From Pseudoxanthomonas beigongshangi (GTDB lineage Bacteria > Pseudomonadota > Gammaproteobacteria > Xanthomonadales > Xanthomonadaceae), in assembly GCF_016820515.1 (NCBI RefSeq), contig NZ_JADHDV010000003.1, positions 78,562-142,561 on the forward strand: a stretch of 64,000 nt of DNA, in the 5' to 3' direction. Of the stretch, positions 1-64,000 are shown one piece after another. The notes beneath the pieces were generated by a model. That model saw only the letters and a program-made list of their open reading frames with translations. It was not told where the DNA came from and ran no database searches. The number at the start of each line of letters is the position of its first letter. Within the stretch, counting starts at the first letter, position 1. Position numbers and translations under genes: made by a program.

Positions 1-886
1 GGTTGAGCCGGCGCTGCGGCAATTCGCCGTACAGCGTCACCTGTGCGTTGGCATCACCCGCGTCGTGATAGAACAGGCTTTCCACCGCCATGCCCGGCAG
101 CGCGACTTCCGCGCGCCGTACCAGTTCGGCGACCGGCAGCATCGGCCGCGCGACACCGGCCGGCTCGACATGAGGCGCCACGTCGAAGTCGCCTTCCAGG
201 ATCTTCAGCAACTTGCCGTCGTAGACCAGGAACTGGAACGGCGCCAGCATCAGGAAACCGATGGTCAGCACCGCGCCGCTCCAGGCGAAGATCACATGGA
301 ACGGCAACGACAGCATGCCGATCACGTTGTGCGCGTCCTGCCATAGGCGCTTGATGTTGCGGCCCAGGCGCAATGCGAACAGGTCCTTGAGGAACACCGG
401 TGCATACAGGATCACGCCGCTTACCAGCGCCAGGCCGTAAAGGATGCAGAACACCCCGAACAGGTACATGCCGAACGTGCGCGGCAGGCCGGCGGTGAAA
501 TGAAGGTCGTAGATGAAATCGACAAAACCAGCGCGCGCGGGCGTCTGCACCAGACCCCCATCCTCCAGGGTGAACCTGTGCTGGTCGCCGGTTTTCTCGT
601 CGTACCAGTAGAGCGACGCCTGCGGCCCGTGTTCGCCGGGCAGGGTCACGACCAGACTGTGGCTGGCCTCGGGATGGCGGCGCAACACGCCGTCCACCAA
701 TGCCTGGGCCTGGGCATGGCCGGTTTCCGGCGCGGGCATCGCCTGCGGCGGGCGTTCCCAGCCCTGCAACTCGTGCACGAACACGGTCACCGCGCCCGCG
801 TAAAACGCAATGAACAGGCCCATGCCGGCGATCAGGCCGACCCAGGTGTGGACGGACAGGAAACTGCGCAACGTCGCTGCCTTCAT
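1..886 (-). CDS. PepSY-domain iron-uptake membrane protein (partial, runs off left edge)
   Basis: The minus-strand frame starts with MKAATLRSFLSVHTWVGL and continues to the window edge, so the C-terminus is missing. The first segment is a hydrophobic helix (about residues 11-33), followed by a periplasmic stretch, a second helix pair (FGVFCILYGLALVSGVILY) and a third (HNVIGMLSLPFHVIFAWSG). This is the pattern of PepSY-associated TM proteins that accompany siderophore receptors; some reduce or release iron in the inner membrane. Its ATG overlaps the stop of the upstream DUF3649 gene by four bases (tcat at 883-886), so translation is probably coupled. It is the last gene seen of the Fur-controlled operon that starts near 3757. 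The family call is from the fold pattern; the substrate is unknown. Confidence 0.8.
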   Translation of the reverse strand, partial: MKAATLRSFLSVHTWVGLIAGMGLFIAFYAGAVTVFVHELQGWERPPQAMPAPETGHAQAQALVDGVLRRHPEASHSLVVTLPGEHGPQASLYWYDEKTGDQHRFTLEDGGLVQTPARAGFVDFIYDLHFTAGLPRTFGMYLFGVFCILYGLALVSGVILYAPVFLKDLFALRLGRNIKRLWQDAHNVIGMLSLPFHVIFAWSGAVLTIGFLMLAPFQFLVYDGKLLKILEGDFDVAPHVEPAGVARPMLPVAELVRRAEVALPGMAVESLFYHDAGDANAQVTLYGELPQRRLN

Positions 887-1158
887 GCCGGCAGCTCCGC
901 GGCCCAGCCCAGCAGACGGGACACTTGGATCAGGCAGAAGCAGAGCAGCGTGCCGCCACCCATCCACAACCATGTGCGCAGGCCGGTTCGGGCCAGGAAC
1001 GCCAGCGACATCACCGCCACCCACAGCGGGAAGGAGAGCAGCAGCCATGGCATGGTCACCCGGGCCAACTCGCCCGGCCAATGCAGCGCGATCACACCGA
1101 TGATGCCCACGGTCAACGGAAGTCCCAGCAGCGCGGCCGCCAGCGATTTAGCCCACAT
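883..1158 (-). CDS. DUF3649-like small inner-membrane protein of iron operon
   Basis: About 91 residues from the ATG at 1158 (MWAKSLAAALLGLPLT). An in-frame start lies further upstream at 1197, but the 1158 start overlaps the preceding gene by only 11 bases and begins directly with a membrane helix. Three hydrophobic segments are visible. Small proteins of the DUF3649 type commonly sit between a DUF3325 protein and a PepSY protein in TonB-receptor operons, which is the arrangement here. The role is unknown; help in moving iron from siderophore across the inner membrane is an inference from context. Confidence 0.65.
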   Translation of the reverse strand: MWAKSLAAALLGLPLTVGIIGVIALHWPGELARVTMPWLLLSFPLWVAVMSLAFLARTGLRTWLWMGGGTLLCFCLIQVSRLLGWAAELPA

Positions 1159-1426
1159 GGATCTTCTCCTTCCGGATCTGCCACCAAGCATCGGCATACG
1201 GCAGCACCACCAGTCCCAGCATCAGCGCCGAAAGCGCGGCGAACACGCCGGACCACACGCCGAACGCGCCGCAGGCCACTCCCGTGGACAGCAGCATGCA
1301 GGTCCACGCCACCCACCGCAGCGCACGCGCGCGATCGCGCAGGCGCGGCGCCAGCCGCTGGTGCGCGCTGGCCAGGTAGAACGCCAGCGCGGCCAACCCC
1401 GCCAGCAGCAGATAGAGCAGGCTCAT
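1148..1426 (-). CDS. DUF3325-like small inner-membrane protein of iron operon
   Basis: About 92 residues from MSLLYLLLAGLAALAFYLAS, with three hydrophobic helices and a basic stretch (QRLAPRLRDRARALR) between the first two. A start six codons upstream is possible. It follows the TonB receptor by about 30 bases and overlaps the next gene, so all four genes look like one transcript. The DUF3325 assignment rests on size, helix pattern and position between the receptor and DUF3649/PepSY genes. No catalytic residues can be named. Confidence 0.65.
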   Translation of the reverse strand: MSLLYLLLAGLAALAFYLASAHQRLAPRLRDRARALRWVAWTCMLLSTGVACGAFGVWSGVFAALSALMLGLVVLPYADAWWQIRKEKIHVG

Positions 1427-1456
1427 CGGCAAATTTCCTTCCATCCAGGATTGCGC

Positions 1457-3757
1457 TTACCAGCGGTATTCGATGCCCAGGCCCACCACGCGCGGCGCGC
1501 CCAGGATCACGTTGGGACTGTCGTCGGACCACGCGTACTGGGTGTAGTCCTCGTCGAACAGGTTGTTGGCGAACAGGTACGCGCTCCAGTCCGCCAGCTC
1601 GTAGCCGAACCGGGTGTTCACCACCGTCCGGGACGACAGCGCCCGCGTGGCGGTTCCCACGTCGGGATTCACCCGGCTGCGGTGGTTGGCGTTGAGGTTG
1701 GCCACCCAACCCTCGCCGAAGCGCAGGTTGGCGCCCACGGCGAACGTCCAGCGCGGCGCGTAGGCGAACTCCTGGCCGGAATAGTCATTGATGCGCGCGT
1801 CCAGGTCGGTCTTGAACTCGTCGTAGCGCGTGCGCGAATAGCCCAGCGAGGCGTACCAGTCGAAACCGCTGCCGAGGCGGTGGCTGGCCTCCAGTTCGAA
1901 GCCGTACAGGTGCGCCTTGCCCGCGTTGACCGTGTGGTAGTCATAGTCATTGATGCCGAACATGGCGATGACCTGCTTGTCCTTCCAGTCGATGTAGTAG
2001 ACGTTGGCGTTCAGGGTCAGCGCATCGTCCAGCCACTGCGAGCGCAGCGACAACTCGGCGTTCCAGGTGTACTCCGGGTCGTACGCATAGTTGCGGCCTC
2101 GCGCGATGTTGAAGGTTGATCCGCCCGACCGGTAACCACGCTGGACGACGAAGGCGGTGGATAGGTCCTCGTTCCAGGCGAAGCGCAGGCCGAGTTTGGG
2201 CAGGAACGCGGTGAACTCGCGGGTGTCCAGCGGCGTATTGCTGTTGGCCTGCCGCACCATGGCCAGTACCGCCTGGTTGATCCCGCCAATGGCCGGCGAC
2301 AGCGCCGGGCCGAACGCATCGGGATCCGGCAAGGTGCCGGCGAATATCGCCGTGGCGTCGGAGCCGAACCGGTACTGTTCGCGGTCGTAACGGAAACCGC
2401 CCAACAGCGACAACCGTTGCGCCAGGTCGAATTCGAAATCGGTGAACAGCGCCGCGTTGCGCGCACGCGACTGGCTCTTGCTGGTGTAATCGACCGGAAT
2501 CACCGGCACCGCCTGCGCGTACAGTCCGGCCACGTAACCGGCGGTGGCCGGATCCAGCCCGGCGCCCTGCAGCACGGCGGCGATCGTGCCCACCGGCGTT
2601 TCCACGTTGGTGCGATTGACGCTCAGGTTGTCCATCTCGCGCTGCGAGCCGTACAGGCCGAGCAGGCCACGCAGGCGATCGCCGCGGTAGTGCAGGCGGA
2701 ACTCCTGCGACAGCGTGTCGTACTGTTCCCGGGTGTTGCCGTAGGCTTCCGGCCGCTCGGTCAGGTCGGTGTCGAAACTGCGCTGCATGTCGGTATCCGA
2801 CCAGGCCGTGACGGCCGACATCGACCAGGGGCCGGACAACGCGTAGTCGATTTCCAGCGTCGCGATCCGGCTTAGCGCGTCGGTGCTGGACGGATGGTCC
2901 GAGGTGTTGATGCGATGGTCGTAGTAATTTGGTACGTCGTTGCGCGCGTAGGCATACATGTAGGGGCCCTTGCGATCGTCGCGGGTGAAGGTCAACCGCG
3001 CGGCCAGGCCCTCGATCGCCTTTGGCGTCCACAGCAGCTTGGCGCGCGCCATCGTCGACTCGCGCTTGTCCTCCGGCACGCCGCGGGTGGGATTGTCGAT
3101 GAAGCCATCGAAGCGGCGGTCCTCCACCGCCACCCGGAACGCCAGTTCGTCGGCCAGCAGCGGACCGCCGCCGGCGAACGCCACCCGGCGATCCCCCGGA
3201 TCAGCCAACAGCACGCGTGCCCGACCCGACCAGTCCATCGTCGGGTCCTCGGTGCGCAGCACCACCGCGCCGGCCAGCGCGTTCTCGCCCTGGATGGTGG
3301 ATTGCGGTCCGCGCAGCACTTCCACCTGGGCGATGTCCCACAGGTCGGTCGGGCCGGCATCGCTCGCGTTGCTCGGCAACGCCGCGCCATCCACATAGAT
3401 CGTCGCCAGCGGATTGGGCGCACCGGCCTCGTTGGCGATGCCGCGGATGGTGAAGCCACGGTCACCGTACATCTGCGACACGTTGGCAGTGCGGTTGAGG
3501 ATGTCGAACAGGCTTTGCAGGTTCTCCTGCTCGATCCGCACCGAGGTCGTCACCGCCACGCTGGCGGTGGTGTCCTGCAGGGAGCGCTCGGTCTTCTCGC
3601 CGCGGACGACGATTTCATCCAGGGTTTTGGTCTCCGGCACGTCGGCGGCGCCAACGCCGGAAGGCGCCTGTTGGGCCTGGGCCTGGAGGGCGGCCAGCAG
3701 GCAAACGGCCAGCGCTGACCCGCGCTGGCGGGCAACGGGAATACGGGGGTACGACAA
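1457..3757 (-). CDS. TonB-dependent outer-membrane receptor, probably for a ferric siderophore
   Basis: 766 residues, normal for the family. A signal peptide (ALAVCLLAALQAQAQ) precedes a TonB-box-like segment (KTLDEIVVRGEKTER), a plug domain (IYVDGAALP, VEVLRGPQSTIQGENALAG) and a beta-barrel ending in the typical aromatic residue (GLGIEYRW). The chosen start is TTG at 3757. No ATG or GTG lies between it and an upstream in-frame stop at about 3836-3838, and the signal peptide begins right after it. The gene leads a four-gene operon with DUF3325, DUF3649 and PepSY proteins and has a Fur-box-like palindrome 84 bases upstream, so iron-chelate uptake is a good inference. The exact ligand cannot be read from the sequence. 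Confidence 0.88.
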   Translation of the reverse strand: MSYPRIPVARQRGSALAVCLLAALQAQAQQAPSGVGAADVPETKTLDEIVVRGEKTERSLQDTTASVAVTTSVRIEQENLQSLFDILNRTANVSQMYGDRGFTIRGIANEAGAPNPLATIYVDGAALPSNASDAGPTDLWDIAQVEVLRGPQSTIQGENALAGAVVLRTEDPTMDWSGRARVLLADPGDRRVAFAGGGPLLADELAFRVAVEDRRFDGFIDNPTRGVPEDKRESTMARAKLLWTPKAIEGLAARLTFTRDDRKGPYMYAYARNDVPNYYDHRINTSDHPSSTDALSRIATLEIDYALSGPWSMSAVTAWSDTDMQRSFDTDLTERPEAYGNTREQYDTLSQEFRLHYRGDRLRGLLGLYGSQREMDNLSVNRTNVETPVGTIAAVLQGAGLDPATAGYVAGLYAQAVPVIPVDYTSKSQSRARNAALFTDFEFDLAQRLSLLGGFRYDREQYRFGSDATAIFAGTLPDPDAFGPALSPAIGGINQAVLAMVRQANSNTPLDTREFTAFLPKLGLRFAWNEDLSTAFVVQRGYRSGGSTFNIARGRNYAYDPEYTWNAELSLRSQWLDDALTLNANVYYIDWKDKQVIAMFGINDYDYHTVNAGKAHLYGFELEASHRLGSGFDWYASLGYSRTRYDEFKTDLDARINDYSGQEFAYAPRWTFAVGANLRFGEGWVANLNANHRSRVNPDVGTATRALSSRTVVNTRFGYELADWSAYLFANNLFDEDYTQYAWSDDSPNVILGAPRVVGLGIEYRW

Positions 3758-3840
3758 AGGAGGTTTTTCCCACGAGCAGGACCGGGAAACCGGTCGCCAG
3801 GGACGCGGCGAGGGGCTGACGTCCGACAGCGCGTATTATG

Positions 3841-3855
3841 TGATAATAATTCACA
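3841..3855. promoter_or_regulatory. Fur box upstream of the TonB receptor operon
   Basis: The sequence tgataataattcaca matches the 7-1-7 Fur consensus TGATAATnATTATCA at 12 of 14 fixed positions. The flanks are AT-rich in an otherwise GC-rich region. It lies upstream of the receptor start at 3757, where a ferric-uptake repressor would be expected. Repression by iron is inferred. Confidence 0.75.
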
Positions 3856-3918
3856 TTTGCAACGGGGCACACCGGCCTACGCGGTCCAGGCCGGCGGTGC
3901 GGACACATGGCGCCGCCA

Positions 3919-4386
3919 CTAGCTCTCCGAAGCCCGGCGGGCGCTGGCGACGTATCCCGCCAAGGTTCCAAGCAACGCTCCCAGCAGGGACGCCGCGACA
4001 TACAAGACGGTGAGCAGCGCAGGCTGTGTTGACGGCAGCCACAATCCGATCACCACACTGAACGCCTGCGCGATGCCCGACATCAACAGGAATACGAGTG
4101 CCGCGTGTTGCAGGCGGCGCTCGCGTTGGCGACAGGCCAGCTGGGCGAATATCAGGAAGTCCACCGATGCCATGATCACAAGGCCAATGGCCGTCTGGCG
4201 TATCAGTGCCTCCTTGTCGGAGGCAGCGGACACGAACATGCCTTCAGCCAAGCCGATGGAGAAGTGGATCAGGAACATCAGGATCGCGTACCGGGTGATA
4301 CGCGTCCAATTCAAGGGTTCCCCCGTCTGCACGCGCGGCATGTCTTCATCCGGCAAGTCGTTCTCTCCTGCTCCCGCACCGGACAA
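3919..4386 (-). CDS. Hypothetical four-helix inner-membrane protein
   Basis: 155 residues. A hydrophilic, acidic N-terminus of about 27 residues is followed by four predicted helices (YAILMFLIHFSIGLAEGMF; AIGLVIMASVDFLIFAQLA; ALVFLLMSGIAQAFSVVIGL; LLTVLYVAASLLGALLGTLAGY). A short basic loop (CRQRERRLQH) lies between the second and third helices. I do not recognise a family. It is transcribed towards metQ but is separate from the iron operon promoter, and its product could not be assigned. Confidence 0.6.
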   Translation of the reverse strand: MSGAGAGENDLPDEDMPRVQTGEPLNWTRITRYAILMFLIHFSIGLAEGMFVSAASDKEALIRQTAIGLVIMASVDFLIFAQLACRQRERRLQHAALVFLLMSGIAQAFSVVIGLWLPSTQPALLTVLYVAASLLGALLGTLAGYVASARRASES

Positions 4387-4437
4387 CGGACCCCGCGGTT
4401 ACCGTCATCAGAGACGGCGCGAGCCAGGGGCGCATGA

Positions 4438-5229
4438 TCAGAACGCCGGCAACACCGCGCCCTGGTACTTCTTCTGGATGAACTCGCGCACGGCCGGGCT
4501 GGTCAACGCGGCTTCCAGCTTCTTCACCCGCGGGTCGTCGCGCAGGTCCGGGCGGCCGACCAGGAAGTTCACGTAGGGCGATTTCGCGTCCTCGATGGCG
4601 AGGGCGTCGCGGGTCGGCTGCAGGCCGGCATCCAGCGCGTAGTTGGTGTTGATCAGTGCCAGATCGACCTGATCCAGCACGCGCGGCAGCATCGCGGCGT
4701 CGAGTTCGCGGAACTTCAGCTGCTTCGGATTGGCGGTGATGTCGCGCAGGGTCGCCATCTGGTTGGACGGATCCTTGAGCTGGATGACCCCGGCGCGATG
4801 CAGCAGGATCAGCGCGCGGCTGTTATTGCTCGGATCGTTGGGGATCACCACGTCCGCGCCGGCCGGCAGCACGTCCAGCGACTTGTAGCGGCGGGAGTAC
4901 GCGCCGAACGGTTCGATGTGCACGCCGATGTAGGTTTCCAGCTTCGTGCCGCGATCCTGGTTGTAGGCTTTCAGATAGGGCTCGGTCTGGAAGTAGTTCA
5001 CGTCGATCTGGCCCTGCACGACCTGGTCGTTGGGCTGCACGTAGTCGTTGAACACGCGCACCTCCAGCTTCACGCCGTCCTTGGCCAGGAGCGGCTTGAC
5101 CACCTCCAGGATTTCCGCGTGCGGCACGGCGGTGGCGGCGATGGTCAGGGTATCGTCGGACTTCGCCGCCGGCTTGCAGGCCGCCAGGGCCAGCAGCAGC
5201 AGCGACAGCGGGAGCAGCAACTTCTTCAT
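4438..5229 (-). CDS. metQ: Methionine-binding lipoprotein MetQ
   Basis: 263 residues starting at MKKLLLPLSLLLLALAACKP, a lipoprotein signal with a lipobox (LAAC) and acylated cysteine at residue 18. The body has the NLPA-family features seen in MetQ, such as DVNYFQTEPYLKAY and a C-terminal FIQKKYQGAVLPAF. An upstream in-frame start exists, but the lipoprotein signal fixes this ATG. It is the third gene of metN-metI-metQ, 29 bases downstream of metI. MetQ captures methionine, often the D isomer as well, and delivers it to the MetI permease. The short charge-rich loops are normal for the family. Confidence 0.93.
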   Translation of the reverse strand: MKKLLLPLSLLLLALAACKPAAKSDDTLTIAATAVPHAEILEVVKPLLAKDGVKLEVRVFNDYVQPNDQVVQGQIDVNYFQTEPYLKAYNQDRGTKLETYIGVHIEPFGAYSRRYKSLDVLPAGADVVIPNDPSNNSRALILLHRAGVIQLKDPSNQMATLRDITANPKQLKFRELDAAMLPRVLDQVDLALINTNYALDAGLQPTRDALAIEDAKSPYVNFLVGRPDLRDDPRVKKLEAALTSPAVREFIQKKYQGAVLPAF

Positions 5230-5258
5230 GGGGAAATACCGGGGAGGGGAAAAAGGAA

Positions 5259-5939
5259 TCAGCGGCGGTTGAAACGCCGGACCAGGCTGTCGCCCAGCCA
5301 CTGCAGGAGTTGGACGATGATCAGCAGCAGCGCGACGGTGATCACCGCCACCGACGTCTGGGATCGCAGGTAGCCATCACGATACGCCAGATCGCCCAGG
5401 CCGCCGGAACCGATGGCGCCGCCCATCGCGGTGAATCCGATCAGGGCCACCGCGGTGACCGTCGCTCCCGCCAGCAGGCCCGGCATGGATTCCGGCAGCA
5501 GCACGCGCCGCACCAGTTGCCACGTGGTGGCGCCCATGGCCTCGCTGGCTTCGATGACACCCGGATGGACTTCCCGCAGTGCCGTTTCGACCAGCCGCGC
5601 GTAGAACGGCACCGCGCCCACCACCAGCGGCAGGATCGCCCCGCGCACGCCCAGCGACGTGCCCACCAGGCTCAGCGTCACCGGGATCAACACGATCATC
5701 AGGATGATGAAGGGCGCCGAGCGCACCAGGTTGACCAGCAACGCCAGTGCGCCATGCAGCCAGCGGTTCTCCAGGCGCTGGCGCTGGTCGCTGAGGAACA
5801 GCAGCACGCCCAGCGGCAGGCCCAGCAGCAGGGTCAACGGTAGCGCACCCGCGAGCATCAGGAGGGTATCGCCGCTCGCCACCAGCACTTCGCCCCACTT
5901 GGCCGGATCCAGTCCCAGCACGGTCGCGATCGTGATCAT
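5259..5939 (-). CDS. metI: Methionine ABC transporter permease MetI
   Basis: 226 residues with five or six membrane helices and the permease EAA loop ([20 protein letters not shown]) that docks on the ATPase. Length and motif match MetI. The ATG overlaps the metN stop by four bases (5936-5939), indicating coupled translation. Together with MetN and MetQ it imports methionine. Confidence 0.93.
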
Positions 5940-6943
5940 GCGCGCAGCACCTCGACATCGACGCCGGCCTGTTGCAGGCGGGAGGCGGCGTCATCGGCAT
6001 CACCTTCGGTCATGGCGATGGTGAGCTGGCCATACGGCGTATCGCGGATGCGACCGATGCGGCCGCCCAAAATCGTGTAGTCCACGCCGGTCTGGCGCGC
6101 GACCTGGCCGAGCAATGGCCGGTAGGTATCGCCACCGAGGAAGGTCAGGCGCAGGATGCGGCCGGGCACCGCGTCCAGCGCGCGGCGCTGCTCGTCCTCG
6201 TCCAGGTGTTCGGCATCGACCACGAACTGCCGTGTGGTCGGATGGGACGGATGCAGGAACACCTGCGTCACCGGTCCGGTCTCCACCAGTTGCCCCGCAT
6301 CCAGCACCGCCACGCGATGGCAGATGCTGCGCACCACTTCCATCTCGTGGGTGATCAGCACGATGGTCAGTCCGAGTTCGCGATTCAAATCCGCCAGCAG
6401 GCGCAGGATGGATTGGGTGGTCTGCGGATCCAGCGCGCTGGTGGCCTCGTCGCACAGCAGCAGGTGTGGCTGGGTGGCCAGCGCGCGCGCGATGCCCACG
6501 CGCTGTTTCTGCCCGCCGGACAACTGGGCCGGGTAACGATCCGCCAGTGCCCGCAGGCCGACACGGTCCAGCAACTGCGCCACCCGTTGTTCGATCTCCG
6601 CACGCTTCATGCCGGCCAGTTTCAGCGGGAACGCCACGTTGTCCGTCACCGTCTGCGACGCCAGCAGGTTGAAGTGCTGGAAGATCATGCCGATGCGCCG
6701 GCGCGCGGCGCGCAATTCCGGATCCGGCAGCGCCGCGATGTCCTGCCCTTCCACCAGCACCTGGCCCTGCGAGGGACGCTCCAGGCCGTTGATCAGGCGC
6801 AGCAGGGTCGACTTGCCGGCGCCGGACTGGCCGATGATGCCGAAGATCTCGCCCTGCCGGATCTCCAGATCCAGCGGTCGTAGCGCCACGGTTTCGCCGC
6901 CGGGCGTGGCGAAGGACTTGCTGATGTTCTTGAACTGGATCAT
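5936..6943 (-). CDS. metN: Methionine ABC transporter ATP-binding protein MetN
   Basis: 335 residues. The Walker A motif (GQSGAGKST), Q-loop (FQHFNLL), signature (LSGGQKQR), Walker B ([12 protein letters not shown]) and switch histidine (LITHEME) are all present. A C-terminal NIL domain (from about residue 255; [19 protein letters not shown]) follows, which in MetN binds methionine and inhibits transport when the cell is replete. It is the first gene of the operon, and a sigma-70-like promoter lies about 100 bases upstream. Confidence 0.95.
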
Positions 6944-7479
6944 GGCGCCGTGGGCCTGGCGGGAGAGCGATCACCCGCCCGCAGGAACGTGGGAGTGCGG
7001 AGGTGCCGCCGGGCGTGGCCGGTACGCGGCAGGGAGCGCCAAGATAGCCTGTCCCCGCCGGCTGTCAAATGCGCCCGGCCAGCGGGATTCCGGCTGCGCG
7101 CGGGCAGATGGAAGAAGCGCCGCCGTTCATCCGTCCACGGCAACGGCTTGCGGGTGAGCCGCGCTCGCCGCTGGTGGGAGAGGCAGCGCAGCGGCGAGCA
7201 CGGCCCATGAACCTGTTTCGACATGCGATATCCGGATGACAACGACAACCGCGTCATCCGGCTTGCGTCGCCTGCGCGCAGTGGCGGAAGGCATCCGACG
7301 CAGGCGCCGGGCGTGCAACGGCTCTACTGGGAAACGCAAGGATATCGCCACGCGCCCGCGCGCGTGATGGTCGCGACGAATGTGCTTATGCCGTATTCCC
7401 ACTTGCCCTCGCGGCGGCTTCCGTCTTCCGCGATCGTCCCTGCCATCGAACCTCGCGATGGTCGCGCGATCGCACCGAA
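6944..7479. other. 536-base stretch between metN and phzF-like gene without a convincing gene
   Basis: Apart from the metN promoter and leader, this stretch holds a 9-bp inverted repeat (CCGGATGAC at 7232-7240 with GTCATCCGG at 7253-7261) and short frames with no homology I recognise. The hairpin could help end the minus-strand transcript from the gene at 7480-8334, but no T-tract follows it. Confidence 0.5.
7041..7068 (-). promoter_or_regulatory. Sigma-70-like promoter for metNIQ
   Basis: On the minus strand a perfect -35 hexamer TTGACA (plus-strand 7063-7068) is separated by 16 bases from TATCTT (7041-7046). Transcription from it would give a leader of roughly 90 bases before the metN ATG. 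Within that leader I see only GC-rich partial hairpins and cannot assign a known riboswitch. Confidence 0.55.
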
Positions 7480-8334
7480 TCAGCCTGCCTGGTTTGCGGC
7501 GTCCGTGATCCTCACCGCTGTACCGCTGACACGGATCCCCTCGCGCGGATCCTCCGGCACCGTCACGCCGATCCGGCTCGGCCGCCCGAGATCATCGCCC
7601 TGGTGAACCCGGAAAACGCGATCCGCCGGCAATGCCTCGTTGTGCGCCAGATACGCACCCAGCGCGGCGGCGGCGGCGCCCGTGGCCGGGTCCTCCACCA
7701 CGCCACCGGGTGGAAACGGATTGCGGGCGTGGAAGGTATCGGCATCCGCGCGCCAGATCAGGTTCAAGGTGGTCCAGCCGCGTTGCGCCATGAGTCCGGA
7801 AAGCGCATCGAAATCGTAATCCAGCCGTGCCAGGCGGTCGCGGGTGGACACGGCGATGATCGGATGCCACGCGCCGGCGTAGGCGACGGCCGGCGCCAGT
7901 GCGGGGTCCAGTTCATCGCGATGCCAGCGCAGGACGGCGAGCAGGCGATCCAGATCGTCCGGATCCAGCGGCGCCATGCGCGGCTCGACGCTGGTCAGCG
8001 TGGCGGTGAACTGCTCGTCCACCTGCACGCGCACGCGCCCGGCGCGTGTATGCAGCACCTTCTCGCCCGCGCCGTTCGCCTCGGCGTGCGCGACGGTCGC
8101 GGCGATGGTGGCGTGTCCGCAGAACGGCACCTCGGCCAACGGACTGAAGTAGCGCACGTCGAACGTGCCATCCTCGCGCGGCAACAGAAAGGCGGTTTCC
8201 GAATAACCCACCTCGGCGGCGATGCGCTGCATGTCCGCTTCCGGCATGCCGCGCGCATCCAGCACGACCCCGGCGGGATTGCCGCCGGCCGGATCCGTGG
8301 TGAAGGCGCTGTAGCGGAGCACGTTCGCGTTCAT
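7480..8334 (-). CDS. PhzF family isomerase/epimerase-like protein
   Basis: 284 residues. Family hallmarks are the N-terminal AFTTDPAGGNPAGVV, ETAFL with the conserved glutamate (YSETAFLLP), PFCGHATIAA, and a C-terminal GGVVEDPATGAAAAALGAYL. PhzF-like proteins are two-domain isomerases of the diaminopimelate-epimerase fold. Most members outside phenazine clusters have unknown substrates. The ATG at 8334 overlaps the stop of the upstream yczE-like gene (TGATG) and has a strong GGAGGAGG site just before it. A GTG one codon earlier is also possible. The two genes are probably co-transcribed. Confidence 0.85.
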   Translation of the reverse strand: MNANVLRYSAFTTDPAGGNPAGVVLDARGMPEADMQRIAAEVGYSETAFLLPREDGTFDVRYFSPLAEVPFCGHATIAATVAHAEANGAGEKVLHTRAGRVRVQVDEQFTATLTSVEPRMAPLDPDDLDRLLAVLRWHRDELDPALAPAVAYAGAWHPIIAVSTRDRLARLDYDFDALSGLMAQRGWTTLNLIWRADADTFHARNPFPPGGVVEDPATGAAAAALGAYLAHNEALPADRVFRVHQGDDLGRPSRIGVTVPEDPREGIRVSGTAVRITDAANQAG

Positions 8335-9017
8335 CACGCCTCCTCCGGCAAGGCGGTGCGCGTGTCGGGATCATCCAGCCGCACCACCAGATAACGCAGG
8401 AAGAACTGGGTCAACGGCCCCACGCCCAGAGCGAAGATCACCGTGCCCACGCCGACGACGCCACCCAGCAATACGCCGACGATGAGCACGGTGACTTCGA
8501 TGATCGTGCGCACCTTGCGGATCGACCAGCCGGTGCGACGCGACAGTCCGGTCATCAAGCCGTCGCGCGGGCCCGGTCCCAGCTGTGCGCCGACATAGAG
8601 CGCGGTGGCGAAGGCGCAGGTCAGCACTCCGCCCAGCATGTAGGCGATGCGCAGCCACAGGCTTTCCGGCGTGCCGAGCATCGCCAGGCTGATGTCGGCG
8701 AACGGCCCCAGCAGCAGGCTGTTGGCGACCGTGCCCAGTCCCGGCATCTGCCGCAGCGGAATCCACGCCAGCAGCACGACCACCGCGGTGATGATCATCA
8801 CCACGCCGAACGACACCGGCAGATGCAGCGACAGGCCCAGGTGGAACACGTCCCACGGCGAGGCGCCGATGGCGCCCTTCACCATCAGGGCGATGGCCAA
8901 GCCATACAGCCACAGGCCGACCAGCAGCCGGAACAGCCGCTCGGGCAGGCGCCCGGCCTTGAGCTGCGCGAGGGGGCCGAGATTGGACAGGCCCGAGGAG
9001 GGAGAGATCGTTGCCAT
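8334..9017 (-). CDS. YczE/YyaS/YitT-like membrane protein
   Basis: 227 residues from MATISPSSGLSNLG. Five or so helices are seen, including LVGLWLYGLAIALMVKGAIG and VVMIITAVVVLLAWIPL. The motif GPGPRDGLMTGLSRRTG is typical of the YczE group of unknown function. It is divergent from a MocR-type regulator. Published work on the YczR subgroup of MocR regulators links them to an adjacent yczE membrane gene. The ATG lies inside a perfect 10-bp inverted-repeat arm shared with the regulator's start region. Confidence 0.82.
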   Translation of the reverse strand: MATISPSSGLSNLGPLAQLKAGRLPERLFRLLVGLWLYGLAIALMVKGAIGASPWDVFHLGLSLHLPVSFGVVMIITAVVVLLAWIPLRQMPGLGTVANSLLLGPFADISLAMLGTPESLWLRIAYMLGGVLTCAFATALYVGAQLGPGPRDGLMTGLSRRTGWSIRKVRTIIEVTVLIVGVLLGGVVGVGTVIFALGVGPLTQFFLRYLVVRLDDPDTRTALPEEA

Positions 9018-9079
9018 GGGGCCACCTTGAGGGTAATTGGCCCTTTTCCATAGAGCCAATCGTGCGATAGTGGCCCCAT
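9016..9079. promoter_or_regulatory. Symmetric divergent control region between yczE-like and MocR genes
   Basis: Two nested inverted repeats lie in the 60-base gap. The outer pair is ATGGGGCCAC (9016-9025) and GTGGCCCCAT (9070-9079), a perfect 10-bp repeat whose arms contain most of both start codons. The inner pair is ATTGGC (9036-9041) and GCCAAT (9055-9060). The region must contain both promoters and probably the operator of the MocR regulator. Confidence 0.6.
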
Positions 9080-10529
9080 GAATCGCACGTTGGCTCCCGA
9101 ACGCCTCGCCACCCTGGTCGGCGAGTTCAACCGCTCCCCCGCCTACCGAGGGCTGTGCCAGGCCCTGCAGGAACTGATTGGCGATGGCCGCATCCCCTTG
9201 GGCACCCGCCTGCCCAGCGAGCGCGCGGTCACCCTCGCGCTGGGCGTCTCGCGCAATACCGTCACCCGCGCCTATGCCGATCTGATCGCCGCCGGTTTCG
9301 CCACCGCCCGACAGGGCGCCGGCACCTTCGCCACGGTGCCAGTGGATCGCCGGCGCGCGCACGATCACGCCCTGCACGCGCTGGGCACGAACCCGGCCAT
9401 CGAAGGCGCCATCGATCTGAACTGCGCCGCCGGCGCCGCCACGCCGGGCGTCGCCGCCGCGTACGAACGCGCCCTCGCCGCGCTGCCTTCGTATCTGTGC
9501 AGCGACGGCTACCTGCCCTCGGGACTGCCCGGCCTGCAGGCGATGATCGCCGAGTCGTATGCGCGGCGCGGCCTGCCAACGGCGCCGGAACAGATCGTCA
9601 TCACCAGCGGCGCACTGTCGGCGCTGGCCGTCACCGCGCGTGCGCTATCGCGTCCGGGGGATCGGGTGATGCTCGAATCACCGGTGTATTCCAACGCCAT
9701 CGAAGCCCTGCGGCTGGGCGGCGGCAAGCTGATCAGTTCGCCCCTGGCCAATCCGCTGGGCGAGCAGGGCTGGGATCTGGACGGCATCGAAGCCACCCTG
9801 CGACAGACCTCGCCGCACCTGGCCTACCTGATTCCCGATTTCCAGAATCCCACCGGCTTCCTGATGGACGACGCCATGCGCGCGCGCTACGCCGCCGCGT
9901 TGCGCGACGCCCGCACCACCGCCATCGTCGACGAGACCCTGCAAGCCACCGCGCTGTCCGACGCGCCGATGCCCGCGCCCTTCGCCGCGCATGCCACCGA
10001 CGCCATCACCCTGGGCAGCGCGTCCAAGATGTTCTGGGGCGGGCTGCGCGTGGGCTGGATCCGCGCGCCACGCCCGCTGATCCGCCGCCTGATCAACGCC
10101 CGCGTGCAGTTCGATCTCGGCAGCTCGCTGTTCGATCAACTGGTCGTCGCCGAACTGCTGGCCCAACCGGACATCCTCGCCAATCGCCGCGAACTACTGC
10201 GCCAGCGCCGCGACGCGCTGATCACCGCGCTGCGCGAACACCTGCCCGACTGGCGCTTCCGCCAGCCCGAAGGCGGCCTGACCCTGTGGGTGCACCTGCC
10301 CTACGGCAGCGCCACCCGCCTGTGCGCCGACATGGAACGCAGCGGCATCCACCTCGCCCCCGGCCCGGTCTTCAGCGTGGAAGGGGGTGCCGACGGCTGG
10401 CTGCGGATTCCGTACGCCAAACCGGAGGAGGAACTGGTGCGGGCGGTGAAGGAGGTGGCGAAGACGTGGGCGGTGGCGCCGAGGGACACACCCGGCAGGC
10501 ATGAGGTGTCACGGCGGTTGATCGCGTGA
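9078..10529 (+). CDS. MocR/YczR-type GntR-aminotransferase transcription regulator
   Basis: 483 residues. A GntR-type winged helix-turn-helix occupies about residues 20-85 (GTRLPSERAVTLALGVSRNTVTRAY, in two parts), followed by a class I aminotransferase-like domain. The PLP-lysine motif is LGSASKMFWGGLRVGW. The substrate-binding region YLIPDFQNPTGF is intact. MocR regulators use PLP as an effector sensor. The divergent YczE-like gene makes the YczR subgroup the best guess for this one. It probably controls the yczE-phzF pair and itself. Confidence 0.85.
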   Translation: MNRTLAPERLATLVGEFNRSPAYRGLCQALQELIGDGRIPLGTRLPSERAVTLALGVSRNTVTRAYADLIAAGFATARQGAGTFATVPVDRRRAHDHALHALGTNPAIEGAIDLNCAAGAATPGVAAAYERALAALPSYLCSDGYLPSGLPGLQAMIAESYARRGLPTAPEQIVITSGALSALAVTARALSRPGDRVMLESPVYSNAIEALRLGGGKLISSPLANPLGEQGWDLDGIEATLRQTSPHLAYLIPDFQNPTGFLMDDAMRARYAAALRDARTTAIVDETLQATALSDAPMPAPFAAHATDAITLGSASKMFWGGLRVGWIRAPRPLIRRLINARVQFDLGSSLFDQLVVAELLAQPDILANRRELLRQRRDALITALREHLPDWRFRQPEGGLTLWVHLPYGSATRLCADMERSGIHLAPGPVFSVEGGADGWLRIPYAKPEEELVRAVKEVAKTWAVAPRDTPGRHEVSRRLIA

Positions 10530-10559
10530 TGCTGCAACGGGGGAGACGCTTCATTCTCA

Positions 10560-10736
10560 TGCGGCAAGAGCAAATCCCCCTCAATCCCCCTTTTAAAAAG
10601 GGGGAAGCAAAGCAGACTCCTACTTGGCTGCGGGATTACGGAGGGAAGCAAGCCCTGATAGCCCCCTTTGAAAAAGGGGGCGGGCGCCTGCGCAGCAGGC
10701 GACGGGGGATTTGCTCTTGGCGATGCAGCGGGAAAT
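10560..10736. repeat. Palindromic ~175-bp intergenic element, copy 1
   Basis: The ends form a perfect 15-bp inverted repeat (AAGAGCAAATCCCCC at 10566-10580, complement at 10704-10718). Inside are two further hairpins of the form CCCCCTTT...AAAGGGGG and a GGGCGCCTGCGCAGCAGGCG palindrome. A second copy lies at 12113-12284 with the same ends and order. It could be a non-autonomous mobile palindrome (MITE-like). No target-site duplication is obvious. Confidence 0.75.
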
Positions 10737-11129
10737 CTACGTAGCCCGCTCCACCCCATAAGTCCACAGCGGTCGATACGCCCCCCGATGCCACCACGCC
10801 AGCAACAGCAGCCAGGCGAAATGGAAAGTGCCCCAAGGCGCATTGTCGTTGAGCAAAAGATGGAACAGGAAGATGCCGGCCACCAGCGGAAATAGCACCA
10901 CGATACCCAGCGGCGCGGTGCGCCGGATCAACAGGAGTAATCCACCCACCAGGCAGGTGGCGGCAATCAGCGGATCGACGATGCCGCTGGCGCTCAGCGC
11001 CAGGGTCAGCGTCCGCGCGGGTGGCGTTTCCTCAGGTACGACCCACGGCTTTCCCAGCATCCAGTGGATGAACCACGAACCGCCCACATACATGTAGAAC
11101 AAACCGAACAGCCAGCGCATTACCGCCAT
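10737..11129 (-). CDS. Hypothetical four-helix membrane protein
   Basis: 130 residues with four hydrophobic segments (LFGLFYMYVGGSWFIHWML; IVDPLIAATCLVGGLLLLI; LGIVVLFPLVAGIFLFHLLL; FHFAWLLLLAWWHRG). The overall form is DoxX-like, but I do not see diagnostic residues. Its stop codon touches the end of the palindromic element at 10560-10736, so the element may have inserted just after the gene. A degraded homologous fragment lies at 12328-12386 next to the second copy of the same element. Confidence 0.6.
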   Translation of the reverse strand: MAVMRWLFGLFYMYVGGSWFIHWMLGKPWVVPEETPPARTLTLALSASGIVDPLIAATCLVGGLLLLIRRTAPLGIVVLFPLVAGIFLFHLLLNDNAPWGTFHFAWLLLLAWWHRGAYRPLWTYGVERAT

Positions 11130-11262
11130 TACCTTGCCTATGCCCGTCTCCCGCGCCCATCGTTGAAATGCCGATATCGATTTCCGCTACGTTGCGGAGG
11201 ACCGTCACCGGCCAGTGTTTGAGCGCGTTGCCGACCAGGGTGGAAGAGGCGGCCGGAACTTG

Positions 11263-11688
11263 TCAGTGCCCGGTCCAGCTATAAACCAACTGCCGCTGCG
11301 GATCCCACATCACCCAGCGTCTGCCCGCACAGGCGCGGATTTCACCGCCCCCCTCGCCTACCCGTTGCCAGGCGTCCCTGGCGAATCGCGGGAATCGCTG
11401 CATGACCCGCGGGGATGACAGAACCGGCGACTCTTGGCTCGCGCATTCGTCCGGGTTCTTCCAATGACCTGATTTCAGGCGGAACACCAGCCAGGATTCG
11501 TTGGTGTCGCTATCGTGGGTCTCCCGGATATCGAATGCGTCGTCGGGAATCCATTCGGGAAACCAGCCGGACTGGAAGGCATTACGGGAAGCAACCTCGG
11601 TCCGATCCTGATACCGCGCTTCCGTCACCTCGCACCCGGACAAGAAAACGGCCGCGATAACCATCAACAAGCAATGACGCAGATGCAT
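11263..11688 (-). CDS. Hypothetical lipoprotein
   Basis: 141 residues. The first 19 form a lipoprotein signal (HCLLMVIAAVFLSGC) with cysteine 19 as the lipid anchor. The mature part is hydrophilic with several tryptophans (WFPEWIPDDAFDI, WLVFRLKSGHWK). It is likely anchored on the periplasmic side. I do not recognise a functional family; it may be an orphan member of small xanthomonad lipoproteins. Confidence 0.6.
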   Translation of the reverse strand: MHLRHCLLMVIAAVFLSGCEVTEARYQDRTEVASRNAFQSGWFPEWIPDDAFDIRETHDSDTNESWLVFRLKSGHWKNPDECASQESPVLSSPRVMQRFPRFARDAWQRVGEGGGEIRACAGRRWVMWDPQRQLVYSWTGH

Positions 11689-11737
11689 TCGGTCCTCCCT
11701 GATGATTCCATTTCGGACAACCGCAAAGGCCGACGTT

Positions 11738-11980
11738 CTACCGCCCCGTACGAGGCCTGCGCGTTACCAGCCAACGCCCCACTACGACAAGAACGAGTCC
11801 GGCGAACAGGAGACCCCATATCTCCGTCGATGAGGGAGGGATACCGAAAGGATCGGCATCATCCGCCTGCTTGATGCCCGGATCGAGGCCGCCCAGCAGT
11901 CCACCGAACATCATGAAACCGCCGATCAACACGACGGCGTGCCCCGTTACCCAGCACGGGAAATTCAGCGGTCCGCTCAT
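11738..11980 (-). CDS. Small hypothetical two-helix membrane protein
   Basis: 80 residues with two hydrophobic helices (GHAVVLIGGFMMFGGLLGGL and IWGLLFAGLVLVVVGRWLV), an acidic loop between them and a basic C-terminus (TRRPRTGR). The second helix with a positive tail suggests a cytoplasmic C-terminus. It ends 49 bases before the lipoprotein gene start in the same direction, so the two may be co-transcribed. No family recognised. Confidence 0.5.
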   Translation of the reverse strand: MSGPLNFPCWVTGHAVVLIGGFMMFGGLLGGLDPGIKQADDADPFGIPPSSTEIWGLLFAGLVLVVVGRWLVTRRPRTGR

Positions 11981-12112
11981 GCGCCCTCCTCCGGGCGTCC
12001 ACGTTCCCGGTATATCTTATCGAGGAAGTTCAGGCCCGGGCCGCCGGCAAGAAGATTCGTTTGCGCGTGTTCTTTTGCCATTGGTTTCGGCGAGCAGTCT
12101 GCTGCGCTTTAT

Positions 12113-12284
12113 TGCGGCAAGAGCAAATCCCCCTCGGTCCCCCTTCTTCGAAGGGGGAGGCAAAGCGGACTCCCGCTTATCGACAGGATTCAGAAAGGAG
12201 CCCTGATAGCCCCCTTTTGCAAAGGGGGCGGGCGCCTGCGCAGCAGGCGACGGGGGATTTGCTCTTGGCGATGCAGCGGGAAAT
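12113..12284. repeat. Palindromic ~175-bp intergenic element, copy 2
   Basis: Same architecture as the element at 10560-10736, with the perfect terminal 15-bp arms at 12119-12133 and 12252-12266. The central parts differ by substitutions and small indels, while the CTGCGCAGCAGGCG inner palindrome is unchanged. The two copies are in the same orientation, 1.5 kb apart. Confidence 0.75.
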
Positions 12285-12327
12285 CCAGCCAATCGCCACG
12301 AGGAGACGACTCGAATCGAGCCGGAGA

Positions 12328-12386
12328 TGAAGATACCGACCCCGGCGGAAACAGCACCACGACGCCGGGCAGCGCGGTGCACCGAT
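12328..12386 (-). pseudogene. Fragment of a homolog of the membrane protein at 10737-11129
   Basis: About 60 bases here align closely with codons near the C-terminal third of the gene at 10737-11129 (plus strand around 10868-10927). Read on the minus strand this gives RCTALPGVVVLFP against RRTAPLGIVVLFP. Outside this stretch the similarity ends and no full-length frame remains. It lies beside the second palindromic element, as the intact gene lies beside the first. Confidence 0.55.
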
Positions 12387-12412
12387 GATCCGACATCCCG
12401 GGATGTCGGATC
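12387..12412. repeat. 26-bp perfect palindrome
   Basis: GATCCGACATCCC is followed directly by its exact reverse complement. It sits 45 bases beyond the stop of the XAC0095-like gene on its 3' side and could act as an RNA hairpin, but no T-tract follows on either strand. Confidence 0.6.
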
Positions 12413-12457
12413 GGGCACCTTGCGCAGGGGTGCCGGTGTTGGCGAATGCCCGTTGGC

Positions 12458-12721
12458 TTAGTGCTTGGTTTCGGGGTTCGGCGGTGGCATCCAGGCCATC
12501 CGGTCGAGGACGTGCTGGGCCTGCGCGGCGAATGCGTCGAAGCTGGCGTGCCAGGCCTTGATCGGGATGTGCGGATCCTTGTCTTTTTCCACCGCCATGC
12601 ACGCCAGGCTCAGGTGGCTCATCAGGCGGAGCTGGCCTTGCAGGGAAAGCAGGCGCAGGTAGCCCTCGTCGGTCAACAGGTAGCCGGAACGGCGATCGGG
12701 CGGCGGTTGGGTCTTGCTCAT
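12458..12721 (-). CDS. XAC0095-like small protein of unknown function
   Basis: 87 residues. The N-terminal half (SGYLLTDEGYLRLLSLQGQLRLMSHLSL in two parts) fits the pattern of the small XAC0095-like proteins that are common in xanthomonads. The C-terminal half is a likely helix ending WMPPPNPETKH. It is soluble with no signal sequence. A hairpin (ACCCGTCTGC at 12747-12756 with its complement at 12763-12772) lies in the leader. Family assignment is from memory of the pattern and should be treated as probable. Confidence 0.6.
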   Translation of the reverse strand: MSKTQPPPDRRSGYLLTDEGYLRLLSLQGQLRLMSHLSLACMAVEKDKDPHIPIKAWHASFDAFAAQAQHVLDRMAWMPPPNPETKH

Positions 12722-13217
12722 GCGGGTACTCCTTTTCCGTGTGAAAACCCGTCTGCGGAGGTGCAGACGGGTGTCGGGAGGTTAGGAAAGCCGCGTAGTG
12801 TCGGCGGGCGTATTCCCTCTTGCGAGGTCTTGTATTAGCCGCCCTCCCGACGTGGAACTACAAACGCCGGAAGTACCGATGATGCTGGTACGAAAGAGCC
12901 ATCCACGTTTCCGTGATGACCTCGCACTACGCTGGAGTTCCTACACTCCGGGAACGGAGTCTGCTGAGTGTGGCGCGTCGATTCAATAGATCCGGATTCA
13001 ATGTTAGTCGTTGAACTCGCGTGTCATTCTTGGCGAAAAATTCGATAGGCAGCCTCCTTGGTGAGGCTTCATCGGCGAGACCCACCTCGCTGAACACCTG
13101 CACTCGATCATGGCGTCGCCGCTTCACCTCCCGCATTGGAAAAAATGGCCACGTCGGAAGCACTTTCCGAACAAACAAGGCCCACTGTCCGACACGCTTC
13201 GTGGGAAGATTCCCGCC
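12722..13217. other. About 500 bases without a convincing gene
   Basis: Contains the leader hairpin of the upstream minus-strand gene, a locally AT-richer segment around 12960-13030, and the promoter region of the TetR gene at 13218. Short frames on both strands have no recognisable features. Confidence 0.5.
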
Positions 13218-13793
13218 ATGACCCAGGCCGACCCACATGCCGATCCCCGCTGGCAGCGCACCCATCAGGATCTTCTGGCCGCGTTCCTTTCACTGGTAAT
13301 CGGCCGGCGTTATCACGACATCCGGATTGCCGACGTGCTGGCGCGTTCCGGGGTCAGCCGCTCGACCTTCTACGAGCATTTCCGCAACAAGGACGAACTG
13401 CTGTCGGCAAGCCTGGAGGAACCTTTCCGGATCCTGGCCGGCTTGATCACGGATGACACAGACGCCGCGCGCGTCCGCATGATGCTGGATCACTTCTGGA
13501 CCAATCGCGCGTTGGCCCCCAGCCTGTTCCAGGGACCGGCGCTGCGGGTCGTCCGCAGCGCATTGGTCACGCAAGTGGAAGCGGCACTCGACCGCGGGGA
13601 GTTTCGACTGCGCATCCCGGCGCGGCTGGCGGCGCATTCACTGGCCGACGGCATGTTCTCGCCCATCACGGCCTGGTTGTTGGGCGAGTCCACATGCGAC
13701 GCCCAGGATATGGCGATTGCGTTGCAACGGACCACGGCTGCAACGGTGCGGGCATTGCAGACGGATCCCCTTCCATCCGGCGACACGGAGTAG
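13218..13793 (+). CDS. TetR/AcrR family transcription regulator
   Basis: 191 residues. The N-terminal helix-turn-helix is clear (IRIADVLARSGVSRSTFYEH, then FRNKDELLSASL), at about residues 20-65. The C-terminal ligand domain is divergent, as usual. The ATG at 13218 begins MTQADPHADPRWQRTH; frames extend upstream but without domain content. The stop is four bases before the glyoxalase-fold gene, so the two are an operon and the regulator may control it together with itself. The ligand cannot be inferred. Confidence 0.85.
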   Translation: MTQADPHADPRWQRTHQDLLAAFLSLVIGRRYHDIRIADVLARSGVSRSTFYEHFRNKDELLSASLEEPFRILAGLITDDTDAARVRMMLDHFWTNRALAPSLFQGPALRVVRSALVTQVEAALDRGEFRLRIPARLAAHSLADGMFSPITAWLLGESTCDAQDMAIALQRTTAATVRALQTDPLPSGDTE

Positions 13794-13797
13794 ACCC

Positions 13798-14148
13798 ATG
13801 AAGATGCAACGCCTGATTCCCATGCTGCCGGTCAGCGATATGCCGGCCAGCGTGGAGTTCTACGGAAAACTCGGCTTCGCGGTGGAAAACCGCAATGACG
13901 AATGGCGCTGGGCCATGCTGACCTTCGACGAATGCCGGCTGATGGTGGACGAATCCATCAACATGCCGCCGGATGCGCCGCGCACGTCGGTGATCTACCT
14001 CTATCCCGACGATATCTTTGCCTACCACCGCGAGGTGCGCCGGCGCGGCGTGGTGGTGCCTTCGATCAGCCATCCGTTCTACGGCATGAGCGAGTTCCGG
14101 ATTGAGGATCCGGATGGCAATCGGTTGTGGATTGGGCAGAAAGGGTGA
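13798..14148 (+). CDS. Glyoxalase/bleomycin-resistance (VOC) family protein
   Basis: 116 residues. Single VOC-fold unit: an N-terminal IPMLPVSDMPASVEFYGKLGF, a central strand region and the C-terminal EFRIEDPDGNRLWIGQ. This is the layout of small bleomycin-resistance-like or metal-dependent dioxygenase-fold proteins. A glutamate near the end (FRIEDPDG) occupies the usual metal-ligand position. The substrate is unknown. It is the second gene of the tetR operon, which suggests a stress or detoxification role. Confidence 0.8.
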   Translation: MKMQRLIPMLPVSDMPASVEFYGKLGFAVENRNDEWRWAMLTFDECRLMVDESINMPPDAPRTSVIYLYPDDIFAYHREVRRRGVVVPSISHPFYGMSEFRIEDPDGNRLWIGQKG

Positions 14149-14240
14149 GAGCAGGAGAGGTCCTGGATCTGGGTACGCCGGTACAAAACGATTGCCAACG
14201 CGATCCCCCACCAATCCCAGTCAACGCTGACATAAGAGCG

Positions 14241-14537
14241 CTATTGGAAAGCCAGTAATCCTGACAGGATCAGTCCAGCGGCTAGCGAAGACCAGGCAAC
14301 GATCTGCAGCCAATCCCCTCCACGCAGGATCGCCAGATCGTCGAATGCCAGTGTCAGCGCCCAAGTTTTACCGGCTCGTTCTCTGGCGCGGTCGATAATC
14401 CTGCCAGGGATCACAACGAATATCGTCATGCCTGCGAGACACAGGCCAACCCGCTCTGGTTGCCTCACGATCCATAAGACGACTCCGGCACCAAGCCAGA
14501 GCATGAGAAGAGGAAAAATCCTGAGCATCTTGTTCAT
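14241..14537 (-). CDS. Small hypothetical membrane protein
   Basis: 98 residues from MNKMLRIFPLLMLWLGAGVV, three hydrophobic segments (residues 6-22, 29-46, 78-96) with a charged RIIDRARERAGK loop. The frame extends upstream to 14633 but that part overlaps the glmS terminator and looks non-coding. No family recognised. It follows glmS in the same direction behind the terminator. Confidence 0.5.
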   Translation of the reverse strand: MNKMLRIFPLLMLWLGAGVVLWIVRQPERVGLCLAGMTIFVVIPGRIIDRARERAGKTWALTLAFDDLAILRGGDWLQIVAWSSLAAGLILSGLLAFQ

Positions 14538-14599
14538 AGCTTGCCCCCTCAACTGATATCTGTGAACGGCACAAGAATCGTGTTTTCGTCGTGACCAGT

Positions 14600-14625
14600 A
14601 AAACAAGGGCCGCTTTCGCGGCCCT
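14600..14625 (-). terminator. Rho-independent terminator of glmS
   Basis: On the minus strand an 8-bp perfect stem (AGGGCCGC / GCGGCCCT) closes a GAAA tetraloop and is followed by TGTTTT. It begins nine bases after the glmS stop. Confidence 0.85.
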
Positions 14626-14633
14626 CGTTTCAA

Positions 14634-16460
14634 TCACTCCACCGTCACCGATTTCGCCAGGTTTCTCGGCTTGTCCACATCCGTTCCTCGTGCCAGTGCC
14701 GTGTGGTACGCCAGCAACTGGACGGGAATGGTGTGCACCACCGGGCTGAGCACGCCGGTGTGGCGCGGGGTGCGGATGACGTGTACGCCTTCGGATTCGG
14801 TGAAGTTGCTGTCCTGGTCGGCGAACACGAACAGCTCGCCGCCGCGCGCGCGGACTTCCTGCATGTTGGATTTGACCTTCTCCAGCAGGGTGTCGTTGGG
14901 CGCGATGACGACGACCGGCATGTCGGCGTCGACCAGCGCCAGCGGACCGTGCTTGAGCTCGCCGGCCGGATAGGCCTCGGCGTGGATGTAGGAGATTTCC
15001 TTGAGCTTGAGCGCGCCTTCCAGGGCGATGGGGTAATGCAGGCCGCGGCCGAGGAACAGCGCGTCGGACTTCGGCGCGAAGCGTTCGGCCCAGGCGGCGA
15101 TCTGCGGTTCCAGGTTGAGCGCGTGCTGCACGCTGCCGGGCAGGTGGCGCAGTTGCTCCAGGTAGTCGGCTTCCTGCTCCGGAGTGACCTTGCCATGCAG
15201 CTTGCCCAGCACCACGGTCAGCTGGAACAGCGCGGCCAGCTGGGTGGTGAAGGCCTTGGTGGAAGCCACGCCGATTTCCGCGCCGGCGCGGGTGTAGCAG
15301 ACCAGTTCGCTGGCGCGCGGGATGGCGCTCTCGGGCACGTTGCAGATGGACAGGCTGTGCTGGTGGCCGAGCGACTTGGCGTACTTCAGCGCTTCCATCG
15401 TGTCCAGCGTTTCGCCGGACTGGGAGATGGTGACGATCAGGTGCTTGGGATTGGCGTAGGCGGCGCGGTAGCGATATTCGCTGGCGATTTCCACGCTGCA
15501 CGGCAGGCCGGCGATGGACTCGATCCAGTAGCGCGCGGTCATGCCGGCGTAGTAGCTGGTGCCGCAGGCGAGGATCTGCACGCCCTCGATGTCCTTGAGC
15601 ACGGCCTCGGCGTTGGCGCCGAACAGCGTGGGCAGGAAGCCGCCGTCGATGACCGCCTCGATGGTGTCGGCGATGGCGCGCGGCTGCTCGTGGATTTCCT
15701 TCTGCATGAAGTGGCGGTACGGGCCCAGTTCCAGCGAGGCCAGCGACACGTCGGAGACGTGCACATCGCGCTCGATGGGCTGGTCGTTGCCGTCGAACAC
15801 GCGCACGGCCTGGCGGGTGACCTCGGCGGTGTCGCCTTCTTCCAGGAAGATCACCCGGCGGGTGGCCTGGATGATCGCCGACACGTCCGAGGCGATGAAG
15901 TTCTCGCCCTCGCCCAGGCCGATCAGCAGCGGGCAACCCATGCGCGCGCAGACCATGCGCTCGGGTTCCTTGCGGCTGACCACGGCCAGCGCGTAGGCGC
16001 CGGTCAGTTCCTTGACCGTGCGCTGCAGGGCGGTGAGCAGGTCATCGCCACCCTTGAGGTGGTGGTGCATCAGGTGGGCGATGACTTCGGTGTCGGTCTG
16101 CGATTCGAATTCGTAGCCCAGCGCGCGCAACTTCTCGCGCTGCTCCTCGTGGTTCTCGATGATGCCGTTGTGTACCAGCGCCACGCCATGGCTGATGTGC
16201 GGGTGGGCGTTGGCCTCGGTGACCCCGCCGTGGGTGGCCCAGCGGGTATGGCCGATGCCCAGGCTGGCGTTGAAGCCCTCGGCGGCGGCCGCGTTCTCCA
16301 TCTCCGACACCCGGCCGGTGCGGCGGACGCGGCGCACATCCTTCTGCTCGACCACGGCGATGCCGGCGGAGTCGTAGCCGCGGTATTCCAGCCGCTTCAG
16401 TCCCTCGATGAGTACCGGTACCACGTCGCGATCGGCGATCGCTCCCACAATCCCGCACAT
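14634..16460 (-). CDS. glmS: Glutamine-fructose-6-phosphate aminotransferase (isomerizing)
   Basis: 608 residues. It makes glucosamine-6-phosphate from fructose-6-phosphate and glutamine, the first step to UDP-GlcNAc. It starts [12 protein letters not shown], giving the catalytic N-terminal cysteine of the class II glutaminase. The two SIS domains follow, with [16 protein letters not shown] and [18 protein letters not shown]. It ends in the classic [13 protein letters not shown]. An upstream in-frame extension exists, but the cysteine must be residue 2 and fixes the ATG at 16460. glmU lies 9 kb away. No glmS ribozyme-like element is visible, as expected for a gammaproteobacterium. Confidence 0.97.
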
Positions 16461-16507
16461 AGAGTCTTGTCCACCTGAGTCAAAACGAGTCCCGATTGTA
16501 ACGGGGG

Positions 16508-16557
16508 CGGACACAACGGACAGTGTCCGCGCCGGTGTCCACGGACACCCGGACACC
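16508..16557. promoter_or_regulatory. Cluster of GGACAC/GTGTCC sites, probable enhancer for the NtrC-type regulator
   Basis: Six copies of GGACA(C) or its complement fall within 50 bases: 16509, 16518, 16524, 16535, 16543 and 16551. They form two neat inverted repeats, GGACA-g-TGTCC (16518-16528) and GGTGTCC-ac-GGACACC (16534-16549). The cluster is 45-95 bases upstream of the sigma-54 promoter at 16601, the usual location for enhancer binding. The likely binder is the regulator at 22676-24013. Confidence 0.65.
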
Positions 16558-16600
16558 GTTCCAACGCCCTTCTCCCCCTTGAAAATCAAACGGTTGCGAT

Positions 16601-16616
16601 TGGCACGCATCCTGCT
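16601..16616 (+). promoter_or_regulatory. Sigma-54 (-24/-12) promoter of the ABC export operon
   Basis: TGGCACG at 16601-16607, four bases, then CTGCT at 16612-16616. GG and GC are exactly ten bases apart (16602-16603 and 16614-16615), which is the diagnostic spacing. Start of transcription would be near 16627, about 17 bases before the first ATG of the adaptor gene. Confidence 0.75.
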
Positions 16617-16643
16617 TTGACGGGGCGTCTTCCCAATAAACGC

Positions 16644-17930
16644 ATGCCATCGATGATTCGGGACACCTCCGCGCAAGATCGCCCCCTGAGTGCCGGCCCC
16701 ACCGCCACCGCCGCCGCGCCCTGGAAGCGCTGGCTGCTGCCGGCCGCCGGTGGCCTGGCCCTGCTGCTGGTCATCGGCTTCGCCGTGCGCGGCTGGGTGG
16801 GCGGCAGTCGCTCCTTCGACGGCGCGCGGGTGCGCATCGCCGAGGTCAAGCGCGGCGACCTGGTGCGCGACATCTCCGCCGACGGCCGCCTCATCGCCTC
16901 CAACAGTCCCACCCTGTACGCCATCGCCGGCGGCGTGGTGACCCTGAAGGTGGTGGCCGGCGACAAGGTGACCAAGGGCCAGGTGCTGGCCGAGATCGAC
17001 AGCCCCGAGCTGCGTAGCAAGCTGGCGCAGGAACAGGCGGCCCTGGCCGGCCTGGAAGCCGAGGCCAGCCGCGCCACCCTGGACGCGGCGGTGACCCGCG
17101 CCAACGCGCAGAAGGCGCTGGACCAGGCCGACATCGATCGCCAGGCCGCCCAGCGCGATCTGGAACGCTACGAGCGCGGCTTCAACGGCGGCGCGGTGCC
17201 GCAGATCGACGTGGCCAAGGCCAAGGACGATCTGCGCAAGACCGAGATCGCAATGGATCACGCGCGCAAGGACGTGAACCTGCAGGGCCAGGGCGCCAGC
17301 CTGGATGCGCGCAACAAGCAGCTGATGGCCGAGCGCCAACGTTCCATCGTGGCCGAGGTGCAGCGCCAGGTCGATGCGCTGACCCTGCGCTCGCCGTTCG
17401 ATGGCCAGGTCGGCCAGGTGCAGGCGGTGCAGCGCTCCAACGTGGCGATCAACGCGCCGGTGATGAGCGTGGTGGACCTGTCCAAGTTCGAAGTGGAGAT
17501 CAAGGTGCCGGAGAGCTTCGCCCGCGATCTGGCGATCGGCATGCCGGCCCAGCTGACCAGCAACGGCCAGCCGTATCCGGGCGAGATCTCGGCGGTGTCG
17601 CCGGAAGTGGTGAATGGCGAAGTCAACGCGCGCATCCGCTTCAGCGAAAAGCAGCCGCCGGGCCTGCGCCAGAGCCAGCGCCTGAGCGCGCGCATCCTGA
17701 TGGACACCCGCCGCAACGTGCTGATGGTCGAGCGCGGCCCGTTCGTCGAACAGTCCGGCGGCCGCTACGCCTACGTGATGGACGGCAACTCGGCGGTGCG
17801 CCGCCCGGTGCAGATCGGCGTGAGCAGCCTGAGCGCGGTGGAGATCGTCAGCGGCCTGCAGCCGGGCGACAAGGTCGTGGTGTCCGGCAGCGACCAGTTC
17901 GGCGATGCCGAGCGGGTCTCGATCAACTGA
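16644..17930 (+). CDS. Periplasmic adaptor (HlyD/MacA-like membrane fusion protein)
   Basis: 428 residues. A single N-terminal anchor helix (residues about 30-49, [16 protein letters not shown]) is followed by a lipoyl-like half ([21 protein letters not shown], in two parts), a long alpha-hairpin coiled coil (about 100-240) and the second lipoyl half ([12 protein letters not shown]). A C-terminal beta-barrel region ends with [11 protein letters not shown]. It links inner-membrane permeases to an outer-membrane exit. The start at 16644 sits just after the sigma-54 promoter; the ATG nine bases later (MIRD) is an alternative. It heads a seven-gene set running to 25347. Confidence 0.88.
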
Positions 17931-18027
17931 TTCATCGACTCACCGTCTTCCCGTTTTCGTACCCGCCATTCCGTATTTCCCGTATTCCCAGACTTCCATG
18001 CTACGCACACACCAGAAGGACTTCGCC

Positions 18028-18756
18028 ATGCTCGAGATGCGTTCGGTTTCCAAGGTCTACCGCACTTCCCAGGTGGAGACGCACGCGCTGCGCTCCCTCG
18101 ACCTGCATGTCCGCGAGGGCGAGTTTGTCGCGGTGACCGGGCCGTCGGGCTCGGGCAAGACCACCTTCCTCAACATCGCCGGTCTGCTGGAAACCTTCAC
18201 CGGTGGCCAGTACACCCTGGACGGCCAGGACGTGAGCGGGCTGTCGGATGACGCGCGCAGCAAGCTGCGCAACCAGAAGATCGGCTTCATCTTCCAGAGC
18301 TTCAACCTGATTCCGGATCTGAACCTGTTCGACAACGTCGACGTGCCGCTGCGCTACCGCGGCATGAGCGCTTCCGAGCGCAAGCAGCGCATTGAGGACG
18401 CGCTGACCCGCGTCGGCCTGGGCTCGCGCATGAAGCACTACCCGTCCGAACTGTCCGGCGGCCAGCAGCAGCGCGCGGCGATCGCGCGTGCCCTGGCCGG
18501 CACGCCCAAGCTGCTGCTGGCGGACGAACCGACCGGCAACCTGGACTCGCAGATGGCCCGTGGGGTGATGGAGCTGCTGGAGGAGATCAACAGCCAGGGC
18601 ACCACCATCATCATGGTGACCCACGATCCGGAGCTGGCCGCGCGCGCGCAGCGCAACGTGCACATCGTCGACGGCGCCGCCACCGACCTGACCACCGAGC
18701 CGCGCCTGATTTCCACGGTGGGCCTGGACGTCAATCTCGCTCCCGCCCAGGCCTGA
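18028..18756 (+). CDS. ABC export ATPase, MacB/LolD type
   Basis: 242 residues. Walker A is GPSGSGKT (38-45), the Q-loop is FQSFNL, the signature LSGGQQQR, Walker B LLLADEPTGNLD and the switch MVTHDPEL. The start at 18028 has an AGAAGGA site; a frame opens further upstream at 18001 without added features. The sequence is of the MacB/LolD cytoplasmic ATPase class and pairs with the three following FtsX-fold permeases, which are separate here. Confidence 0.92.
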   Translation: MLEMRSVSKVYRTSQVETHALRSLDLHVREGEFVAVTGPSGSGKTTFLNIAGLLETFTGGQYTLDGQDVSGLSDDARSKLRNQKIGFIFQSFNLIPDLNLFDNVDVPLRYRGMSASERKQRIEDALTRVGLGSRMKHYPSELSGGQQQRAAIARALAGTPKLLLADEPTGNLDSQMARGVMELLEEINSQGTTIIMVTHDPELAARAQRNVHIVDGAATDLTTEPRLISTVGLDVNLAPAQA

Positions 18757-18766
18757 GGAACTGACC

Positions 18767-20068
18767 ATGTTCGGTTACTACTTCCAGCTTGCCCTGCGCA
18801 GCTTCAGGCGCAACAAGGTGCTGACCGCGCTGATGGTGCTGGCCATCGCGCTGGGCATCGGCGCCAGCATGACCACCCTGACCGTGTTCTACATCCTGTC
18901 CGGCGATCCGATGCCGGGCCGCAGCCACACCCTGTTCTACCCGCAGATGGATCCGCAAAGCATGGACGGCTACACCGCTGGCGAAGAGCCGGAGGAGCAG
19001 GTGACGCGTTTCGACGCCGAGGCGCTGCTGCGCGAGAAGAAGGGCGATCGCCAGGCGCTGATGACCGGCGGCGGCGTCAGCATCGAGCCGGAGAAACAGG
19101 GCCTGTCCCCGTTCGTGGTGGACGCGCGCTACACCTCGGCCGATTTCTTCCCGATGTTCGACGCACCGTTCGCGCAGGGAACGCCCTGGAGCGCACGCGA
19201 GGACGATACCCAGGCGCGCGTGGCGGTGATCTCCCAGAAACTCAACGAAAAGCTGTTCGACGGCGGCAACAGCGTGGGCAAGTCGATCCGCATCGACCAG
19301 AACGAGTTCCGCGTGATCGGCGTGCTGGAGGACTGGCGCCCCACCCCGCGCTTCTATGATCTGAACAGCGATCGCTACGGCGAGGTGGAGCAGGTGTTCC
19401 TGCCGTTCTCCACCGCGGTGAACATGAAGTTCGGCCGCAACGGTTCGATGAACTGCTGGGGCGACAGCCAGGGCGACGAGACCGGCGTCAATGCGCCCTG
19501 CACGTGGATGCAGTACTGGGTGCAGTTGGATACGCCGGAAAAGGTGGAAGCCTACCGCCAGTACCTGGTGAATTACTCCGACCAGCAGCGCCGCGCCGGC
19601 CGTTTCGAGCGGCCAACCAACGTGCGCCTGCGCAACGTGATGGAGTGGCTGGACTACAAGAAAGTCGTGCCCAGCGACGTGCGCCTGCAGACCTGGCTGG
19701 CATTCGGCTTCCTGCTGGTCTGCCTGATCAACACGGTGGGCCTGCTGCTGGCCAAGTTCATGCGTCGCTCCAGCGAAATCGGCGTGCGCCGCGCCCTGGG
19801 CGCCTCCAAGGGGGCGATCTTCACCCAGGCGCTGGTGGAGGCCGGCACCATCGGCCTGGCCGGCGGCGTGCTCGGACTGGGACTTGCCCTGCTGGGCCTG
19901 TGGGCAGTACGCCAGCAGCCGGCCAGCTACGCCGAACTGGCGCACCTGGACCCGGTGATGCTGCTGACCACGTTCGGCCTGGCGATCCTGGCCAGCGTGC
20001 TGGCGGGCTTGCTGCCCGCCTGGCGCGCCTGCCAGGTGACCCCGGCCATCCAGCTCAAAACCCAATGA
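18767..20068 (+). CDS. ABC export permease 1 (MacB periplasmic-core/FtsX type)
   Basis: 433 residues. N-terminal helix (VLTALMVLAIALGIGASMTTL), a large periplasmic domain (about 45-315) with the MacB-core pattern, then three helices ending in the FtsX domain with SSEIGVRRALGAS. Unlike classic MacB there is no fused ATPase. It follows the ATPase gene by 10 bases. Confidence 0.88.
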   Translation: MFGYYFQLALRSFRRNKVLTALMVLAIALGIGASMTTLTVFYILSGDPMPGRSHTLFYPQMDPQSMDGYTAGEEPEEQVTRFDAEALLREKKGDRQALMTGGGVSIEPEKQGLSPFVVDARYTSADFFPMFDAPFAQGTPWSAREDDTQARVAVISQKLNEKLFDGGNSVGKSIRIDQNEFRVIGVLEDWRPTPRFYDLNSDRYGEVEQVFLPFSTAVNMKFGRNGSMNCWGDSQGDETGVNAPCTWMQYWVQLDTPEKVEAYRQYLVNYSDQQRRAGRFERPTNVRLRNVMEWLDYKKVVPSDVRLQTWLAFGFLLVCLINTVGLLLAKFMRRSSEIGVRRALGASKGAIFTQALVEAGTIGLAGGVLGLGLALLGLWAVRQQPASYAELAHLDPVMLLTTFGLAILASVLAGLLPAWRACQVTPAIQLKTQ

Positions 20069-20156
20069 TCCAGTCGCCGCTCCGGCCGATGGACGCGCGG
20101 TAGCTCTCTCTCCCGCACGCCTCGGCCGGAACGGCAACTCTCCCGGAGCACACCTC

Positions 20157-21383
20157 ATGGATATCCGCCCCATCTTCACCGCGCTGCGCCGGCACAAGAC
20201 CGCCGCCGCACTGATCGTCATCGAGGTCGCGCTGAGCTGCGCGATCATCTGCAACGCCCTGTTCCTGATCAACGGACGACTGGAGCGCATGGACCGCGTC
20301 AGCGGCCTGGCCGAGAAGGAAATCGTGCGCGTCCAGCTGGCCGGCATCGGCCGCGACGAGAATGCCGAAGCACTCACCAAGGCCGATCTGGCGGCATTGC
20401 GCGCCTTGCCCGGCGTGAAGGCAGCTTCGGTGACCAACCAGGTGGCATTCAACAACAGTTCCTGGAACAGCGGCGTCCGCCTGAACCAGCAGCAGACCCA
20501 TCAGAATCTGAACGCCACCGTCTACATGGCGGACGATCAGTTCCTCGATACCCTCGGCCTGAACCTGGTGGCCGGGCGCAAGTTCAACAGCGATGAATTC
20601 CTCGAATGGGAAACGTTGAACAAGCCCGACACCCCCGGCACCATCCCGTCGGCGATCATCACCCGCAGCATGGCCAACGCGCTCTATCCGGATGGCAGCG
20701 CACTGGGCAAGACGTTCTACAGCTGGGGCGATGAACCCATCAAGATCATCGGTATCGTCGAACACCTGGTGCGGCCAAGCGAACAGGGCGGACCGACCGC
20801 GTACGAGTACTCGATGATGTTTCCGATCCGGGTGCCCTTCAACATGGGCGGCCATTTCCTGATCCGCACCGATCCCGAGCGCCGCGCCGAGGTGCTGAAG
20901 GCTGCGGTGGACGTGCTGCAGAAGAACAGCCCCAATCGGATCATCCTGGAGCAGGACACCATCGAGGAGATGCGGAACGACTTCTACCGGCAGGACCGCT
21001 CGATGGCCTGGCTGCTGGTGGCGGTGTGCGTGGCGCTGCTGATCGTGACCGCGCTGGGCATCGTCGGCTTGGCCAGCTTCTGGGTGCAGCAGCGTTCCAA
21101 GCAGATCGGCGTGCGCCGGGCGCTGGGCGCGACCCGCCGGCAGATCCTGCGCTACTTCCAGACCGAGAACTTCCTACTGGCCTCGCTGGGCATCGTCATC
21201 GGCATGGCGCTGGCCTACGGCATCAACCAGGTGCTGATGGGCAAGTACGAGCTGGCGCGGTTGCCGCTGTACTACCTGCCGGTGGGCGCGGTGCTGCTGT
21301 GGCTGCTGGGCCAGATCTCGGTGCTCGGCCCGGCCATGCGCGCGGCGTCGGTGCCGCCGGCGGTGGCGACCCGTAGCGCTTGA
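20157..21383 (+). CDS. ABC export permease 2 (MacB periplasmic-core/FtsX type)
   Basis: 408 residues. Same layout as the preceding permease: helix at 16-36, periplasmic core (including LRALPGVKAASVTNQVAF), then FtsX helices with RSKQIGVRRALGATRRQ. It is a paralog of both neighbours, and closest to the third permease, with which it shares the ALPGV...TNQV core motif. A strong hairpin follows the stop codon. Confidence 0.88.
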   Translation: MDIRPIFTALRRHKTAAALIVIEVALSCAIICNALFLINGRLERMDRVSGLAEKEIVRVQLAGIGRDENAEALTKADLAALRALPGVKAASVTNQVAFNNSSWNSGVRLNQQQTHQNLNATVYMADDQFLDTLGLNLVAGRKFNSDEFLEWETLNKPDTPGTIPSAIITRSMANALYPDGSALGKTFYSWGDEPIKIIGIVEHLVRPSEQGGPTAYEYSMMFPIRVPFNMGGHFLIRTDPERRAEVLKAAVDVLQKNSPNRIILEQDTIEEMRNDFYRQDRSMAWLLVAVCVALLIVTALGIVGLASFWVQQRSKQIGVRRALGATRRQILRYFQTENFLLASLGIVIGMALAYGINQVLMGKYELARLPLYYLPVGAVLLWLLGQISVLGPAMRAASVPPAVATRSA

Positions 21384-21404
21384 TCGGCCCGCCTGCCGCC
21401 CTCC

Positions 21405-21430
21405 GACTCCCCGCCCGACGGCGGGGAGTC
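21405..21430 (+). terminator. Terminator-like hairpin between permease 2 and permease 3
   Basis: A perfect 11-bp stem (GACTCCCCGCC / GGCGGGGAGTC) with loop cgac is followed by TTCTT. It lies inside the operon, so it probably reduces but does not abolish expression of the downstream genes, or separates the regulator genes from the transporter. Confidence 0.6.
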
Positions 21431-21449
21431 TTCTTCCGCCGGGTGAACC

Positions 21450-22673
21450 ATGGACCTTCGTTCCCTGTTTCGGATCCCCATCCTGCTGTGCCGGCACCGC
21501 GGCCTGGCCACGCTGCTGGTGCTGGAGGTCGCGGTTGGTTTCCTGCTGCTGTACCTCGCCTGGCAGGCACACTCGGCCTGGCAGCATGCGCGGACCGCAC
21601 CCAGCGGAGTTTCCGAAGCCTCGTTGCTGGTCGTTCCGCCAATGGGCCGCGCGGCCACCGTCGTGGACGTGCCCGCGCTGATGCAGGCGCTGCGCGCCCT
21701 GCCCGGCGTCGAGGCCGCGGTCGCGACCAACCAGGTTCCGTACGCGCGCAACTCGTGGAACGCCGCCGTGGGCGACCGCCCGCCGGTCGGCCGTGATCGG
21801 ATCGCCAGCATCTACATGGGCGGCGCGGACATGCCCCGCGCGCTTGGCCTGGACATCGCCGCCGGCCGCGACTTGCTCGCTTCGGAAGATCAGGTCATGA
21901 CGCCGGACGCCGGCGACGGCAGCGCGCTGCCCGCGCTGGTCACCCGTTCGCTGGCCGAGGATCTGTATCCGGGCGGGCCGGTGCTGGGCCGGCCGGTGAG
22001 TGGCCTGCAGCGACCGGCGCGGATTGTCGGCGTCGTCGACCGCGCGCCGCTGCCGCTGGGCAGTCGCGGTCACGCCTCGCCGGGCGCGGCGCTCTTCCTG
22101 CCGTTGCGTCCAGGCGATGCATCGTGGGCGCATCTGCTGATCCGCACCGCGCCGGAACAACGCGACGTGGTGGCGCAGCGGGTCCATGCCTTGCTCGTCG
22201 CGAGCTTCCCCGAACGACCGGTCGCCATGCCGTTGCGGATGGACGAGATGCGCCTGGATACCCTGCACGCGGAGCGTCGCTGGATGTGGACGACACTCGC
22301 CTGCGCGGCCGGCTGGTGGCTGCTGACGCTGCTGAGCCTGGGCGTGGCCGGCCAGTTGTGGGTGCAGCAAAGCGCGCTGCGGATCAGCCTGCATCGCGCG
22401 GTCGGCGCGACCGCGCGGCAGATCCGGCTGGCGGTGCGCTGGGAACATTTCCTGATCACCCTGGCGGGCATCGGCCTGGGCGCCGTCGCCGCGCGCGCAC
22501 TGCTCCACCGCCTGCCCGCGCCGTGGACCCTGGAACCCGCCTCGCCACTGTGGCTGGCCGGCGCGGCACTGGTGATCATGGCGGTGGCGCAACTCGCCGC
22601 GACCTGGCCCGCGCGCCGCGCCGCCAACGTCGCGCCGGAGCGCGTGACGCGCAAGCCCTGGGTTAGGCTATAG
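21450..22673 (+). CDS. ABC export permease 3, divergent paralog
   Basis: 407 residues. It keeps the four-helix layout and the NQVPYARNSWNAAV region shared with permease 2 but has a shorter core and weaker FtsX motif (ALRISLHRAVGATARQI). The residues between are less conserved and alanine-rich. It could form a hetero-dimer with one of the other two. Three permeases for one ATPase is uncommon; which pairs form is not known. Confidence 0.8.
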   Translation: MDLRSLFRIPILLCRHRGLATLLVLEVAVGFLLLYLAWQAHSAWQHARTAPSGVSEASLLVVPPMGRAATVVDVPALMQALRALPGVEAAVATNQVPYARNSWNAAVGDRPPVGRDRIASIYMGGADMPRALGLDIAAGRDLLASEDQVMTPDAGDGSALPALVTRSLAEDLYPGGPVLGRPVSGLQRPARIVGVVDRAPLPLGSRGHASPGAALFLPLRPGDASWAHLLIRTAPEQRDVVAQRVHALLVASFPERPVAMPLRMDEMRLDTLHAERRWMWTTLACAAGWWLLTLLSLGVAGQLWVQQSALRISLHRAVGATARQIRLAVRWEHFLITLAGIGLGAVAARALLHRLPAPWTLEPASPLWLAGAALVIMAVAQLAATWPARRAANVAPERVTRKPWVRL

Positions 22674-22675
22674 GC

Positions 22676-24009
<1,334 letters not shown>

Positions 24010-24013
<4 letters not shown>

Positions 24014-25347
24014 CCCGTCGCTCGCTCGCCGGTCGCCTGTTGCTGTGGCTGCTGCCTTCGATGGCGGTGGCGATCGGGCTGCCGCTGCTGCTGCACCGCT
24101 GGCTGGACGACGACCGGCTGGCGTTCCTGTTGTCGGCACTGATCGTGCTGCCGCTGGTCATGCTGGCCGTGCGGCGAGCGCTGGCGCCGATGAATTCGCT
24201 GTTCCGCGCCTTGTCCGGCAGCGTGAACAGTTATCGCGACGGCGAGTACAACTTCGGCATCCATTGGGACAGCCCGGACGAACTCGGCGCACTGGTGGCC
24301 TCCCACAGCGAACTGGGCGACGTGCTGCGCGAACAGCGCCAGAGCCTGGTGCAGCGCGAACTGCTGCTGGACACCATGGTGCAGAACACACCGGTGGCGA
24401 TGCTGCTGCTGGCCACCGGCGGCGATGGCGTGCGCCGGGTCGTGTTCGCCAATGTCGCCGCGCGCAAGCTGTTGCATGGCGGCTGGAAACTGGAGGGGCA
24501 GAATTTCGACCTGCTGCTGGAAAGCGCGCCGGTGGAAATGCGCGAGGCATTGTCGCGCGGCGGCGACAGCCTGTTCGCGGTGGCCCAGGCCGACAGCGAG
24601 GAGGAGGAACAGGTCTACCACCTGGCGCGCCGCTACTTCCGCCTCAATGGCCGTCGCCACGAACTGCTGCTGCTGCGCCTGCTGACCAGCGAACTGCGCC
24701 GGCAGGAAGTGATGACCTGGAAGAAGGTCATCCGCGTGATCAGTCACGAACTCAACAATTCGCTGGCGCCCATCGCCTCGCTGGCCCACTCGGGCAGCGA
24801 GCTGATCCGACGCGGCCGCCATGACCGGCTGGAGGAGATCTTCGCGACCATCGAGGATCGCGCCCGCCATCTGGAAGGCTTCATCCGCGGCTACGCGCGT
24901 TTCGCCAAGCTGCCGCAACCGCAGCTGCAGACAATCCATTGGAACACCTGGCTGGAAGGCCTGCGTCGGCAGATCACCTTCCAGTTGGAAATGCCCGCGG
25001 ACGACCTGAGCAGCCGCATCGATCCGGCCCAGTTGGAACAAGCCCTGCTCAACCTGCTGAAAAATGCCCACGAATCGGGTTCCAGCGTGGACGGCGTTGC
25101 GATGAAGGTCACCCGCCTGCCGGACTGGATCCGCCTGGAAGTGATGGATCGCGGCAGCGGCATGAATGATGCCGTGCTGCAGAACGCGCTGGTGCCGTTC
25201 TATTCGACCAAGCGCAACGGCACCGGCCTGGGCCTGGCGCTGACCCGCGAAATCGTCGAGGCCCACGGCGGCCGCCTGTCCCTGCACAACCGCGAAGGCG
25301 GCGGCCTGTGCGTGGCGATCCAGCTGCCGGACAATCCGGGTGCCTGA
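24010..25347 (+). CDS. Sensor histidine kinase (NtrY-like)
   Basis: 445 residues. Two N-terminal helices (11-28, 37-55) enclose almost no periplasmic loop, then HAMP-like and PAS regions. The phosphorylated histidine is in VISHELNNSLAP. ATPase boxes are LLNLLKNAHES (N), MDRGSGM (G1) and TKRNGTGLGLALT (G2). The very short loop suggests that it senses a membrane or cytoplasmic signal. It overlaps the regulator by four bases (24010-24013). Confidence 0.9.
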
Positions 25348-25371
25348 GGCGTCGCGCGCACCCTCCCTTCC

Positions 25372-25467
25372 TGTGGGAGCGACGTAAGTCGCGATACGCG
25401 GAACACCCGGCATGCATCGTGATACGAATGCATGTGGCAAAGGCTCGCGACTCACGTCGCTCCCACA
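25372..25467. repeat. REP-like hairpin (GTGGGAGCGACG type)
   Basis: TGTGGGAGCGACGTAAGTCGCGA (25372 on, split as two near-palindromic halves) is matched by its inverted counterpart at 25445-25467. Each arm also folds on itself (GCGAC..GTCGC). The same arms occur at 58630-58697 and 59246-59287 around a RAYT transposase. Confidence 0.75.
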
Positions 25468-25483
25468 TGACAGATTGCGGTCC

Positions 25484-25560
25484 CGTAGAGCGGAGCTTGC
25501 TCCGCTGCACGGAAATCATCACCGCTTCCTGAAACCCCGCGAGCCGGGCAAGCCCGGCTC
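25484..25560. repeat. REP-like palindrome (GTAGAGCGGAGC type), copy 1
   Basis: GAGCGGAGCTTGCTCCGCTG and GAGCCGGGCAAGCCCGGCTC are self-complementary hairpins 30 bases apart. A related element with the same first hairpin lies at 36514-36593. The two hairpins may act as a joint terminator between the kinase gene and glmU, which converge here. Confidence 0.7.
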
Positions 25561-25564
25561 CCCC

Positions 25565-26932
25565 TCAGGATTTCTTCTTGGGGCGCTGCCAGCCCTCGAT
25601 GCTGGCCTGACGACCTCGGGCGACGGTGAGCTGATCGGCCGGCGCATTCTTGGTGATTACCGACCCCGCGCCGATGGTCGCGTTGCGGCCCAGCGTCACC
25701 GGCGCCACCAGGGAGGAATTGGAACCGACGAACACGCCGTCCTCGATGGTGGTGGTGGACTTGTTGACGCCATCGTAATTGCAGGTGATGGTGCCCGCGC
25801 CGATGTTGACGCCGGCGCCGATGACGGCGTCGCCGAGATAGGTCAGGTGATTGGCCTTGCTGCCCAGGCCCAGGGTGATCTTCTTGGTCTCGACGAAGTT
25901 GCCGATGTGCACGCTGTCGGCCAGCACGGTGCCCGGACGCAGGCGCGCATACGGGCCAATCTGGGCCTTGTCACCGCAGACCACGCCTTCCAGATCGCAG
26001 TGGGCACGCACCACGGTGCCGGCGCCCAGCTTGACGTCCTTCAGGCGGGTGAACGCGCCGATGCGCACGCCATCACCCAGTTCGACTTCGCCTTCCAGGA
26101 TCACGTCCACGTCGATTTCGACATCGCGCCCCACCTTCACGGTACCCCGCTGATCGAAGCGCGACGGATCCAGCATGCGCGCGCCCTGCGTGCACAGCGC
26201 GCGCGCGGCGCGCAACTGGTACGCGCGTTCCAGCTGCGACAGCTGCCAGGGATCGTTGGCGCCCTCGGCTTCGATCGGATCGGCCACCAGCACCATCTCG
26301 GCCGGGCTGAACTCGCCCGCGGCCGAAGCGAAGATGTCGGTCAGGTAGTACTCGCCCTGGACGTTGTGGTTGGACAGCGCCGACAGCCAGCGCCGCAGCG
26401 CGGTGGATTCGGCGGCGATGATGCCGGTGTTGATGGTGCGGATGCGCCGCTGTTCGTCACTGGCGTCCTTGTGCTCGACGATGGCGGCGATCCGGCCCTC
26501 GGCATCACGCACGATGCGCCCGTATCCGCTCGGATCCTCCGGCTCGGCCACCAGCACGGCGACCCGGCCGGGCGCGGCCAGCAGGCGTTGCAGGGTCTCG
26601 GCCCGGGTCAGCGGCACGTCGCCGTACAGCACCAGCACGCTGGCGGCATCCGGCACCTGCGGCATGGCCTGGGCCACCGCATGGCCGGTGCCCAATTGCT
26701 GGGCCTGGTGCGCCCATTGCAGATCCGGCTGATCGGCGAGTGCAGCCTGCACCTGATCGCCGCCATGCCCATACACCACGTGGATGCCGGCCGGCGCCAG
26801 CGCCCGCGCCGCCTCGATGACATGGGCAAGCATCGGCCGCCCGGCAATCGGCTGCAGCACCTTCGGCAGCGCCGACTTCATGCGCTTGCCTTCGCCGGCG
26901 GCCAGGATGATGACGTGCAGGGGGTGGGTCAT
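25565..26932 (-). CDS. glmU: Bifunctional GlmU (GlcN-1-P acetyltransferase / GlcNAc-1-P uridyltransferase)
   Basis: 455 residues. The N-terminal nucleotidyltransferase begins [18 protein letters not shown] (conserved G-x-G-T/K-R-M), and the C-terminal left-handed beta helix shows hexapeptide repeats ([30 protein letters not shown]). Conserved residues for CoA and acetyl transfer ([25 protein letters not shown]) are present. It catalyses the last two steps to UDP-GlcNAc for peptidoglycan and LPS. glmS lies 9 kb upstream on the same strand; the ABC operon sits between them in the opposite direction. Confidence 0.97.
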
Positions 26933-26992
26933 TGGCGTTCCTGTAGAGACAGTCCTTGAAGCTCGATTCTAAGCCACCGTCGCGGGTAGCAT

Positions 26993-27406
26993 GTGCGCTC
27001 CCCGATTTTCGCCGGCATCTCTTTGAGCCTGTTGCAGCAAGCGCCCCGTTACGTCATTGCCGGCATCTTCCAGTTGCTGCTGGACTGGCTGCTGTTCGTG
27101 GCCCTGACCGCGCTGGGTGTGGCGCCGGCACCGGCCAACCTGGCCGGCCGCGCCAGCGGCGCGCTGCTCGGTTTCTGGCTCAACGGGCGCTGGACGTTCG
27201 CGCAGTCGGGCAGGCCCAAGCTGGGGTGGCGCCGGCTGCTCCGCTTCATCGTGGTCTGGCTGACGCTGACACTGGTCAGCACATGGCTGGTCGCCGCCAT
27301 CGCCGCCGGGCTTGGCCTGCAGCAGGCCTGGCTGGCCAAACCGCTCGTTGAAGGTGGCCTGGCGGTGGTCGCCTTCTTCCTCTGGCGTCACATCGTCTAT
27401 CGCTGA
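26993..27406 (+). CDS. GtrA-like membrane protein
   Basis: 137 residues with four helices: RYVIAGIFQLLLDWLLFVAL, NLAGRASGALLGFWLNGRWT, LLRFIVVWLTLTLVSTWL and GLAVVAFFLWRHIVYR. The NLAGRASGALLGFWLNGRWTF stretch with the C-terminal FFLWRHIVYR is a GtrA hallmark. GtrA proteins are thought to flip undecaprenyl-linked sugars for glucosylation of surface polysaccharide. GTG at 26993 is the given start; TTG at 27023 is an alternative. It stands alone, so its partner glycosyltransferase is not in view. Confidence 0.8.
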   Translation: MRSPIFAGISLSLLQQAPRYVIAGIFQLLLDWLLFVALTALGVAPAPANLAGRASGALLGFWLNGRWTFAQSGRPKLGWRRLLRFIVVWLTLTLVSTWLVAAIAAGLGLQQAWLAKPLVEGGLAVVAFFLWRHIVYR

Positions 27407-27487
27407 GGAAGGGTTCCTCACGCATCGCGGTGGTCAATCGCGGCAGACGACCTGCGCCAGCCCTGCCTGCGCGGCCGACGGAAAAGA

Positions 27488-27515
27488 AAAACGCCGGCCC
27501 AGGGCCGGCGTTTTC
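27488..27515 (-). terminator. Terminator of the atp operon
   Basis: On the minus strand a stem AACGCCGGCCC / GGGCCGGCGTT closed by a tight loop is followed by TTTCTTTTC. It lies 26 bases after the atpC stop and can also serve the plus-strand GtrA gene. Confidence 0.85.
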
Positions 27516-27541
27516 CATGACGCGGAATGGAATCGCGCGGT

Positions 27542-27964
27542 TCAGTGCTTCAGGTTCTTGCGCAGGCGCTCCAGCGCGCTCAGCTGGGCGATGCTCATGG
27601 CCAGCTGGGCCTGGGCTTCCTCGGCGCTCATCTTCGGATCCTTGTTGGCCAGGACGCGCTCGGCTTCTTCCTTGACCTTGCGGACCGAGGCTTCGTCGAT
27701 GTCCTGCGCGCGGATCGCGGTGTCGGCCAGCACGGTGACGACCTGCGGCTGCACTTCCAGGATGCCGCCGGAGATGGCGAAGTCCAGGTGTTCGCCGTTC
27801 GGCAGGGTCACCACCACCTTGCCCGGCTTGAGGCGGGTGATCAGCGGCGCGTGCTTGGGCGCGATGCCCAGTTCGCCGAGCTCGCCGGTGGCGACGACCA
27901 GGGTGGCTTCACCGTGGAAGATTTCCTGTTCGGCGCTGACGATGTCGCAACGGATGGTGCTCAT
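27542..27964 (-). CDS. atpC: ATP synthase epsilon subunit
   Basis: 140 residues from [16 protein letters not shown]. The N-terminal beta sandwich ([31 protein letters not shown]) and C-terminal helical hairpin ([26 protein letters not shown]) are normal. It is part of the central stalk and an inhibitor of rotation. Last gene of the operon. Confidence 0.96.
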
Positions 27965-27985
27965 GTTACCTCGCTGTCGCGGGGC

Positions 27986-28105
27986 GGGATTCGGGATTCG
28001 GGATTCGGGATTCGGCAAGCGCCGAAGCGCTCCTCATCCACACCCTATCCAGCACGAATCCCGCTCTTGCGAATCTCTAATCCCGAATCCCGAATCCCGA
28101 ATCCC
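27986..28105. repeat. Inter-cistronic GGGATTC repeat hairpin between atpD and atpC
   Basis: Four tandem GGGATTC units (27986-28014) face four CCGAATCCC units (28077-28105) about 60 bases apart, giving a long imperfect hairpin in the 153-base gap. Related elements stand in the two next gaps of the operon. Similar multi-copy arms were not seen elsewhere in this window. Confidence 0.75.
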
Positions 28106-28117
28106 AAGGAGGAGCGC

Positions 28118-29536
<1,419 letters not shown>

Positions 29537-29570
29537 TTAATTCGCTCGACCAGCCAAGCCGGTCTCTTCA

Positions 29571-29661
29571 GTGATTCGGGATTGGAGATTCGTGATTCGG
29601 GATTCGTGAAAGGCGCGCTGCGCTGCTCTTTCGAATCCCGATTCCCGATTCCCGAATCCCC
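29571..29661. repeat. Inter-cistronic GGGATTC repeat hairpin between atpG and atpD
   Basis: A left arm of GATTCGGGATTGGAGATTCG units at 29573 on, and a right arm of CGAATCCCGATTCCCGATTC units at 29632-29661, with about 30 bases between. Sequence is close to but not the same as the atpD/atpC element. Confidence 0.7.
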
Positions 29662-29669
29662 GTTCCTAC

Positions 29670-30533
29670 TTACACCGCCGCCGCGCCGCCGACGATTTCC
29701 GAGATTTCCTGGGTGATCGCCGCCTGGCGGGCCTTGTTGTAGACCAGGTTCAGGGTGCCGATCAGCTTGGTCGCGTTGTCGCTGGCGGCCTTCATGGCCA
29801 CCATGCGCGCGGCGTGCTCGGATGCCAGGTTCTCCAGCACCGACTGGTACACCAGCGCCTCGATGTAGCGGGTGATCACGTGGTCCAGCACGGTCGCCGC
29901 ATCGGGTTCGTAGATGTAGTCCCAATCGTGGTGGGCCACCTGCGTCTCCGCCGCCGGCAGCGGCAGCAGCTGGTCGAACGAGGCGCGCTGCGTCATGGTG
30001 TTGACGAAGCCGTTGTACACCACGAACACGCGATCCAGCTTGCCTTCGGTGTAGGCATCCAGCATGACCTTGATGACGCCGATCAGCTGGTCCAGCTTGG
30101 GGCTGTCGCCGAGGTGGGACACGCTGCCGACCAGGTTGACCTTGATCCGGCGGAAGAACACCGAGGCCTTCTGGCCGATGGTGACCACGTCGACCTCGGC
30201 ACCCTTGTCCTGCCAGCCGCGCACTTCGCCCAGCATCTTGCGGAACAGGTTGTTGTTGAGGCCGCCAGCCAGGCCGCGATCCGACGAGATGACGATGTAG
30301 CCCACCCGCTTCACTTCCGGCCGCTCGACCATGAAGGGATGCTGGTAATCGGTGTTGGCCTGGGCCAGGTGGCCGATGACCTGCTTCATCGCCCGCGCGT
30401 ACGGGCGCGAGGTCTTCATGCGGTCCTGCGCCTTCCGGATCTTGGAAGCCGAGACCATCTCGAGCGCGCGCGTCACCTTGCGGGTGTTCTGCACGCTCTT
30501 GATCTTGGTTTTGATTTCGCGTCCGCCTGCCAT
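29670..30533 (-). CDS. atpG: ATP synthase gamma subunit
   Basis: 287 residues. The coiled N-terminal helix ([20 protein letters not shown]), the conserved [15 protein letters not shown] and the C-terminal helix ([21 protein letters not shown]) define the rotor shaft. Normal length. Confidence 0.97.
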
Positions 30534-30550
30534 CTCTGCTCGCTCTGCTC

Positions 30551-30638
30551 GCGGGAATCGGGAATGGAGAATCGGGAATCGGCCAGGCCGTCCGCTTCTG
30601 CGCTCTTACGATTCCCTAATCCCGATTCCCGAATCCCG
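30551..30638. repeat. Inter-cistronic GGGAATC repeat hairpin between atpA and atpG
   Basis: GCGGGAATCGGGAATGGAG and further units (30551-30580) face CTAATCCCGATTCCCGAATCC (in two parts, 30616-30638). It is the third member of the family in this operon, the first nearest atpC. Confidence 0.7.
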
Positions 30639-30642
30639 GCTC

Positions 30643-32190
<1,548 letters not shown>

Positions 32191-32201
32191 TTTGGTTTCC
32201 T

Positions 32202-32254
32202 GTAGGGTGGGCCTCGGCCCACCATCATGTTCGGTGGGCCGAGGCCCACCCTAC
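32202..32254. repeat. 22-bp perfect inverted repeat between atpH and atpA
   Basis: The arm GTAGGGTGGGCCTCGGCC (first 18 of 22 bases, 32202-32223) is matched exactly by its complement at 32233-32254, with a 9-base spacer. In RNA it makes a very stable hairpin ten bases after the atpH stop. Unlike the other three inserts it is not a GGGATTC element. Confidence 0.85.
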
Positions 32255-32262
32255 GTTTCTTG

Positions 32263-32790
32263 TCAGTGCGTGAGCGCGGTCTGCAGGCGCGACAGCTTGC
32301 CCTTGAGCGAGCCGTCGATGACCACTTCGCCCGCGTCGATCACCGCGCCGCCGATCAGCGACTCGTCGATGGCGGTTTCCACCACGACGTCGCGACCCAG
32401 GCGCTTCTTCAGCGCGACCTTGATCGCGTCCAGCTCGCCGGCCGGCAATGCCACCGCCGAGGTGACCTTGGCGCGGACGATGTGCTCGGCCTCGGCGCGC
32501 AGTTCCTCGAACAGCGCGGCGACTTCCGGCAGCTGCGGCAGGCGACGGGCTTCGGCCAGCAGCGACAGGAAGCGGGTGAACGACTCGCTGGCGCCTTCCG
32601 GAGCCAGCAGCGCGACCGCCTGGGCCTGCGGCAGTTCCGGGTTGGGCAGCAGCGCGGCGACCTGCGGATCGGCGGCGACGCGCGCGGCAAAGCCGAGCGC
32701 GTCGGACCACGCGACGAGGGCGCTTTCGTCACGCGCGGCCGCGAAGGCGGCACGGGCGTAGGGACGGGCGACGGTTAGGGCCTGGCTCAT
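32263..32790 (-). CDS. atpH: ATP synthase delta subunit
   Basis: 175 residues. ARPYARAAFAAA at the start and the C-terminal DESLIGGAVIDAGEVVIDGSL are family-typical. It links F1 to the peripheral stalk b subunits. It follows atpF with a 15-base gap. Confidence 0.96.
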   Translation of the reverse strand: MSQALTVARPYARAAFAAARDESALVAWSDALGFAARVAADPQVAALLPNPELPQAQAVALLAPEGASESFTRFLSLLAEARRLPQLPEVAALFEELRAEAEHIVRAKVTSAVALPAGELDAIKVALKKRLGRDVVVETAIDESLIGGAVIDAGEVVIDGSLKGKLSRLQTALTH

Positions 32791-32805
32791 CGTTCAGCGA
32801 TCCCG

Positions 32806-33276
32806 TCAGATTTCCGCGGCCAGTTCATCGAGCAGCGCCTTGTGGGCGTTGGCATCGATTTCGCGGCGCAGCAGCTTCTCGGCACCGGTCACGGCCAGCG
32901 TGGAGACCTGCTTGCGCAGTTCCTCGCGGGCGCGGGTCGCGGCGGCCTCGATCTCGGCTTCGGCCAGCGCCTTCTGGCGGTTGGCTTCGGCGATCGCCTC
33001 GTTCTTGGCGGCATCGACGATCTGGTTGGCACGGGCGTGCGCCTGATCGATGATTTCGTTCGCCTTGACGCGGGCTTCCTTCAGGGCCTCGTTGACCTTC
33101 TCTTCGGCCACCGCGAGTTCGCGCTGGCTGCGATCAGCGGCAGCCAGGCCTTCGGCGATCTTCTTTTGACGCTCTTCGATCGCGTTCAGCAGCGGCGGCC
33201 AGATCTTGGTCGCGATGATCCAGATCAAACCGGCAAACGCCAGCGCCTGGGCAAATAGGGTCAGACCGATGTTCAT
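32806..33276 (-). CDS. atpF: ATP synthase b subunit
   Basis: 156 residues. One membrane helix at residues about 5-25 ([20 protein letters not shown]) and a long charged helical coiled coil rich in Ala/Glu/Lys. It forms the peripheral stalk as a dimer. Confidence 0.97.
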
Positions 33277-33385
33277 GGGTTTAGCTCTGCCAGTGGTGAT
33301 GGGCGGGAAACACGCGGCCTCCCGGCCCTTCTATCTGCGTTGCGGGCGTCCGGATGGCCGTCGCCCGCACTTCAGAAACCGCTGA

Positions 33386-33751
<366 letters not shown>

Positions 33752-34549
33752 TCAGTGGCTGTCTTCCGACAGGCTCAGGTACACGATCGACAGCATCATG
33801 AAAATGAAGGCCTGCAGCGGGATGACCAGCAGGTGGAACAGCATCCAGCCGAGGCCGAAGGCGCCGCCCGCGAGCGCGCCGACGATGCCGGCGCCGCCGA
33901 GCACCCAGATCAGCAGGAACACGATCTCGCCGCCGAACATGTTGCCGAACAGTCGCATGGCCAGCGAGATCGGCTTGCTCAGCCACTCGACGATGTTGAG
34001 GATGAGGTTGAACGGCATCATCCACTTGCCGAACGGCGCGGTCAGGAACTCCTTGGTGAACCCGATCGGGCCCTTGGAGCGCAGCGCGAAGAACAGCATC
34101 AGGAAGAACACGCTGATCGACATGCCGAGGGTCGCGTTGACGTCGGCGGTCGGGACCGGCTTCCAGTAGTGCACGCCCATCAGCTCGAGCGGCTTGGCGA
34201 TGAAGTCTGCCGGAATCATCTTCAGCAGGTTCATCAGCAGGATCCAGAAGAACAGGGTGATCGCGATCGGGGTCACCAGCTTGCTGGTGCCGTGATAGGT
34301 GTCGCGCGCCTGCTTGTCGACGAACTCAAGCATGATTTCGACGAAGGCCTGCCATTTGCCCGGGACGCCCGAGGTCGCCTTGCGGGTGGCCAGCCAGAAC
34401 ATGAACACCATCAGCAGACCCATCAGCACCGAAGTGATGATGGTGTCCAGATGGATGGCCCAGAACCCGCCCTCCTGAACCTGGAACGTCAGGTTGTGGA
34501 GGTGGTGCTGGATGTAACCGGTGGGTGTCAGTGTTTCCTCGCCCGCCAT
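33752..34549 (-). CDS. atpB: ATP synthase a subunit
   Basis: 265 residues. Five to six helices. The essential stator arginine is in SLAMRLFGNMFGGEIV, and further conserved residues appear in the terminal helix (AGGAFGLGWMLFHLLVIPLQ). It forms the proton half-channels with the c ring. Confidence 0.97.
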   Translation of the reverse strand: MAGEETLTPTGYIQHHLHNLTFQVQEGGFWAIHLDTIITSVLMGLLMVFMFWLATRKATSGVPGKWQAFVEIMLEFVDKQARDTYHGTSKLVTPIAITLFFWILLMNLLKMIPADFIAKPLELMGVHYWKPVPTADVNATLGMSISVFFLMLFFALRSKGPIGFTKEFLTAPFGKWMMPFNLILNIVEWLSKPISLAMRLFGNMFGGEIVFLLIWVLGGAGIVGALAGGAFGLGWMLFHLLVIPLQAFIFMMLSIVYLSLSEDSH

Positions 34550-34578
34550 GTGTCCTAGATCCTGCTAATAAGAATTTT

Positions 34579-34947
34579 TTATCGGAGCCTGGCCATCGCC
34601 AGCGCCTGTGCCGCCATCCCGGTCAGCGTGCCGGCCAGCAGGGCCAGAGGTGGAAGTTTCCACACCCCGATTCCCAGCAGCAGCACCACAACAACCGTGA
34701 TCCACTTGATAACCATCCCGGCCAGCAACCGCACCATCGCGGTCCCCGCACCGGTCACCCCGGCGCCGAAGGCCAGCCGGGCAGCGAACCATCCCCCCGC
34801 CACCATCGCCAGTCCCCCGACCGCGGCCGCCAGCGCCTGGGATTTTCCCCAGAGCAGGAAGGCCATCGCGACCAGCAGCACGGCACCCAGCTGGAAAGCC
34901 GTTGCGCGCAATACCAGCCGCCGGCCCGCAGCGACGGAGTTCAGCAC
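34579..34947 (-). CDS. atpI: ATP synthase accessory protein AtpI
   Basis: 122 residues from a GTG at 34945-34947 (VLNSVAAGRRLVLRATAFQL). Four helices are visible: FQLGAVLLVAMAFLLWG, LAAAVGGLAMVAGGWFAARL, MVRLLAGMVIKWITVVVVLLL and LALLAGTLTGMAAQALAMARL. The frame continues upstream, but no better start lies close to the promoter. AtpI is poorly conserved and helps in c-ring assembly. It is the first gene of the operon. Confidence 0.8.
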   Translation of the reverse strand: MLNSVAAGRRLVLRATAFQLGAVLLVAMAFLLWGKSQALAAAVGGLAMVAGGWFAARLAFGAGVTGAGTAMVRLLAGMVIKWITVVVVLLLGIGVWKLPPLALLAGTLTGMAAQALAMARLR

Positions 34948-35010
34948 AGTAGGTCCTACGGGGTTTCGTGGCGGGGAACAAGGCCTGATAGCGCCTCGCC
35001 GAGCCGCAAA

Positions 35011-35040
35011 AGTATAGCAGGGGGCTATTTTCCGGGACAA
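35011..35040 (-). promoter_or_regulatory. Promoter of the atp operon
   Basis: On the minus strand -35 TTGTCC (35035-35040) and -10 TATACT (35011-35016) have an 18-base spacer. The start would be near 35003, giving a leader of about 55 bases before the atpI GTG. Confidence 0.6.
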
Positions 35041-35206
35041 CCGCCGAAGGTCGTAAAGTTGCGTTCGCGGGCTGTCATGGGTGGCTTTCGTGACGGGAAC
35101 CTGCCGGTAACCGTTTCCAGCCCGGATGACCGGCGGCCGCCTCGCCTCCCTGTTCATATTTTTATCGCATTTTTTGCGGAACTTTGACGAACTCCCTTGG
35201 TCAGTC

Positions 35207-35297
35207 CTGCTTGCAAGGTCTGCGAACCAACTTCCTCGTCCGATGCTCCGAGCAGACCTTTAGAAGCCCCGAGGCTCCTGGCCCGGGGCTTCGCTCT
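35207..35297 (+). ncRNA. Candidate small RNA with intrinsic terminator
   Basis: On the plus strand a 7-bp stem GGTCTGC (35219-35225) / GCAGACC (35252-35258) with a 26-base loop that exposes CTTCCTCGTCC is followed directly by a terminator stem GAAGCCCC (35263-35270) / GGGGCTTC (35285-35292) and GCTCTTT. There is no gene ending just before it, so a standalone RNA is the simplest explanation. The 5' end is uncertain. Confidence 0.4.
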
Positions 35298-35402
35298 TTC
35301 CGGGACTGGCGTTTTCACGCGACGAGAACCGCGGTTTCACTTCATGTCCACGGCATGACGCAGAGGGTGGAAAGCCTGTTCATTGTTCCAGGAGAGACAG
35401 GC

Positions 35403-36206
35403 ATGAGATTTCGGGCTTCCCTTCCCCTGATGCTGGTTTTCGGCGCCGCCGGCATTTCGGCGGCAAACGCGCAGGAACCGGACCGCTTCACCCTCCGGCT
35501 GGGCGCCATGGACGTCGACGCCGACGGCGTGCTCAGCGGACGAACCAATTTCCAGGGCCAGGATCTGCGCTTTTCCCAGGACTTCGACTTCGGCGGCAAG
35601 GAACTGGTCCCGCGCATCGACGGCGTGTTCCGGATGGGCCAGCGGCACCGGCTGATCTTCGACTACTTCCAGTACGACAAGGACCGCCGGGCGACGCTGG
35701 GAGAGGACCTCTCGTATGACGATGTCACCATTCCCGCCGGCAGCTTCGCCAAGGGCAAGGCCAAGTTCCAGCTGGCCAGCCTGATGTACGACTACGCCGT
35801 GGTCGATACGCCCACCTTCAATCTCGGCCTGCAGATCGGCGCCGAGTGGGCCAAGCTGGAAGGCCGCCTGTATGCCGAGGCCGGCGAGAACAGCTATGAA
35901 ACCCGCAGCAGCGACGACGGCTACGCGCCGGTGGTGGGCCTGCGCCTGACCGCCACACCCAATGAAAAGTGGCTGTTCAACCTGCAGGGCCAGTACCTGG
36001 ACGCCGGTTGGGGCGATTTCGGCGACTACGACGGCAGCATCACCCGCGCCAACGCGCTGGTCGAATACCGCTTCACTCCGCATTTCGGGCTGTTCGCCGG
36101 CTATGACTGGTTCAAGCTGGACGTCGAACGCGCGGGCAGCGACGGGCTGCTGGGACTGGATCAGCGCTTCAAGGGTCCGATAGCCGGCGTGACCCTGGCG
36201 TTCTGA
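35403..36206 (+). CDS. Outer-membrane beta-barrel protein, unknown role
   Basis: 267 residues. A signal peptide of about 23 residues (LMLVFGAAGISAANA) precedes alternating strands rich in aromatic and charged residues (RLIFDYFQYDKDRRATL, FGLFAGYDWFKLDVE), and it ends with a C-terminal phenylalanine (GVTLAF) typical of Bam-inserted barrels. About ten to twelve strands fit the length. I see no enzymatic motifs. A GAGAGACAG precedes the ATG by three bases as a weak RBS. No regulator is adjacent. Confidence 0.7.
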   Translation: MRFRASLPLMLVFGAAGISAANAQEPDRFTLRLGAMDVDADGVLSGRTNFQGQDLRFSQDFDFGGKELVPRIDGVFRMGQRHRLIFDYFQYDKDRRATLGEDLSYDDVTIPAGSFAKGKAKFQLASLMYDYAVVDTPTFNLGLQIGAEWAKLEGRLYAEAGENSYETRSSDDGYAPVVGLRLTATPNEKWLFNLQGQYLDAGWGDFGDYDGSITRANALVEYRFTPHFGLFAGYDWFKLDVERAGSDGLLGLDQRFKGPIAGVTLAF

Positions 36207-36272
36207 ATTTATAGGTAATGTCTATCTAAAATGCTGAAAGGACTCATTGGACTTTGGCTGGCCCGACCTCAT

Positions 36273-36291
36273 AATGAGAATCAATCTCATT
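36273..36291 (+). promoter_or_regulatory. Fur box upstream of DUF2061 gene
   Basis: AATGAGA (36273-36279) and TCTCATT (36285-36291) make a perfect 7-5-7 inverted repeat of the Fur type (AATGAGAATcaaTCTCATT). It is 18 bases upstream of the ATG at 36310. Confidence 0.75.
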
Positions 36292-36309
36292 TGGGCATCG
36301 AGGTCGACC

Positions 36310-36513
36310 ATGACCAAGACATTCACCTTCGCCGCCCTGCACTTCTCGGTCGCCTTCCTGCTGGGCTGGGCATTCACCGGCAGCTGGCTGGTCGGCGGTG
36401 CGCTGGCCCTGGTCGAGCCGGCCTGCAATACGGTGGTATTCCATTTCCACGAGAAAGTGTGGAAGCGGATCGAGCGTCGCCGCGCCGAGCGCGCGGCCGC
36501 CGTTCCCGCGTGA
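36310..36513 (+). CDS. DUF2061 membrane protein
   Basis: 67 residues with a helix at about 8-34 (ALHFSVAFLLGWAFTGSWLVGG) and a second hydrophobic stretch with VEPACNTVVFHFHEKVWKRIE. The conserved H-x-H and aromatic motif is typical of DUF2061. A Fur box in front suggests iron-responsive expression. Function unknown. The stop codon is followed at once by a palindromic repeat. Confidence 0.8.
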   Translation: MTKTFTFAALHFSVAFLLGWAFTGSWLVGGALALVEPACNTVVFHFHEKVWKRIERRRAERAAAVPA

Positions 36514-36593
36514 CCCCGTAGAGCGGAGCTTGCTCCGCTGCGGGATGTCTCGTACCCGGGACGCTCCAGCCGAGCAAGCTCGGCTCTACGGGG
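36514..36593. repeat. REP-like palindrome (GTAGAGCGGAGC type), copy 2
   Basis: Terminal inverted repeat CCCCGTAGAGC (36514-36524) / GCTCTACGGGG (36583-36593) enclosing two hairpins, GCGGAGCTTGCTCCGC and CCGAGCAAGCTCGG. It starts right after the DUF2061 stop and supplies the stop codon and last residues of the convergent DUF6624 gene. Confidence 0.8.
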
Positions 36594-37266
36594 GCGGGGG
36601 AAACATCTGGGTCGCCATGCAGACGTAGTCGGCCAGCGGCATGTCACCCATCGCCGCGCGCCGCTGATCGACTTCCGACTCCGGCGCCTCGATCGGCTTG
36701 GGCACCCAGCGTCCGCCTTGCGCCAATAGCTGGCTGCCATAGCGCTGCGGCTTGCCCTGCCCCGCCAGCACGCGGTCGGTCAGCAGGATGAACTGGTGGC
36801 GGGAGATTTCCCCGCTCTGCACGCGTGGCGTGATCGCCGACAGCATCTGCTCCTGGAACGCCGGATCGGCGTCGGCGTGCTGCACCAGCAGCCAGGCCGC
36901 ATCGACGCCATCGCGCCCGACCAGTTCGGCGGTGGGGAATCCATGTTCGGCGACAATCTGTTTGAGCCGCGGCAGGTGCTCGGCGTCGACCTGCATCATC
37001 TGCCGGATATCCTCCTGCGACCAGTCGCCATCGCGGACGTCCTGATCGCGGGCCTGCATCCGCAGTAGTTCGATCCGCAGATCCGACAGGCGTGCCGCGG
37101 CGTCGGCGATATCCGGCGGGGACGGCTTGGGGTGCAGGCGGGCGAACGCCGCCGCGCCCGGGCATTTCGCGTAGGCGGCGGCTTCCTGCGGGTCATCGTC
37201 GGCCCTGGCAGGCAGCATCAGCACCGGCACCAACAATACGGCCGCGGCCATCCAGCGATACGTCAT
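36586..37266 (-). CDS. DUF6624-like periplasmic protein
   Basis: 226 residues. A signal peptide (YRWMAAAVLLVPVLMLPARA) is followed by a conserved core with QVDAEHLPRLKQIVAEHGFPT, VGRDGVDAAWLLVQHADADP and LTDRVLAGQGKPQRYGSQL. These are hallmarks of DUF6624 proteins. The chosen ATG is 37266, a second lies at 37287. The last four codons are proline and the stop lies inside the palindromic repeat 36514-36593, so the C-terminus was probably changed by that insertion. Function unknown. Confidence 0.8.
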   Translation of the reverse strand: MTYRWMAAAVLLVPVLMLPARADDDPQEAAAYAKCPGAAAFARLHPKPSPPDIADAAARLSDLRIELLRMQARDQDVRDGDWSQEDIRQMMQVDAEHLPRLKQIVAEHGFPTAELVGRDGVDAAWLLVQHADADPAFQEQMLSAITPRVQSGEISRHQFILLTDRVLAGQGKPQRYGSQLLAQGGRWVPKPIEAPESEVDQRRAAMGDMPLADYVCMATQMFPPPP

Positions 37267-37373
37267 CGAATCATCCCGTCCGTGCATGTCTGTCGTCGGT
37301 GATTCTAGCCCCGTCACATGCGCGGCCCGTCCGGAAAAGGAAACCGCCCACGTGGGGCGGTTCCTGTGAAGGT

Positions 37374-39524
37374 TTACTTCTTCTTCGGAATGTACAGATC
37401 GGTGATGGTGCCTTCGTAGACTTCGGCCGCCATCGCCACCGTCTCGCTGAGGGTCGGGTGCGGATGGATGGTGCTGCCGATGTCGCCGGCTTCGGCGCCC
37501 ATCTCGATCGCCAGCGCGATTTCGCTGATCAGATCGCCGGCATGCACGCCGACGATGCCGCCGCCGATGATGCGGTGGGTTTCCTCGTCGAAGATCAGCT
37601 TGGTGGAACCTTCGCCGCGACCGATGCCGACCGCGCGCGCCGACGCCACCCACGGGAACTTGCCGATGCCGACCTTCAGGCCCTTGGCCCTGGCTTCGGT
37701 CTCGGTGACGCCGACCCAGGCGATTTCCGGATCGGTGTAGGCCACCGACGGAATCACCCGCGCCACCCATTCCTTCTTCTCGCCCGCGGCCACTTCCGCC
37801 GCCAGCTTGCCTTCATGGGTGGCCTTGTGCGCGAGCATGGGCTGGCCAACCAGATCGCCGATGGCGAAGATGTGCGGCACGTTGGTGCGCATCTGCGGGT
37901 CCACCGGAATGAAGCCGCGATCGGTGACGGTCACGCCGGCCTTGTCGGCATCCAGCTTGCCGCCGTTGGGCGAACGGCCCACCGCGACCAGCACGCGATC
38001 CCAGGTGCCGGATTCCAGTTCCGGCTTCTGGCCTTCGGTGGCGCTCTCGAACGACACGGTGATGCCCTTCTTGGAAGCTTCGACCTTGGCGGCCTTGGTC
38101 TTCAGGTGCACGGCCACGCCCTGCTTCTTCAGGCGGTCGGCCAGCGGCTTGACCAGGTCCTTGTCGGCGCCGGGCATCAGCTGGTCCATGAACTCGACCA
38201 CGGTCACTTCGCTGCCCAGCGCGCGGTACACCGTCGCCATTTCCAGGCCGATGATGCCGCCGCCGACCACCAGCAGCTTCTTCGGCACTTCCTGCAGCGC
38301 CAGCGCGTCGGTGGAATCCATCACCCGCGGATCGTCCCACGGGAAGTTGGGCAGCTTCACCGCCTGCGAACCGGCGGCGATGATGCAGTTCTCGAAACGC
38401 AGCAGTTGGGTCTTGCCATCGCTGCCGGTGATTTCCAGTTCGTGCGGCGAGACGAACTTCGCCACGCCCTGCACGGTGCGCACCTTGCGTTGCTTGGCCA
38501 TGCCGGCCAGGCCCTTGGTGAACTGGCCGACCACGCGGTTCTGCTTGAAGTCGCGCAGCTTGTCGAGATCGATCTTCGGCTTGGCGAACTCGATGCCGAT
38601 ATCTGCCGAATGCGCGGTCTCGTCGATCAGTGCGGCGGCATGCAGCAGTGCCTTGGACGGGATGCAACCGACGTTGAGGCAGACGCCGCCCAGCGAGTCG
38701 TAGCGCTCCACCAGCACGGTGTCGAGGCCGACGTCGGCGGCGCGGAACGCGGCGGTGTAACCACCGGGACCGGAACCGATCACCACCATCCGGCATTCGA
38801 TGTTCGCGGGCTGGCCGGTGCCCAGCGCCGGTTTCGGCGCAGCGGGTTCGGCCGGCGCGCGGTGCGAAGGCGTGACCGGCGGCTTGCTGGCCGGCGCGGC
38901 GGCGGCGGGCGCGGCCGCGCCGCTTTCCAGCACGGCCACCACGCTGCCTTCGGACAGGGTGTCGCCCAGCTTGACCTTCAGTTCCTTGATCACCCCGGCG
39001 GCCGGCGACGGCACTTCCATCGTCGCCTTGTCCGATTCCAGGGTGACCAGGCCCTGATCCTTCTTCACCGTGTCGCCCACGGCGACCAGGATTTCGATGA
39101 CCGGCACGTCGTTGTAGCCGCCGATGTCCGGCACCTTGGCTTCCAGGGTGCCGCCCGCCGATGCCGCAGGCGCGGATGGCGCGGCAGGCGCCGGCGCGGA
39201 GGCGGCCGGAACAGCGGGTGCGGCCGCCTTGGCCGGCGCAGCCGGAGCGGCGGCGGGCGCGGACGGCGCCGCGGCGGCACCTTCGACTTCCAGCACCGCC
39301 ACCACGCTGCCTTCGGACAGGGCATCGCCCAGCTTGACTTTCAATTCCTTGATCACGCCGGCGGCCGAGGACGGCACTTCCATCGTGGCCTTGTCCGATT
39401 CCAGGGTGACCAGGCCCTGATCCTTCTTCACCGTGTCGCCCACCGCGACCAGGATCTCGATGACCGGCACATCGTCGTAACCGCCGATGTCGGGGACTTT
39501 TACTTCAACAGTCGTGTTTGCCAT
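37374..39524 (-). CDS. lpd: Dihydrolipoamide dehydrogenase (E3) with two N-terminal lipoyl domains
   Basis: 716 residues, much longer than usual E3. Two lipoyl domains occupy about 6-79 (lipoyl lysine 45) and 127-200 (lysine 166), joined by Ala/Pro linkers (80-126 and 201-240). The E3 body follows: FAD site GSGPGG (250-255), the redox pair in GGVCLNVGCIPSK (Cys 282 and 287), NAD site VVGGGIIGLEMATV and the catalytic HPHPT (687-690) near the C-terminus. Both lipoyl domains are almost identical, so the duplication is recent. It follows aceF by 15 bases. It reoxidises dihydrolipoyl groups of the pyruvate dehydrogenase complex. Confidence 0.96.
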   Translation of the reverse strand: MANTTVEVKVPDIGGYDDVPVIEILVAVGDTVKKDQGLVTLESDKATMEVPSSAAGVIKELKVKLGDALSEGSVVAVLEVEGAAAAPSAPAAAPAAPAKAAAPAVPAASAPAPAAPSAPAASAGGTLEAKVPDIGGYNDVPVIEILVAVGDTVKKDQGLVTLESDKATMEVPSPAAGVIKELKVKLGDTLSEGSVVAVLESGAAAPAAAAPASKPPVTPSHRAPAEPAAPKPALGTGQPANIECRMVVIGSGPGGYTAAFRAADVGLDTVLVERYDSLGGVCLNVGCIPSKALLHAAALIDETAHSADIGIEFAKPKIDLDKLRDFKQNRVVGQFTKGLAGMAKQRKVRTVQGVAKFVSPHELEITGSDGKTQLLRFENCIIAAGSQAVKLPNFPWDDPRVMDSTDALALQEVPKKLLVVGGGIIGLEMATVYRALGSEVTVVEFMDQLMPGADKDLVKPLADRLKKQGVAVHLKTKAAKVEASKKGITVSFESATEGQKPELESGTWDRVLVAVGRSPNGGKLDADKAGVTVTDRGFIPVDPQMRTNVPHIFAIGDLVGQPMLAHKATHEGKLAAEVAAGEKKEWVARVIPSVAYTDPEIAWVGVTETEARAKGLKVGIGKFPWVASARAVGIGRGEGSTKLIFDEETHRIIGGGIVGVHAGDLISEIALAIEMGAEAGDIGSTIHPHPTLSETVAMAAEVYEGTITDLYIPKKK

Positions 39525-39539
39525 GGTTCCAGCCCCCGC

Positions 39540-40958
39540 TTACAGCAGCACGCGACGCAGGTCGCCCATCAGTTGCGCCAGGTACGCGGTGAAGCGCGCG
39601 GCGGAGGCACCGTCGATGACGCGGTGGTCGTAGCTCAGCGAAAGCGGCAGCAGCATGCGCGGCGCGAACTGCTTGCCGTCCCACACCGGCTGGATGGAGG
39701 ACTTGGACACGCCGAGGATGGCGACTTCCGGCGCGTTGACGATCGGAGTGAACGCGGTGCCGCCGATACCGCCCAGCGAGGAAATCGAGAAGCAGCCGCC
39801 GGACATGTCGGCCGGGCCGAGCTTGCCGTCGCGGGCCTTCTTGGCCAGTTCACTGGTTTCGGCGGCCAGCTCGTTGACGCCCTTCTTGTCGACGTCGCGG
39901 ATGACCGGCACGACCAGGCCGTTCGGGGTATCGGCGGCGAAGCCGATATGGAAGTACTTCTTCAGGGTGAGGTTCTCGCCGCTGGCGTCCAGCGAGGCGT
40001 TGAACTCGGGATACTTCTTCAGCGCGGCGACGCTGGCCTTCATCAGGAACGCGAGCATGGTCAGCTTGATGCCGGCCTTCTCGTTTTCCTTGTTCAGCGC
40101 CACGCGCAGCGCTTCCAGCTCGGTGATGTCGGCGTGATCGTGCTGGGTGACGTGCGGAATCATCGCCCAGTTGCGCGCGAGATTGGCGCCGGAAATCTTC
40201 TTGATGCGCGACAGCGGCTGGACTTCGACTTCGCCGAACTTGCTGAAGTCCACCTTCGGCCACGGCAGCAGGTTCAGCCCGCCACCAGCGCTGGCGACAG
40301 GCGCGGCACCGGCCGCGGCCGGCACGCCGCCGGACAGGGCCGCCTTCACGTAGCGCTGCACGTCTTCCTTGCTGATGCGGCCGCCGCGTTCGCTGCCCTT
40401 GACCTGATCCAGATCGACGCCGAGCTCACGGGCGAACAGGCGCACCGTCGGGCTGGCGTAGGCCACCTTGGACGGCAGCACGCGGTCAGCATTGAACTCC
40501 ACCGGCGGGGTGCGCGGGGGCACGGCTTCCGGATCGATGCCGGGCTTGTCTTCCAGCGCGCGCGGCGCGGCGGCTTCCTGCGCGATCTCGCGCTGGGTGA
40601 GCTTGTCCGGGGTGGGGGCGACCGCGACCGGCTCGACCTTCGCGCCGGTCTCGGCAGTCTTGACCGGCTCGGCCTTGGCCGGTTCAGCCTTCGGCGCGGC
40701 GGGAGCGGCGGCGCCTTCGGCCACCTCGATCAGGGCGACCACCGAGCCTTCGGCCAGTTCGTCGCCCAGCTTGACCTTCAATTCCTTGACCACACCGGCG
40801 AAGGCCGACGGGACTTCCATCGTCGCCTTGTCGGACTCCAGGGTGACCAGGCCTTGATCCTTGGCGACGGTATCGCCAACGGCGACCAGCACTTCAATGA
40901 CGGGAACGTCACTGTAGCCACCGATGTCGGGAACACGCGCTTCCTTGATTTCGGCCAT
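39540..40958 (-). CDS. aceF: Dihydrolipoamide acetyltransferase (pyruvate dehydrogenase E2)
   Basis: 472 residues with one lipoyl domain (lipoyl lysine 44 in ESDKATME), a linker rich in Ala/Pro/Lys, a peripheral subunit-binding domain (KVAYASPTVRLFAREL, GRISKEDVQRYVK) and the catalytic domain with the SYDHRVIDGA active-site histidine near the C-terminus. The ATG at 40958 is fixed by the lipoyl domain; a longer frame upstream crosses the palindrome at 40983. aceE (E1) is not in the window. It is the first gene of aceF-lpd. Confidence 0.96.
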   Translation of the reverse strand: MAEIKEARVPDIGGYSDVPVIEVLVAVGDTVAKDQGLVTLESDKATMEVPSAFAGVVKELKVKLGDELAEGSVVALIEVAEGAAAPAAPKAEPAKAEPVKTAETGAKVEPVAVAPTPDKLTQREIAQEAAAPRALEDKPGIDPEAVPPRTPPVEFNADRVLPSKVAYASPTVRLFARELGVDLDQVKGSERGGRISKEDVQRYVKAALSGGVPAAAGAAPVASAGGGLNLLPWPKVDFSKFGEVEVQPLSRIKKISGANLARNWAMIPHVTQHDHADITELEALRVALNKENEKAGIKLTMLAFLMKASVAALKKYPEFNASLDASGENLTLKKYFHIGFAADTPNGLVVPVIRDVDKKGVNELAAETSELAKKARDGKLGPADMSGGCFSISSLGGIGGTAFTPIVNAPEVAILGVSKSSIQPVWDGKQFAPRMLLPLSLSYDHRVIDGASAARFTAYLAQLMGDLRRVLL

Positions 40959-40982
40959 GGGGGAACTCCAGCGATCACTTGC

Positions 40983-41002
40983 CAATAGGGGAACCCCTAT
41001 TG
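40983..41002. promoter_or_regulatory. 20-bp palindrome upstream of aceF, possible operator
   Basis: CAATAGGGG-AA-CCCCTATTG is a 9-2-9 inverted repeat 25 bases before the aceF ATG. The position fits a repressor site in the leader or promoter. Confidence 0.5.
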
Positions 41003-41105
41003 TGGCCATCCCCGCCCGGTGCGCCAACCTCTGAGGGCAATTATTTTCGGGCCGGGACCGCTGGAATCGGCCGTCGCGGCTCGCGCGACGGCATGCACGC
41101 CTTGC

Positions 41106-41873
41106 TCAGTCGCCGGTGGTATGCCTTTGGTCGGGCTTTTCTTCCAGCAGGTTCAGCGCCTGCCCGCCGGGGAGACGATACGCCAGCGCATTGTCGATGC
41201 GTTCCATTTCGCGCATCTGCGAGCACAGCTTCTCCGCGCGCACTTCCAGCGCCTTGGCGCGTGGCGCCACCCGCGCTTCCACTTCCTTGTCCAGCCCGTC
41301 CATCCGCTCCAGGCGATCGGCATCGCCGGTCAGGGCCGCCGTGAGCGCGCCACCGACGATGTCGCCGATGACGCTGGGCATCACTTCGCCGACCGCGCGC
41401 TCGATGCCCTTGTCCAGATCCTGGCTGTTGAAGCGGTTGGCGCTGATCGAACGGGCGATACCCTGGTCGATGGCCTTGCGCGCCTTGTCCAGCGACTTGC
41501 GGGTGCGATCCGGATGGTTGCTGATGCTGGCGGCGACTTCGCCCAGCGCGGTGAACGCGATGTCGGCGGCGTCGCGGCCGATTTCGTGCGCCAGCGGCAT
41601 GGCGGTGCGCGCGCCGCGTTCGAAGTCGATCAGGCGCTGGCGATCGTCGTCGTTGATCCGGACCCAGCGGTCATCGACGAACAGGCGCCCCTGGCGCATC
41701 ACGATCGCCTTGGGCGCGCCGCTTTCGCGGGTGAAGATCACGCTGCGCTCGTTGACCGTCATGTCGTAGTCGCTTTCGATCTCGCAGCGGACGTCCTTGG
41801 CCTGCGCGGACACGGCCAGCCCGGACAGCGCGGCCAGGCACAGCAGGGAAAGGCGCGGGGCGGAACGGATCAT
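41106..41873 (-). CDS. DUF2884-like (YggN-like) periplasmic protein
   Basis: 255 residues. A signal peptide (LSLLCLAALSGLAVSAQA) precedes a DUF2884 layout: MTVNERSVIFTRESGAPKAI and VDDRWVRINDDDRQRLIDFE followed by an alpha-helical, amphipathic second half. The C-terminus ends QALNLLEEKPDQRHTTGD. Function unknown. It is separate from its neighbours by at least 80 bases. Confidence 0.8.
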   Translation of the reverse strand: MIRSAPRLSLLCLAALSGLAVSAQAKDVRCEIESDYDMTVNERSVIFTRESGAPKAIVMRQGRLFVDDRWVRINDDDRQRLIDFERGARTAMPLAHEIGRDAADIAFTALGEVAASISNHPDRTRKSLDKARKAIDQGIARSISANRFNSQDLDKGIERAVGEVMPSVIGDIVGGALTAALTGDADRLERMDGLDKEVEARVAPRAKALEVRAEKLCSQMREMERIDNALAYRLPGGQALNLLEEKPDQRHTTGD

Positions 41874-41956
41874 GGGCGGCCTCCGGAAGTTCGGTTGCCA
41901 ACAGGATGCCAGCGCAACGGACCGCCCGCACATGCCGGACGGGGGCATGACCTTCG

Positions 41957-42529
41957 TCAGGGCCGCTCCGGAACAGGAGGGTCCGGGACGGAAGTGTCCG
42001 GGGCGGGAACGCCCAGGCAGGGCTTCAGGATTTCCCAGGATTTGGCCAGGCGTTCCACGCCGAAAGCCGCGTTGGCCGGACTGGTGGACGGCAGCGCGTG
42101 GAACACGAGCCGCGCGGCCAGCGCCGCGGGCAGGGTCGGCGCGACGTGGCGCTGGAACGCCTGCGCCGCCTTGCCGCCGTTGAAGGCCACCGCGCGCAGG
42201 GAGGGCCGTGCCTCCAGCCAGTCCACCAGCGGGTTGGCGACCTCGCTGCCGCGGACGATGTCCGCGTCCAGGCTGCCACGGCGCTCGCAGGTTCCAATCA
42301 CGTCCCACAGGCCGACACCGGCGGCCTGCAGCGCGGCCAGCCGGAGCGGGTAGTCGAGCGCGGGATCGAAACCGCACAGCGCGCCCATCAGCGGCCAGAA
42401 CCGGTTGCGCGGATGGGCGTAGTAGCGCGCCGCCGCCAGCGATGCCGCGCCCGGCATCGAACCCAGCACCAGTACCCGGCAATCCGGGGCCGCCTGCGGC
42501 GGCAAGCCGCGCAGGAGCGTCGCGCTCAT
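41957..42529 (-). CDS. DNA-deoxyinosine glycosylase (UDG superfamily family 6)
   Basis: 190 residues. Motif 1 is LGSMPGAASL, followed by YYAHPRNRFWPLMGAL and GLWDVIGTCERRGSLDADI. The asparagine in HPRNRFWP and the late HALPSTSPANAAF are expected for hypoxanthine-DNA glycosylases, which remove deaminated adenine from DNA. Uracil activity is absent in studied members. The four-base overlap with the YdcZ-like gene suggests co-transcription. Confidence 0.85.
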   Translation of the reverse strand: MSATLLRGLPPQAAPDCRVLVLGSMPGAASLAAARYYAHPRNRFWPLMGALCGFDPALDYPLRLAALQAAGVGLWDVIGTCERRGSLDADIVRGSEVANPLVDWLEARPSLRAVAFNGGKAAQAFQRHVAPTLPAALAARLVFHALPSTSPANAAFGVERLAKSWEILKPCLGVPAPDTSVPDPPVPERP

Positions 42530-42987
42530 CCGGCCGGCGTCTGCCATGGCCGCACCACCAGCAGCGCGCCGGCGACGACCAGCAGCGCACCGATCACGCG
42601 GGTGCCGTCGATGGGCTGGCGCGCATGCAGCACGCCGAAATGATCCAGCAGCAGCGAGCCCACCAATTGTCCGAACACCACCAGACAAATCAGCGGCGCG
42701 GCGCCCATGCGCGGAATCAGCAGGGTCGCGGCGGCAACGTAGATCGCGCCGATGGCGCCGCCGGTCCACGCCCACCATGGCACCCGCGCCAGCGCCGCCG
42801 GGTCGAAGGTGGGCCGCGTGGCCAGCCACCACAGCGCCAGCACGCCGGTGCCGACCGCGAACGACATCAGCGCGGCGAACAGCGGGCCGAAGGTCTGCCG
42901 TCCCAGCGATGCATTGATCAACGCCTGCAACGGCAACAGCATGCCGATGAATACCGCCAGGCCCATTCCGATTGCTTTCATGTCCAT
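42526..42987 (-). CDS. YdcZ/DUF606-like DMT-fold transporter
   Basis: 153 residues, five helices from MKAIGMGLAVFIGMLLPL. Typical DUF606 features are LQALINASLGRQTF, GTRVIGALLVVAGALLVVRP and FGQLVGSLLLDHFG. It is half the size of a full DMT transporter, so it probably works as a dimer. Substrate unknown. ATGs at 42987 and 42981 are both possible. Confidence 0.85.
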   Translation of the reverse strand: MDMKAIGMGLAVFIGMLLPLQALINASLGRQTFGPLFAALMSFAVGTGVLALWWLATRPTFDPAALARVPWWAWTGGAIGAIYVAAATLLIPRMGAAPLICLVVFGQLVGSLLLDHFGVLHARQPIDGTRVIGALLVVAGALLVVRPWQTPAG

Positions 42988-43072
42988 CTTCCCGGATTCG
43001 AAGGCGGACACGATACGGCAGGCGATGTGTTCAGGCGCACGACGCTGCGTGGCGCCGCTGGAACGATCGCCC

Positions 43073-44173
43073 TCAGCGCGGCTGGCGGCCCAGGCGGCGA
43101 TCGAAGAAGCGCGCGATCAGGCCATAGGCTTCCTGCGACTCCGGCAGATCCGGATACACGAAGAAGGCATGCCACAGGCCATCGAACAGCACCAGTTCCG
43201 CGTCCACGCCCGCGCCCAGCAGCCGGCGCTGCATCGTGCTCACCGCGCTGGCCGCGAAGTCGCGCCCGCCGGCCAGGAACAGGGTGGGCGGAAACTTCGC
43301 GAGCAGTTCCGGCGACTGGCCGGGATAGGCGACCGGGTCGTCCGCCTGCGCGGTGCGCAGGTACGGCAGGCTCGCGCCACCGTCCGATTGCAGTGGCGGC
43401 ACGCCGACCGCCAGTTGTCCCAGAGTCGCCGAATCCCCGGCGAACAGCAGGCCGGTGCCGCAGAAGTTGCCGATCGCGCCGGGACGCGGCAGATCCCGCT
43501 TCAGGATCCGCGCGGTGGCCTGCGCGGTCAGCATGCCGCCGGCCGAACAGCCGTAGATGCCGATGTTCTCCGCGCGGTACTGCTTGAGCAGCTCGCGGTA
43601 GACGGCTTCCACGTCGTCCACCGCGGCCGGGTAGGGATGCTCGGGCGCCAGCCGGTAATCCACCGTCACCACCCGGATGCCGGCGACCGCGGCAATCGGC
43701 ACCGCTTCCACCAGCGCGCCGCTGCCCGAGCCCCACATGAAGGCGCCGCCGTGCAGGTTGATCAGCACCCGCTGCGCGTTGTCGCCCTGCGCGCCGGCCT
43801 GCGGATCCACCACGTGCACCGGCACGCCGCCGATGCGGGTGGCTTCCACCTTGGCCGGATAGCGGCGCTCGGCTTCGGCCAGGCGGTCGTCGTTGTAGCG
43901 CTGGTAGAAGCGCCGCTGATCGGCGATGTCGGCCGGATTCGGCCCCTTGCCTTCGCGGGTTTCGGCCAGCATCCGCTCGAACTGCGCACGCGCCTCGGCG
44001 CTGGCGAACCGGCTGTAGGGCAGCGACGTGGCCGGCATCGCCACGGTATCCGGCGCGGCCGGCTTGTCCTGTGCGATCGCCGCCAGCGGCGCCGACAGCG
44101 CCGACAAACCCAGGGCGAGACGCAACATCGCGCGGCGCCGGTGCGCGGTGAAAAGCAGGTTCTTCTTCATCAT
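43073..44173 (-). CDS. Alpha/beta hydrolase (hormone-sensitive lipase family), secreted
   Basis: 366 residues. An N-terminal signal (ALGLSALSAPLAAIAQ) follows a basic leader with MRRR-like residues, so export is likely. The HSL oxyanion motif HGGAF, DYRLAPEHPYPA, nucleophile elbow GCSAGG (Ser in GxSxG), Asp (GGRDFAAS) and His (DGLWHAFF) are all in place. It removes acyl groups from small esters, possibly acylated sugars given its place in a sugar cluster. It overlaps the upstream gene by four bases. Confidence 0.85.
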   Translation of the reverse strand: MMKKNLLFTAHRRRAMLRLALGLSALSAPLAAIAQDKPAAPDTVAMPATSLPYSRFASAEARAQFERMLAETREGKGPNPADIADQRRFYQRYNDDRLAEAERRYPAKVEATRIGGVPVHVVDPQAGAQGDNAQRVLINLHGGAFMWGSGSGALVEAVPIAAVAGIRVVTVDYRLAPEHPYPAAVDDVEAVYRELLKQYRAENIGIYGCSAGGMLTAQATARILKRDLPRPGAIGNFCGTGLLFAGDSATLGQLAVGVPPLQSDGGASLPYLRTAQADDPVAYPGQSPELLAKFPPTLFLAGGRDFAASAVSTMQRRLLGAGVDAELVLFDGLWHAFFVYPDLPESQEAYGLIARFFDRRLGRQPR

Positions 44174-46281
44174 TTTTCCTTTCCGGATTCGGCCGCGGGC
44201 GCCGCGTCAGGCGGCGGCAGGGCAAGGAACACCGTGCTCCAAAGTTGCGCGGCGTTGGATTCGTCCTCGTGCGCACCCTGCGCGCCAAACGGCTCGACCT
44301 GATAGCGGCCGTCGCGGTACGACCACGACCACAGCTCGGAGGTGCGCACCGCATCGGCGGCGCGGATCGCCCGCCACAGCCGGGCCTGCGCATCGCCCAG
44401 TGCGGCGCGTGTCTCGGCCGGCAAATCGTCCCGCGCCAGTTGCCGTCGCAGGCCGGCCGCCAGCACCGCCTGCTGCCAGGCCCACACCACCGTGCCGTGG
44501 TAGGCGGCGCTGCCCAGGCGTGGCCAGACCTCGCGATCGGCGTAGGCGGGATTGGCGACCAGCAGGCCCACGTCGGTCATCAGGCCGGCCGGGAAAGGAC
44601 GCATCAGGTTGTCGACATCGCGCGCCAGGGATTGCGCATCGGGTCGGCCGAACAGCAGGCGGAAGCCTTCGTCCGAATGCAGCACCGGCACCGGCCTGCC
44701 CTGCGCATCCAGCGCGAGCGCCGCGAACGCCAGTTCGCCGTCACCCAGCGCATCGAGCGCCCCGCGATCCGGCACGCCGGCATCGGTGGCGTAGGCACGG
44801 ATCTGTTCGGCCGCGCGCGCGTTCGGCAACCGCACCGTGAACAGTTCCGCCGCGCGTCGTTCCCAGGTATCGGCGCGTCCCGCGGCGGCGCGCAGCTGCG
44901 TGCGCTGTTCCACGCTGGTGTAGGCGTCCAGCAGGCCGCTGTCGAGGAATCCGCCCATCGCGCGCAATGCCGCCGGCATCCATACCGCGTTGACGTCGTA
45001 GGGATAGCGGCCGCGCCCCAGACCCTCATTGCTGTCGCGCCACTGTCCCACCGGCTTGTCCGGCTTGAGCGCGATCAGGTTTCGATACGCGGGCTCCTCC
45101 GCGAACGCGCGGCTCTGCTCCGCCACGAACAGCAGGTTGCGCACCAGCGTTTCGCCGTTGCGACCCTGTTCGCCCCGGCGGGCGAGGAAATCGCGGGCGC
45201 GCGCCCGACCGCGCGCATCCTCCAGCAGCCAGGCCGCGGCCACCGGCGGCAGCATGTAGTCGTCGTCGATCATCGTGTAGTCGTAGATCGGCGCGGCGGA
45301 CGGCTTGCCCTGTTCCTTGCGATGGCGCAGCACCGCGAACTCGCCGATGTCCTCCTCGTGGGCGACTTCGCCATCGGGCGCCAGGCGCGCCAGTACCGCG
45401 CCGATGCCGGCCTCCACCGCCTCCGGTTGCAGCACCGGCATCAGCAGGCGCACCGACATCAGGGTGTCGCGGCCGAAATAGGTGTCGAAGCGCCACGAGC
45501 CGGCCAGGAATTTCTCGTGGTAGCTCAGGAATCGCAGCGCCTGGCGGCTGCGCAGATCGGCCGTCGCGCGTTCGTTGAGCAGGCCGGCGGCGCTGAACGG
45601 AACCAGCGGGGTTTCCCCGGTCGAGGCGTGGATGCGCAGCCGCAGCGGTTCGCCGACGCGGTTCACGCGCAACACGATTTTCCCGTCCGCGCGTTCGAAG
45701 CGGCCGTTCCCGGCCTCCAGGGCGATGGCGTAGCCCGGCGCGCCATCCAGCCGATTGCGTTTCCAGCGGACCGCATCGGCGGAGACTTCGGGCTGCGCGG
45801 CGGTCTCGGCCGGATAGGCCTGGCCCAGTTGGTAGTCGCGCAGCACGCGCACGCTGCCGAGCACCGCATCCTTCACCACCAGCCGGGGCGCATCGACGCT
45901 GGCCTCGGCCACGATGCCGTTCCAGGCGTGCCCATTGTCGCGGTGGCGCTCGCCCTTGACCTGTCCCAGTGTCCACCGCACCGGCGTGGCCGCCTCCTCG
46001 AACCAGACGCCCACGCCGCTGTTGCCCGCCGGAAACGCCACCAGCACGCGCGGCCGGTCGCCGGAGCTGAGCAGCAGGTGCGCGGCGATGTCGCCCTCCT
46101 GGTGGAACGCGTTTTCGATCCGTCCTTCGGTGATGCGGAACTGCAGCGGCGCGTCGACCGGCGCGCGATCGTAGGCCAGCGCCTGGCCCATGGCCGGCAG
46201 CGCCAGCAGGCCGGCGAGAAGCAGCCGGGCACAGGCATTTTTCAGGAGCAAGGGCGTTTTGCGGGAAGCGGCGAGGGACAT
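44170..46281 (-). CDS. Exported protein with predicted alpha/alpha-toroid glycosidase fold
   Basis: 703 residues. A signal-like helix (LLLAGLLALPAMGQALA) leads a beta-rich domain (about 40-250) and a helical domain with repeated hydrophobic helices. FDTYFGRDTLMSVRLLMPVL and GRGRYPYDVNAVWMPAALR resemble motifs of amylo-glucosidase-type (alpha/alpha)6 barrels. A conserved glutamate occurs in HEEDIGEFAV. I cannot name the GH family. It lies between an MFS transporter and an esterase in a GH65 cluster, so periplasmic trimming of an oligosaccharide is a good guess. Confidence 0.6.
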   Translation of the reverse strand: MSLAASRKTPLLLKNACARLLLAGLLALPAMGQALAYDRAPVDAPLQFRITEGRIENAFHQEGDIAAHLLLSSGDRPRVLVAFPAGNSGVGVWFEEAATPVRWTLGQVKGERHRDNGHAWNGIVAEASVDAPRLVVKDAVLGSVRVLRDYQLGQAYPAETAAQPEVSADAVRWKRNRLDGAPGYAIALEAGNGRFERADGKIVLRVNRVGEPLRLRIHASTGETPLVPFSAAGLLNERATADLRSRQALRFLSYHEKFLAGSWRFDTYFGRDTLMSVRLLMPVLQPEAVEAGIGAVLARLAPDGEVAHEEDIGEFAVLRHRKEQGKPSAAPIYDYTMIDDDYMLPPVAAAWLLEDARGRARARDFLARRGEQGRNGETLVRNLLFVAEQSRAFAEEPAYRNLIALKPDKPVGQWRDSNEGLGRGRYPYDVNAVWMPAALRAMGGFLDSGLLDAYTSVEQRTQLRAAAGRADTWERRAAELFTVRLPNARAAEQIRAYATDAGVPDRGALDALGDGELAFAALALDAQGRPVPVLHSDEGFRLLFGRPDAQSLARDVDNLMRPFPAGLMTDVGLLVANPAYADREVWPRLGSAAYHGTVVWAWQQAVLAAGLRRQLARDDLPAETRAALGDAQARLWRAIRAADAVRTSELWSWSYRDGRYQVEPFGAQGAHEDESNAAQLWSTVFLALPPPDAAPAAESGKEK

Positions 46282-46285
46282 CGGT

Positions 46286-47539
46286 TCAAGATCCTCCCGC
46301 CGGCACCGCCGGCGTGCCGGCGGGCGCGTGCGCGGCGCGGTTGAGCAGGGTCAGCGACAGCAGCAGCACCGCCATCGGCAGCAGCAGCAGGTAGAAGGCG
46401 CGCGAGCCGTCGAAATGGGCGAACAGCTGCCCGGTGATGAAGGATCCGGTGGTGCCGCCCAACGCGGAGAACACCACGATCAGGCCGGTCATCGCCGCAT
46501 GCCGCGCTTTCGGCAGCGCGCTCAGCACGACCGAATTGATGGTCGGATAGATCGGCGCCATGAACAGGCCGATCAGCGGGAACACATAGGCGGCCAAAGG
46601 CGCGTCCCACCAGCTCGCATCGGTGCGCGGTTGCACGTTCGCCGCCAGCGGTAGCGCCAGCAGGACCAGCGCCGCCATTGCCAGCACGCAGGTGGCCAGC
46701 AACCAGAACCAGGGCAACCGCCGCAGCAGGATGCCGCCGCCCAGGCGGCCCAGTGCCAGCGAGCCGGCGAAGATGCCTGCCGCCTGCACGCTGAGGGCGG
46801 TGGGCAGGTGCAGGATTTCGCGGTTGAAGGTCGGCAGCCAGGTATTGATGGCCTGTTCCATCAGCACGTACAGGAAAGCCGAGACCAGGAACACGATCAC
46901 CAGCGGGCGCGCCAGCAGGCGGAACATGTCGGCGAAGGATTCGCCAACCGCATGGCCATCGCGTGCCTGCGATTCATCCATCGACGAACCGGCCAGCAAC
47001 AGGATCACCGCCACGCACAGCCCGGCGATCACCCAGTAGACGTCGAGCCATACCGGATCGCCCGGCGTATCGGGATTGATGAAGGCGGCGAACAGCCATG
47101 CGCTGCCGAGGATGCCGACCATGAACCAGCCTTCCACGGTGCTGGTCAGTCCGGCATGCGCACGCTCGCTGTCGGTCAGCAGGCCGATGCTGGAGTAGAC
47201 CGAAACCTTCACCAGCGCGAACGACACGCCGACCGTCACGTACAGCAGCTTGGTGGCCCAGAACGACTGCAACAGCGGCATGCCCGCGCAGGCCAGCGCC
47301 ACGAGCCCCAGCCCGAGCATCATCGCCCGCCGGTAACCCAGCCGCGGCAAGGTCGAGGCGACCAGGAACGAGGCGATCGCGATCGGCAGATCCTTGAACG
47401 CCTCCAGCGTGCTCGCCGACGCCTTGCTTACCCCGAATCCCTGGATGACCTGCAGGATCACCGCGCCGACCGAGTTCAGCAGCATCGCGAAGATCATGTA
47501 GGTCAGGATCAACCCGAGGACCATGCGGGTTCGATTCAT
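46286..47539 (-). CDS. MFS transporter, sugar-type
   Basis: 417 residues, twelve hydrophobic helices, beginning RMVLGLILTYMIFAMLLNSV. The motif between helices 2 and 3 is LGYRRAMMLGLGLV. Position 4 bases before the glycosidase-like gene and after a TonB receptor suggests disaccharide uptake across the inner membrane, for the cytoplasmic GH65 enzyme. Direct substrate evidence is lacking. Confidence 0.85.
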   Translation of the reverse strand: MNRTRMVLGLILTYMIFAMLLNSVGAVILQVIQGFGVSKASASTLEAFKDLPIAIASFLVASTLPRLGYRRAMMLGLGLVALACAGMPLLQSFWATKLLYVTVGVSFALVKVSVYSSIGLLTDSERAHAGLTSTVEGWFMVGILGSAWLFAAFINPDTPGDPVWLDVYWVIAGLCVAVILLLAGSSMDESQARDGHAVGESFADMFRLLARPLVIVFLVSAFLYVLMEQAINTWLPTFNREILHLPTALSVQAAGIFAGSLALGRLGGGILLRRLPWFWLLATCVLAMAALVLLALPLAANVQPRTDASWWDAPLAAYVFPLIGLFMAPIYPTINSVVLSALPKARHAAMTGLIVVFSALGGTTGSFITGQLFAHFDGSRAFYLLLLPMAVLLLSLTLLNRAAHAPAGTPAVPAGGS

Positions 47540-47700
47540 TGCTTGCTCCGGGCCATGCCGCCAGGCGGCCGCCGCACTGTGTCATCGCCGGGGCGACAAG
47601 GAAACCCGCCGCGCGCGGTCGTGCGGCCGTGCGCGACGGGTGAAGGGAGTCCGGGGACGCCTCCCGGGAGAGGAGGTTCAGGCGGCGTCCCCGGCGTGGC

Positions 47701-50250
47701 TCACCAGCTGTACTTGGCCTGGAAATTGACCTCGCGGCCCTCCAGCGGACGTGCCAGCAACACGCCACCTGCGGTGGTCGCCGAACCGAAGATGCGCGAA
47801 TTGCTTTCGGTCAGTCCCAGCTCGTTGGTCATGTTGGTGCCGCGCAGGTTGAACTGCCAGTTCTCGCCCACGTTGGAGGTGACGCCGAAATCCAGCGTGT
47901 GGTACGAGCCCAGTTCCTGCAGGCCCGACTGGTCCTGGGTGTGATCACCCACGTAGGTGTAGGTCACGTACGGGGTGATGTCGCCCCAGCCCAGCTCGAA
48001 ACGGTAGCTCGGGGTGAACATGGCGCGGAACTTCGGCTGGCGTTGCAGTTGCTGCCCTTCGATCGGCGCGCAGTTGTCCTCGCCGTTGATGTCGGTATAC
48101 GGCAGGCACGCGTCGTAGTCGGTGTACTCGCCATCCAGGTAGTTCGCCACCAGCTGCAGGCGCAGGTTCTCGATCGGGGTCAGCGCGCCGATGAAGTTGA
48201 CGCCGTGCGATTCGGAGCCATAGATGCGCGGGCTGCCGACCGGCGTGCCCAGGCCATCGGTGGGCTGGTACTGCAGGCCGCTGAACACGCGCCGATAGGC
48301 GCTGATGTCCGCATACAGCAGCGGCGACTGGTACTTGAAGCCGATTTCGTAGTTGCGGATCTTCTGCATCGGCGGGTAGTTGTCGTTGGTGGTGCCGCGG
48401 ATGCCGTTGTCGAAGTCCAGGAAGTGGCCACCGGTGTTGACGCGGCCATACATGGACATGTTGTTGGTGAACGAATAGTTGGCACCTGCCGTCCACGACG
48501 GATGGGTCTTCTCGTAGCGGTTGCGGGCATAGGTGCCGTTGCACAGCTCGACGTTGTTGTCGTAGATGGTGTTCGGATCGCCGTCCAGGCCACCGGTTCC
48601 CGCATTCACCGGACTGCGGTTGCAGACATTGCTCTTGGCATCCTGGTTCTCGAGGCGGCCGGACAGATCGAACAGCCACTTGCCGACCCGCCAGGAATCG
48701 GACAGGTACAGCGCCACGTTGGTGGCCTTGCCGTTCTGGGCGATGTGGAAGCCGCTGAAGTCGGCGAAGCCCTGCGGATTGGTGCGGTAGAAGGTCTCGC
48801 CGCCATCCACGTAGCTCACCACGATCGGGCGCGCATTCGGCTCGTTGGCCATCAGCATCTGGTTGCCCAGCGACCACTTGTCATCCATGGTGTAGTGGTT
48901 GACGTACAGGCCCACCGTCAGGGTATTGCCCTCGAACAGCTCCTTGCTCAGGCGGAAGTCGTTACTGAAGCTCTTCAGGTGCTTGTGGATATGCCACCAG
49001 CCCTGCTGGATCACGCTCTGGGTGAGCGGCACCGCGCCGCCGTTGATGTAGTTCGCGGTGGCCACCGATCCGGCCGGAAGCTCGAAGCCGCCTGGCGTGC
49101 CGTCGGTGAACAGCATGTCCTGCAACGAAACCGGATTGTTGCCTGAGAACAGCGCATTGGTATCCATGTCGCCTTCGTTGAACAGGAAGCGATCGCTGAT
49201 CGACCAGCCGTTGTCGAAGGAGTAGTCGAAGTTGCCGCCGAACATGAACAGCTTGGCGCCGCGGCCGTCGGCCAGATCGGCGTTCTTGCCGCCGCCGGGA
49301 TAGGTCGGCAGCCACACGTGCTGCATGTACTTGCTGTAGTAGGTGTCCTTCAGCGGATCGAAACCGGGATAGGCGCTGAAGTTGTCGGTACCACGCTGGA
49401 TCAGCGGAATCGGGGTGATGAACTGGTTCTTGTCGTTGAGGTAGCGGGTGTACAGGGTCAGCCGGCCGGCATCGAAGTCGTGCGAGAGGGTGGCGGTCAG
49501 CTGGCCGCCCTTGTCCGCCTTGAACTGCGGATCGCGCACGCCGTCGGATTCGCGCCAGAAACCGCCGATGCTGCCGTACCAGCCTTCAGCCACCTTGAAG
49601 CCATAGAAGCCGTCGAGCCGCCACAAGCCTTCGTTGCCGTAGGTCAGGCCGACGCTGCCGGATGGTTCCTCGGTGCCGGTCTTCAGGAAGAAGTTGGCGC
49701 TGGCGCCCATCTGGCCGTCGGCGAACACCACCGACGGGCCGCCCTGCAGGATTTCCACCGATTCGATGGTGTCGTCGAGGCGGAACATCGACGTGGTCTC
49801 GAAGAACGACAGGGTCGGCATGCCGTACAGCGGCGAACCCATCAACAGCGTGGAGAAATACGGCGCGTCGCCGCCGCCGGGAAAGCCGGCGATCTCGATG
49901 TTGGCACCGGTCTGGCCGCCGGTGGATTCGGGCCACATGCCGGGCGAAATCTTCAGCAGGTCAGCGGTGCTCTTGGGGTTAGCCTGTTTGATCTGCTCCG
50001 CATTGGCGGTGACGATGTTGAAGCTGGCTTCCAGCTTCCTCACGCCGCCAGCGGTGGCCGTACCGGAGACCACCACCGTGTCCAGCGTGGTGGCCTGGCT
50101 TTGGCCCTGCTCGGCCGGTGCCTGTTGCGGTTGTTGTTGCGGCGTCTGCTGCGCGGGCGTGCCGGCATCCTGTGCCAGCACGGCGGATGGAGCCAGTGCG
50201 GCGGCGATCGCTACGGACAGGGCGTAGCGGATCAGGTTGGTCTGTTGCAT
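47701..50250 (-). CDS. TonB-dependent receptor of the disaccharide cluster
   Basis: 849 residues. The signal peptide (ALSVAIAAALAPSAVLA) is followed by a Gln/Pro-rich stretch, a TonB-box-like segment (TLDTVVVSGTATAGG), a plug (VEILQGGPSVVFADGQMGA) and a barrel ending FQAKYSW. The ATG at 50250 has a strong GGAGGG site; a frame opens at 50271 too. It presumably carries an oligosaccharide across the outer membrane. It follows the GH65 gene by 64 bases. Confidence 0.9.
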   Translation of the reverse strand: MQQTNLIRYALSVAIAAALAPSAVLAQDAGTPAQQTPQQQPQQAPAEQGQSQATTLDTVVVSGTATAGGVRKLEASFNIVTANAEQIKQANPKSTADLLKISPGMWPESTGGQTGANIEIAGFPGGGDAPYFSTLLMGSPLYGMPTLSFFETTSMFRLDDTIESVEILQGGPSVVFADGQMGASANFFLKTGTEEPSGSVGLTYGNEGLWRLDGFYGFKVAEGWYGSIGGFWRESDGVRDPQFKADKGGQLTATLSHDFDAGRLTLYTRYLNDKNQFITPIPLIQRGTDNFSAYPGFDPLKDTYYSKYMQHVWLPTYPGGGKNADLADGRGAKLFMFGGNFDYSFDNGWSISDRFLFNEGDMDTNALFSGNNPVSLQDMLFTDGTPGGFELPAGSVATANYINGGAVPLTQSVIQQGWWHIHKHLKSFSNDFRLSKELFEGNTLTVGLYVNHYTMDDKWSLGNQMLMANEPNARPIVVSYVDGGETFYRTNPQGFADFSGFHIAQNGKATNVALYLSDSWRVGKWLFDLSGRLENQDAKSNVCNRSPVNAGTGGLDGDPNTIYDNNVELCNGTYARNRYEKTHPSWTAGANYSFTNNMSMYGRVNTGGHFLDFDNGIRGTTNDNYPPMQKIRNYEIGFKYQSPLLYADISAYRRVFSGLQYQPTDGLGTPVGSPRIYGSESHGVNFIGALTPIENLRLQLVANYLDGEYTDYDACLPYTDINGEDNCAPIEGQQLQRQPKFRAMFTPSYRFELGWGDITPYVTYTYVGDHTQDQSGLQELGSYHTLDFGVTSNVGENWQFNLRGTNMTNELGLTESNSRIFGSATTAGGVLLARPLEGREVNFQAKYSW

Positions 50251-50314
50251 GTGTTCCCTCCACTTTTTCAACAGGTTGAGATAATCCGCCGCGGCTTCTG
50301 ACGGCCGCGTGCGG

Positions 50315-53300
50315 TCACGAAGAAACGAAGTCCCTCACACGGAACGCGGCGATGTCCGGCAATACCGCGTCGGCCTGCGGCAGGCTGTCCGCGCTGCCGA
50401 TGCCGATGGCGGCCATGCCGGCGGCGTGGATGGCCTCGATACCGGCCACCGCGTCCTCCACGCCGATGCACTGGGCTGGCGGGACGCCGAGCGCGGCGGC
50501 CACGTCCAGGAAAATTTCCGGATCCGGCTTGGCGCGACGGATGCGCCCGGAGTCCGCGATGTAGTCGAAGCGATCCGCGATGCCCAGCTTGTCCAGCAAC
50601 AGCGGCGCGTTGCGGCTGGCCGAGGCCAGTCCGATCTTCAATCCCGCCGCGCGCGCTTCATCCAGCACCCGGATCACGCCGTCGAACAGATCGCTCGGGC
50701 CGAACCGCTGGATGGCCTGCACGTAGTAGCCATTCTTGCGGTCGGCCAGCGCGCGCCGCTCCTCGCCGTCGTAGGTCCGTGATGCGCGTTCCAGGATGAT
50801 CGCCAGCGACGCCATCCGATCCACTCCCTTCAGGCGCTCGTTGACCTGGCGGTCGAACGGCACGCCGATTTCGTCGGCCAGCCGCTGCCAGGCTTCGTAG
50901 TGGGTGTGCGCGGTATCGGTCAGCACGCCGTCCAGATCGAAGATCAGCGCGCGCGCCTGGCGCGGGAAGGTCGCCCGCACCGCTTCCAGCGGTCGCGCCA
51001 GCGGCTGCAGCTCGGCGGTACCCGGCGACAGCAGCAGCGGCTCGCCCGCGTGGAGGATGGCCAGCTCATCGCCCTCTTCCAGGCGGTAGCGCACACCATC
51101 GGCGGCCACGTCCACCCGCAGCACGCAGCCACGCCAGCGCAGGTTGAAGCCGTAGCCCTGCCACGCTTCCGGCAGGGTCGGCGCGAATGACAGCCGGCCG
51201 TCCTCCACCCTCAGCCCGGCGAAGCCTTCGGTCAGGCCCAACCAGCTGCCCGCCAGCGCCGCCATGTGAACGCCGTGATCGGTGTTGCGATGCAGGTCGT
51301 CCAGATCCACGCGCAGGCTGGCGTCGAAATAGCGCCAGGCCTTGTCCGCGTGGCCGACTTCGTTTGCGAGGACGCCGAACACCGGCGCCGACAGGGTCGA
51401 GTCATGGGTGGTGACCGCTTCGTAGTAATCGAAGCTGCGGCGCTTGCGACGCGGATCGAGTCCCTGGCCCGCCAGCACCAGCCCCATCACCACGTCGGCC
51501 TGCTTGCAGATCTGGTGGCGGTACAGGGTGAGCGGGTGGTAGTCCAGCAACAGCGGACGGTGTTCGCCGCTCACCGGCGGGAACGGCCAGCGCGGCTTGT
51601 CGAGGAACTCGTCGTCCTGCGCGTAGACGCCCTGCGCCTCGTCATAGGGCAGGTACATCGCGTCGGCGGCGCGGGCCCACGACTCTACTTCGATTGCTTC
51701 CAGCGCAAGCCGGGCGGCGAGTTCCGCCAGCACTTCCGGCCGTTCCTGGCGCAGGCGGTGCCACGCGGCCACCGCGCGGCGCAGGTGCTGCTGGGCCATG
51801 CGGTTGGTGTAGAAATTGTTGTTGACCAGGGTGGTGTATTCGTCCGGCCCGGTCACTTCGTGGATGCAGAACGCGCCGCCCTGGCGCGGATTGAAATGCC
51901 CGACCTGCGGCCAGATCCGCGCGGTCTCGAACAGCATCTCCGCGCCCGCTTCGGCAAGGAAGTCCACATCGTCGCTGGCGTCCAGGTACAGGCCGATGCC
52001 GTAGGCCACCGCCGCGTTGATGTGGTACGCGGCCGAACCGCTGGGATAGTGCGCCGAGCATTCGCCGCCATCGATGGTGCGCCAGGGATACAGCGCGCCC
52101 GTCGGGTGGTTCATCTCGCGGGCATGCGCCCGCGCCGCGTCCAGGGTGCGGAACCGGTAGCGCAGCATCGCGCGAGCCACGTCCGGCGCGGTGAACGCCA
52201 TCACCGGCAGCACGAACGCCTCGGTATCCCAGAAGCAATGGCCTTCGTAGCCCTCGCCGGTCAGTCCCTTGGCGGCGGTGCCATCCGCGCCGTTGCGGCC
52301 GGCCGATTGCAGCAGGTGGAACAGGTTGAAGCGCAGCGCCTGCTCGGCGCCGGCATCGCCGTTCACCGACAGCCCCGCCCGCTGCCAGAAGCCGGCCAGC
52401 GTGGCCGCCTGCGGCGCGGCAAACCCATCGAATCCGGTATCGACCGCGCGTTGGAGCAGTCGCGCCAGTTCGTTCGCACGCTGCGCCATGTCGCCGTCGT
52501 GGACGTAGGCGACGAACTTCTCCACGCCGACCTCGTCGCCGGGCGCCAGTCGGCCGTCGAAGCGCTGTTCGACCCGTCCGGCCGTCGCCTGCGGCGGCTG
52601 CGCGAGCAGGCCCGCGCCGACGCGATGATGCTGTCCGCAGCTGAGTTCGAATCCGCGATGCGGCGCGCGTTGCGCGATCCAGGCCATCCCCTCCGCGCTG
52701 CCGCCGCCAATCGCCAGCAGCCCTTCGCCGCCGCCGGCGCCGATGCGTGGATCGTCACCCTGGGCGACCGCCTGCCGACCGCTTTCGATCGAGGACACCA
52801 GCGCGATTGGTCCGCCGTAGTCGACCGAACGCACCCGGAAACGGATCGCCAGCAGCGCATGCTCGGCGAACGGAACCACCCGTTCGGCATGGATTTCCAG
52901 CGTGTGCCCGCCTGCCGTGCGGATGCGCAGGCGACGGCGCAATTGTCCCTGGCGCAGGTCCAGTTCGCGTTCGAACGCCAGCCATTCGGCCTGCGCGAGG
53001 TCGACGGCTTCCTCGCCCAGCAGGATCCGGATGCGCTTGCCCTCTGCGACCGGAACCCGGGTATCGGTGTTGCGGGCGAATCCGGCCAGGCGCTCGTGGT
53101 AGTGGATGGCGTTCTGCTCGAACGCCGCCGCCAGGAAACTGCCGTCACTGGCGCTCTCCTGTTCCTCGAAACCACCGCGCACGCCCAGGCCGCCATTGGC
53201 CAGCGCGAACAGGGTTTCGTCGCGGGCGCGGCGGCGCGGATCGAACGCCGTCTGGCGCAGACGCCAGGGATCGTCCGCCATGGCCATGCCGGCGGTGTCC

Positions 53301-53344
53301 ACCGGCGCCCTGTCCTGCCACTCGCCCACGTGCGCTTCCTCCAT
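50315..53344 (-). CDS. GH65 disaccharide phosphorylase fused to beta-phosphoglucomutase
   Basis: 1009 residues, a bifunctional fusion. Residues 1 to about 780 are a GH65 phosphorylase (HEVTGPDEYTTLVNNNFYTN, with the catalytic Glu in VTGPDEY, and KQADVVMGL for the phosphate loop). From about 794 a HAD-fold beta-phosphoglucomutase begins: FDLDGVLTD (nucleophile Asp), LASASRNAP, RAKPDPEIFLDVAAALG and GVEDAVAGIEA. GH65 splits maltose, trehalose or kojibiose with phosphate and yields beta-glucose-1-phosphate, which the fused mutase makes into glucose-6-phosphate. The ATG at 53344 is chosen; GTG 53377 is also open. It heads the operon behind a palindromic operator. Confidence 0.93.
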   Translation of the reverse strand: MEEAHVGEWQDRAPVDTAGMAMADDPWRLRQTAFDPRRRARDETLFALANGGLGVRGGFEEQESASDGSFLAAAFEQNAIHYHERLAGFARNTDTRVPVAEGKRIRILLGEEAVDLAQAEWLAFERELDLRQGQLRRRLRIRTAGGHTLEIHAERVVPFAEHALLAIRFRVRSVDYGGPIALVSSIESGRQAVAQGDDPRIGAGGGEGLLAIGGGSAEGMAWIAQRAPHRGFELSCGQHHRVGAGLLAQPPQATAGRVEQRFDGRLAPGDEVGVEKFVAYVHDGDMAQRANELARLLQRAVDTGFDGFAAPQAATLAGFWQRAGLSVNGDAGAEQALRFNLFHLLQSAGRNGADGTAAKGLTGEGYEGHCFWDTEAFVLPVMAFTAPDVARAMLRYRFRTLDAARAHAREMNHPTGALYPWRTIDGGECSAHYPSGSAAYHINAAVAYGIGLYLDASDDVDFLAEAGAEMLFETARIWPQVGHFNPRQGGAFCIHEVTGPDEYTTLVNNNFYTNRMAQQHLRRAVAAWHRLRQERPEVLAELAARLALEAIEVESWARAADAMYLPYDEAQGVYAQDDEFLDKPRWPFPPVSGEHRPLLLDYHPLTLYRHQICKQADVVMGLVLAGQGLDPRRKRRSFDYYEAVTTHDSTLSAPVFGVLANEVGHADKAWRYFDASLRVDLDDLHRNTDHGVHMAALAGSWLGLTEGFAGLRVEDGRLSFAPTLPEAWQGYGFNLRWRGCVLRVDVAADGVRYRLEEGDELAILHAGEPLLLSPGTAELQPLARPLEAVRATFPRQARALIFDLDGVLTDTAHTHYEAWQRLADEIGVPFDRQVNERLKGVDRMASLAIILERASRTYDGEERRALADRKNGYYVQAIQRFGPSDLFDGVIRVLDEARAAGLKIGLASASRNAPLLLDKLGIADRFDYIADSGRIRRAKPDPEIFLDVAAALGVPPAQCIGVEDAVAGIEAIHAAGMAAIGIGSADSLPQADAVLPDIAAFRVRDFVSS

Positions 53345-53389
53345 TCGCCCTGCCGTCCAGGGACCGTGCGGAGGCACGCTAGGGATTCG

Positions 53390-53419
53390 TTGTTATCGAT
53401 GTCAAGTTATCGATAACAA
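53390..53419. promoter_or_regulatory. LacI-type operator in front of the GH65 operon
   Basis: TTGTTATCGAT (53390-53400) and ATCGATAACAA (53409-53419) form an exact 11-bp inverted repeat with 8 bases between. The inner sequence TTATCGATAA is itself a palindrome. It lies 46 bases before the ATG of the GH65 gene, in the common promoter of this gene and of nothing else on the plus strand. Confidence 0.75.
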
Positions 53420-53582
53420 ATGCAGGGAGCGGCGGGCCCATGGCGGCCGCGCAGCCGTCCAGGCCACATGACAATTCCGTTTCAGGACAGTGATTTAGCC
53501 TTCCGCCAGATGACTTCGGCACGGGCGGAGCCGCACCATCGCGCCTCCCCTGTACACGTTGCGCCGCAGCAGATTTTTGCGC

Positions 53583-54635
53583 TCAAGTAGCGCGGACCAC
53601 CAGATGGGTGGGCAGGGTCTCCGAGCTGGCCGGGTCGCCGTCGATCAGCCCACGAATCTTGCGGGCGAGCAGGACGCCGGCGTCGACGAAGTTCTGGTGC
53701 ACCGAACTCAGCGGCGGGACGTAGGTGGCCCCCAGGGGAGTGTCGTCGTAGCCGATGACCGAAACGTCCTCGGGTACCCGCCGGCCGCGCTCGATCAACG
53801 CGCGGATGGCGCCGATCGCGAGCAGGTCGCTGGCGGCAAACAGCGCATCGATCTGCGGATGCTTCTCCAGCAGCGCATGCACCGCCTCCGCACCGGCATT
53901 GACGGTGAAGCTGGCGACCGATGGGGTCAGCGGCACGATGCCGTACTTGCCCAGCGTGCCGGCAAAGCCTTCCAGGCGCTCGGCGAACTCACCGTGCGCG
54001 GGGTCGCCCAGGAACACCGGCCGGCTGCGGCCCAGCGCGATGAACCGCTCCGCCGCCAACGCGCCGCCACGCCGGTTGTCGCTGCCGACCACCACCTGCG
54101 ATTCGTGCCGGCTGACGGCGCCCCACACCACCATCGGCCTGCCCCAGCGCTGCACTTCGTGCATGGCGTCCTCGTTGGCGCCCTGGCCAAGCAGGATCAC
54201 GCCATCGGCGGCCTGCACGTTGGGCAGCGCGCCGCCCTGCAGCGAGGTCAACAGTACGCTGTAGCCGGTGGTGGTCAGTTCCTGGGTGATGCCGCCCAGC
54301 AGGTCCAGCGGATACGGCCCGGACATCTGCCGCTCCAGGGTCGGCTTCATTTCCACCACCACCGCCACCGTCATGCTGCGGCGCAGGCGCAGATTGCGCG
54401 CGCTGACATTGAAGGAATATCCGTACTGGCGGGCGATCTCGCGGATGCGCTCGCGGGTTTCCGCGTTCACCAGCGGACTCTCGCGCAACGCGCGCGACAC
54501 CGTGATGGCGGAAACCCCCGCGACCTTCGCCAAATCCGCCATGGTCGGATTTTCACCGGAGGCCGGCGACAGGGGTGCGGCCCCGCGCGACGCGACGCGG
54601 GAGCGTGGGGAGGACTTGGACGGACGCCGACTCAT
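53583..54635 (-). CDS. LacI family transcription regulator
   Basis: 350 residues. A basic, Ser/Pro-rich tail of 32 residues precedes the HTH (MADLAKVAGVSAITVSRALR) and hinge, then the periplasmic-binding fold (MTVAVVVEMKPTL, DGVILLG, DNRRGGALAAERFIALG, VPEDVSVIGYDDTPLG). The start at 54635 or the later methionine of MADLAK are both possible. It probably represses the GH65 operon through the operator at 53390. The sugar ligand is not known. Confidence 0.9.
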   Translation of the reverse strand: MSRRPSKSSPRSRVASRGAAPLSPASGENPTMADLAKVAGVSAITVSRALRESPLVNAETRERIREIARQYGYSFNVSARNLRLRRSMTVAVVVEMKPTLERQMSGPYPLDLLGGITQELTTTGYSVLLTSLQGGALPNVQAADGVILLGQGANEDAMHEVQRWGRPMVVWGAVSRHESQVVVGSDNRRGGALAAERFIALGRSRPVFLGDPAHGEFAERLEGFAGTLGKYGIVPLTPSVASFTVNAGAEAVHALLEKHPQIDALFAASDLLAIGAIRALIERGRRVPEDVSVIGYDDTPLGATYVPPLSSVHQNFVDAGVLLARKIRGLIDGDPASSETLPTHLVVRAT

Positions 54636-54640
54636 GCGGA

Positions 54641-55090
54641 TCAGTGTCGCATGCGCCCGGCCTCGTGGCGCGCGATATGGGTCTCGACCGGCGTGGCCGC
54701 GACAATCCGGACCACTTCCGGCAACAGCAGATCTTCCAGCCGCTTGAATCGCAGGCAGCTCTTGCCCATGTCCAGCCTCTTGCCGGCATTCGCGTAGGCC
54801 TGCCGCAATTCCGCTTCCACCGGCGAATCGGCATAGACGCACATCAGGTACAGCGCGTAGTGGTTTTTCTGCGCGGCCAGCGCCACGAAAGAAAGCGGCT
54901 GGCGATTGTAGGTCTCCGGATAGCGGGAAAGCGGAACCTCCCAGCTGATCATTCCCCAGTTCATCCGCTCCTCGTAGCCCGGCGGCAGATGAAGATTGAT
55001 CGCATCGCGCACGCTCGCGATCACGTCACGTCGCTCCGCCGGCAGTCCGGCCAGGTACGCCTCGACGGTGGCGGCATCGCTGCGGGGCAT
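54641..55090 (-). CDS. DUF1801 (YdhG-like) protein
   Basis: 149 residues from MPRSDAATVEAYLAGLPAE. DUF1801 features are visible: DAINLHLPPGYEERMNWGMISWEVPLSRY split by short loops, ALAAQKNHYALYLM and a C-terminal KSCLRFKRLEDLLLPEVV. Function is unknown. It ends 5 bases before the LacI gene start, so co-transcription is possible, yet a longer upstream frame is present without support. Confidence 0.8.
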   Translation of the reverse strand: MPRSDAATVEAYLAGLPAERRDVIASVRDAINLHLPPGYEERMNWGMISWEVPLSRYPETYNRQPLSFVALAAQKNHYALYLMCVYADSPVEAELRQAYANAGKRLDMGKSCLRFKRLEDLLLPEVVRIVAATPVETHIARHEAGRMRH

Positions 55091-55353
55091 GACGCATCTC
55101 CTGATGGCGCGAGCGACCTTAACCCAATCCGTGTGTCGCGCCAACGCGTCCTCGACCTTGAAAACGAATTTGCGCCGAACAGTCTGCTGAACAGTTCCGC
55201 GTCGTGTCGACAAACGAAAAATGAACGTTCGCTGGATATCGCTGTTGTTGTAAAAAATTCATTTCGCGGACTTGTCTCCATTCATGCGTGGGTCGTTACG
55301 GTGCGCACGCCCCAAAAGCATCGGGCCAGAAAAAGAGAAAAAGGAGATCCCCC

Positions 55354-55986
55354 ATGAACAAGTTCCGCACCCTCACCCTCGCCGCTTCGCTGCTGGCGTT
55401 TGCCCCGGCCGTCTTCGCGCAGGACAGCACCGCGTCCTCCGATCACAAGCGCTTCGCCGTCGTCGGCGGCTACGCCGTACAGAAGGTCGATTCCAAGCCG
55501 GTGGACAACTCCAGCCTGGATCTGGACGGTGGTTCCGCCGCCACCCTGAGCGCCAGCTGGTACGTCACCCCGGCGATCGCCGTCGAACTGTGGGGCGCCG
55601 CCGACAAGTTCGAGCAGCGCGTGCGCGGTGACCAGGGCAAGCTGGGCAACATCGATTCGCAGCCCTACGCCCTGAGCGCCCAGTACCACTTCCGCAACAG
55701 CGATGCGCCGATCCGTCCGTTCGTGGGTCTGGGTTACTACCAGGCCAACTACAGCGGCGGCTACAACATCACCGACGGCGCGGGCCAGCACTTCGGCCTG
55801 GAAGACACCAAGGGCGCCATCGGCACCGTGGGCGTCGACTTCAACATCAGCCCGTCGTGGTTCGCCCGTGCGGATGCCCGCTACATGCATGGCGACAGCG
55901 AGATCACCGGCAACGGCGATCGCATCGGCCAGAAGGCGGATCTGAATCCGTGGACCGTCGGCATCGGCATCGGCGCGCGCTTCTAA
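55354..55986 (+). CDS. OmpW family outer-membrane protein
   Basis: 210 residues. Signal peptide (TLAASLLAFAPAVFA) and an eight-stranded barrel with the family sequence NISPSWFARADARYM near the end and a terminal Phe (GIGARF). OmpW channels transport small hydrophobic molecules. The ATG has an AAAAAGGAG site. It has its own terminator and no partner genes. Confidence 0.88.
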   Translation: MNKFRTLTLAASLLAFAPAVFAQDSTASSDHKRFAVVGGYAVQKVDSKPVDNSSLDLDGGSAATLSASWYVTPAIAVELWGAADKFEQRVRGDQGKLGNIDSQPYALSAQYHFRNSDAPIRPFVGLGYYQANYSGGYNITDGAGQHFGLEDTKGAIGTVGVDFNISPSWFARADARYMHGDSEITGNGDRIGQKADLNPWTVGIGIGARF

Positions 55987-56027
55987 GCGCCAGCCCCGGT
56001 CACCGACCGGCATTGCCCCTGGAACAG

Positions 56028-56060
56028 CGAAGGGCCCCGACATCGGGGCCCTTCGTTTTC
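56028..56060 (+). terminator. Terminator of ompW-like gene
   Basis: CGAAGGGCCCC (56028-56038) pairs exactly with GGGGCCCTTCG (56045-56055), followed by TTTTC. It begins 41 bases after the stop. Confidence 0.85.
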
Positions 56061-56072
56061 ATGACCCGACAC

Positions 56073-56633
56073 TCAACGGCGCAAGCGCCGCAGTCGCCGA
56101 TGCAGGCCCCAGGTGCTCGCAAGCGCATAGCCCAGCAGCAAACCCGCCAATCCGGTCAGGCCCGCATGCAGATCACCGGCCAGCACCTGATCACGCGACC
56201 ATGCCAGGCCCTGCTGGAAGATCTGGACCAGCCCCAGCAGGATCCGTCCGGCCACCAGCAGGGTCAACAGCAGGACCAGCCAGGGATTGGGCGTATGAAA
56301 CAGGCCCGCCTCGCGCCATTCGAAGCGACTCGTGGCGACGCCCAGCGCGCCCAGCCCGATGCCGGCCCCCAGCCCCAGCACGGCCTGCGACAACTGATGC
56401 GGCCACCAGATCTGGAAGATGGCGCTGAGCAACAGGAACACGACAAGCCCCACCCACAACAGCCCCAGATTCAAACGCACCTGCCACGGCCAGACGCGCC
56501 GGGTTGCCTTGCCGCGGTGGTAGCGCTGCCACAACGACCAGGGAAACAGGATCAGCCACAGTGCGAGCAGCAGCATCAGTCCCAGCGGCAGGAGCAGCAG
56601 CCAGGGCACCTCAGGGATGCTCCGCCTCGGCAT
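56073..56633 (-). CDS. Hypothetical membrane protein with five or six helices
   Basis: 186 residues. Hydrophobic segments include LLLLPLGLMLLLALWLILF, LGLLWVGLVVFLLLSAIFQI, AVLGLGAGIGLGALGVA and LVLLLTLLVAGRILLGLVQI. The start at 56633 lies inside the end of the preceding DMT gene, overlapping 23 bases. I do not recognise a family. The transcript is shared with the DMT transporter. Confidence 0.6.
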   Translation of the reverse strand: MPRRSIPEVPWLLLLPLGLMLLLALWLILFPWSLWQRYHRGKATRRVWPWQVRLNLGLLWVGLVVFLLLSAIFQIWWPHQLSQAVLGLGAGIGLGALGVATSRFEWREAGLFHTPNPWLVLLLTLLVAGRILLGLVQIFQQGLAWSRDQVLAGDLHAGLTGLAGLLLGYALASTWGLHRRLRRLRR

Positions 56634-57489
56634 GCGCGGGCTCGCGGCGCAGCAGATAGAAACCGCTGGCGACGATGATCCCGGCACCGATCCAGGTGAC
56701 GCCGTCCGGCAACACGCCCCACAGCGCCACGTCCAGCACCACGCCCCAGATCAGCGCGGTGTACTCCAGCGGCGCGATCAGCGAGGCCTCGCCGCGCCGG
56801 AACGCCTCGGTCAACGCGACCTGCGCCAGCGAACCGGCGACTCCGATGCCGGCGATGATCCACCCGTCCGCCGCCTGCAGTGGCTTCCATCCGGGCCAGG
56901 CCAGCGCGAGCGCCGCGACCGACAGCAGGGCCATGAACCAGACCACCATCGACTGGGTGCTGTCCCGCTGCGCCAACAGGCGCACGGTGATCGCGCCGGC
57001 GGCGTAGCAGATTGCCGCCACCAGCACGGCCAGCCCGCCGGCGGTCATCATGCCTTCGCCAGTGGGACGCAGGATGACCAGCACGCCCAGCAGGCCGACC
57101 GCGATCGCAAGCCAGCGCCCCAGGCCAACCCGCTCCCTCAGCAGCGGCCCGGCCATCGCGGTCACCAGCAGCGGCGCGACGAACGTGATGGCATAGGCCG
57201 TGGACAGCGGCATGCCGCGCAGGCCATAGACGAAACCGGCCATCATCGCCACGCCGAGCGCACCGCGCAGCAGGTGCAGCGGCCAGTGGATGCGCAGCAG
57301 GCTGCCGGGCGGGACGGTCAACAGCGCCCACGCCAGCACGAACGGCAACGACGACAACCCGCGCAACGCGGCCACCTGCAGCGGCGGATACTTCGCCGAC
57401 AGCAGCTTCAGCCCGGCATCCATCAGGGCGAACAGGAGCACGGCCAGCAGCATCAGGACGATGGCGGCGGAATGGGGATGTCGGCGCAT
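56611..57489 (-). CDS. EamA/DMT-family transporter
   Basis: 292 residues, ten helices in two EamA repeats. The first repeat begins IVLMLLAVLLFALMDAG and contains LRGALGVAMMAGFVYGLRG; the second shows GEASLIAPLEYTALIWGV and GAGIIVASGFYLLRRE. Typical for small-metabolite exporters; substrate not known. Confidence 0.88.
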   Translation of the reverse strand: MRRHPHSAAIVLMLLAVLLFALMDAGLKLLSAKYPPLQVAALRGLSSLPFVLAWALLTVPPGSLLRIHWPLHLLRGALGVAMMAGFVYGLRGMPLSTAYAITFVAPLLVTAMAGPLLRERVGLGRWLAIAVGLLGVLVILRPTGEGMMTAGGLAVLVAAICYAAGAITVRLLAQRDSTQSMVVWFMALLSVAALALAWPGWKPLQAADGWIIAGIGVAGSLAQVALTEAFRRGEASLIAPLEYTALIWGVVLDVALWGVLPDGVTWIGAGIIVASGFYLLRREPAHAEAEHP

Positions 57490-57567
57490 GCCGCATTATG
57501 GCGTCACGGGAGCGCGCCCGCCCATGGATTAGAATGGCCCACCCCCGAATCCATGTTTCCGCCCGCC

Positions 57568-58050
57568 ATGCCCTCCTTCGACGTCGTTTCCGAAGTCAAC
57601 CAGCACGAACTCACCAACGCGGTCGACCAGGCCAACCGCGAGCTTTCCAACCGCTTCGACTTCAAGGGCGTGGACGCGAAGTTCCTGCTGGAAGAGAACA
57701 CCATCACCCAGACCGCGCCCAGCGATTTCCAGGTCAAGCAGATGACCGACATCCTGCGCGCGCGCCTGATCGCCCGCAGCATCGACACCCGCTGCCTGGA
57801 GTTCGGCGACGTCGAGACCAACCTGGCGCAGGCCAAGCAGAAGGTCACCGTCAAGCAGGGCATCGAACAGAAGCTGGCCAAGAAGATCGCCGCGACCATC
57901 AAGGAAGCCAAGATCAAGGTCGAAACCCAGATCAACGGCGACAAGCTGCGCGTCACCGGCAAGAAGCGCGACGATCTGCAGGACGTCATTGCCCTGCTCA
58001 AGAAGACCGAACTCGAGCTGCCGTTGCAGTTCGAGAACTTCCGTGACTGA
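57568..58050 (+). CDS. yajQ: YajQ family protein (nucleotide-binding effector)
   Basis: 160 residues. The motifs MPSFDVVSEVNQHELTNAVD and LSNRFDFKGV, KVTGKKRDDLQDVI-like (LRVTGKKRDDLQDVIALLK) are highly conserved. In Xanthomonas a YajQ homolog is a cyclic-di-GMP-responsive effector that controls virulence genes. An ATG at 57553 is open as well; 57568 matches the usual start. It overlaps the downstream DUF1415 gene. Confidence 0.94.
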   Translation: MPSFDVVSEVNQHELTNAVDQANRELSNRFDFKGVDAKFLLEENTITQTAPSDFQVKQMTDILRARLIARSIDTRCLEFGDVETNLAQAKQKVTVKQGIEQKLAKKIAATIKEAKIKVETQINGDKLRVTGKKRDDLQDVIALLKKTELELPLQFENFRD

Positions 58051-58612
58051 TTCCGTGCTGCCCGGCGCAGGCGATTCCGCGCCGGATCCCGTCGCTGCGA
58101 CCCGTCGCTGGATCGAGCGCGCGGTCATCGGCCTGAACCTGTGCCCGTTCGCCAAGGCGGTCTACGTCAAGGAACAGGTACGTTTCGTGCTGAGCGATGC
58201 CACCACGCCGGAAGCCCTGCTGGAACAACTGGCCGAGGAACTGGTGCTGCTTCGCGACACCGAGCCTGCGCAGATCGACACTACCCTGATCATCCATCCG
58301 GATGTCCTGACCGACTTCCTGGATTACAACGATTTCCTCGACAACGCCGACGCGGCGGTCGAGGCCCTGGACCTGCAGGGCATCCTGCAGGTCGCCAGCT
58401 TCCATCCCGACTACCAGTTCGCCGGCGCCGCGCCCGACGACATCAGCCACTACACCAACCGCTCGCCCTATCCCACCCTGCACCTGCTGCGCGAGGACAG
58501 CGTGGAGCGCGCGGTCGCCGCCTTCCCCGATCCCGACGTGATCGTCGAACGCAACATCCAGACCCTGGACCGCCTGGGTCACGAAGGCTGGCGCAAGCTG
58601 CTCGCGGATTGA
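58043..58612 (+). CDS. DUF1415 protein
   Basis: 189 residues from a GTG inside the end of yajQ (8-base overlap). Conserved LNLCPFAKAVYVKEQVRFV, IHPDVLTDFLDYNDFLDNAD and FHPDYQFAGAAPDDISHYTN are DUF1415 hallmarks. Cys in NLCPFA is invariant in the family. Function unknown; co-transcription with yajQ is likely. Confidence 0.88.
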   Translation: MTDSVLPGAGDSAPDPVAATRRWIERAVIGLNLCPFAKAVYVKEQVRFVLSDATTPEALLEQLAEELVLLRDTEPAQIDTTLIIHPDVLTDFLDYNDFLDNADAAVEALDLQGILQVASFHPDYQFAGAAPDDISHYTNRSPYPTLHLLREDSVERAVAAFPDPDVIVERNIQTLDRLGHEGWRKLLAD

Positions 58613-58629
58613 CCGCAAGTACGAATACC

Positions 58630-58697
58630 TTGTGGGAGCGACGTGAGTCGCGATGCGCGGAAAGTTTCAGGGTTCGCGACTTACGTCGCTCCCACAA
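58630..58697. repeat. REP-like hairpin downstream of RAYT
   Basis: TTGTGGGAGCGACGTGAGTC at 58630 on, and its inverted mate GACTTACGTCGCTCCCACAA ending at 58697, with a 20-base centre. It is the same family as 25372-25467 and lies on the 3' side of the transposase gene. Confidence 0.8.
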
Positions 58698-58718
58698 TGA
58701 CGGCAACGGGAAGGCCGG

Positions 58719-59171
58719 CTACAACCAGATGCTGTTCCAGTAAGGGTAGTCGCCGATCTGTTCGGCCAAGCCCGCCCGCAACGGATTCCCGACCAGGTAA
58801 CGGGCAGCGGGTTTCAGCGTGGCCTCGCCGCGTAGCGCGCGGTCATGAAACCCTTTCTCCCATACGCGGGCAATCATTGGATGCTCCATGCGAAGCCTGC
58901 GTGCGCTGTTGGTCTTCAGTCGCTGCACCAGCATCGAAAGATGGTCCAAGCCGCCCACCTCAATCAGGCCATGCCAGTGATCAGGCATCAGGACCCAGGC
59001 AAGCAGACGGGATTGATACCAGAGACGCGGGTCCGTGATTGCGCGACAGACACAGCGCGCGGCTGCGGAATCCTGGAATAGTGAATGCCTGGACGCTGTC
59101 GTGAACGTCACCAGATAGATCTGTCCGGGCAATGAAAGCCGGCCCCGCCTCAGTTTCGAATAGCCATCCAT
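58719..59171 (-). CDS. REP-associated tyrosine transposase (RAYT)
   Basis: 150 residues from MDGYSKLRRGRLSLPGQIY. The HUH motif is HWH at 65-67 (LMPDHWHGLIE), and the catalytic tyrosine is Tyr 125 in ARYLVGNPLRAGL. The frame is complete. RAYTs are thought to mobilise REP sequences and are found as single domestic copies between REP arms, as here (REP copies on both sides, at 58630 and 59246). Confidence 0.9.
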   Translation of the reverse strand: MDGYSKLRRGRLSLPGQIYLVTFTTASRHSLFQDSAAARCVCRAITDPRLWYQSRLLAWVLMPDHWHGLIEVGGLDHLSMLVQRLKTNSARRLRMEHPMIARVWEKGFHDRALRGEATLKPAARYLVGNPLRAGLAEQIGDYPYWNSIWL

Positions 59172-59245
59172 GGCCGTCCTTCTTCCGTGGATGTCCAGCA
59201 TCCGTATCAGCGCACGTCCATGCCATCGGGCAAAAGCGCGTCCGG

Positions 59246-59287
59246 TTGTGGGGATTTCCTGATTCGCGACTTACGTCGCTCCCACAA
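59246..59287. repeat. REP-like arm upstream of RAYT
   Basis: TTGTGGG (59246-59252) and the full arm TTCGCGACTTACGTCGCTCC at 59263 on, ending CCCACAA. The left arm is shortened relative to the other copies. Confidence 0.7.
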
Positions 59288-59291
59288 CGAC

Positions 59292-59999
59292 CTATCCGGC
59301 GTTCGCGAAAAGCGTTGCGATATCCGCGCCGTCCAGTGCACGCCACTGGCCTGCCGGCAGGTCGCGCAGGGCCAATCCGCCGATGCGGCTGCGATGCAGG
59401 GTTTCGACGTGGTTGCCGACGGCGGCGAACATGCGGCGGACCTGGTGGTAGCGGCCCTCGGTCAGACTCAGGCGGGCGTGTCGCGGGTCGATCACTTCCA
59501 GCGCGGCCGGTGCCAGCGGCGTGGTTTCGGATTCAAGCATCAGTTCGCCGCTGGCGAACAGGGCCGCCTCGTCGCCGCGCAGGTCGTGGGCCAGCGTGGC
59601 CTCGTAGACTTTCGGGAGGTTCGATTTCGGCGAGATGATCCGGTGCAGCAGGGCGCCATCGTCGGTCATCAGCAACAGGCCTGACGTATCGCGATCCAGC
59701 CGTCCCACCGAGGACAGCACCGGCGAACGCAGGCGGAAGCGCGGCGGCAGCAGGTCGTAGATCAGGCGACCGGCGTCCTTGGTCGAACAGGTGTAGCCCA
59801 CCGGCTTGTGCAGCATCAGCGCCAGGCCCGGCGCGGGATCCAGCGGTTCGCCGTCGACGCGGATGCTGTCGTGGTCGACCGGATCGTCGGCATACAGCAC
59901 CTCGCCCGCGCCATCGGTGACGCGGCCTTCGCGGAACATCAGCGCGACCTGCTTGCGGCTGCCGTAGCCGAGATTGGCGATGTGCTTGACGATCTTCAT
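59292..59999 (-). CDS. RsuA-family pseudouridine synthase
   Basis: 235 residues. S4-like start (MKIVKHIANLGYGSRKQVALM), then the pseudouridine-synthase core with the catalytic Asp in GRLDRDTSGLLLMTDDG and the C-terminal EGRYHQVRRMFAAVGN. RsuA modifies 16S rRNA U516. An alternative is RluE/F-type. It overlaps the methyltransferase upstream by four bases. Confidence 0.88.
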   Translation of the reverse strand: MKIVKHIANLGYGSRKQVALMFREGRVTDGAGEVLYADDPVDHDSIRVDGEPLDPAPGLALMLHKPVGYTCSTKDAGRLIYDLLPPRFRLRSPVLSSVGRLDRDTSGLLLMTDDGALLHRIISPKSNLPKVYEATLAHDLRGDEAALFASGELMLESETTPLAPAALEVIDPRHARLSLTEGRYHQVRRMFAAVGNHVETLHRSRIGGLALRDLPAGQWRALDGADIATLFANAG

Positions 60000-61045
60000 G
60001 CGCGGCCCGCCTTCACCGCCTCGATCACCTTGAAGCCTCCCCGTTCGGCGACCGTGCGGACCTGCGCGAAGCCGCTGCCGAGCGCCGACTCGTACGGCAG
60101 GTGGCGATTGGCGACCAGCCACAACCGCCCACGCGGCTTCAGCGCGCCTGCCGCCACTTCGATGAAACGCCGGCCGATGTCGGGACGGTCGCCCCGACCC
60201 TGCGCATGGAAAGGCGGATTCATGACGATGAAGTCGTATTGTGCGGACACGCCCGCGGTCACATCGTGCCAATGGAACGACAACGCGGCGGAAGCGTCCC
60301 GCAGGTTCTCCCGCGCCAGCGCCAGCGCGCGCGCTTCGGCCTCGTACAGGTCCAATGCAGTGACACCCGGACAGCGCCTCAGCACTTCCGACGAGAGATA
60401 GCCGTAGCCCGCGCCCAGATCCGCGCCGTGTCCGGCCAGATCTGTTGGCAGGTGTTCCACAAGCAGCGCGGAGGCGGCATCGATGCGGTCCCAGGCGAAC
60501 ACGCCGGGGCGACTGACGAATCGTCCTCCCAGGATCGGACGCGGCGCGTCCAGCCGCAGCCATTCGGCCACCAATGCTTCATCGCGCGCGGGCGCATGCG
60601 TCCAGAACACCCGGCAGTGATACTTGCTGAGCATGCCGGACAGCGGTGCGATGCGCTTGAGATCACCCTCGCCCGCCTTGGCGCCTTCATCGTTCGGCAT
60701 GCTCGCCGCGATCACCCCACCCGGCGCGGCGAGCGACAACGCCTTGGCGAACAGCGCCCGCGCTTCCTCGCGCTGGCGCGGCGGCAACACCAGCACCAGT
60801 GCATAGCCTTCGGCGGGCGCGTGGGACGATGCTTCCTCGACCACCTCCAGGCCCGCACGCATCAAACCATCCGCGGCGGGCTTGAAGCTCTGTTCACAGA
60901 CCAGCCTGTCCAACGGGAATTGCCGCAGGGCCCAGCCGTCACGCGCGCGCAGGAACAACACGGGCCCTTCCGGCCAACGGAGATCGCCCTGCTGGAAGGG
61001 CAACAACAGCGCGTCGAGCGCGGGATCGGAATTGGCGTGGGACAC
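59996..61045 (-). CDS. RsmC-like 16S rRNA guanine methyltransferase
   Basis: 349 residues starting at GTG (VSHANSDPALDALLLPF). The N-terminal half resembles RsmC's inactive domain. The C-terminal half has the SAM motif ADLGAGYGYLSSEVL and the catalytic NPPF (FIVMNPPFHAQ) of N2-guanine enzymes. RsmC methylates G1207 of 16S rRNA. The frame continues upstream but lacks features. Four-base overlap with the pseudouridine synthase suggests one operon for rRNA modification. Confidence 0.85.
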   Translation of the reverse strand: MSHANSDPALDALLLPFQQGDLRWPEGPVLFLRARDGWALRQFPLDRLVCEQSFKPAADGLMRAGLEVVEEASSHAPAEGYALVLVLPPRQREEARALFAKALSLAAPGGVIAASMPNDEGAKAGEGDLKRIAPLSGMLSKYHCRVFWTHAPARDEALVAEWLRLDAPRPILGGRFVSRPGVFAWDRIDAASALLVEHLPTDLAGHGADLGAGYGYLSSEVLRRCPGVTALDLYEAEARALALARENLRDASAALSFHWHDVTAGVSAQYDFIVMNPPFHAQGRGDRPDIGRRFIEVAAGALKPRGRLWLVANRHLPYESALGSGFAQVRTVAERGGFKVIEAVKAGRA

Positions 61046-61171
61046 GTAGGCGTCATCAAGTCGAAACGAACGCGGCGATTCTACCCGCGCCCAAGGCCAT
61101 CGCCGGCGTGACCGCAGGCGTGATCGATCGCGCCGTCGGTCGACCGGAAGAAAATAGACGTTAAAAAAGTG

Positions 61172-61200
61172 TTGCATCTTCAAAACAACCGGCGTATCGT
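61172..61200 (+). promoter_or_regulatory. Candidate sigma-70 promoter for the leader RNA
   Basis: TTGCAT (61172-61177), 17-base spacer, TATCGT (61195-61200) in a locally AT-rich stretch. A transcript would start near 61207 and end at the terminator at 61440. Confidence 0.5.
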
Positions 61201-61246
61201 GCGCGGCCTTCGCCCTCGTGGCTGTTTTTTCACCGAACCGATTTCC

Positions 61247-61357
61247 ATGACCCGCCTTCCCGCCAACACGAACCTGTTTGCCCTGTGGCCCTGCCACGGC
61301 GCGGACGCGTGCGTCCTGTTGCGTGGCGTCGAAGGCGCGCGGTACCTGGATCACTAA
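61247..61357 (+). CDS. Possible 36-residue leader peptide
   Basis: ATG at 61247 to TAA at 61355-61357, reading MTRLPANTNLFALWPCHGAD and ending RYLDH. It is followed directly by two hairpins and a terminator, the arrangement of attenuator leaders. No codon run is notable (six leucines, one tryptophan). No real structural gene follows within 900 bases. Confidence 0.35.
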   Translation: MTRLPANTNLFALWPCHGADACVLLRGVEGARYLDH

Positions 61358-61373
61358 TCACGGCTGACTCCCT

Positions 61374-61447
61374 GGGAGATCGGCCACCCCGATCTCCCGA
61401 GGCACGCGAACGCCCTCGGGTCGCAAGTCCCGGGGGCGTTTTGTTTT
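61374..61447 (+). terminator. Double hairpin ending in an intrinsic terminator
   Basis: Stem one is GGGAGATCGG / CCGATCTCCC (61374-61383, 61389-61398). Stem two is AACGCCCTCGGG / CCCGGGGGCGTT (61409-61420, 61429-61440), with one G-T pair, followed by TTGTTTTT. It is a strong terminator on the plus strand. Confidence 0.85.
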
Positions 61448-61789
61448 TGGCGTTCGCGGAGGATGCGCATGCATCGAGCAGGTTTCGTTCCATCCGACAG
61501 GGAAACTTCTGGTTTCCGCCCTGGAGCATCCGGGTAGCGCGCCTGCGCGCCCCGAGGCAGGGGCGCGGCTGCAACCGGCGCATGTGCGCTGCGTGGTGAT
61601 GCTCCGACGCGAGCGGCGTTCGGATGGAACAACGAAATGGGCGCCATGCGCCCGCACGGATTGCCGGTTGGCGACAGCCGGCAATGCGGAACATCTTCGA
61701 ACACGTCTCAGCGGTACGGGCTTGTGTCCCGTCCGGTGCGTGCGGCGCTGCCGTGGCGTATGCCGAAACGTGGGAACGGGTGTTCCACT

Positions 61790-61859
61790 TGACGATGGCC
61801 GAGGGGTCAGGCATCGGCGGAAACGCCGACTACACCGGTTCGATTCCGGGACGTCACCA
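61790..61859 (+). ncRNA. tRNA-like structure 1
   Basis: Acceptor-like TGACG (61790) / CGTCA (61852-61856) is followed by an encoded CCA (61857-61859). The D-like stem is CCGA (61799-61802) / TCGG (61814-61817). A hairpin in the anticodon position (GGCGGAAACGCC) follows. The T-arm is CCGG-TTCGATT-CCGG (61835-61849) with the T-loop sequence of real tRNAs. The acceptor is only about 5 bp and there is no U33. It is not a normal tRNA; a Y-RNA-type or other tRNA mimic fits better. Confidence 0.5.
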
Positions 61860-61931
61860 CTGGATAGCTCAGTATGGTTAGAGCATCGGTTTGATACCGA
61901 GAGTCGCGGGTTCGATTCCCGCTCCAACACA
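61860..61931 (+). ncRNA. tRNA-like structure 2
   Basis: D-arm GCTC-agtatggtta-GAGC (61867-61884) and T-arm GCGGG-TTCGATT-CCCGC (61906-61922) are perfect tRNA arms. The anticodon-type arm TCGG-TTTGATA-CCGA (61886-61900) reads UGA at the anticodon position. The acceptor pairs only TGGA (61861-61864) with TCCA (61923-61926), and there is no variable long arm as serine tRNAs need. This looks like a tRNA mimic or decayed tRNA in tandem with structure 1. Confidence 0.5.
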
Positions 61932-62302
61932 TGACCTGTCACGTCATGACATCGGGACGCAAGTCCCTTCCAGGACACGCCCGGTGCGGCGTGCCGAACC
62001 ATGCAAGGGAATGCGTGGAGACGCACGACGCAGCGGGGCCGGTGCCGGAACCGAGCCCTGGCGGCGGACGTTCCCCATCGATGGCTGACGGCAGGATGCC
62101 GGCCGCGCATCGGTGACGGAATCTCCGCCGGCAGCGCCGGACTCCCGCTCCGGTCGCGTCCACGGGCGTTTCCGCCTTTTTCAGATGGCGCCGCATCGCG
62201 CGGCGTCGTCAACACTTCGGCACGGCAACCGTTCCCCCGTGCGGAAACAGCCATCCGGGAACGGACCACCAGAGCCAACAACCACATAAGGAGACATGTG
62301 CC

Positions 62303-63424
62303 ATGTTCTGGACCAAGAAGGTCGTGATCGGTGACGGCGAGCGCGGCCTGGTGTATCGCAACCGTCAGCTCGAGCGTGTGCTCGAGCCGGGCGTCCACAA
62401 GTTCTTCGACCCACGCGGCGAACTGGGCATCACCGTGCACGCCATCGCGCGGCCGGAGTACGCCGGCAACGATGCCGACGTGCTGATCGCGCGCATGGAC
62501 ATGCTGGCGCCGTACTTCACCCTGGCCGACATCGGCGAGCAGGAAGTCGGCCTGGTATCGAAGAACGGCAAGCTGGAAGACGTCATCCTGCCGGGCGGCC
62601 GCAAGCTGTACTGGAAGGGCCTGGTGCGGGTGGACGTGCGCAAGGTCGCGCTGGACGGCCTGCCGGAAGTCGATGCCGCCGTGGCCCGTCGTCTGCGCCA
62701 GCTCGGCGCATTGTCGAAGGTGGCCGTGGTCGCCGACGTGCCTGCCGAGTTCACCGGCCTGGTGTTCGTCGACGGCAAGCTGTCGAAGACGCTGGCGCCG
62801 GGCGCCTACGCCTTCTGGAATTTCCAGAAGAACGTGGTCGTGGACATCGTCGACTTGCGCGTGCAGGCGGTCGAGGTCTCGGGCCAGGAACTGCTGACCC
62901 GCGACAAGGTGTCCCTGCGCGTGAACCTGGCCGCGAGCACCCGCGTCGTCGACGTGGTGGCCGCGCGCACCAAGGTGGCGAAGATCGGCGATCACGTCTA
63001 CCGTGAGCTGCAGTACGGCCTGCGCAAGGCGGTTTCCGCCAAGACGCTGGACGAACTGCTGGGCGACAAGGCGTCGCTGGACGCCGACATCTTCGCCCAC
63101 GTGCGCGGCCAGATGACCGGGCTGGGCATCGAGGTGCTCGGCGTGGGCGTCAAGGACGTGATCCTGCCGGGCGAGATGAAGGACATCCTCAACAGCGTGG
63201 TCCAGGCCGAGAAGTCGGCCCAGGCCAACGTGATCCGCCGCCGCGAGGAGGCGAACGCGACCCGTTCGTTGCTCAACACGGCCAAGCTGATCGAGGACAG
63301 CTCGGTGTTGATGCGCCTCAAGGAGCTCGAGGCGTTGGAGAAGATCACGGAGAAGATCGACAAGCTGACCGTGTTCGGCGGCCTGGATGGCGTCATGAAG
63401 CAGCTGGTCAGTTTGAAGCAGTAG
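62303..63424 (+). CDS. Slipin/SPFH (band 7) family protein with three N-terminal repeats
   Basis: 373 residues. The SPFH domain spans about 175-320 (DIVDLRVQAVEVSGQELLTR, VSLRVNLAASTRVVD, and DVILPGEMKDILNSVVQAEK), followed by a helical tail with RREEANATRSLLNTAKLIED. Before it, three similar units of the form GLVxxxGKLxxxLxPGxxxFW occur at 13-35, 80-104 and 149-172. No membrane helix is seen, unlike standard slipins. An AAGGAGA site lies 9 bases before the ATG. Slipins of this kind are found beside RNA-repair genes (RtcB, Rsr) in related bacteria, as I recall; the following start fits this. Confidence 0.88.
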   Translation: MFWTKKVVIGDGERGLVYRNRQLERVLEPGVHKFFDPRGELGITVHAIARPEYAGNDADVLIARMDMLAPYFTLADIGEQEVGLVSKNGKLEDVILPGGRKLYWKGLVRVDVRKVALDGLPEVDAAVARRLRQLGALSKVAVVADVPAEFTGLVFVDGKLSKTLAPGAYAFWNFQKNVVVDIVDLRVQAVEVSGQELLTRDKVSLRVNLAASTRVVDVVAARTKVAKIGDHVYRELQYGLRKAVSAKTLDELLGDKASLDADIFAHVRGQMTGLGIEVLGVGVKDVILPGEMKDILNSVVQAEKSAQANVIRRREEANATRSLLNTAKLIEDSSVLMRLKELEALEKITEKIDKLTVFGGLDGVMKQLVSLKQ

Positions 63425-63977
63425 CAGCACGGCTCCCTCCCCTCGCAAGCGGGGAGGGGGTTTCACCATTCGACTCCTTCTCCAAGCATGGGAAAAGAAG
63501 GGCAACGCCGGCTCCTCCCCCGCTTGCGGGGGAGGGTTGGGGGGGAAAGCCGGAGCAGGTGATGTCGGTTGAGCGAGGCAAGCATCGAGCGTTGTGATGC
63601 CTGCTCGATGGATACCTGGTGTCTTCGTTCGCCCCCATCCCAACCTTCCCCCGCACGCGGGGGAAGGGGCTTTCACCTTGCAGCTCCTGTTCCGCGCACG
63701 GGGAAGGATCCGCACTACAGGCTCCCTCCCCCGCGCGCGGGGGAGGGCTGGGGTGGGGGAAAACCGAAGCAGGTGATGCCGGTTGAACGAGGCAAGCATC
63801 GAGCGTTGTGATGCCTGCTCGATGGATACCCACTGTCTTCGTTCGCCCCCATCCCAACCTTCCCCCGCACGGGGGGAAAGGGGCTTTTCATTACATCGGT
63901 CCTTTCCGTACACGGAGAGAAGGGCTAGTCCCTTCCCATTCACCGGAGAGGGCGTTTCATTCTTCAAGGAAGAGATC
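63425..63977. repeat. Tandem ~214-bp repeat region with G-rich palindromes
   Basis: The block GCAGGTGATG...GGCAAGCATCGAGCGTTG (63555 on) recurs at 63769, a period of 214 bases, including the ends CCCCATCCCAACCTTCCCCC and GGGGAAGGGGCTTTCA. Short mirror palindromes of CCCTCCCC / GGGGAGGG occur between the copies. There are no true genes; the region separates the slipin gene from the last start codon. Confidence 0.7.
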
Positions 63978-64000
63978 ATGAATACTTCAAACTTTGAATT
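63978..64000 (+). CDS. Start of a gene, possibly RNA ligase RtcB (truncated by window edge)
   Basis: ATG at 63978 after an AAGGAAGA site encodes MNTSNFE and an eighth codon starting TT. RtcB proteins often begin M-N-x-F/Y-E-L-L, which is compatible, and the slipin and tRNA-like RNAs before it are the expected company. Only seven residues are visible, so the call is tentative. Confidence 0.3.

Follow-up and report, generated by a model that had tools for sequence, protein, structure and literature searches.

What are two tRNA-shaped elements doing side by side in front of a slipin gene, and do they belong to the tRNAs, to the Y RNAs, or to something else? The locus that raises this question lies at the right end of a 64,000-nt window (the whole stretch of DNA that was analysed) from Pseudoxanthomonas beigongshangi (GCF_016820515.1, NZ_JADHDV010000003.1, positions 78,562 to 142,561, forward strand). 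An initial annotation had described tandem tRNA mimics with short acceptors, the first ending in an encoded CCA, in an RNA-repair setting of slipin and rtcB, and had suggested that they were Y RNAs. The mimics, the CCA and the setting are borne out, and the confirmed tandem elements belong to something larger than first described; the Y RNA label did not survive comparison (see below). The features that frame the question are as follows.

61790 to 61859, forward strand: tRNA-like element 1, with an encoded CCA at its end (window sequence, locus comparison)
61861 to 61926, forward strand: tRNA-like element 2, with a hypervariable anticodon loop and a 4-bp acceptor (ARAGORN, Rfam tRNA model, locus comparison)
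62303 to 63424, forward strand: slipin (Band_7/SPFH) gene, 373 aa (Band_7, E 1.3e-30)
63978 to 64000, forward strand: duplicated rtcB start at a scaffold join (the intact rtcB lies to the right of the window, L002:4871-6091)

In the window, element 1 combines a 5-bp acceptor (TGACG/CGTCA) and a T arm (CCGG-TTCGATT-CCGG) with an anticodon-like arm of 6 bp that ends in the 4-nt loop GAAA (TCGGCG-GAAA-CGCCGA), its CCA being encoded at 61857-61859. Element 2 begins one base after element 1 and has ordinary D and T arms, a 4-bp acceptor (TGGA/TCCA), and an anticodon arm with a 5-nt loop (TCGGT-TTGAT-ACCGA). Element 2 alone is recognized in the RNA of the window, by ARAGORN as tRNA-Ser(TGA) at 61858-61930 and by the Rfam tRNA model with 45.5 bits (E 2.9e-8); element 1 is without any match among the Rfam covariance models. 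tRNA matches fall on both elements, at the same place, in five of the seven other loci searched (L014, L052, L062, L072, and L074). tRNA was the sole Rfam family to reach its cut-off on this RNA, the window otherwise giving weak, chance-level matches.

The downstream genes could be followed beyond the edge of the window, where RtcB is confirmed (PF01139, E 1.8e-126). Window positions 63675-64000 are repeated from L002:4564 onward, with 321 of 326 bases identical and a single N at L002:4563 between the copies, and the rtcB start inside the window is therefore an assembly artefact. The expectation that RNA-repair genes would lie to the right thus held for rtcB; no relative of a congener's Ro60-type protein or RtcR was found in the 19 kb around the locus. 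The slipin has a stomatin fold, and its fold match to MVP covers the shoulder and last repeat, the first two slipin repeats being barely tested by this match (VIA).

We compared the locus with 80 fetched slipin loci (L003-L082, the best 80 of 132 relatives), mainly from Pseudoxanthomonas, Luteimonas, Lysobacter, Xanthomonas, Dyella, and Rhodanobacter. The element pair is present in 75 of these best 80 loci as well as in the window, with T arms 64-82 nt apart and roughly 320-715 nt upstream of slipin; three of the misses are contig ends (L023, L046, and L056), and L065 and L077 have one element each. Because the pair recurs before slipin in 75 of 80 loci, it is not a product of chance. In the same 80 loci, rtcB is the next gene after slipin, on the same strand, in 74; among the remaining six, L051, L060, and L076 have less than 200 bases left, and L052, L054, and L074 run for 4 kb without rtcB. 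By sequence comparison, the tandem arrangement is the rule among these slipin loci, and the elements form only part of a larger conserved fold, whose predicted parts in the window are listed here.

61655 to 62183, forward strand: large structured RNA of about 530 nt, with transcript and ends inferred (alignment of 74 loci; fold z -5.6)
61660 to 61685, forward strand: hairpin ATTGCCGGTTGGCGACAGCCGGCAAT on the 5' side of the RNA (sequence, alignment)
61686 to 61788, forward strand: 5' core domain (GGTGCGN...GCGTATGCC), the basis of model R1 (RNAalifold, R1 matches)
61930 to 61948, forward strand: anticodon-arm-like hairpin CATGAC-CTGTCAC-GTCATG (7-nt loop parsed in 45 of 76 loci)
61954 to 61967, forward strand: hairpin with a GNRA-type loop, GGGAC-GCAA-GTCCC (72 of 76 loci)
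61973 to 61983, forward strand: 5' strand of a long-range helix closing the 3' domain (pairing across loci; one mismatch in the helix of the window)
62163 to 62173, forward strand: 3' strand of the long-range helix, followed by a T-rich tail to 62181 (sequence, pairing across loci)

Sequence conservation reaches far past the two elements in an alignment of 74 loci, from which seven of 81 (L023, L046, L049, L056, L065, L067, and L077) were excluded beforehand. RNAalifold yields a coherent fold for this alignment, in the 5' to 3' order of hairpin, core domain, element 1, element 2, anticodon-arm-like hairpin, GNRA-type hairpin, and 3' domain, and the 529-nt stretch of the window folds better than 100 of 100 shuffled sequences (z -5.6). 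The core contains the almost invariant strings GGTGCGC and GCGTATGCC, and of the 24 core pairs predicted by RNAalifold from 48 loci, 12 are changed on both sides in at least one locus. The hairpin that follows element 2 resembles a free anticodon arm with a rather fixed loop: among the 45 seven-nt loops, C32 and U33 each occur in 42, A37 in 44, and the triplet GTC in 24. Its loop in the window, CTGTCAC, is presumably that of tRNA-Asp.

The 3' domain is closed by a long-range helix, most commonly GGAAACGCCCC with GGGGCGTTTCC, for which compensated forms exist (such as GGAAGCGCCCC/GGGGCGCTTCC, GGAACCGCTCC/GGGGCGGTTCC, and GGAAACACCCC/GGGGTGTTTCC). With the 5' strand fixed, 11 uninterrupted pairs form in 44 of 71 loci and 9-11 pairs in 56 of 71, the remaining 15 forming 4-6 pairs, mostly because of indels or variant strands; five of 76 loci could not be set up for this comparison, and an initial brute-force search had favored another stretch in 31 of 81 loci, the window among them. 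A T-rich stretch follows the helix in 56 of 71 loci. On these grounds, it is close to certain that the elements are parts of one conserved, predicted structured RNA.

Within this fold, what varies is the anticodon loop. In element 2, whose T and D arms are almost invariant, all 380 of 380 T-stem cells are paired across 76 loci, as are 378 of 380 anticodon-stem cells, the latter through 27 different stems; shuffled partners reach at most 273, in a comparison that favors the real set, the parser taking the best stem of each locus. The same 76 loci carry 60 distinct element 2 anticodon loops. The number of seven-nt loops depends on the parser (50 of 76 in one parse, 65 of 76 in the other), and in the latter parse, which misparsed element 1 of the window (described above from the sequence), the 65 seven-nt loops hold 31 triplets; stop codons would be read by three of these (L011, L053, and L079). 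For element 1, where the parse is less reliable, the different loops number 59 and span 3-11 nt; they have 4 nt in 21 of 76 loci.

A comparison of 12 non-overlapping pairs of close loci suggests that the element 2 loop changes fast: 19 of its 76 columns differ, as against 443 of 5266 in the rest of the region, 35 of 721 in the core, 0 of 120 in the element 2 T stem, and 0 of 110 in its D stem. The excess over the remaining region (Fisher p 1.6e-5) is optimistic, because indel columns were counted singly and the pairs number only 12. The D loop of element 2 varies too, with 12 of 96 columns differing.

Could these elements nevertheless be tRNA genes, whether ordinary or decaying, or tRNA-shaped signals for trimming the slipin-rtcB mRNA? 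ARAGORN and the Rfam tRNA model do recognize many of them, and in 54 of 76 loci element 1 has a CCA no more than 11 nt past its T arm. A decoding role was rejected, however, on the acceptors, which in the window measure 5 and 4 bp rather than 7 bp and in element 2 are of 4 bp in 53 of 76 loci (7 bp in 4 of 76), and on the loops, which have 4 and 5 nt in the window and elsewhere hold the 31 triplets, stop-reading ones included. In element 1, again with the less reliable parse, the acceptor has 6 bp in 37 of 76 loci and 7 bp in 16 of 76. Nor are the elements decaying tRNAs, because their arms are strongly conserved and covarying, and they lie inside a larger conserved fold. From their sequences, the elements very likely do not decode, and we regard tRNA genes or processing signals as a very unlikely explanation of the locus.

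The initial annotation had instead proposed Y RNAs, that is, YrlA-type RNAs bound by Rsr, an explanation that the tRNA mimicry and the rtcB neighborhood would suit, Y RNAs occurring in such places according to Hughes et al. 2020 (PMC7790460). Of the covariance-model evidence that had been envisaged, the tRNA part stands, through the match on element 2, and the YrlA part does not. Even at E up to 5, the YrlA model (RF02553, cut-off 69 bits) is absent from the matches of the window. Of seven other slipin-type loci, six score 25.5-30.4 bits with it and the seventh, L044, has no listed match; of five more, the distant locus L123 reaches 34 bits, the highest score seen on a slipin-type locus, and the other four have none listed. 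The same model recognizes the RNA in the RtcR-type locus of a congener (G018, L096) with 72 bits, above the cut-off, alongside further matches of 62.2 bits, below it, and 29.7 bits, the last no better than the slipin-type scores; L097 gave 50.4 bits. Besides RtcR, RtcB, and RtcA, this congener encodes a Ro60 vWA domain protein (E 2.2e-17), whose TROVE score of 21 bits is just below the cut-off of 23. Neither its RtcR nor its Ro60-type protein nor its RtcA has a relative in the 80 loci, with flanks of up to 4 kb, or in the 19 kb around the locus of the window (L002). Y RNA identity was accordingly rejected, and as an explanation of the locus it is largely refuted and extremely improbable.

The genus Pseudoxanthomonas thus contains slipin-RNA loci as well as an RtcR/YrlA locus, two types of RtcB locus that differ in the tRNA-mimicking RNA they carry. 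RtcB was found in 21 of 25 genomes of the genus; 19 of the 21 also have a strong RNA match (model R1, E below 1e-18), the exceptions being G018 and G002, the latter with its rtcB at 367 bases from a contig start. None of the four genomes that lack RtcB (G006, G009, G010, and G024) has a strong RNA match, so that all 19 genus genomes with one also have RtcB. Weak R1 matches in G018 (E 1.7e-4) and G006 (E 3.2e-4) adjoin neither slipin nor T arms and were discarded. RtcR scored above its cut-off in 5 of 41 genomes; across 40 genomes, the RNA matched strongly in 21, never together with RtcR. The genome of the window itself is without an RtcR domain, and two genomes of other families in the order carry the RNA (E 3e-9 and 4e-8) with no RtcR above cut-off.

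Control of the slipin locus seems to lie upstream of the RNA, where four further features are predicted.

61172 to 61200, forward strand: sigma70-like promoter TTGCAT-N17-TATCGT, predicted (pattern conserved across loci)
61247 to 61357, forward strand: leader ORF of 36 codons plus stop (open frame conserved across loci)
61374 to 61398, forward strand: hairpin GGGAGATCGG/CCGATCTCCC between leader ORF and terminator (one pattern, 62 of 81 loci)
61408 to 61448, forward strand: intrinsic-terminator-like site, attenuator-like (terminator-like site in 78 of 81 loci)

Leader ORF, hairpin, and intrinsic terminator follow one another in a fixed order, as in a ribosome-controlled attenuator. Among the 78 terminator-like sites, those of L049, L051, and L065 are evidently not the homologous one. 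In all 74 of the 74 loci with a recognized terminator (seven of 81 were excluded for want of one), there is an ORF of 33-50 codons that ends 49-64 nt before the terminator core, as well as a TTG[CA]-N18-21-TANNNT pattern, for which shuffled sequences lead one to expect 2.4 and 2.8 loci, respectively; these expectations are optimistic, because the promoter pattern, the ORF lengths, and the stop-to-terminator range were picked after viewing the data. A stricter consensus scan of the window calls no promoter here. The GGGAGATCGG/CCGATCTCCC hairpin occurs once in the genome when up to 3 mismatches are allowed.

A conserved leader peptide was considered and found unsupported, with 72 synonymous and 200 nonsynonymous changes; the 272 substitutions, in 21 of 22 listed pairs, fall on the three codon positions without bias (92, 98, and 82). 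By this sequence measure, the leader ORF is conserved only as an open frame; as the protein sequence is not constrained, translation, if any, would matter rather than the peptide. In the window, a convincing candidate for a switch was a pairing of the first attenuator arm with the region where the leader ORF starts, but across 72 loci it did not rise above shuffled sequences (mean z 0.04), and this comparison found no switch pairing. As an alternative, a pairing CCCGAGG/CCTCGGG is possible.

The RNA lies on the same strand between the terminator-like site and the slipin start, and its long-range helix is often followed by the T-rich stretch noted above (56 of 71 loci), so one may ask whether it is merely a cis-acting untranslated leader that regulates slipin-rtcB, its tRNA-like domains sensing a tRNA-binding factor. 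We consider this unlikely: the RNA is far bigger than such a role needs, the number of tRNA-like domains ranges from one to three in distant loci, and control seemingly already takes place upstream, at the terminator.

These distant loci come from a class-wide sample, in which slipin (E up to 1e-20) was found in 16 of 274 genomes, that of the window included. By inspection, 10 of the 15 others have two or three tandem T arms shortly before slipin (L113, L114, L115, L117-L121, L123 with three, and L126), often with a reduced second element that lacks a clear D arm. A single T arm is present in L124 and in L116 (as seen in L092), the pair of L122 is about 1.3 kb away, and L125 and L127 are doubtful. 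ARAGORN calls at least one tRNA upstream of slipin in 10 of the 15 loci. Core, slipin, and two elements are present in the genomes G033, where the second element is reduced, and G038, where rtcB lies upstream. The class scan with R1, in which ten candidates were scored per genome, recovered 2 distant slipin RNAs, and the slipin search gave many more, R1 being insensitive to distant members. R1 matches in G279 (L095) and G281 (L094) are probably due to chance, as no slipin adjoins them; G279 has slipin with tRNA-like elements on another contig (L115).

Several of the distant loci have particularities of their own. The slipin locus of L118 lies in a tRNA array, with 13 ARAGORN tRNAs within 4.1 kb, before, in front of, and after slipin. 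In G207, a tRNA-Leu(TAG)-like element with an encoded CCA directly follows slipin (L093:2915-2993), and in G038 two more tRNA matches (Asp and Lys) stand about 60-110 bases before rtcB (L102:4690-4841). No close rtcB relative follows slipin in the stretch of G280 that was read (L092), the next gene being another open frame. In G273 (L120), the open frame that ends before the RNA looks, by eye, like the end of RtcA, and because of this resemblance the RNA can, it appears, also follow rtcA. Sigma54-like sites of the TGGCAC type stand upstream of slipin in four of 17 distant loci (L123, L128, L129, and L130), as against one of the 81 Xanthomonadales-type loci searched, hinting at a change of control.

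Slipin also occurs in nine plasmid records, four of which were read. Plasmid loci of Burkholderia and Photobacterium have the core strings and two T arms before slipin; so does a plasmid of Subdoligranulum (Clostridia), where ARAGORN makes no call beside slipin. Judged by these shared strings and arms, related putative RNAs precede slipin in other gammaproteobacterial families, in Burkholderia, and in Photobacterium, and a related RNA is probably present on the Clostridia plasmid. An E. coli locus, the fourth one read, has one T-arm string and is a doubtful member. Its slipin (L128/L132) comes after an unannotated 529-base gap and adjoins genes for a nucleotidyltransferase and a zeta toxin family protein; of 5426 E. 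coli genomes, 1419 cover a 3.2-kb query from this locus to 80 per cent or more. No slipin relative was found in viral_contigs or, at E 1e-20, in phage records, and a phage origin was set aside.

What, then, could such an RNA do? The reading that we favor, at a little short of even confidence, is that the RNA of about 530 nt works as a bait and also as a sensor for ribonucleases whose target is the anticodon loop of tRNAs, acting together with slipin and RtcB. Disturbed translation would, through the leader region, allow the polymerase past the terminator, and RNA, slipin, and RtcB would be produced together. The RNA would then offer tRNA-shaped loops to anticodon nucleases, sparing the real tRNAs or reporting their cleavage; RtcB would rejoin the cut RNA, and slipin might form a shell or platform that keeps RNA and ligase together. 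We arrive at this reading because a single role then accounts for the tRNA shape, for the rapid change at the very part that nucleases attack, for an RNA ligase as neighbor, and for the lack of RtcR. It draws support from the near-constant pair with its covarying helices in the core, the long-range helix, and the element 2 anticodon stem; from the contrast between the element 2 loop and its unchanged T and D stems; from RtcB following slipin and accompanying every strong RNA match in the genus; from strong RNA matches and RtcR never occurring together; and from the recurrent leader ORF and promoter-like site. The many loops and triplets and the 4-bp acceptors, in arguing against decoding, also favor it, as does the proposal of Hughes et al. 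2020 (PMC7790460) that YrlA could act as a competitive inhibitor of anticodon nuclease.

Several observations weigh against the bait-and-sensor reading. The RNA could have a structural role. Variable loops could reflect relaxed constraint or a mutable site, and the D loop of element 2 varies as well; the 4-nt loops frequent in element 1 would be poor anticodon mimics, and the loop of the third hairpin is rather fixed. L052, L054, and L074 have no rtcB within 4 kb downstream of slipin, and in E. coli the nucleotidyltransferase and zeta toxin family genes take its place. The leader peptide is without protein-level constraint, the attenuator without a switch pairing, and fragments of YrlA were not detected according to Hughes et al. 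(PMC7790460). The main rival is that the RNA is a structural or guest RNA of a vault-like cage formed by the three-repeat slipin, with the tRNA-like domains as handles for proteins or processing and the loops left to drift. This best accounts for slipin as the constant neighbor, and we hold it to be possible, if doubtful; scaffold and bait can also both be true.

Taken further, the bait-and-sensor reading would make the locus part of a widespread ribonucleoprotein that responds to tRNA damage, in which an ornate RNA resides in a slipin shell. Its tandem, fast-evolving mimics would be given up to anticodon nucleases and repaired by RtcB, with the loops diversifying in an arms race; in Xanthomonadales, a translation-sensing attenuator would replace RtcR as the alarm. 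We offer this wider picture tentatively, as one that may well prove wrong. To our knowledge, RtcB is widespread in bacteria, and little is clear about what it naturally acts on or with. The conserved, predicted RNA, which accompanies slipin and RtcB and keeps changing its anticodon-like loops, would be a concrete candidate for an RtcB substrate or sensor. As a large noncoding RNA it would represent a new class, one probably present in two phyla, and it would link SPFH proteins to RNA repair. No description of a slipin-rtcB RNA turned up in the literature searched, though one may have been mentioned before.

Among known systems, the YrlA of rsr-yrlBA-rtcBA operons is likewise a tRNA-mimicking noncoding RNA at rtcB, and YrlA-type RNAs stand two in a row in Salmonella, according to Hughes et al. 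2020 (PMC7790460), who also connect tRNA cleavage with an RtcR-type operon. The slipin-type RNA differs in its size of about 530 nt, its slipin partner, and its hypervariable anticodon loops, and no adjoining Rsr-type or RtcR gene was found. The RtcR-controlled RNA-repair operon shares the RtcB ligase, and the rtc locus of Pseudomonas aeruginosa includes an SPFH gene, as stated in PMC13086221; unlike that operon, the slipin locus has no adjoining RtcR, RtcA, or Rsr and carries a promoter-like site and a leader terminator instead. GOLLD and ROOL are also large structured RNAs tied to tRNAs, which at times lie in the GOLLD linker, but they are reported from prophages and phages (both in PMC12286853), and the slipin-type RNA has no Rfam match to either. 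There is a further likeness to the eukaryotic vault, in that an SPFH-type shoulder domain follows beta repeats and a noncoding RNA is the companion; the likeness of slipin is one of fold only. In the vault, major vault protein is accompanied by vault RNA. Finally, phage tRNAs with altered anticodon loops escape anticodon nucleases, and they share with the slipin-type RNA the changing of a loop as a means against tRNA cutters; those tRNAs decode, however, whereas the slipin-type elements most likely do not.
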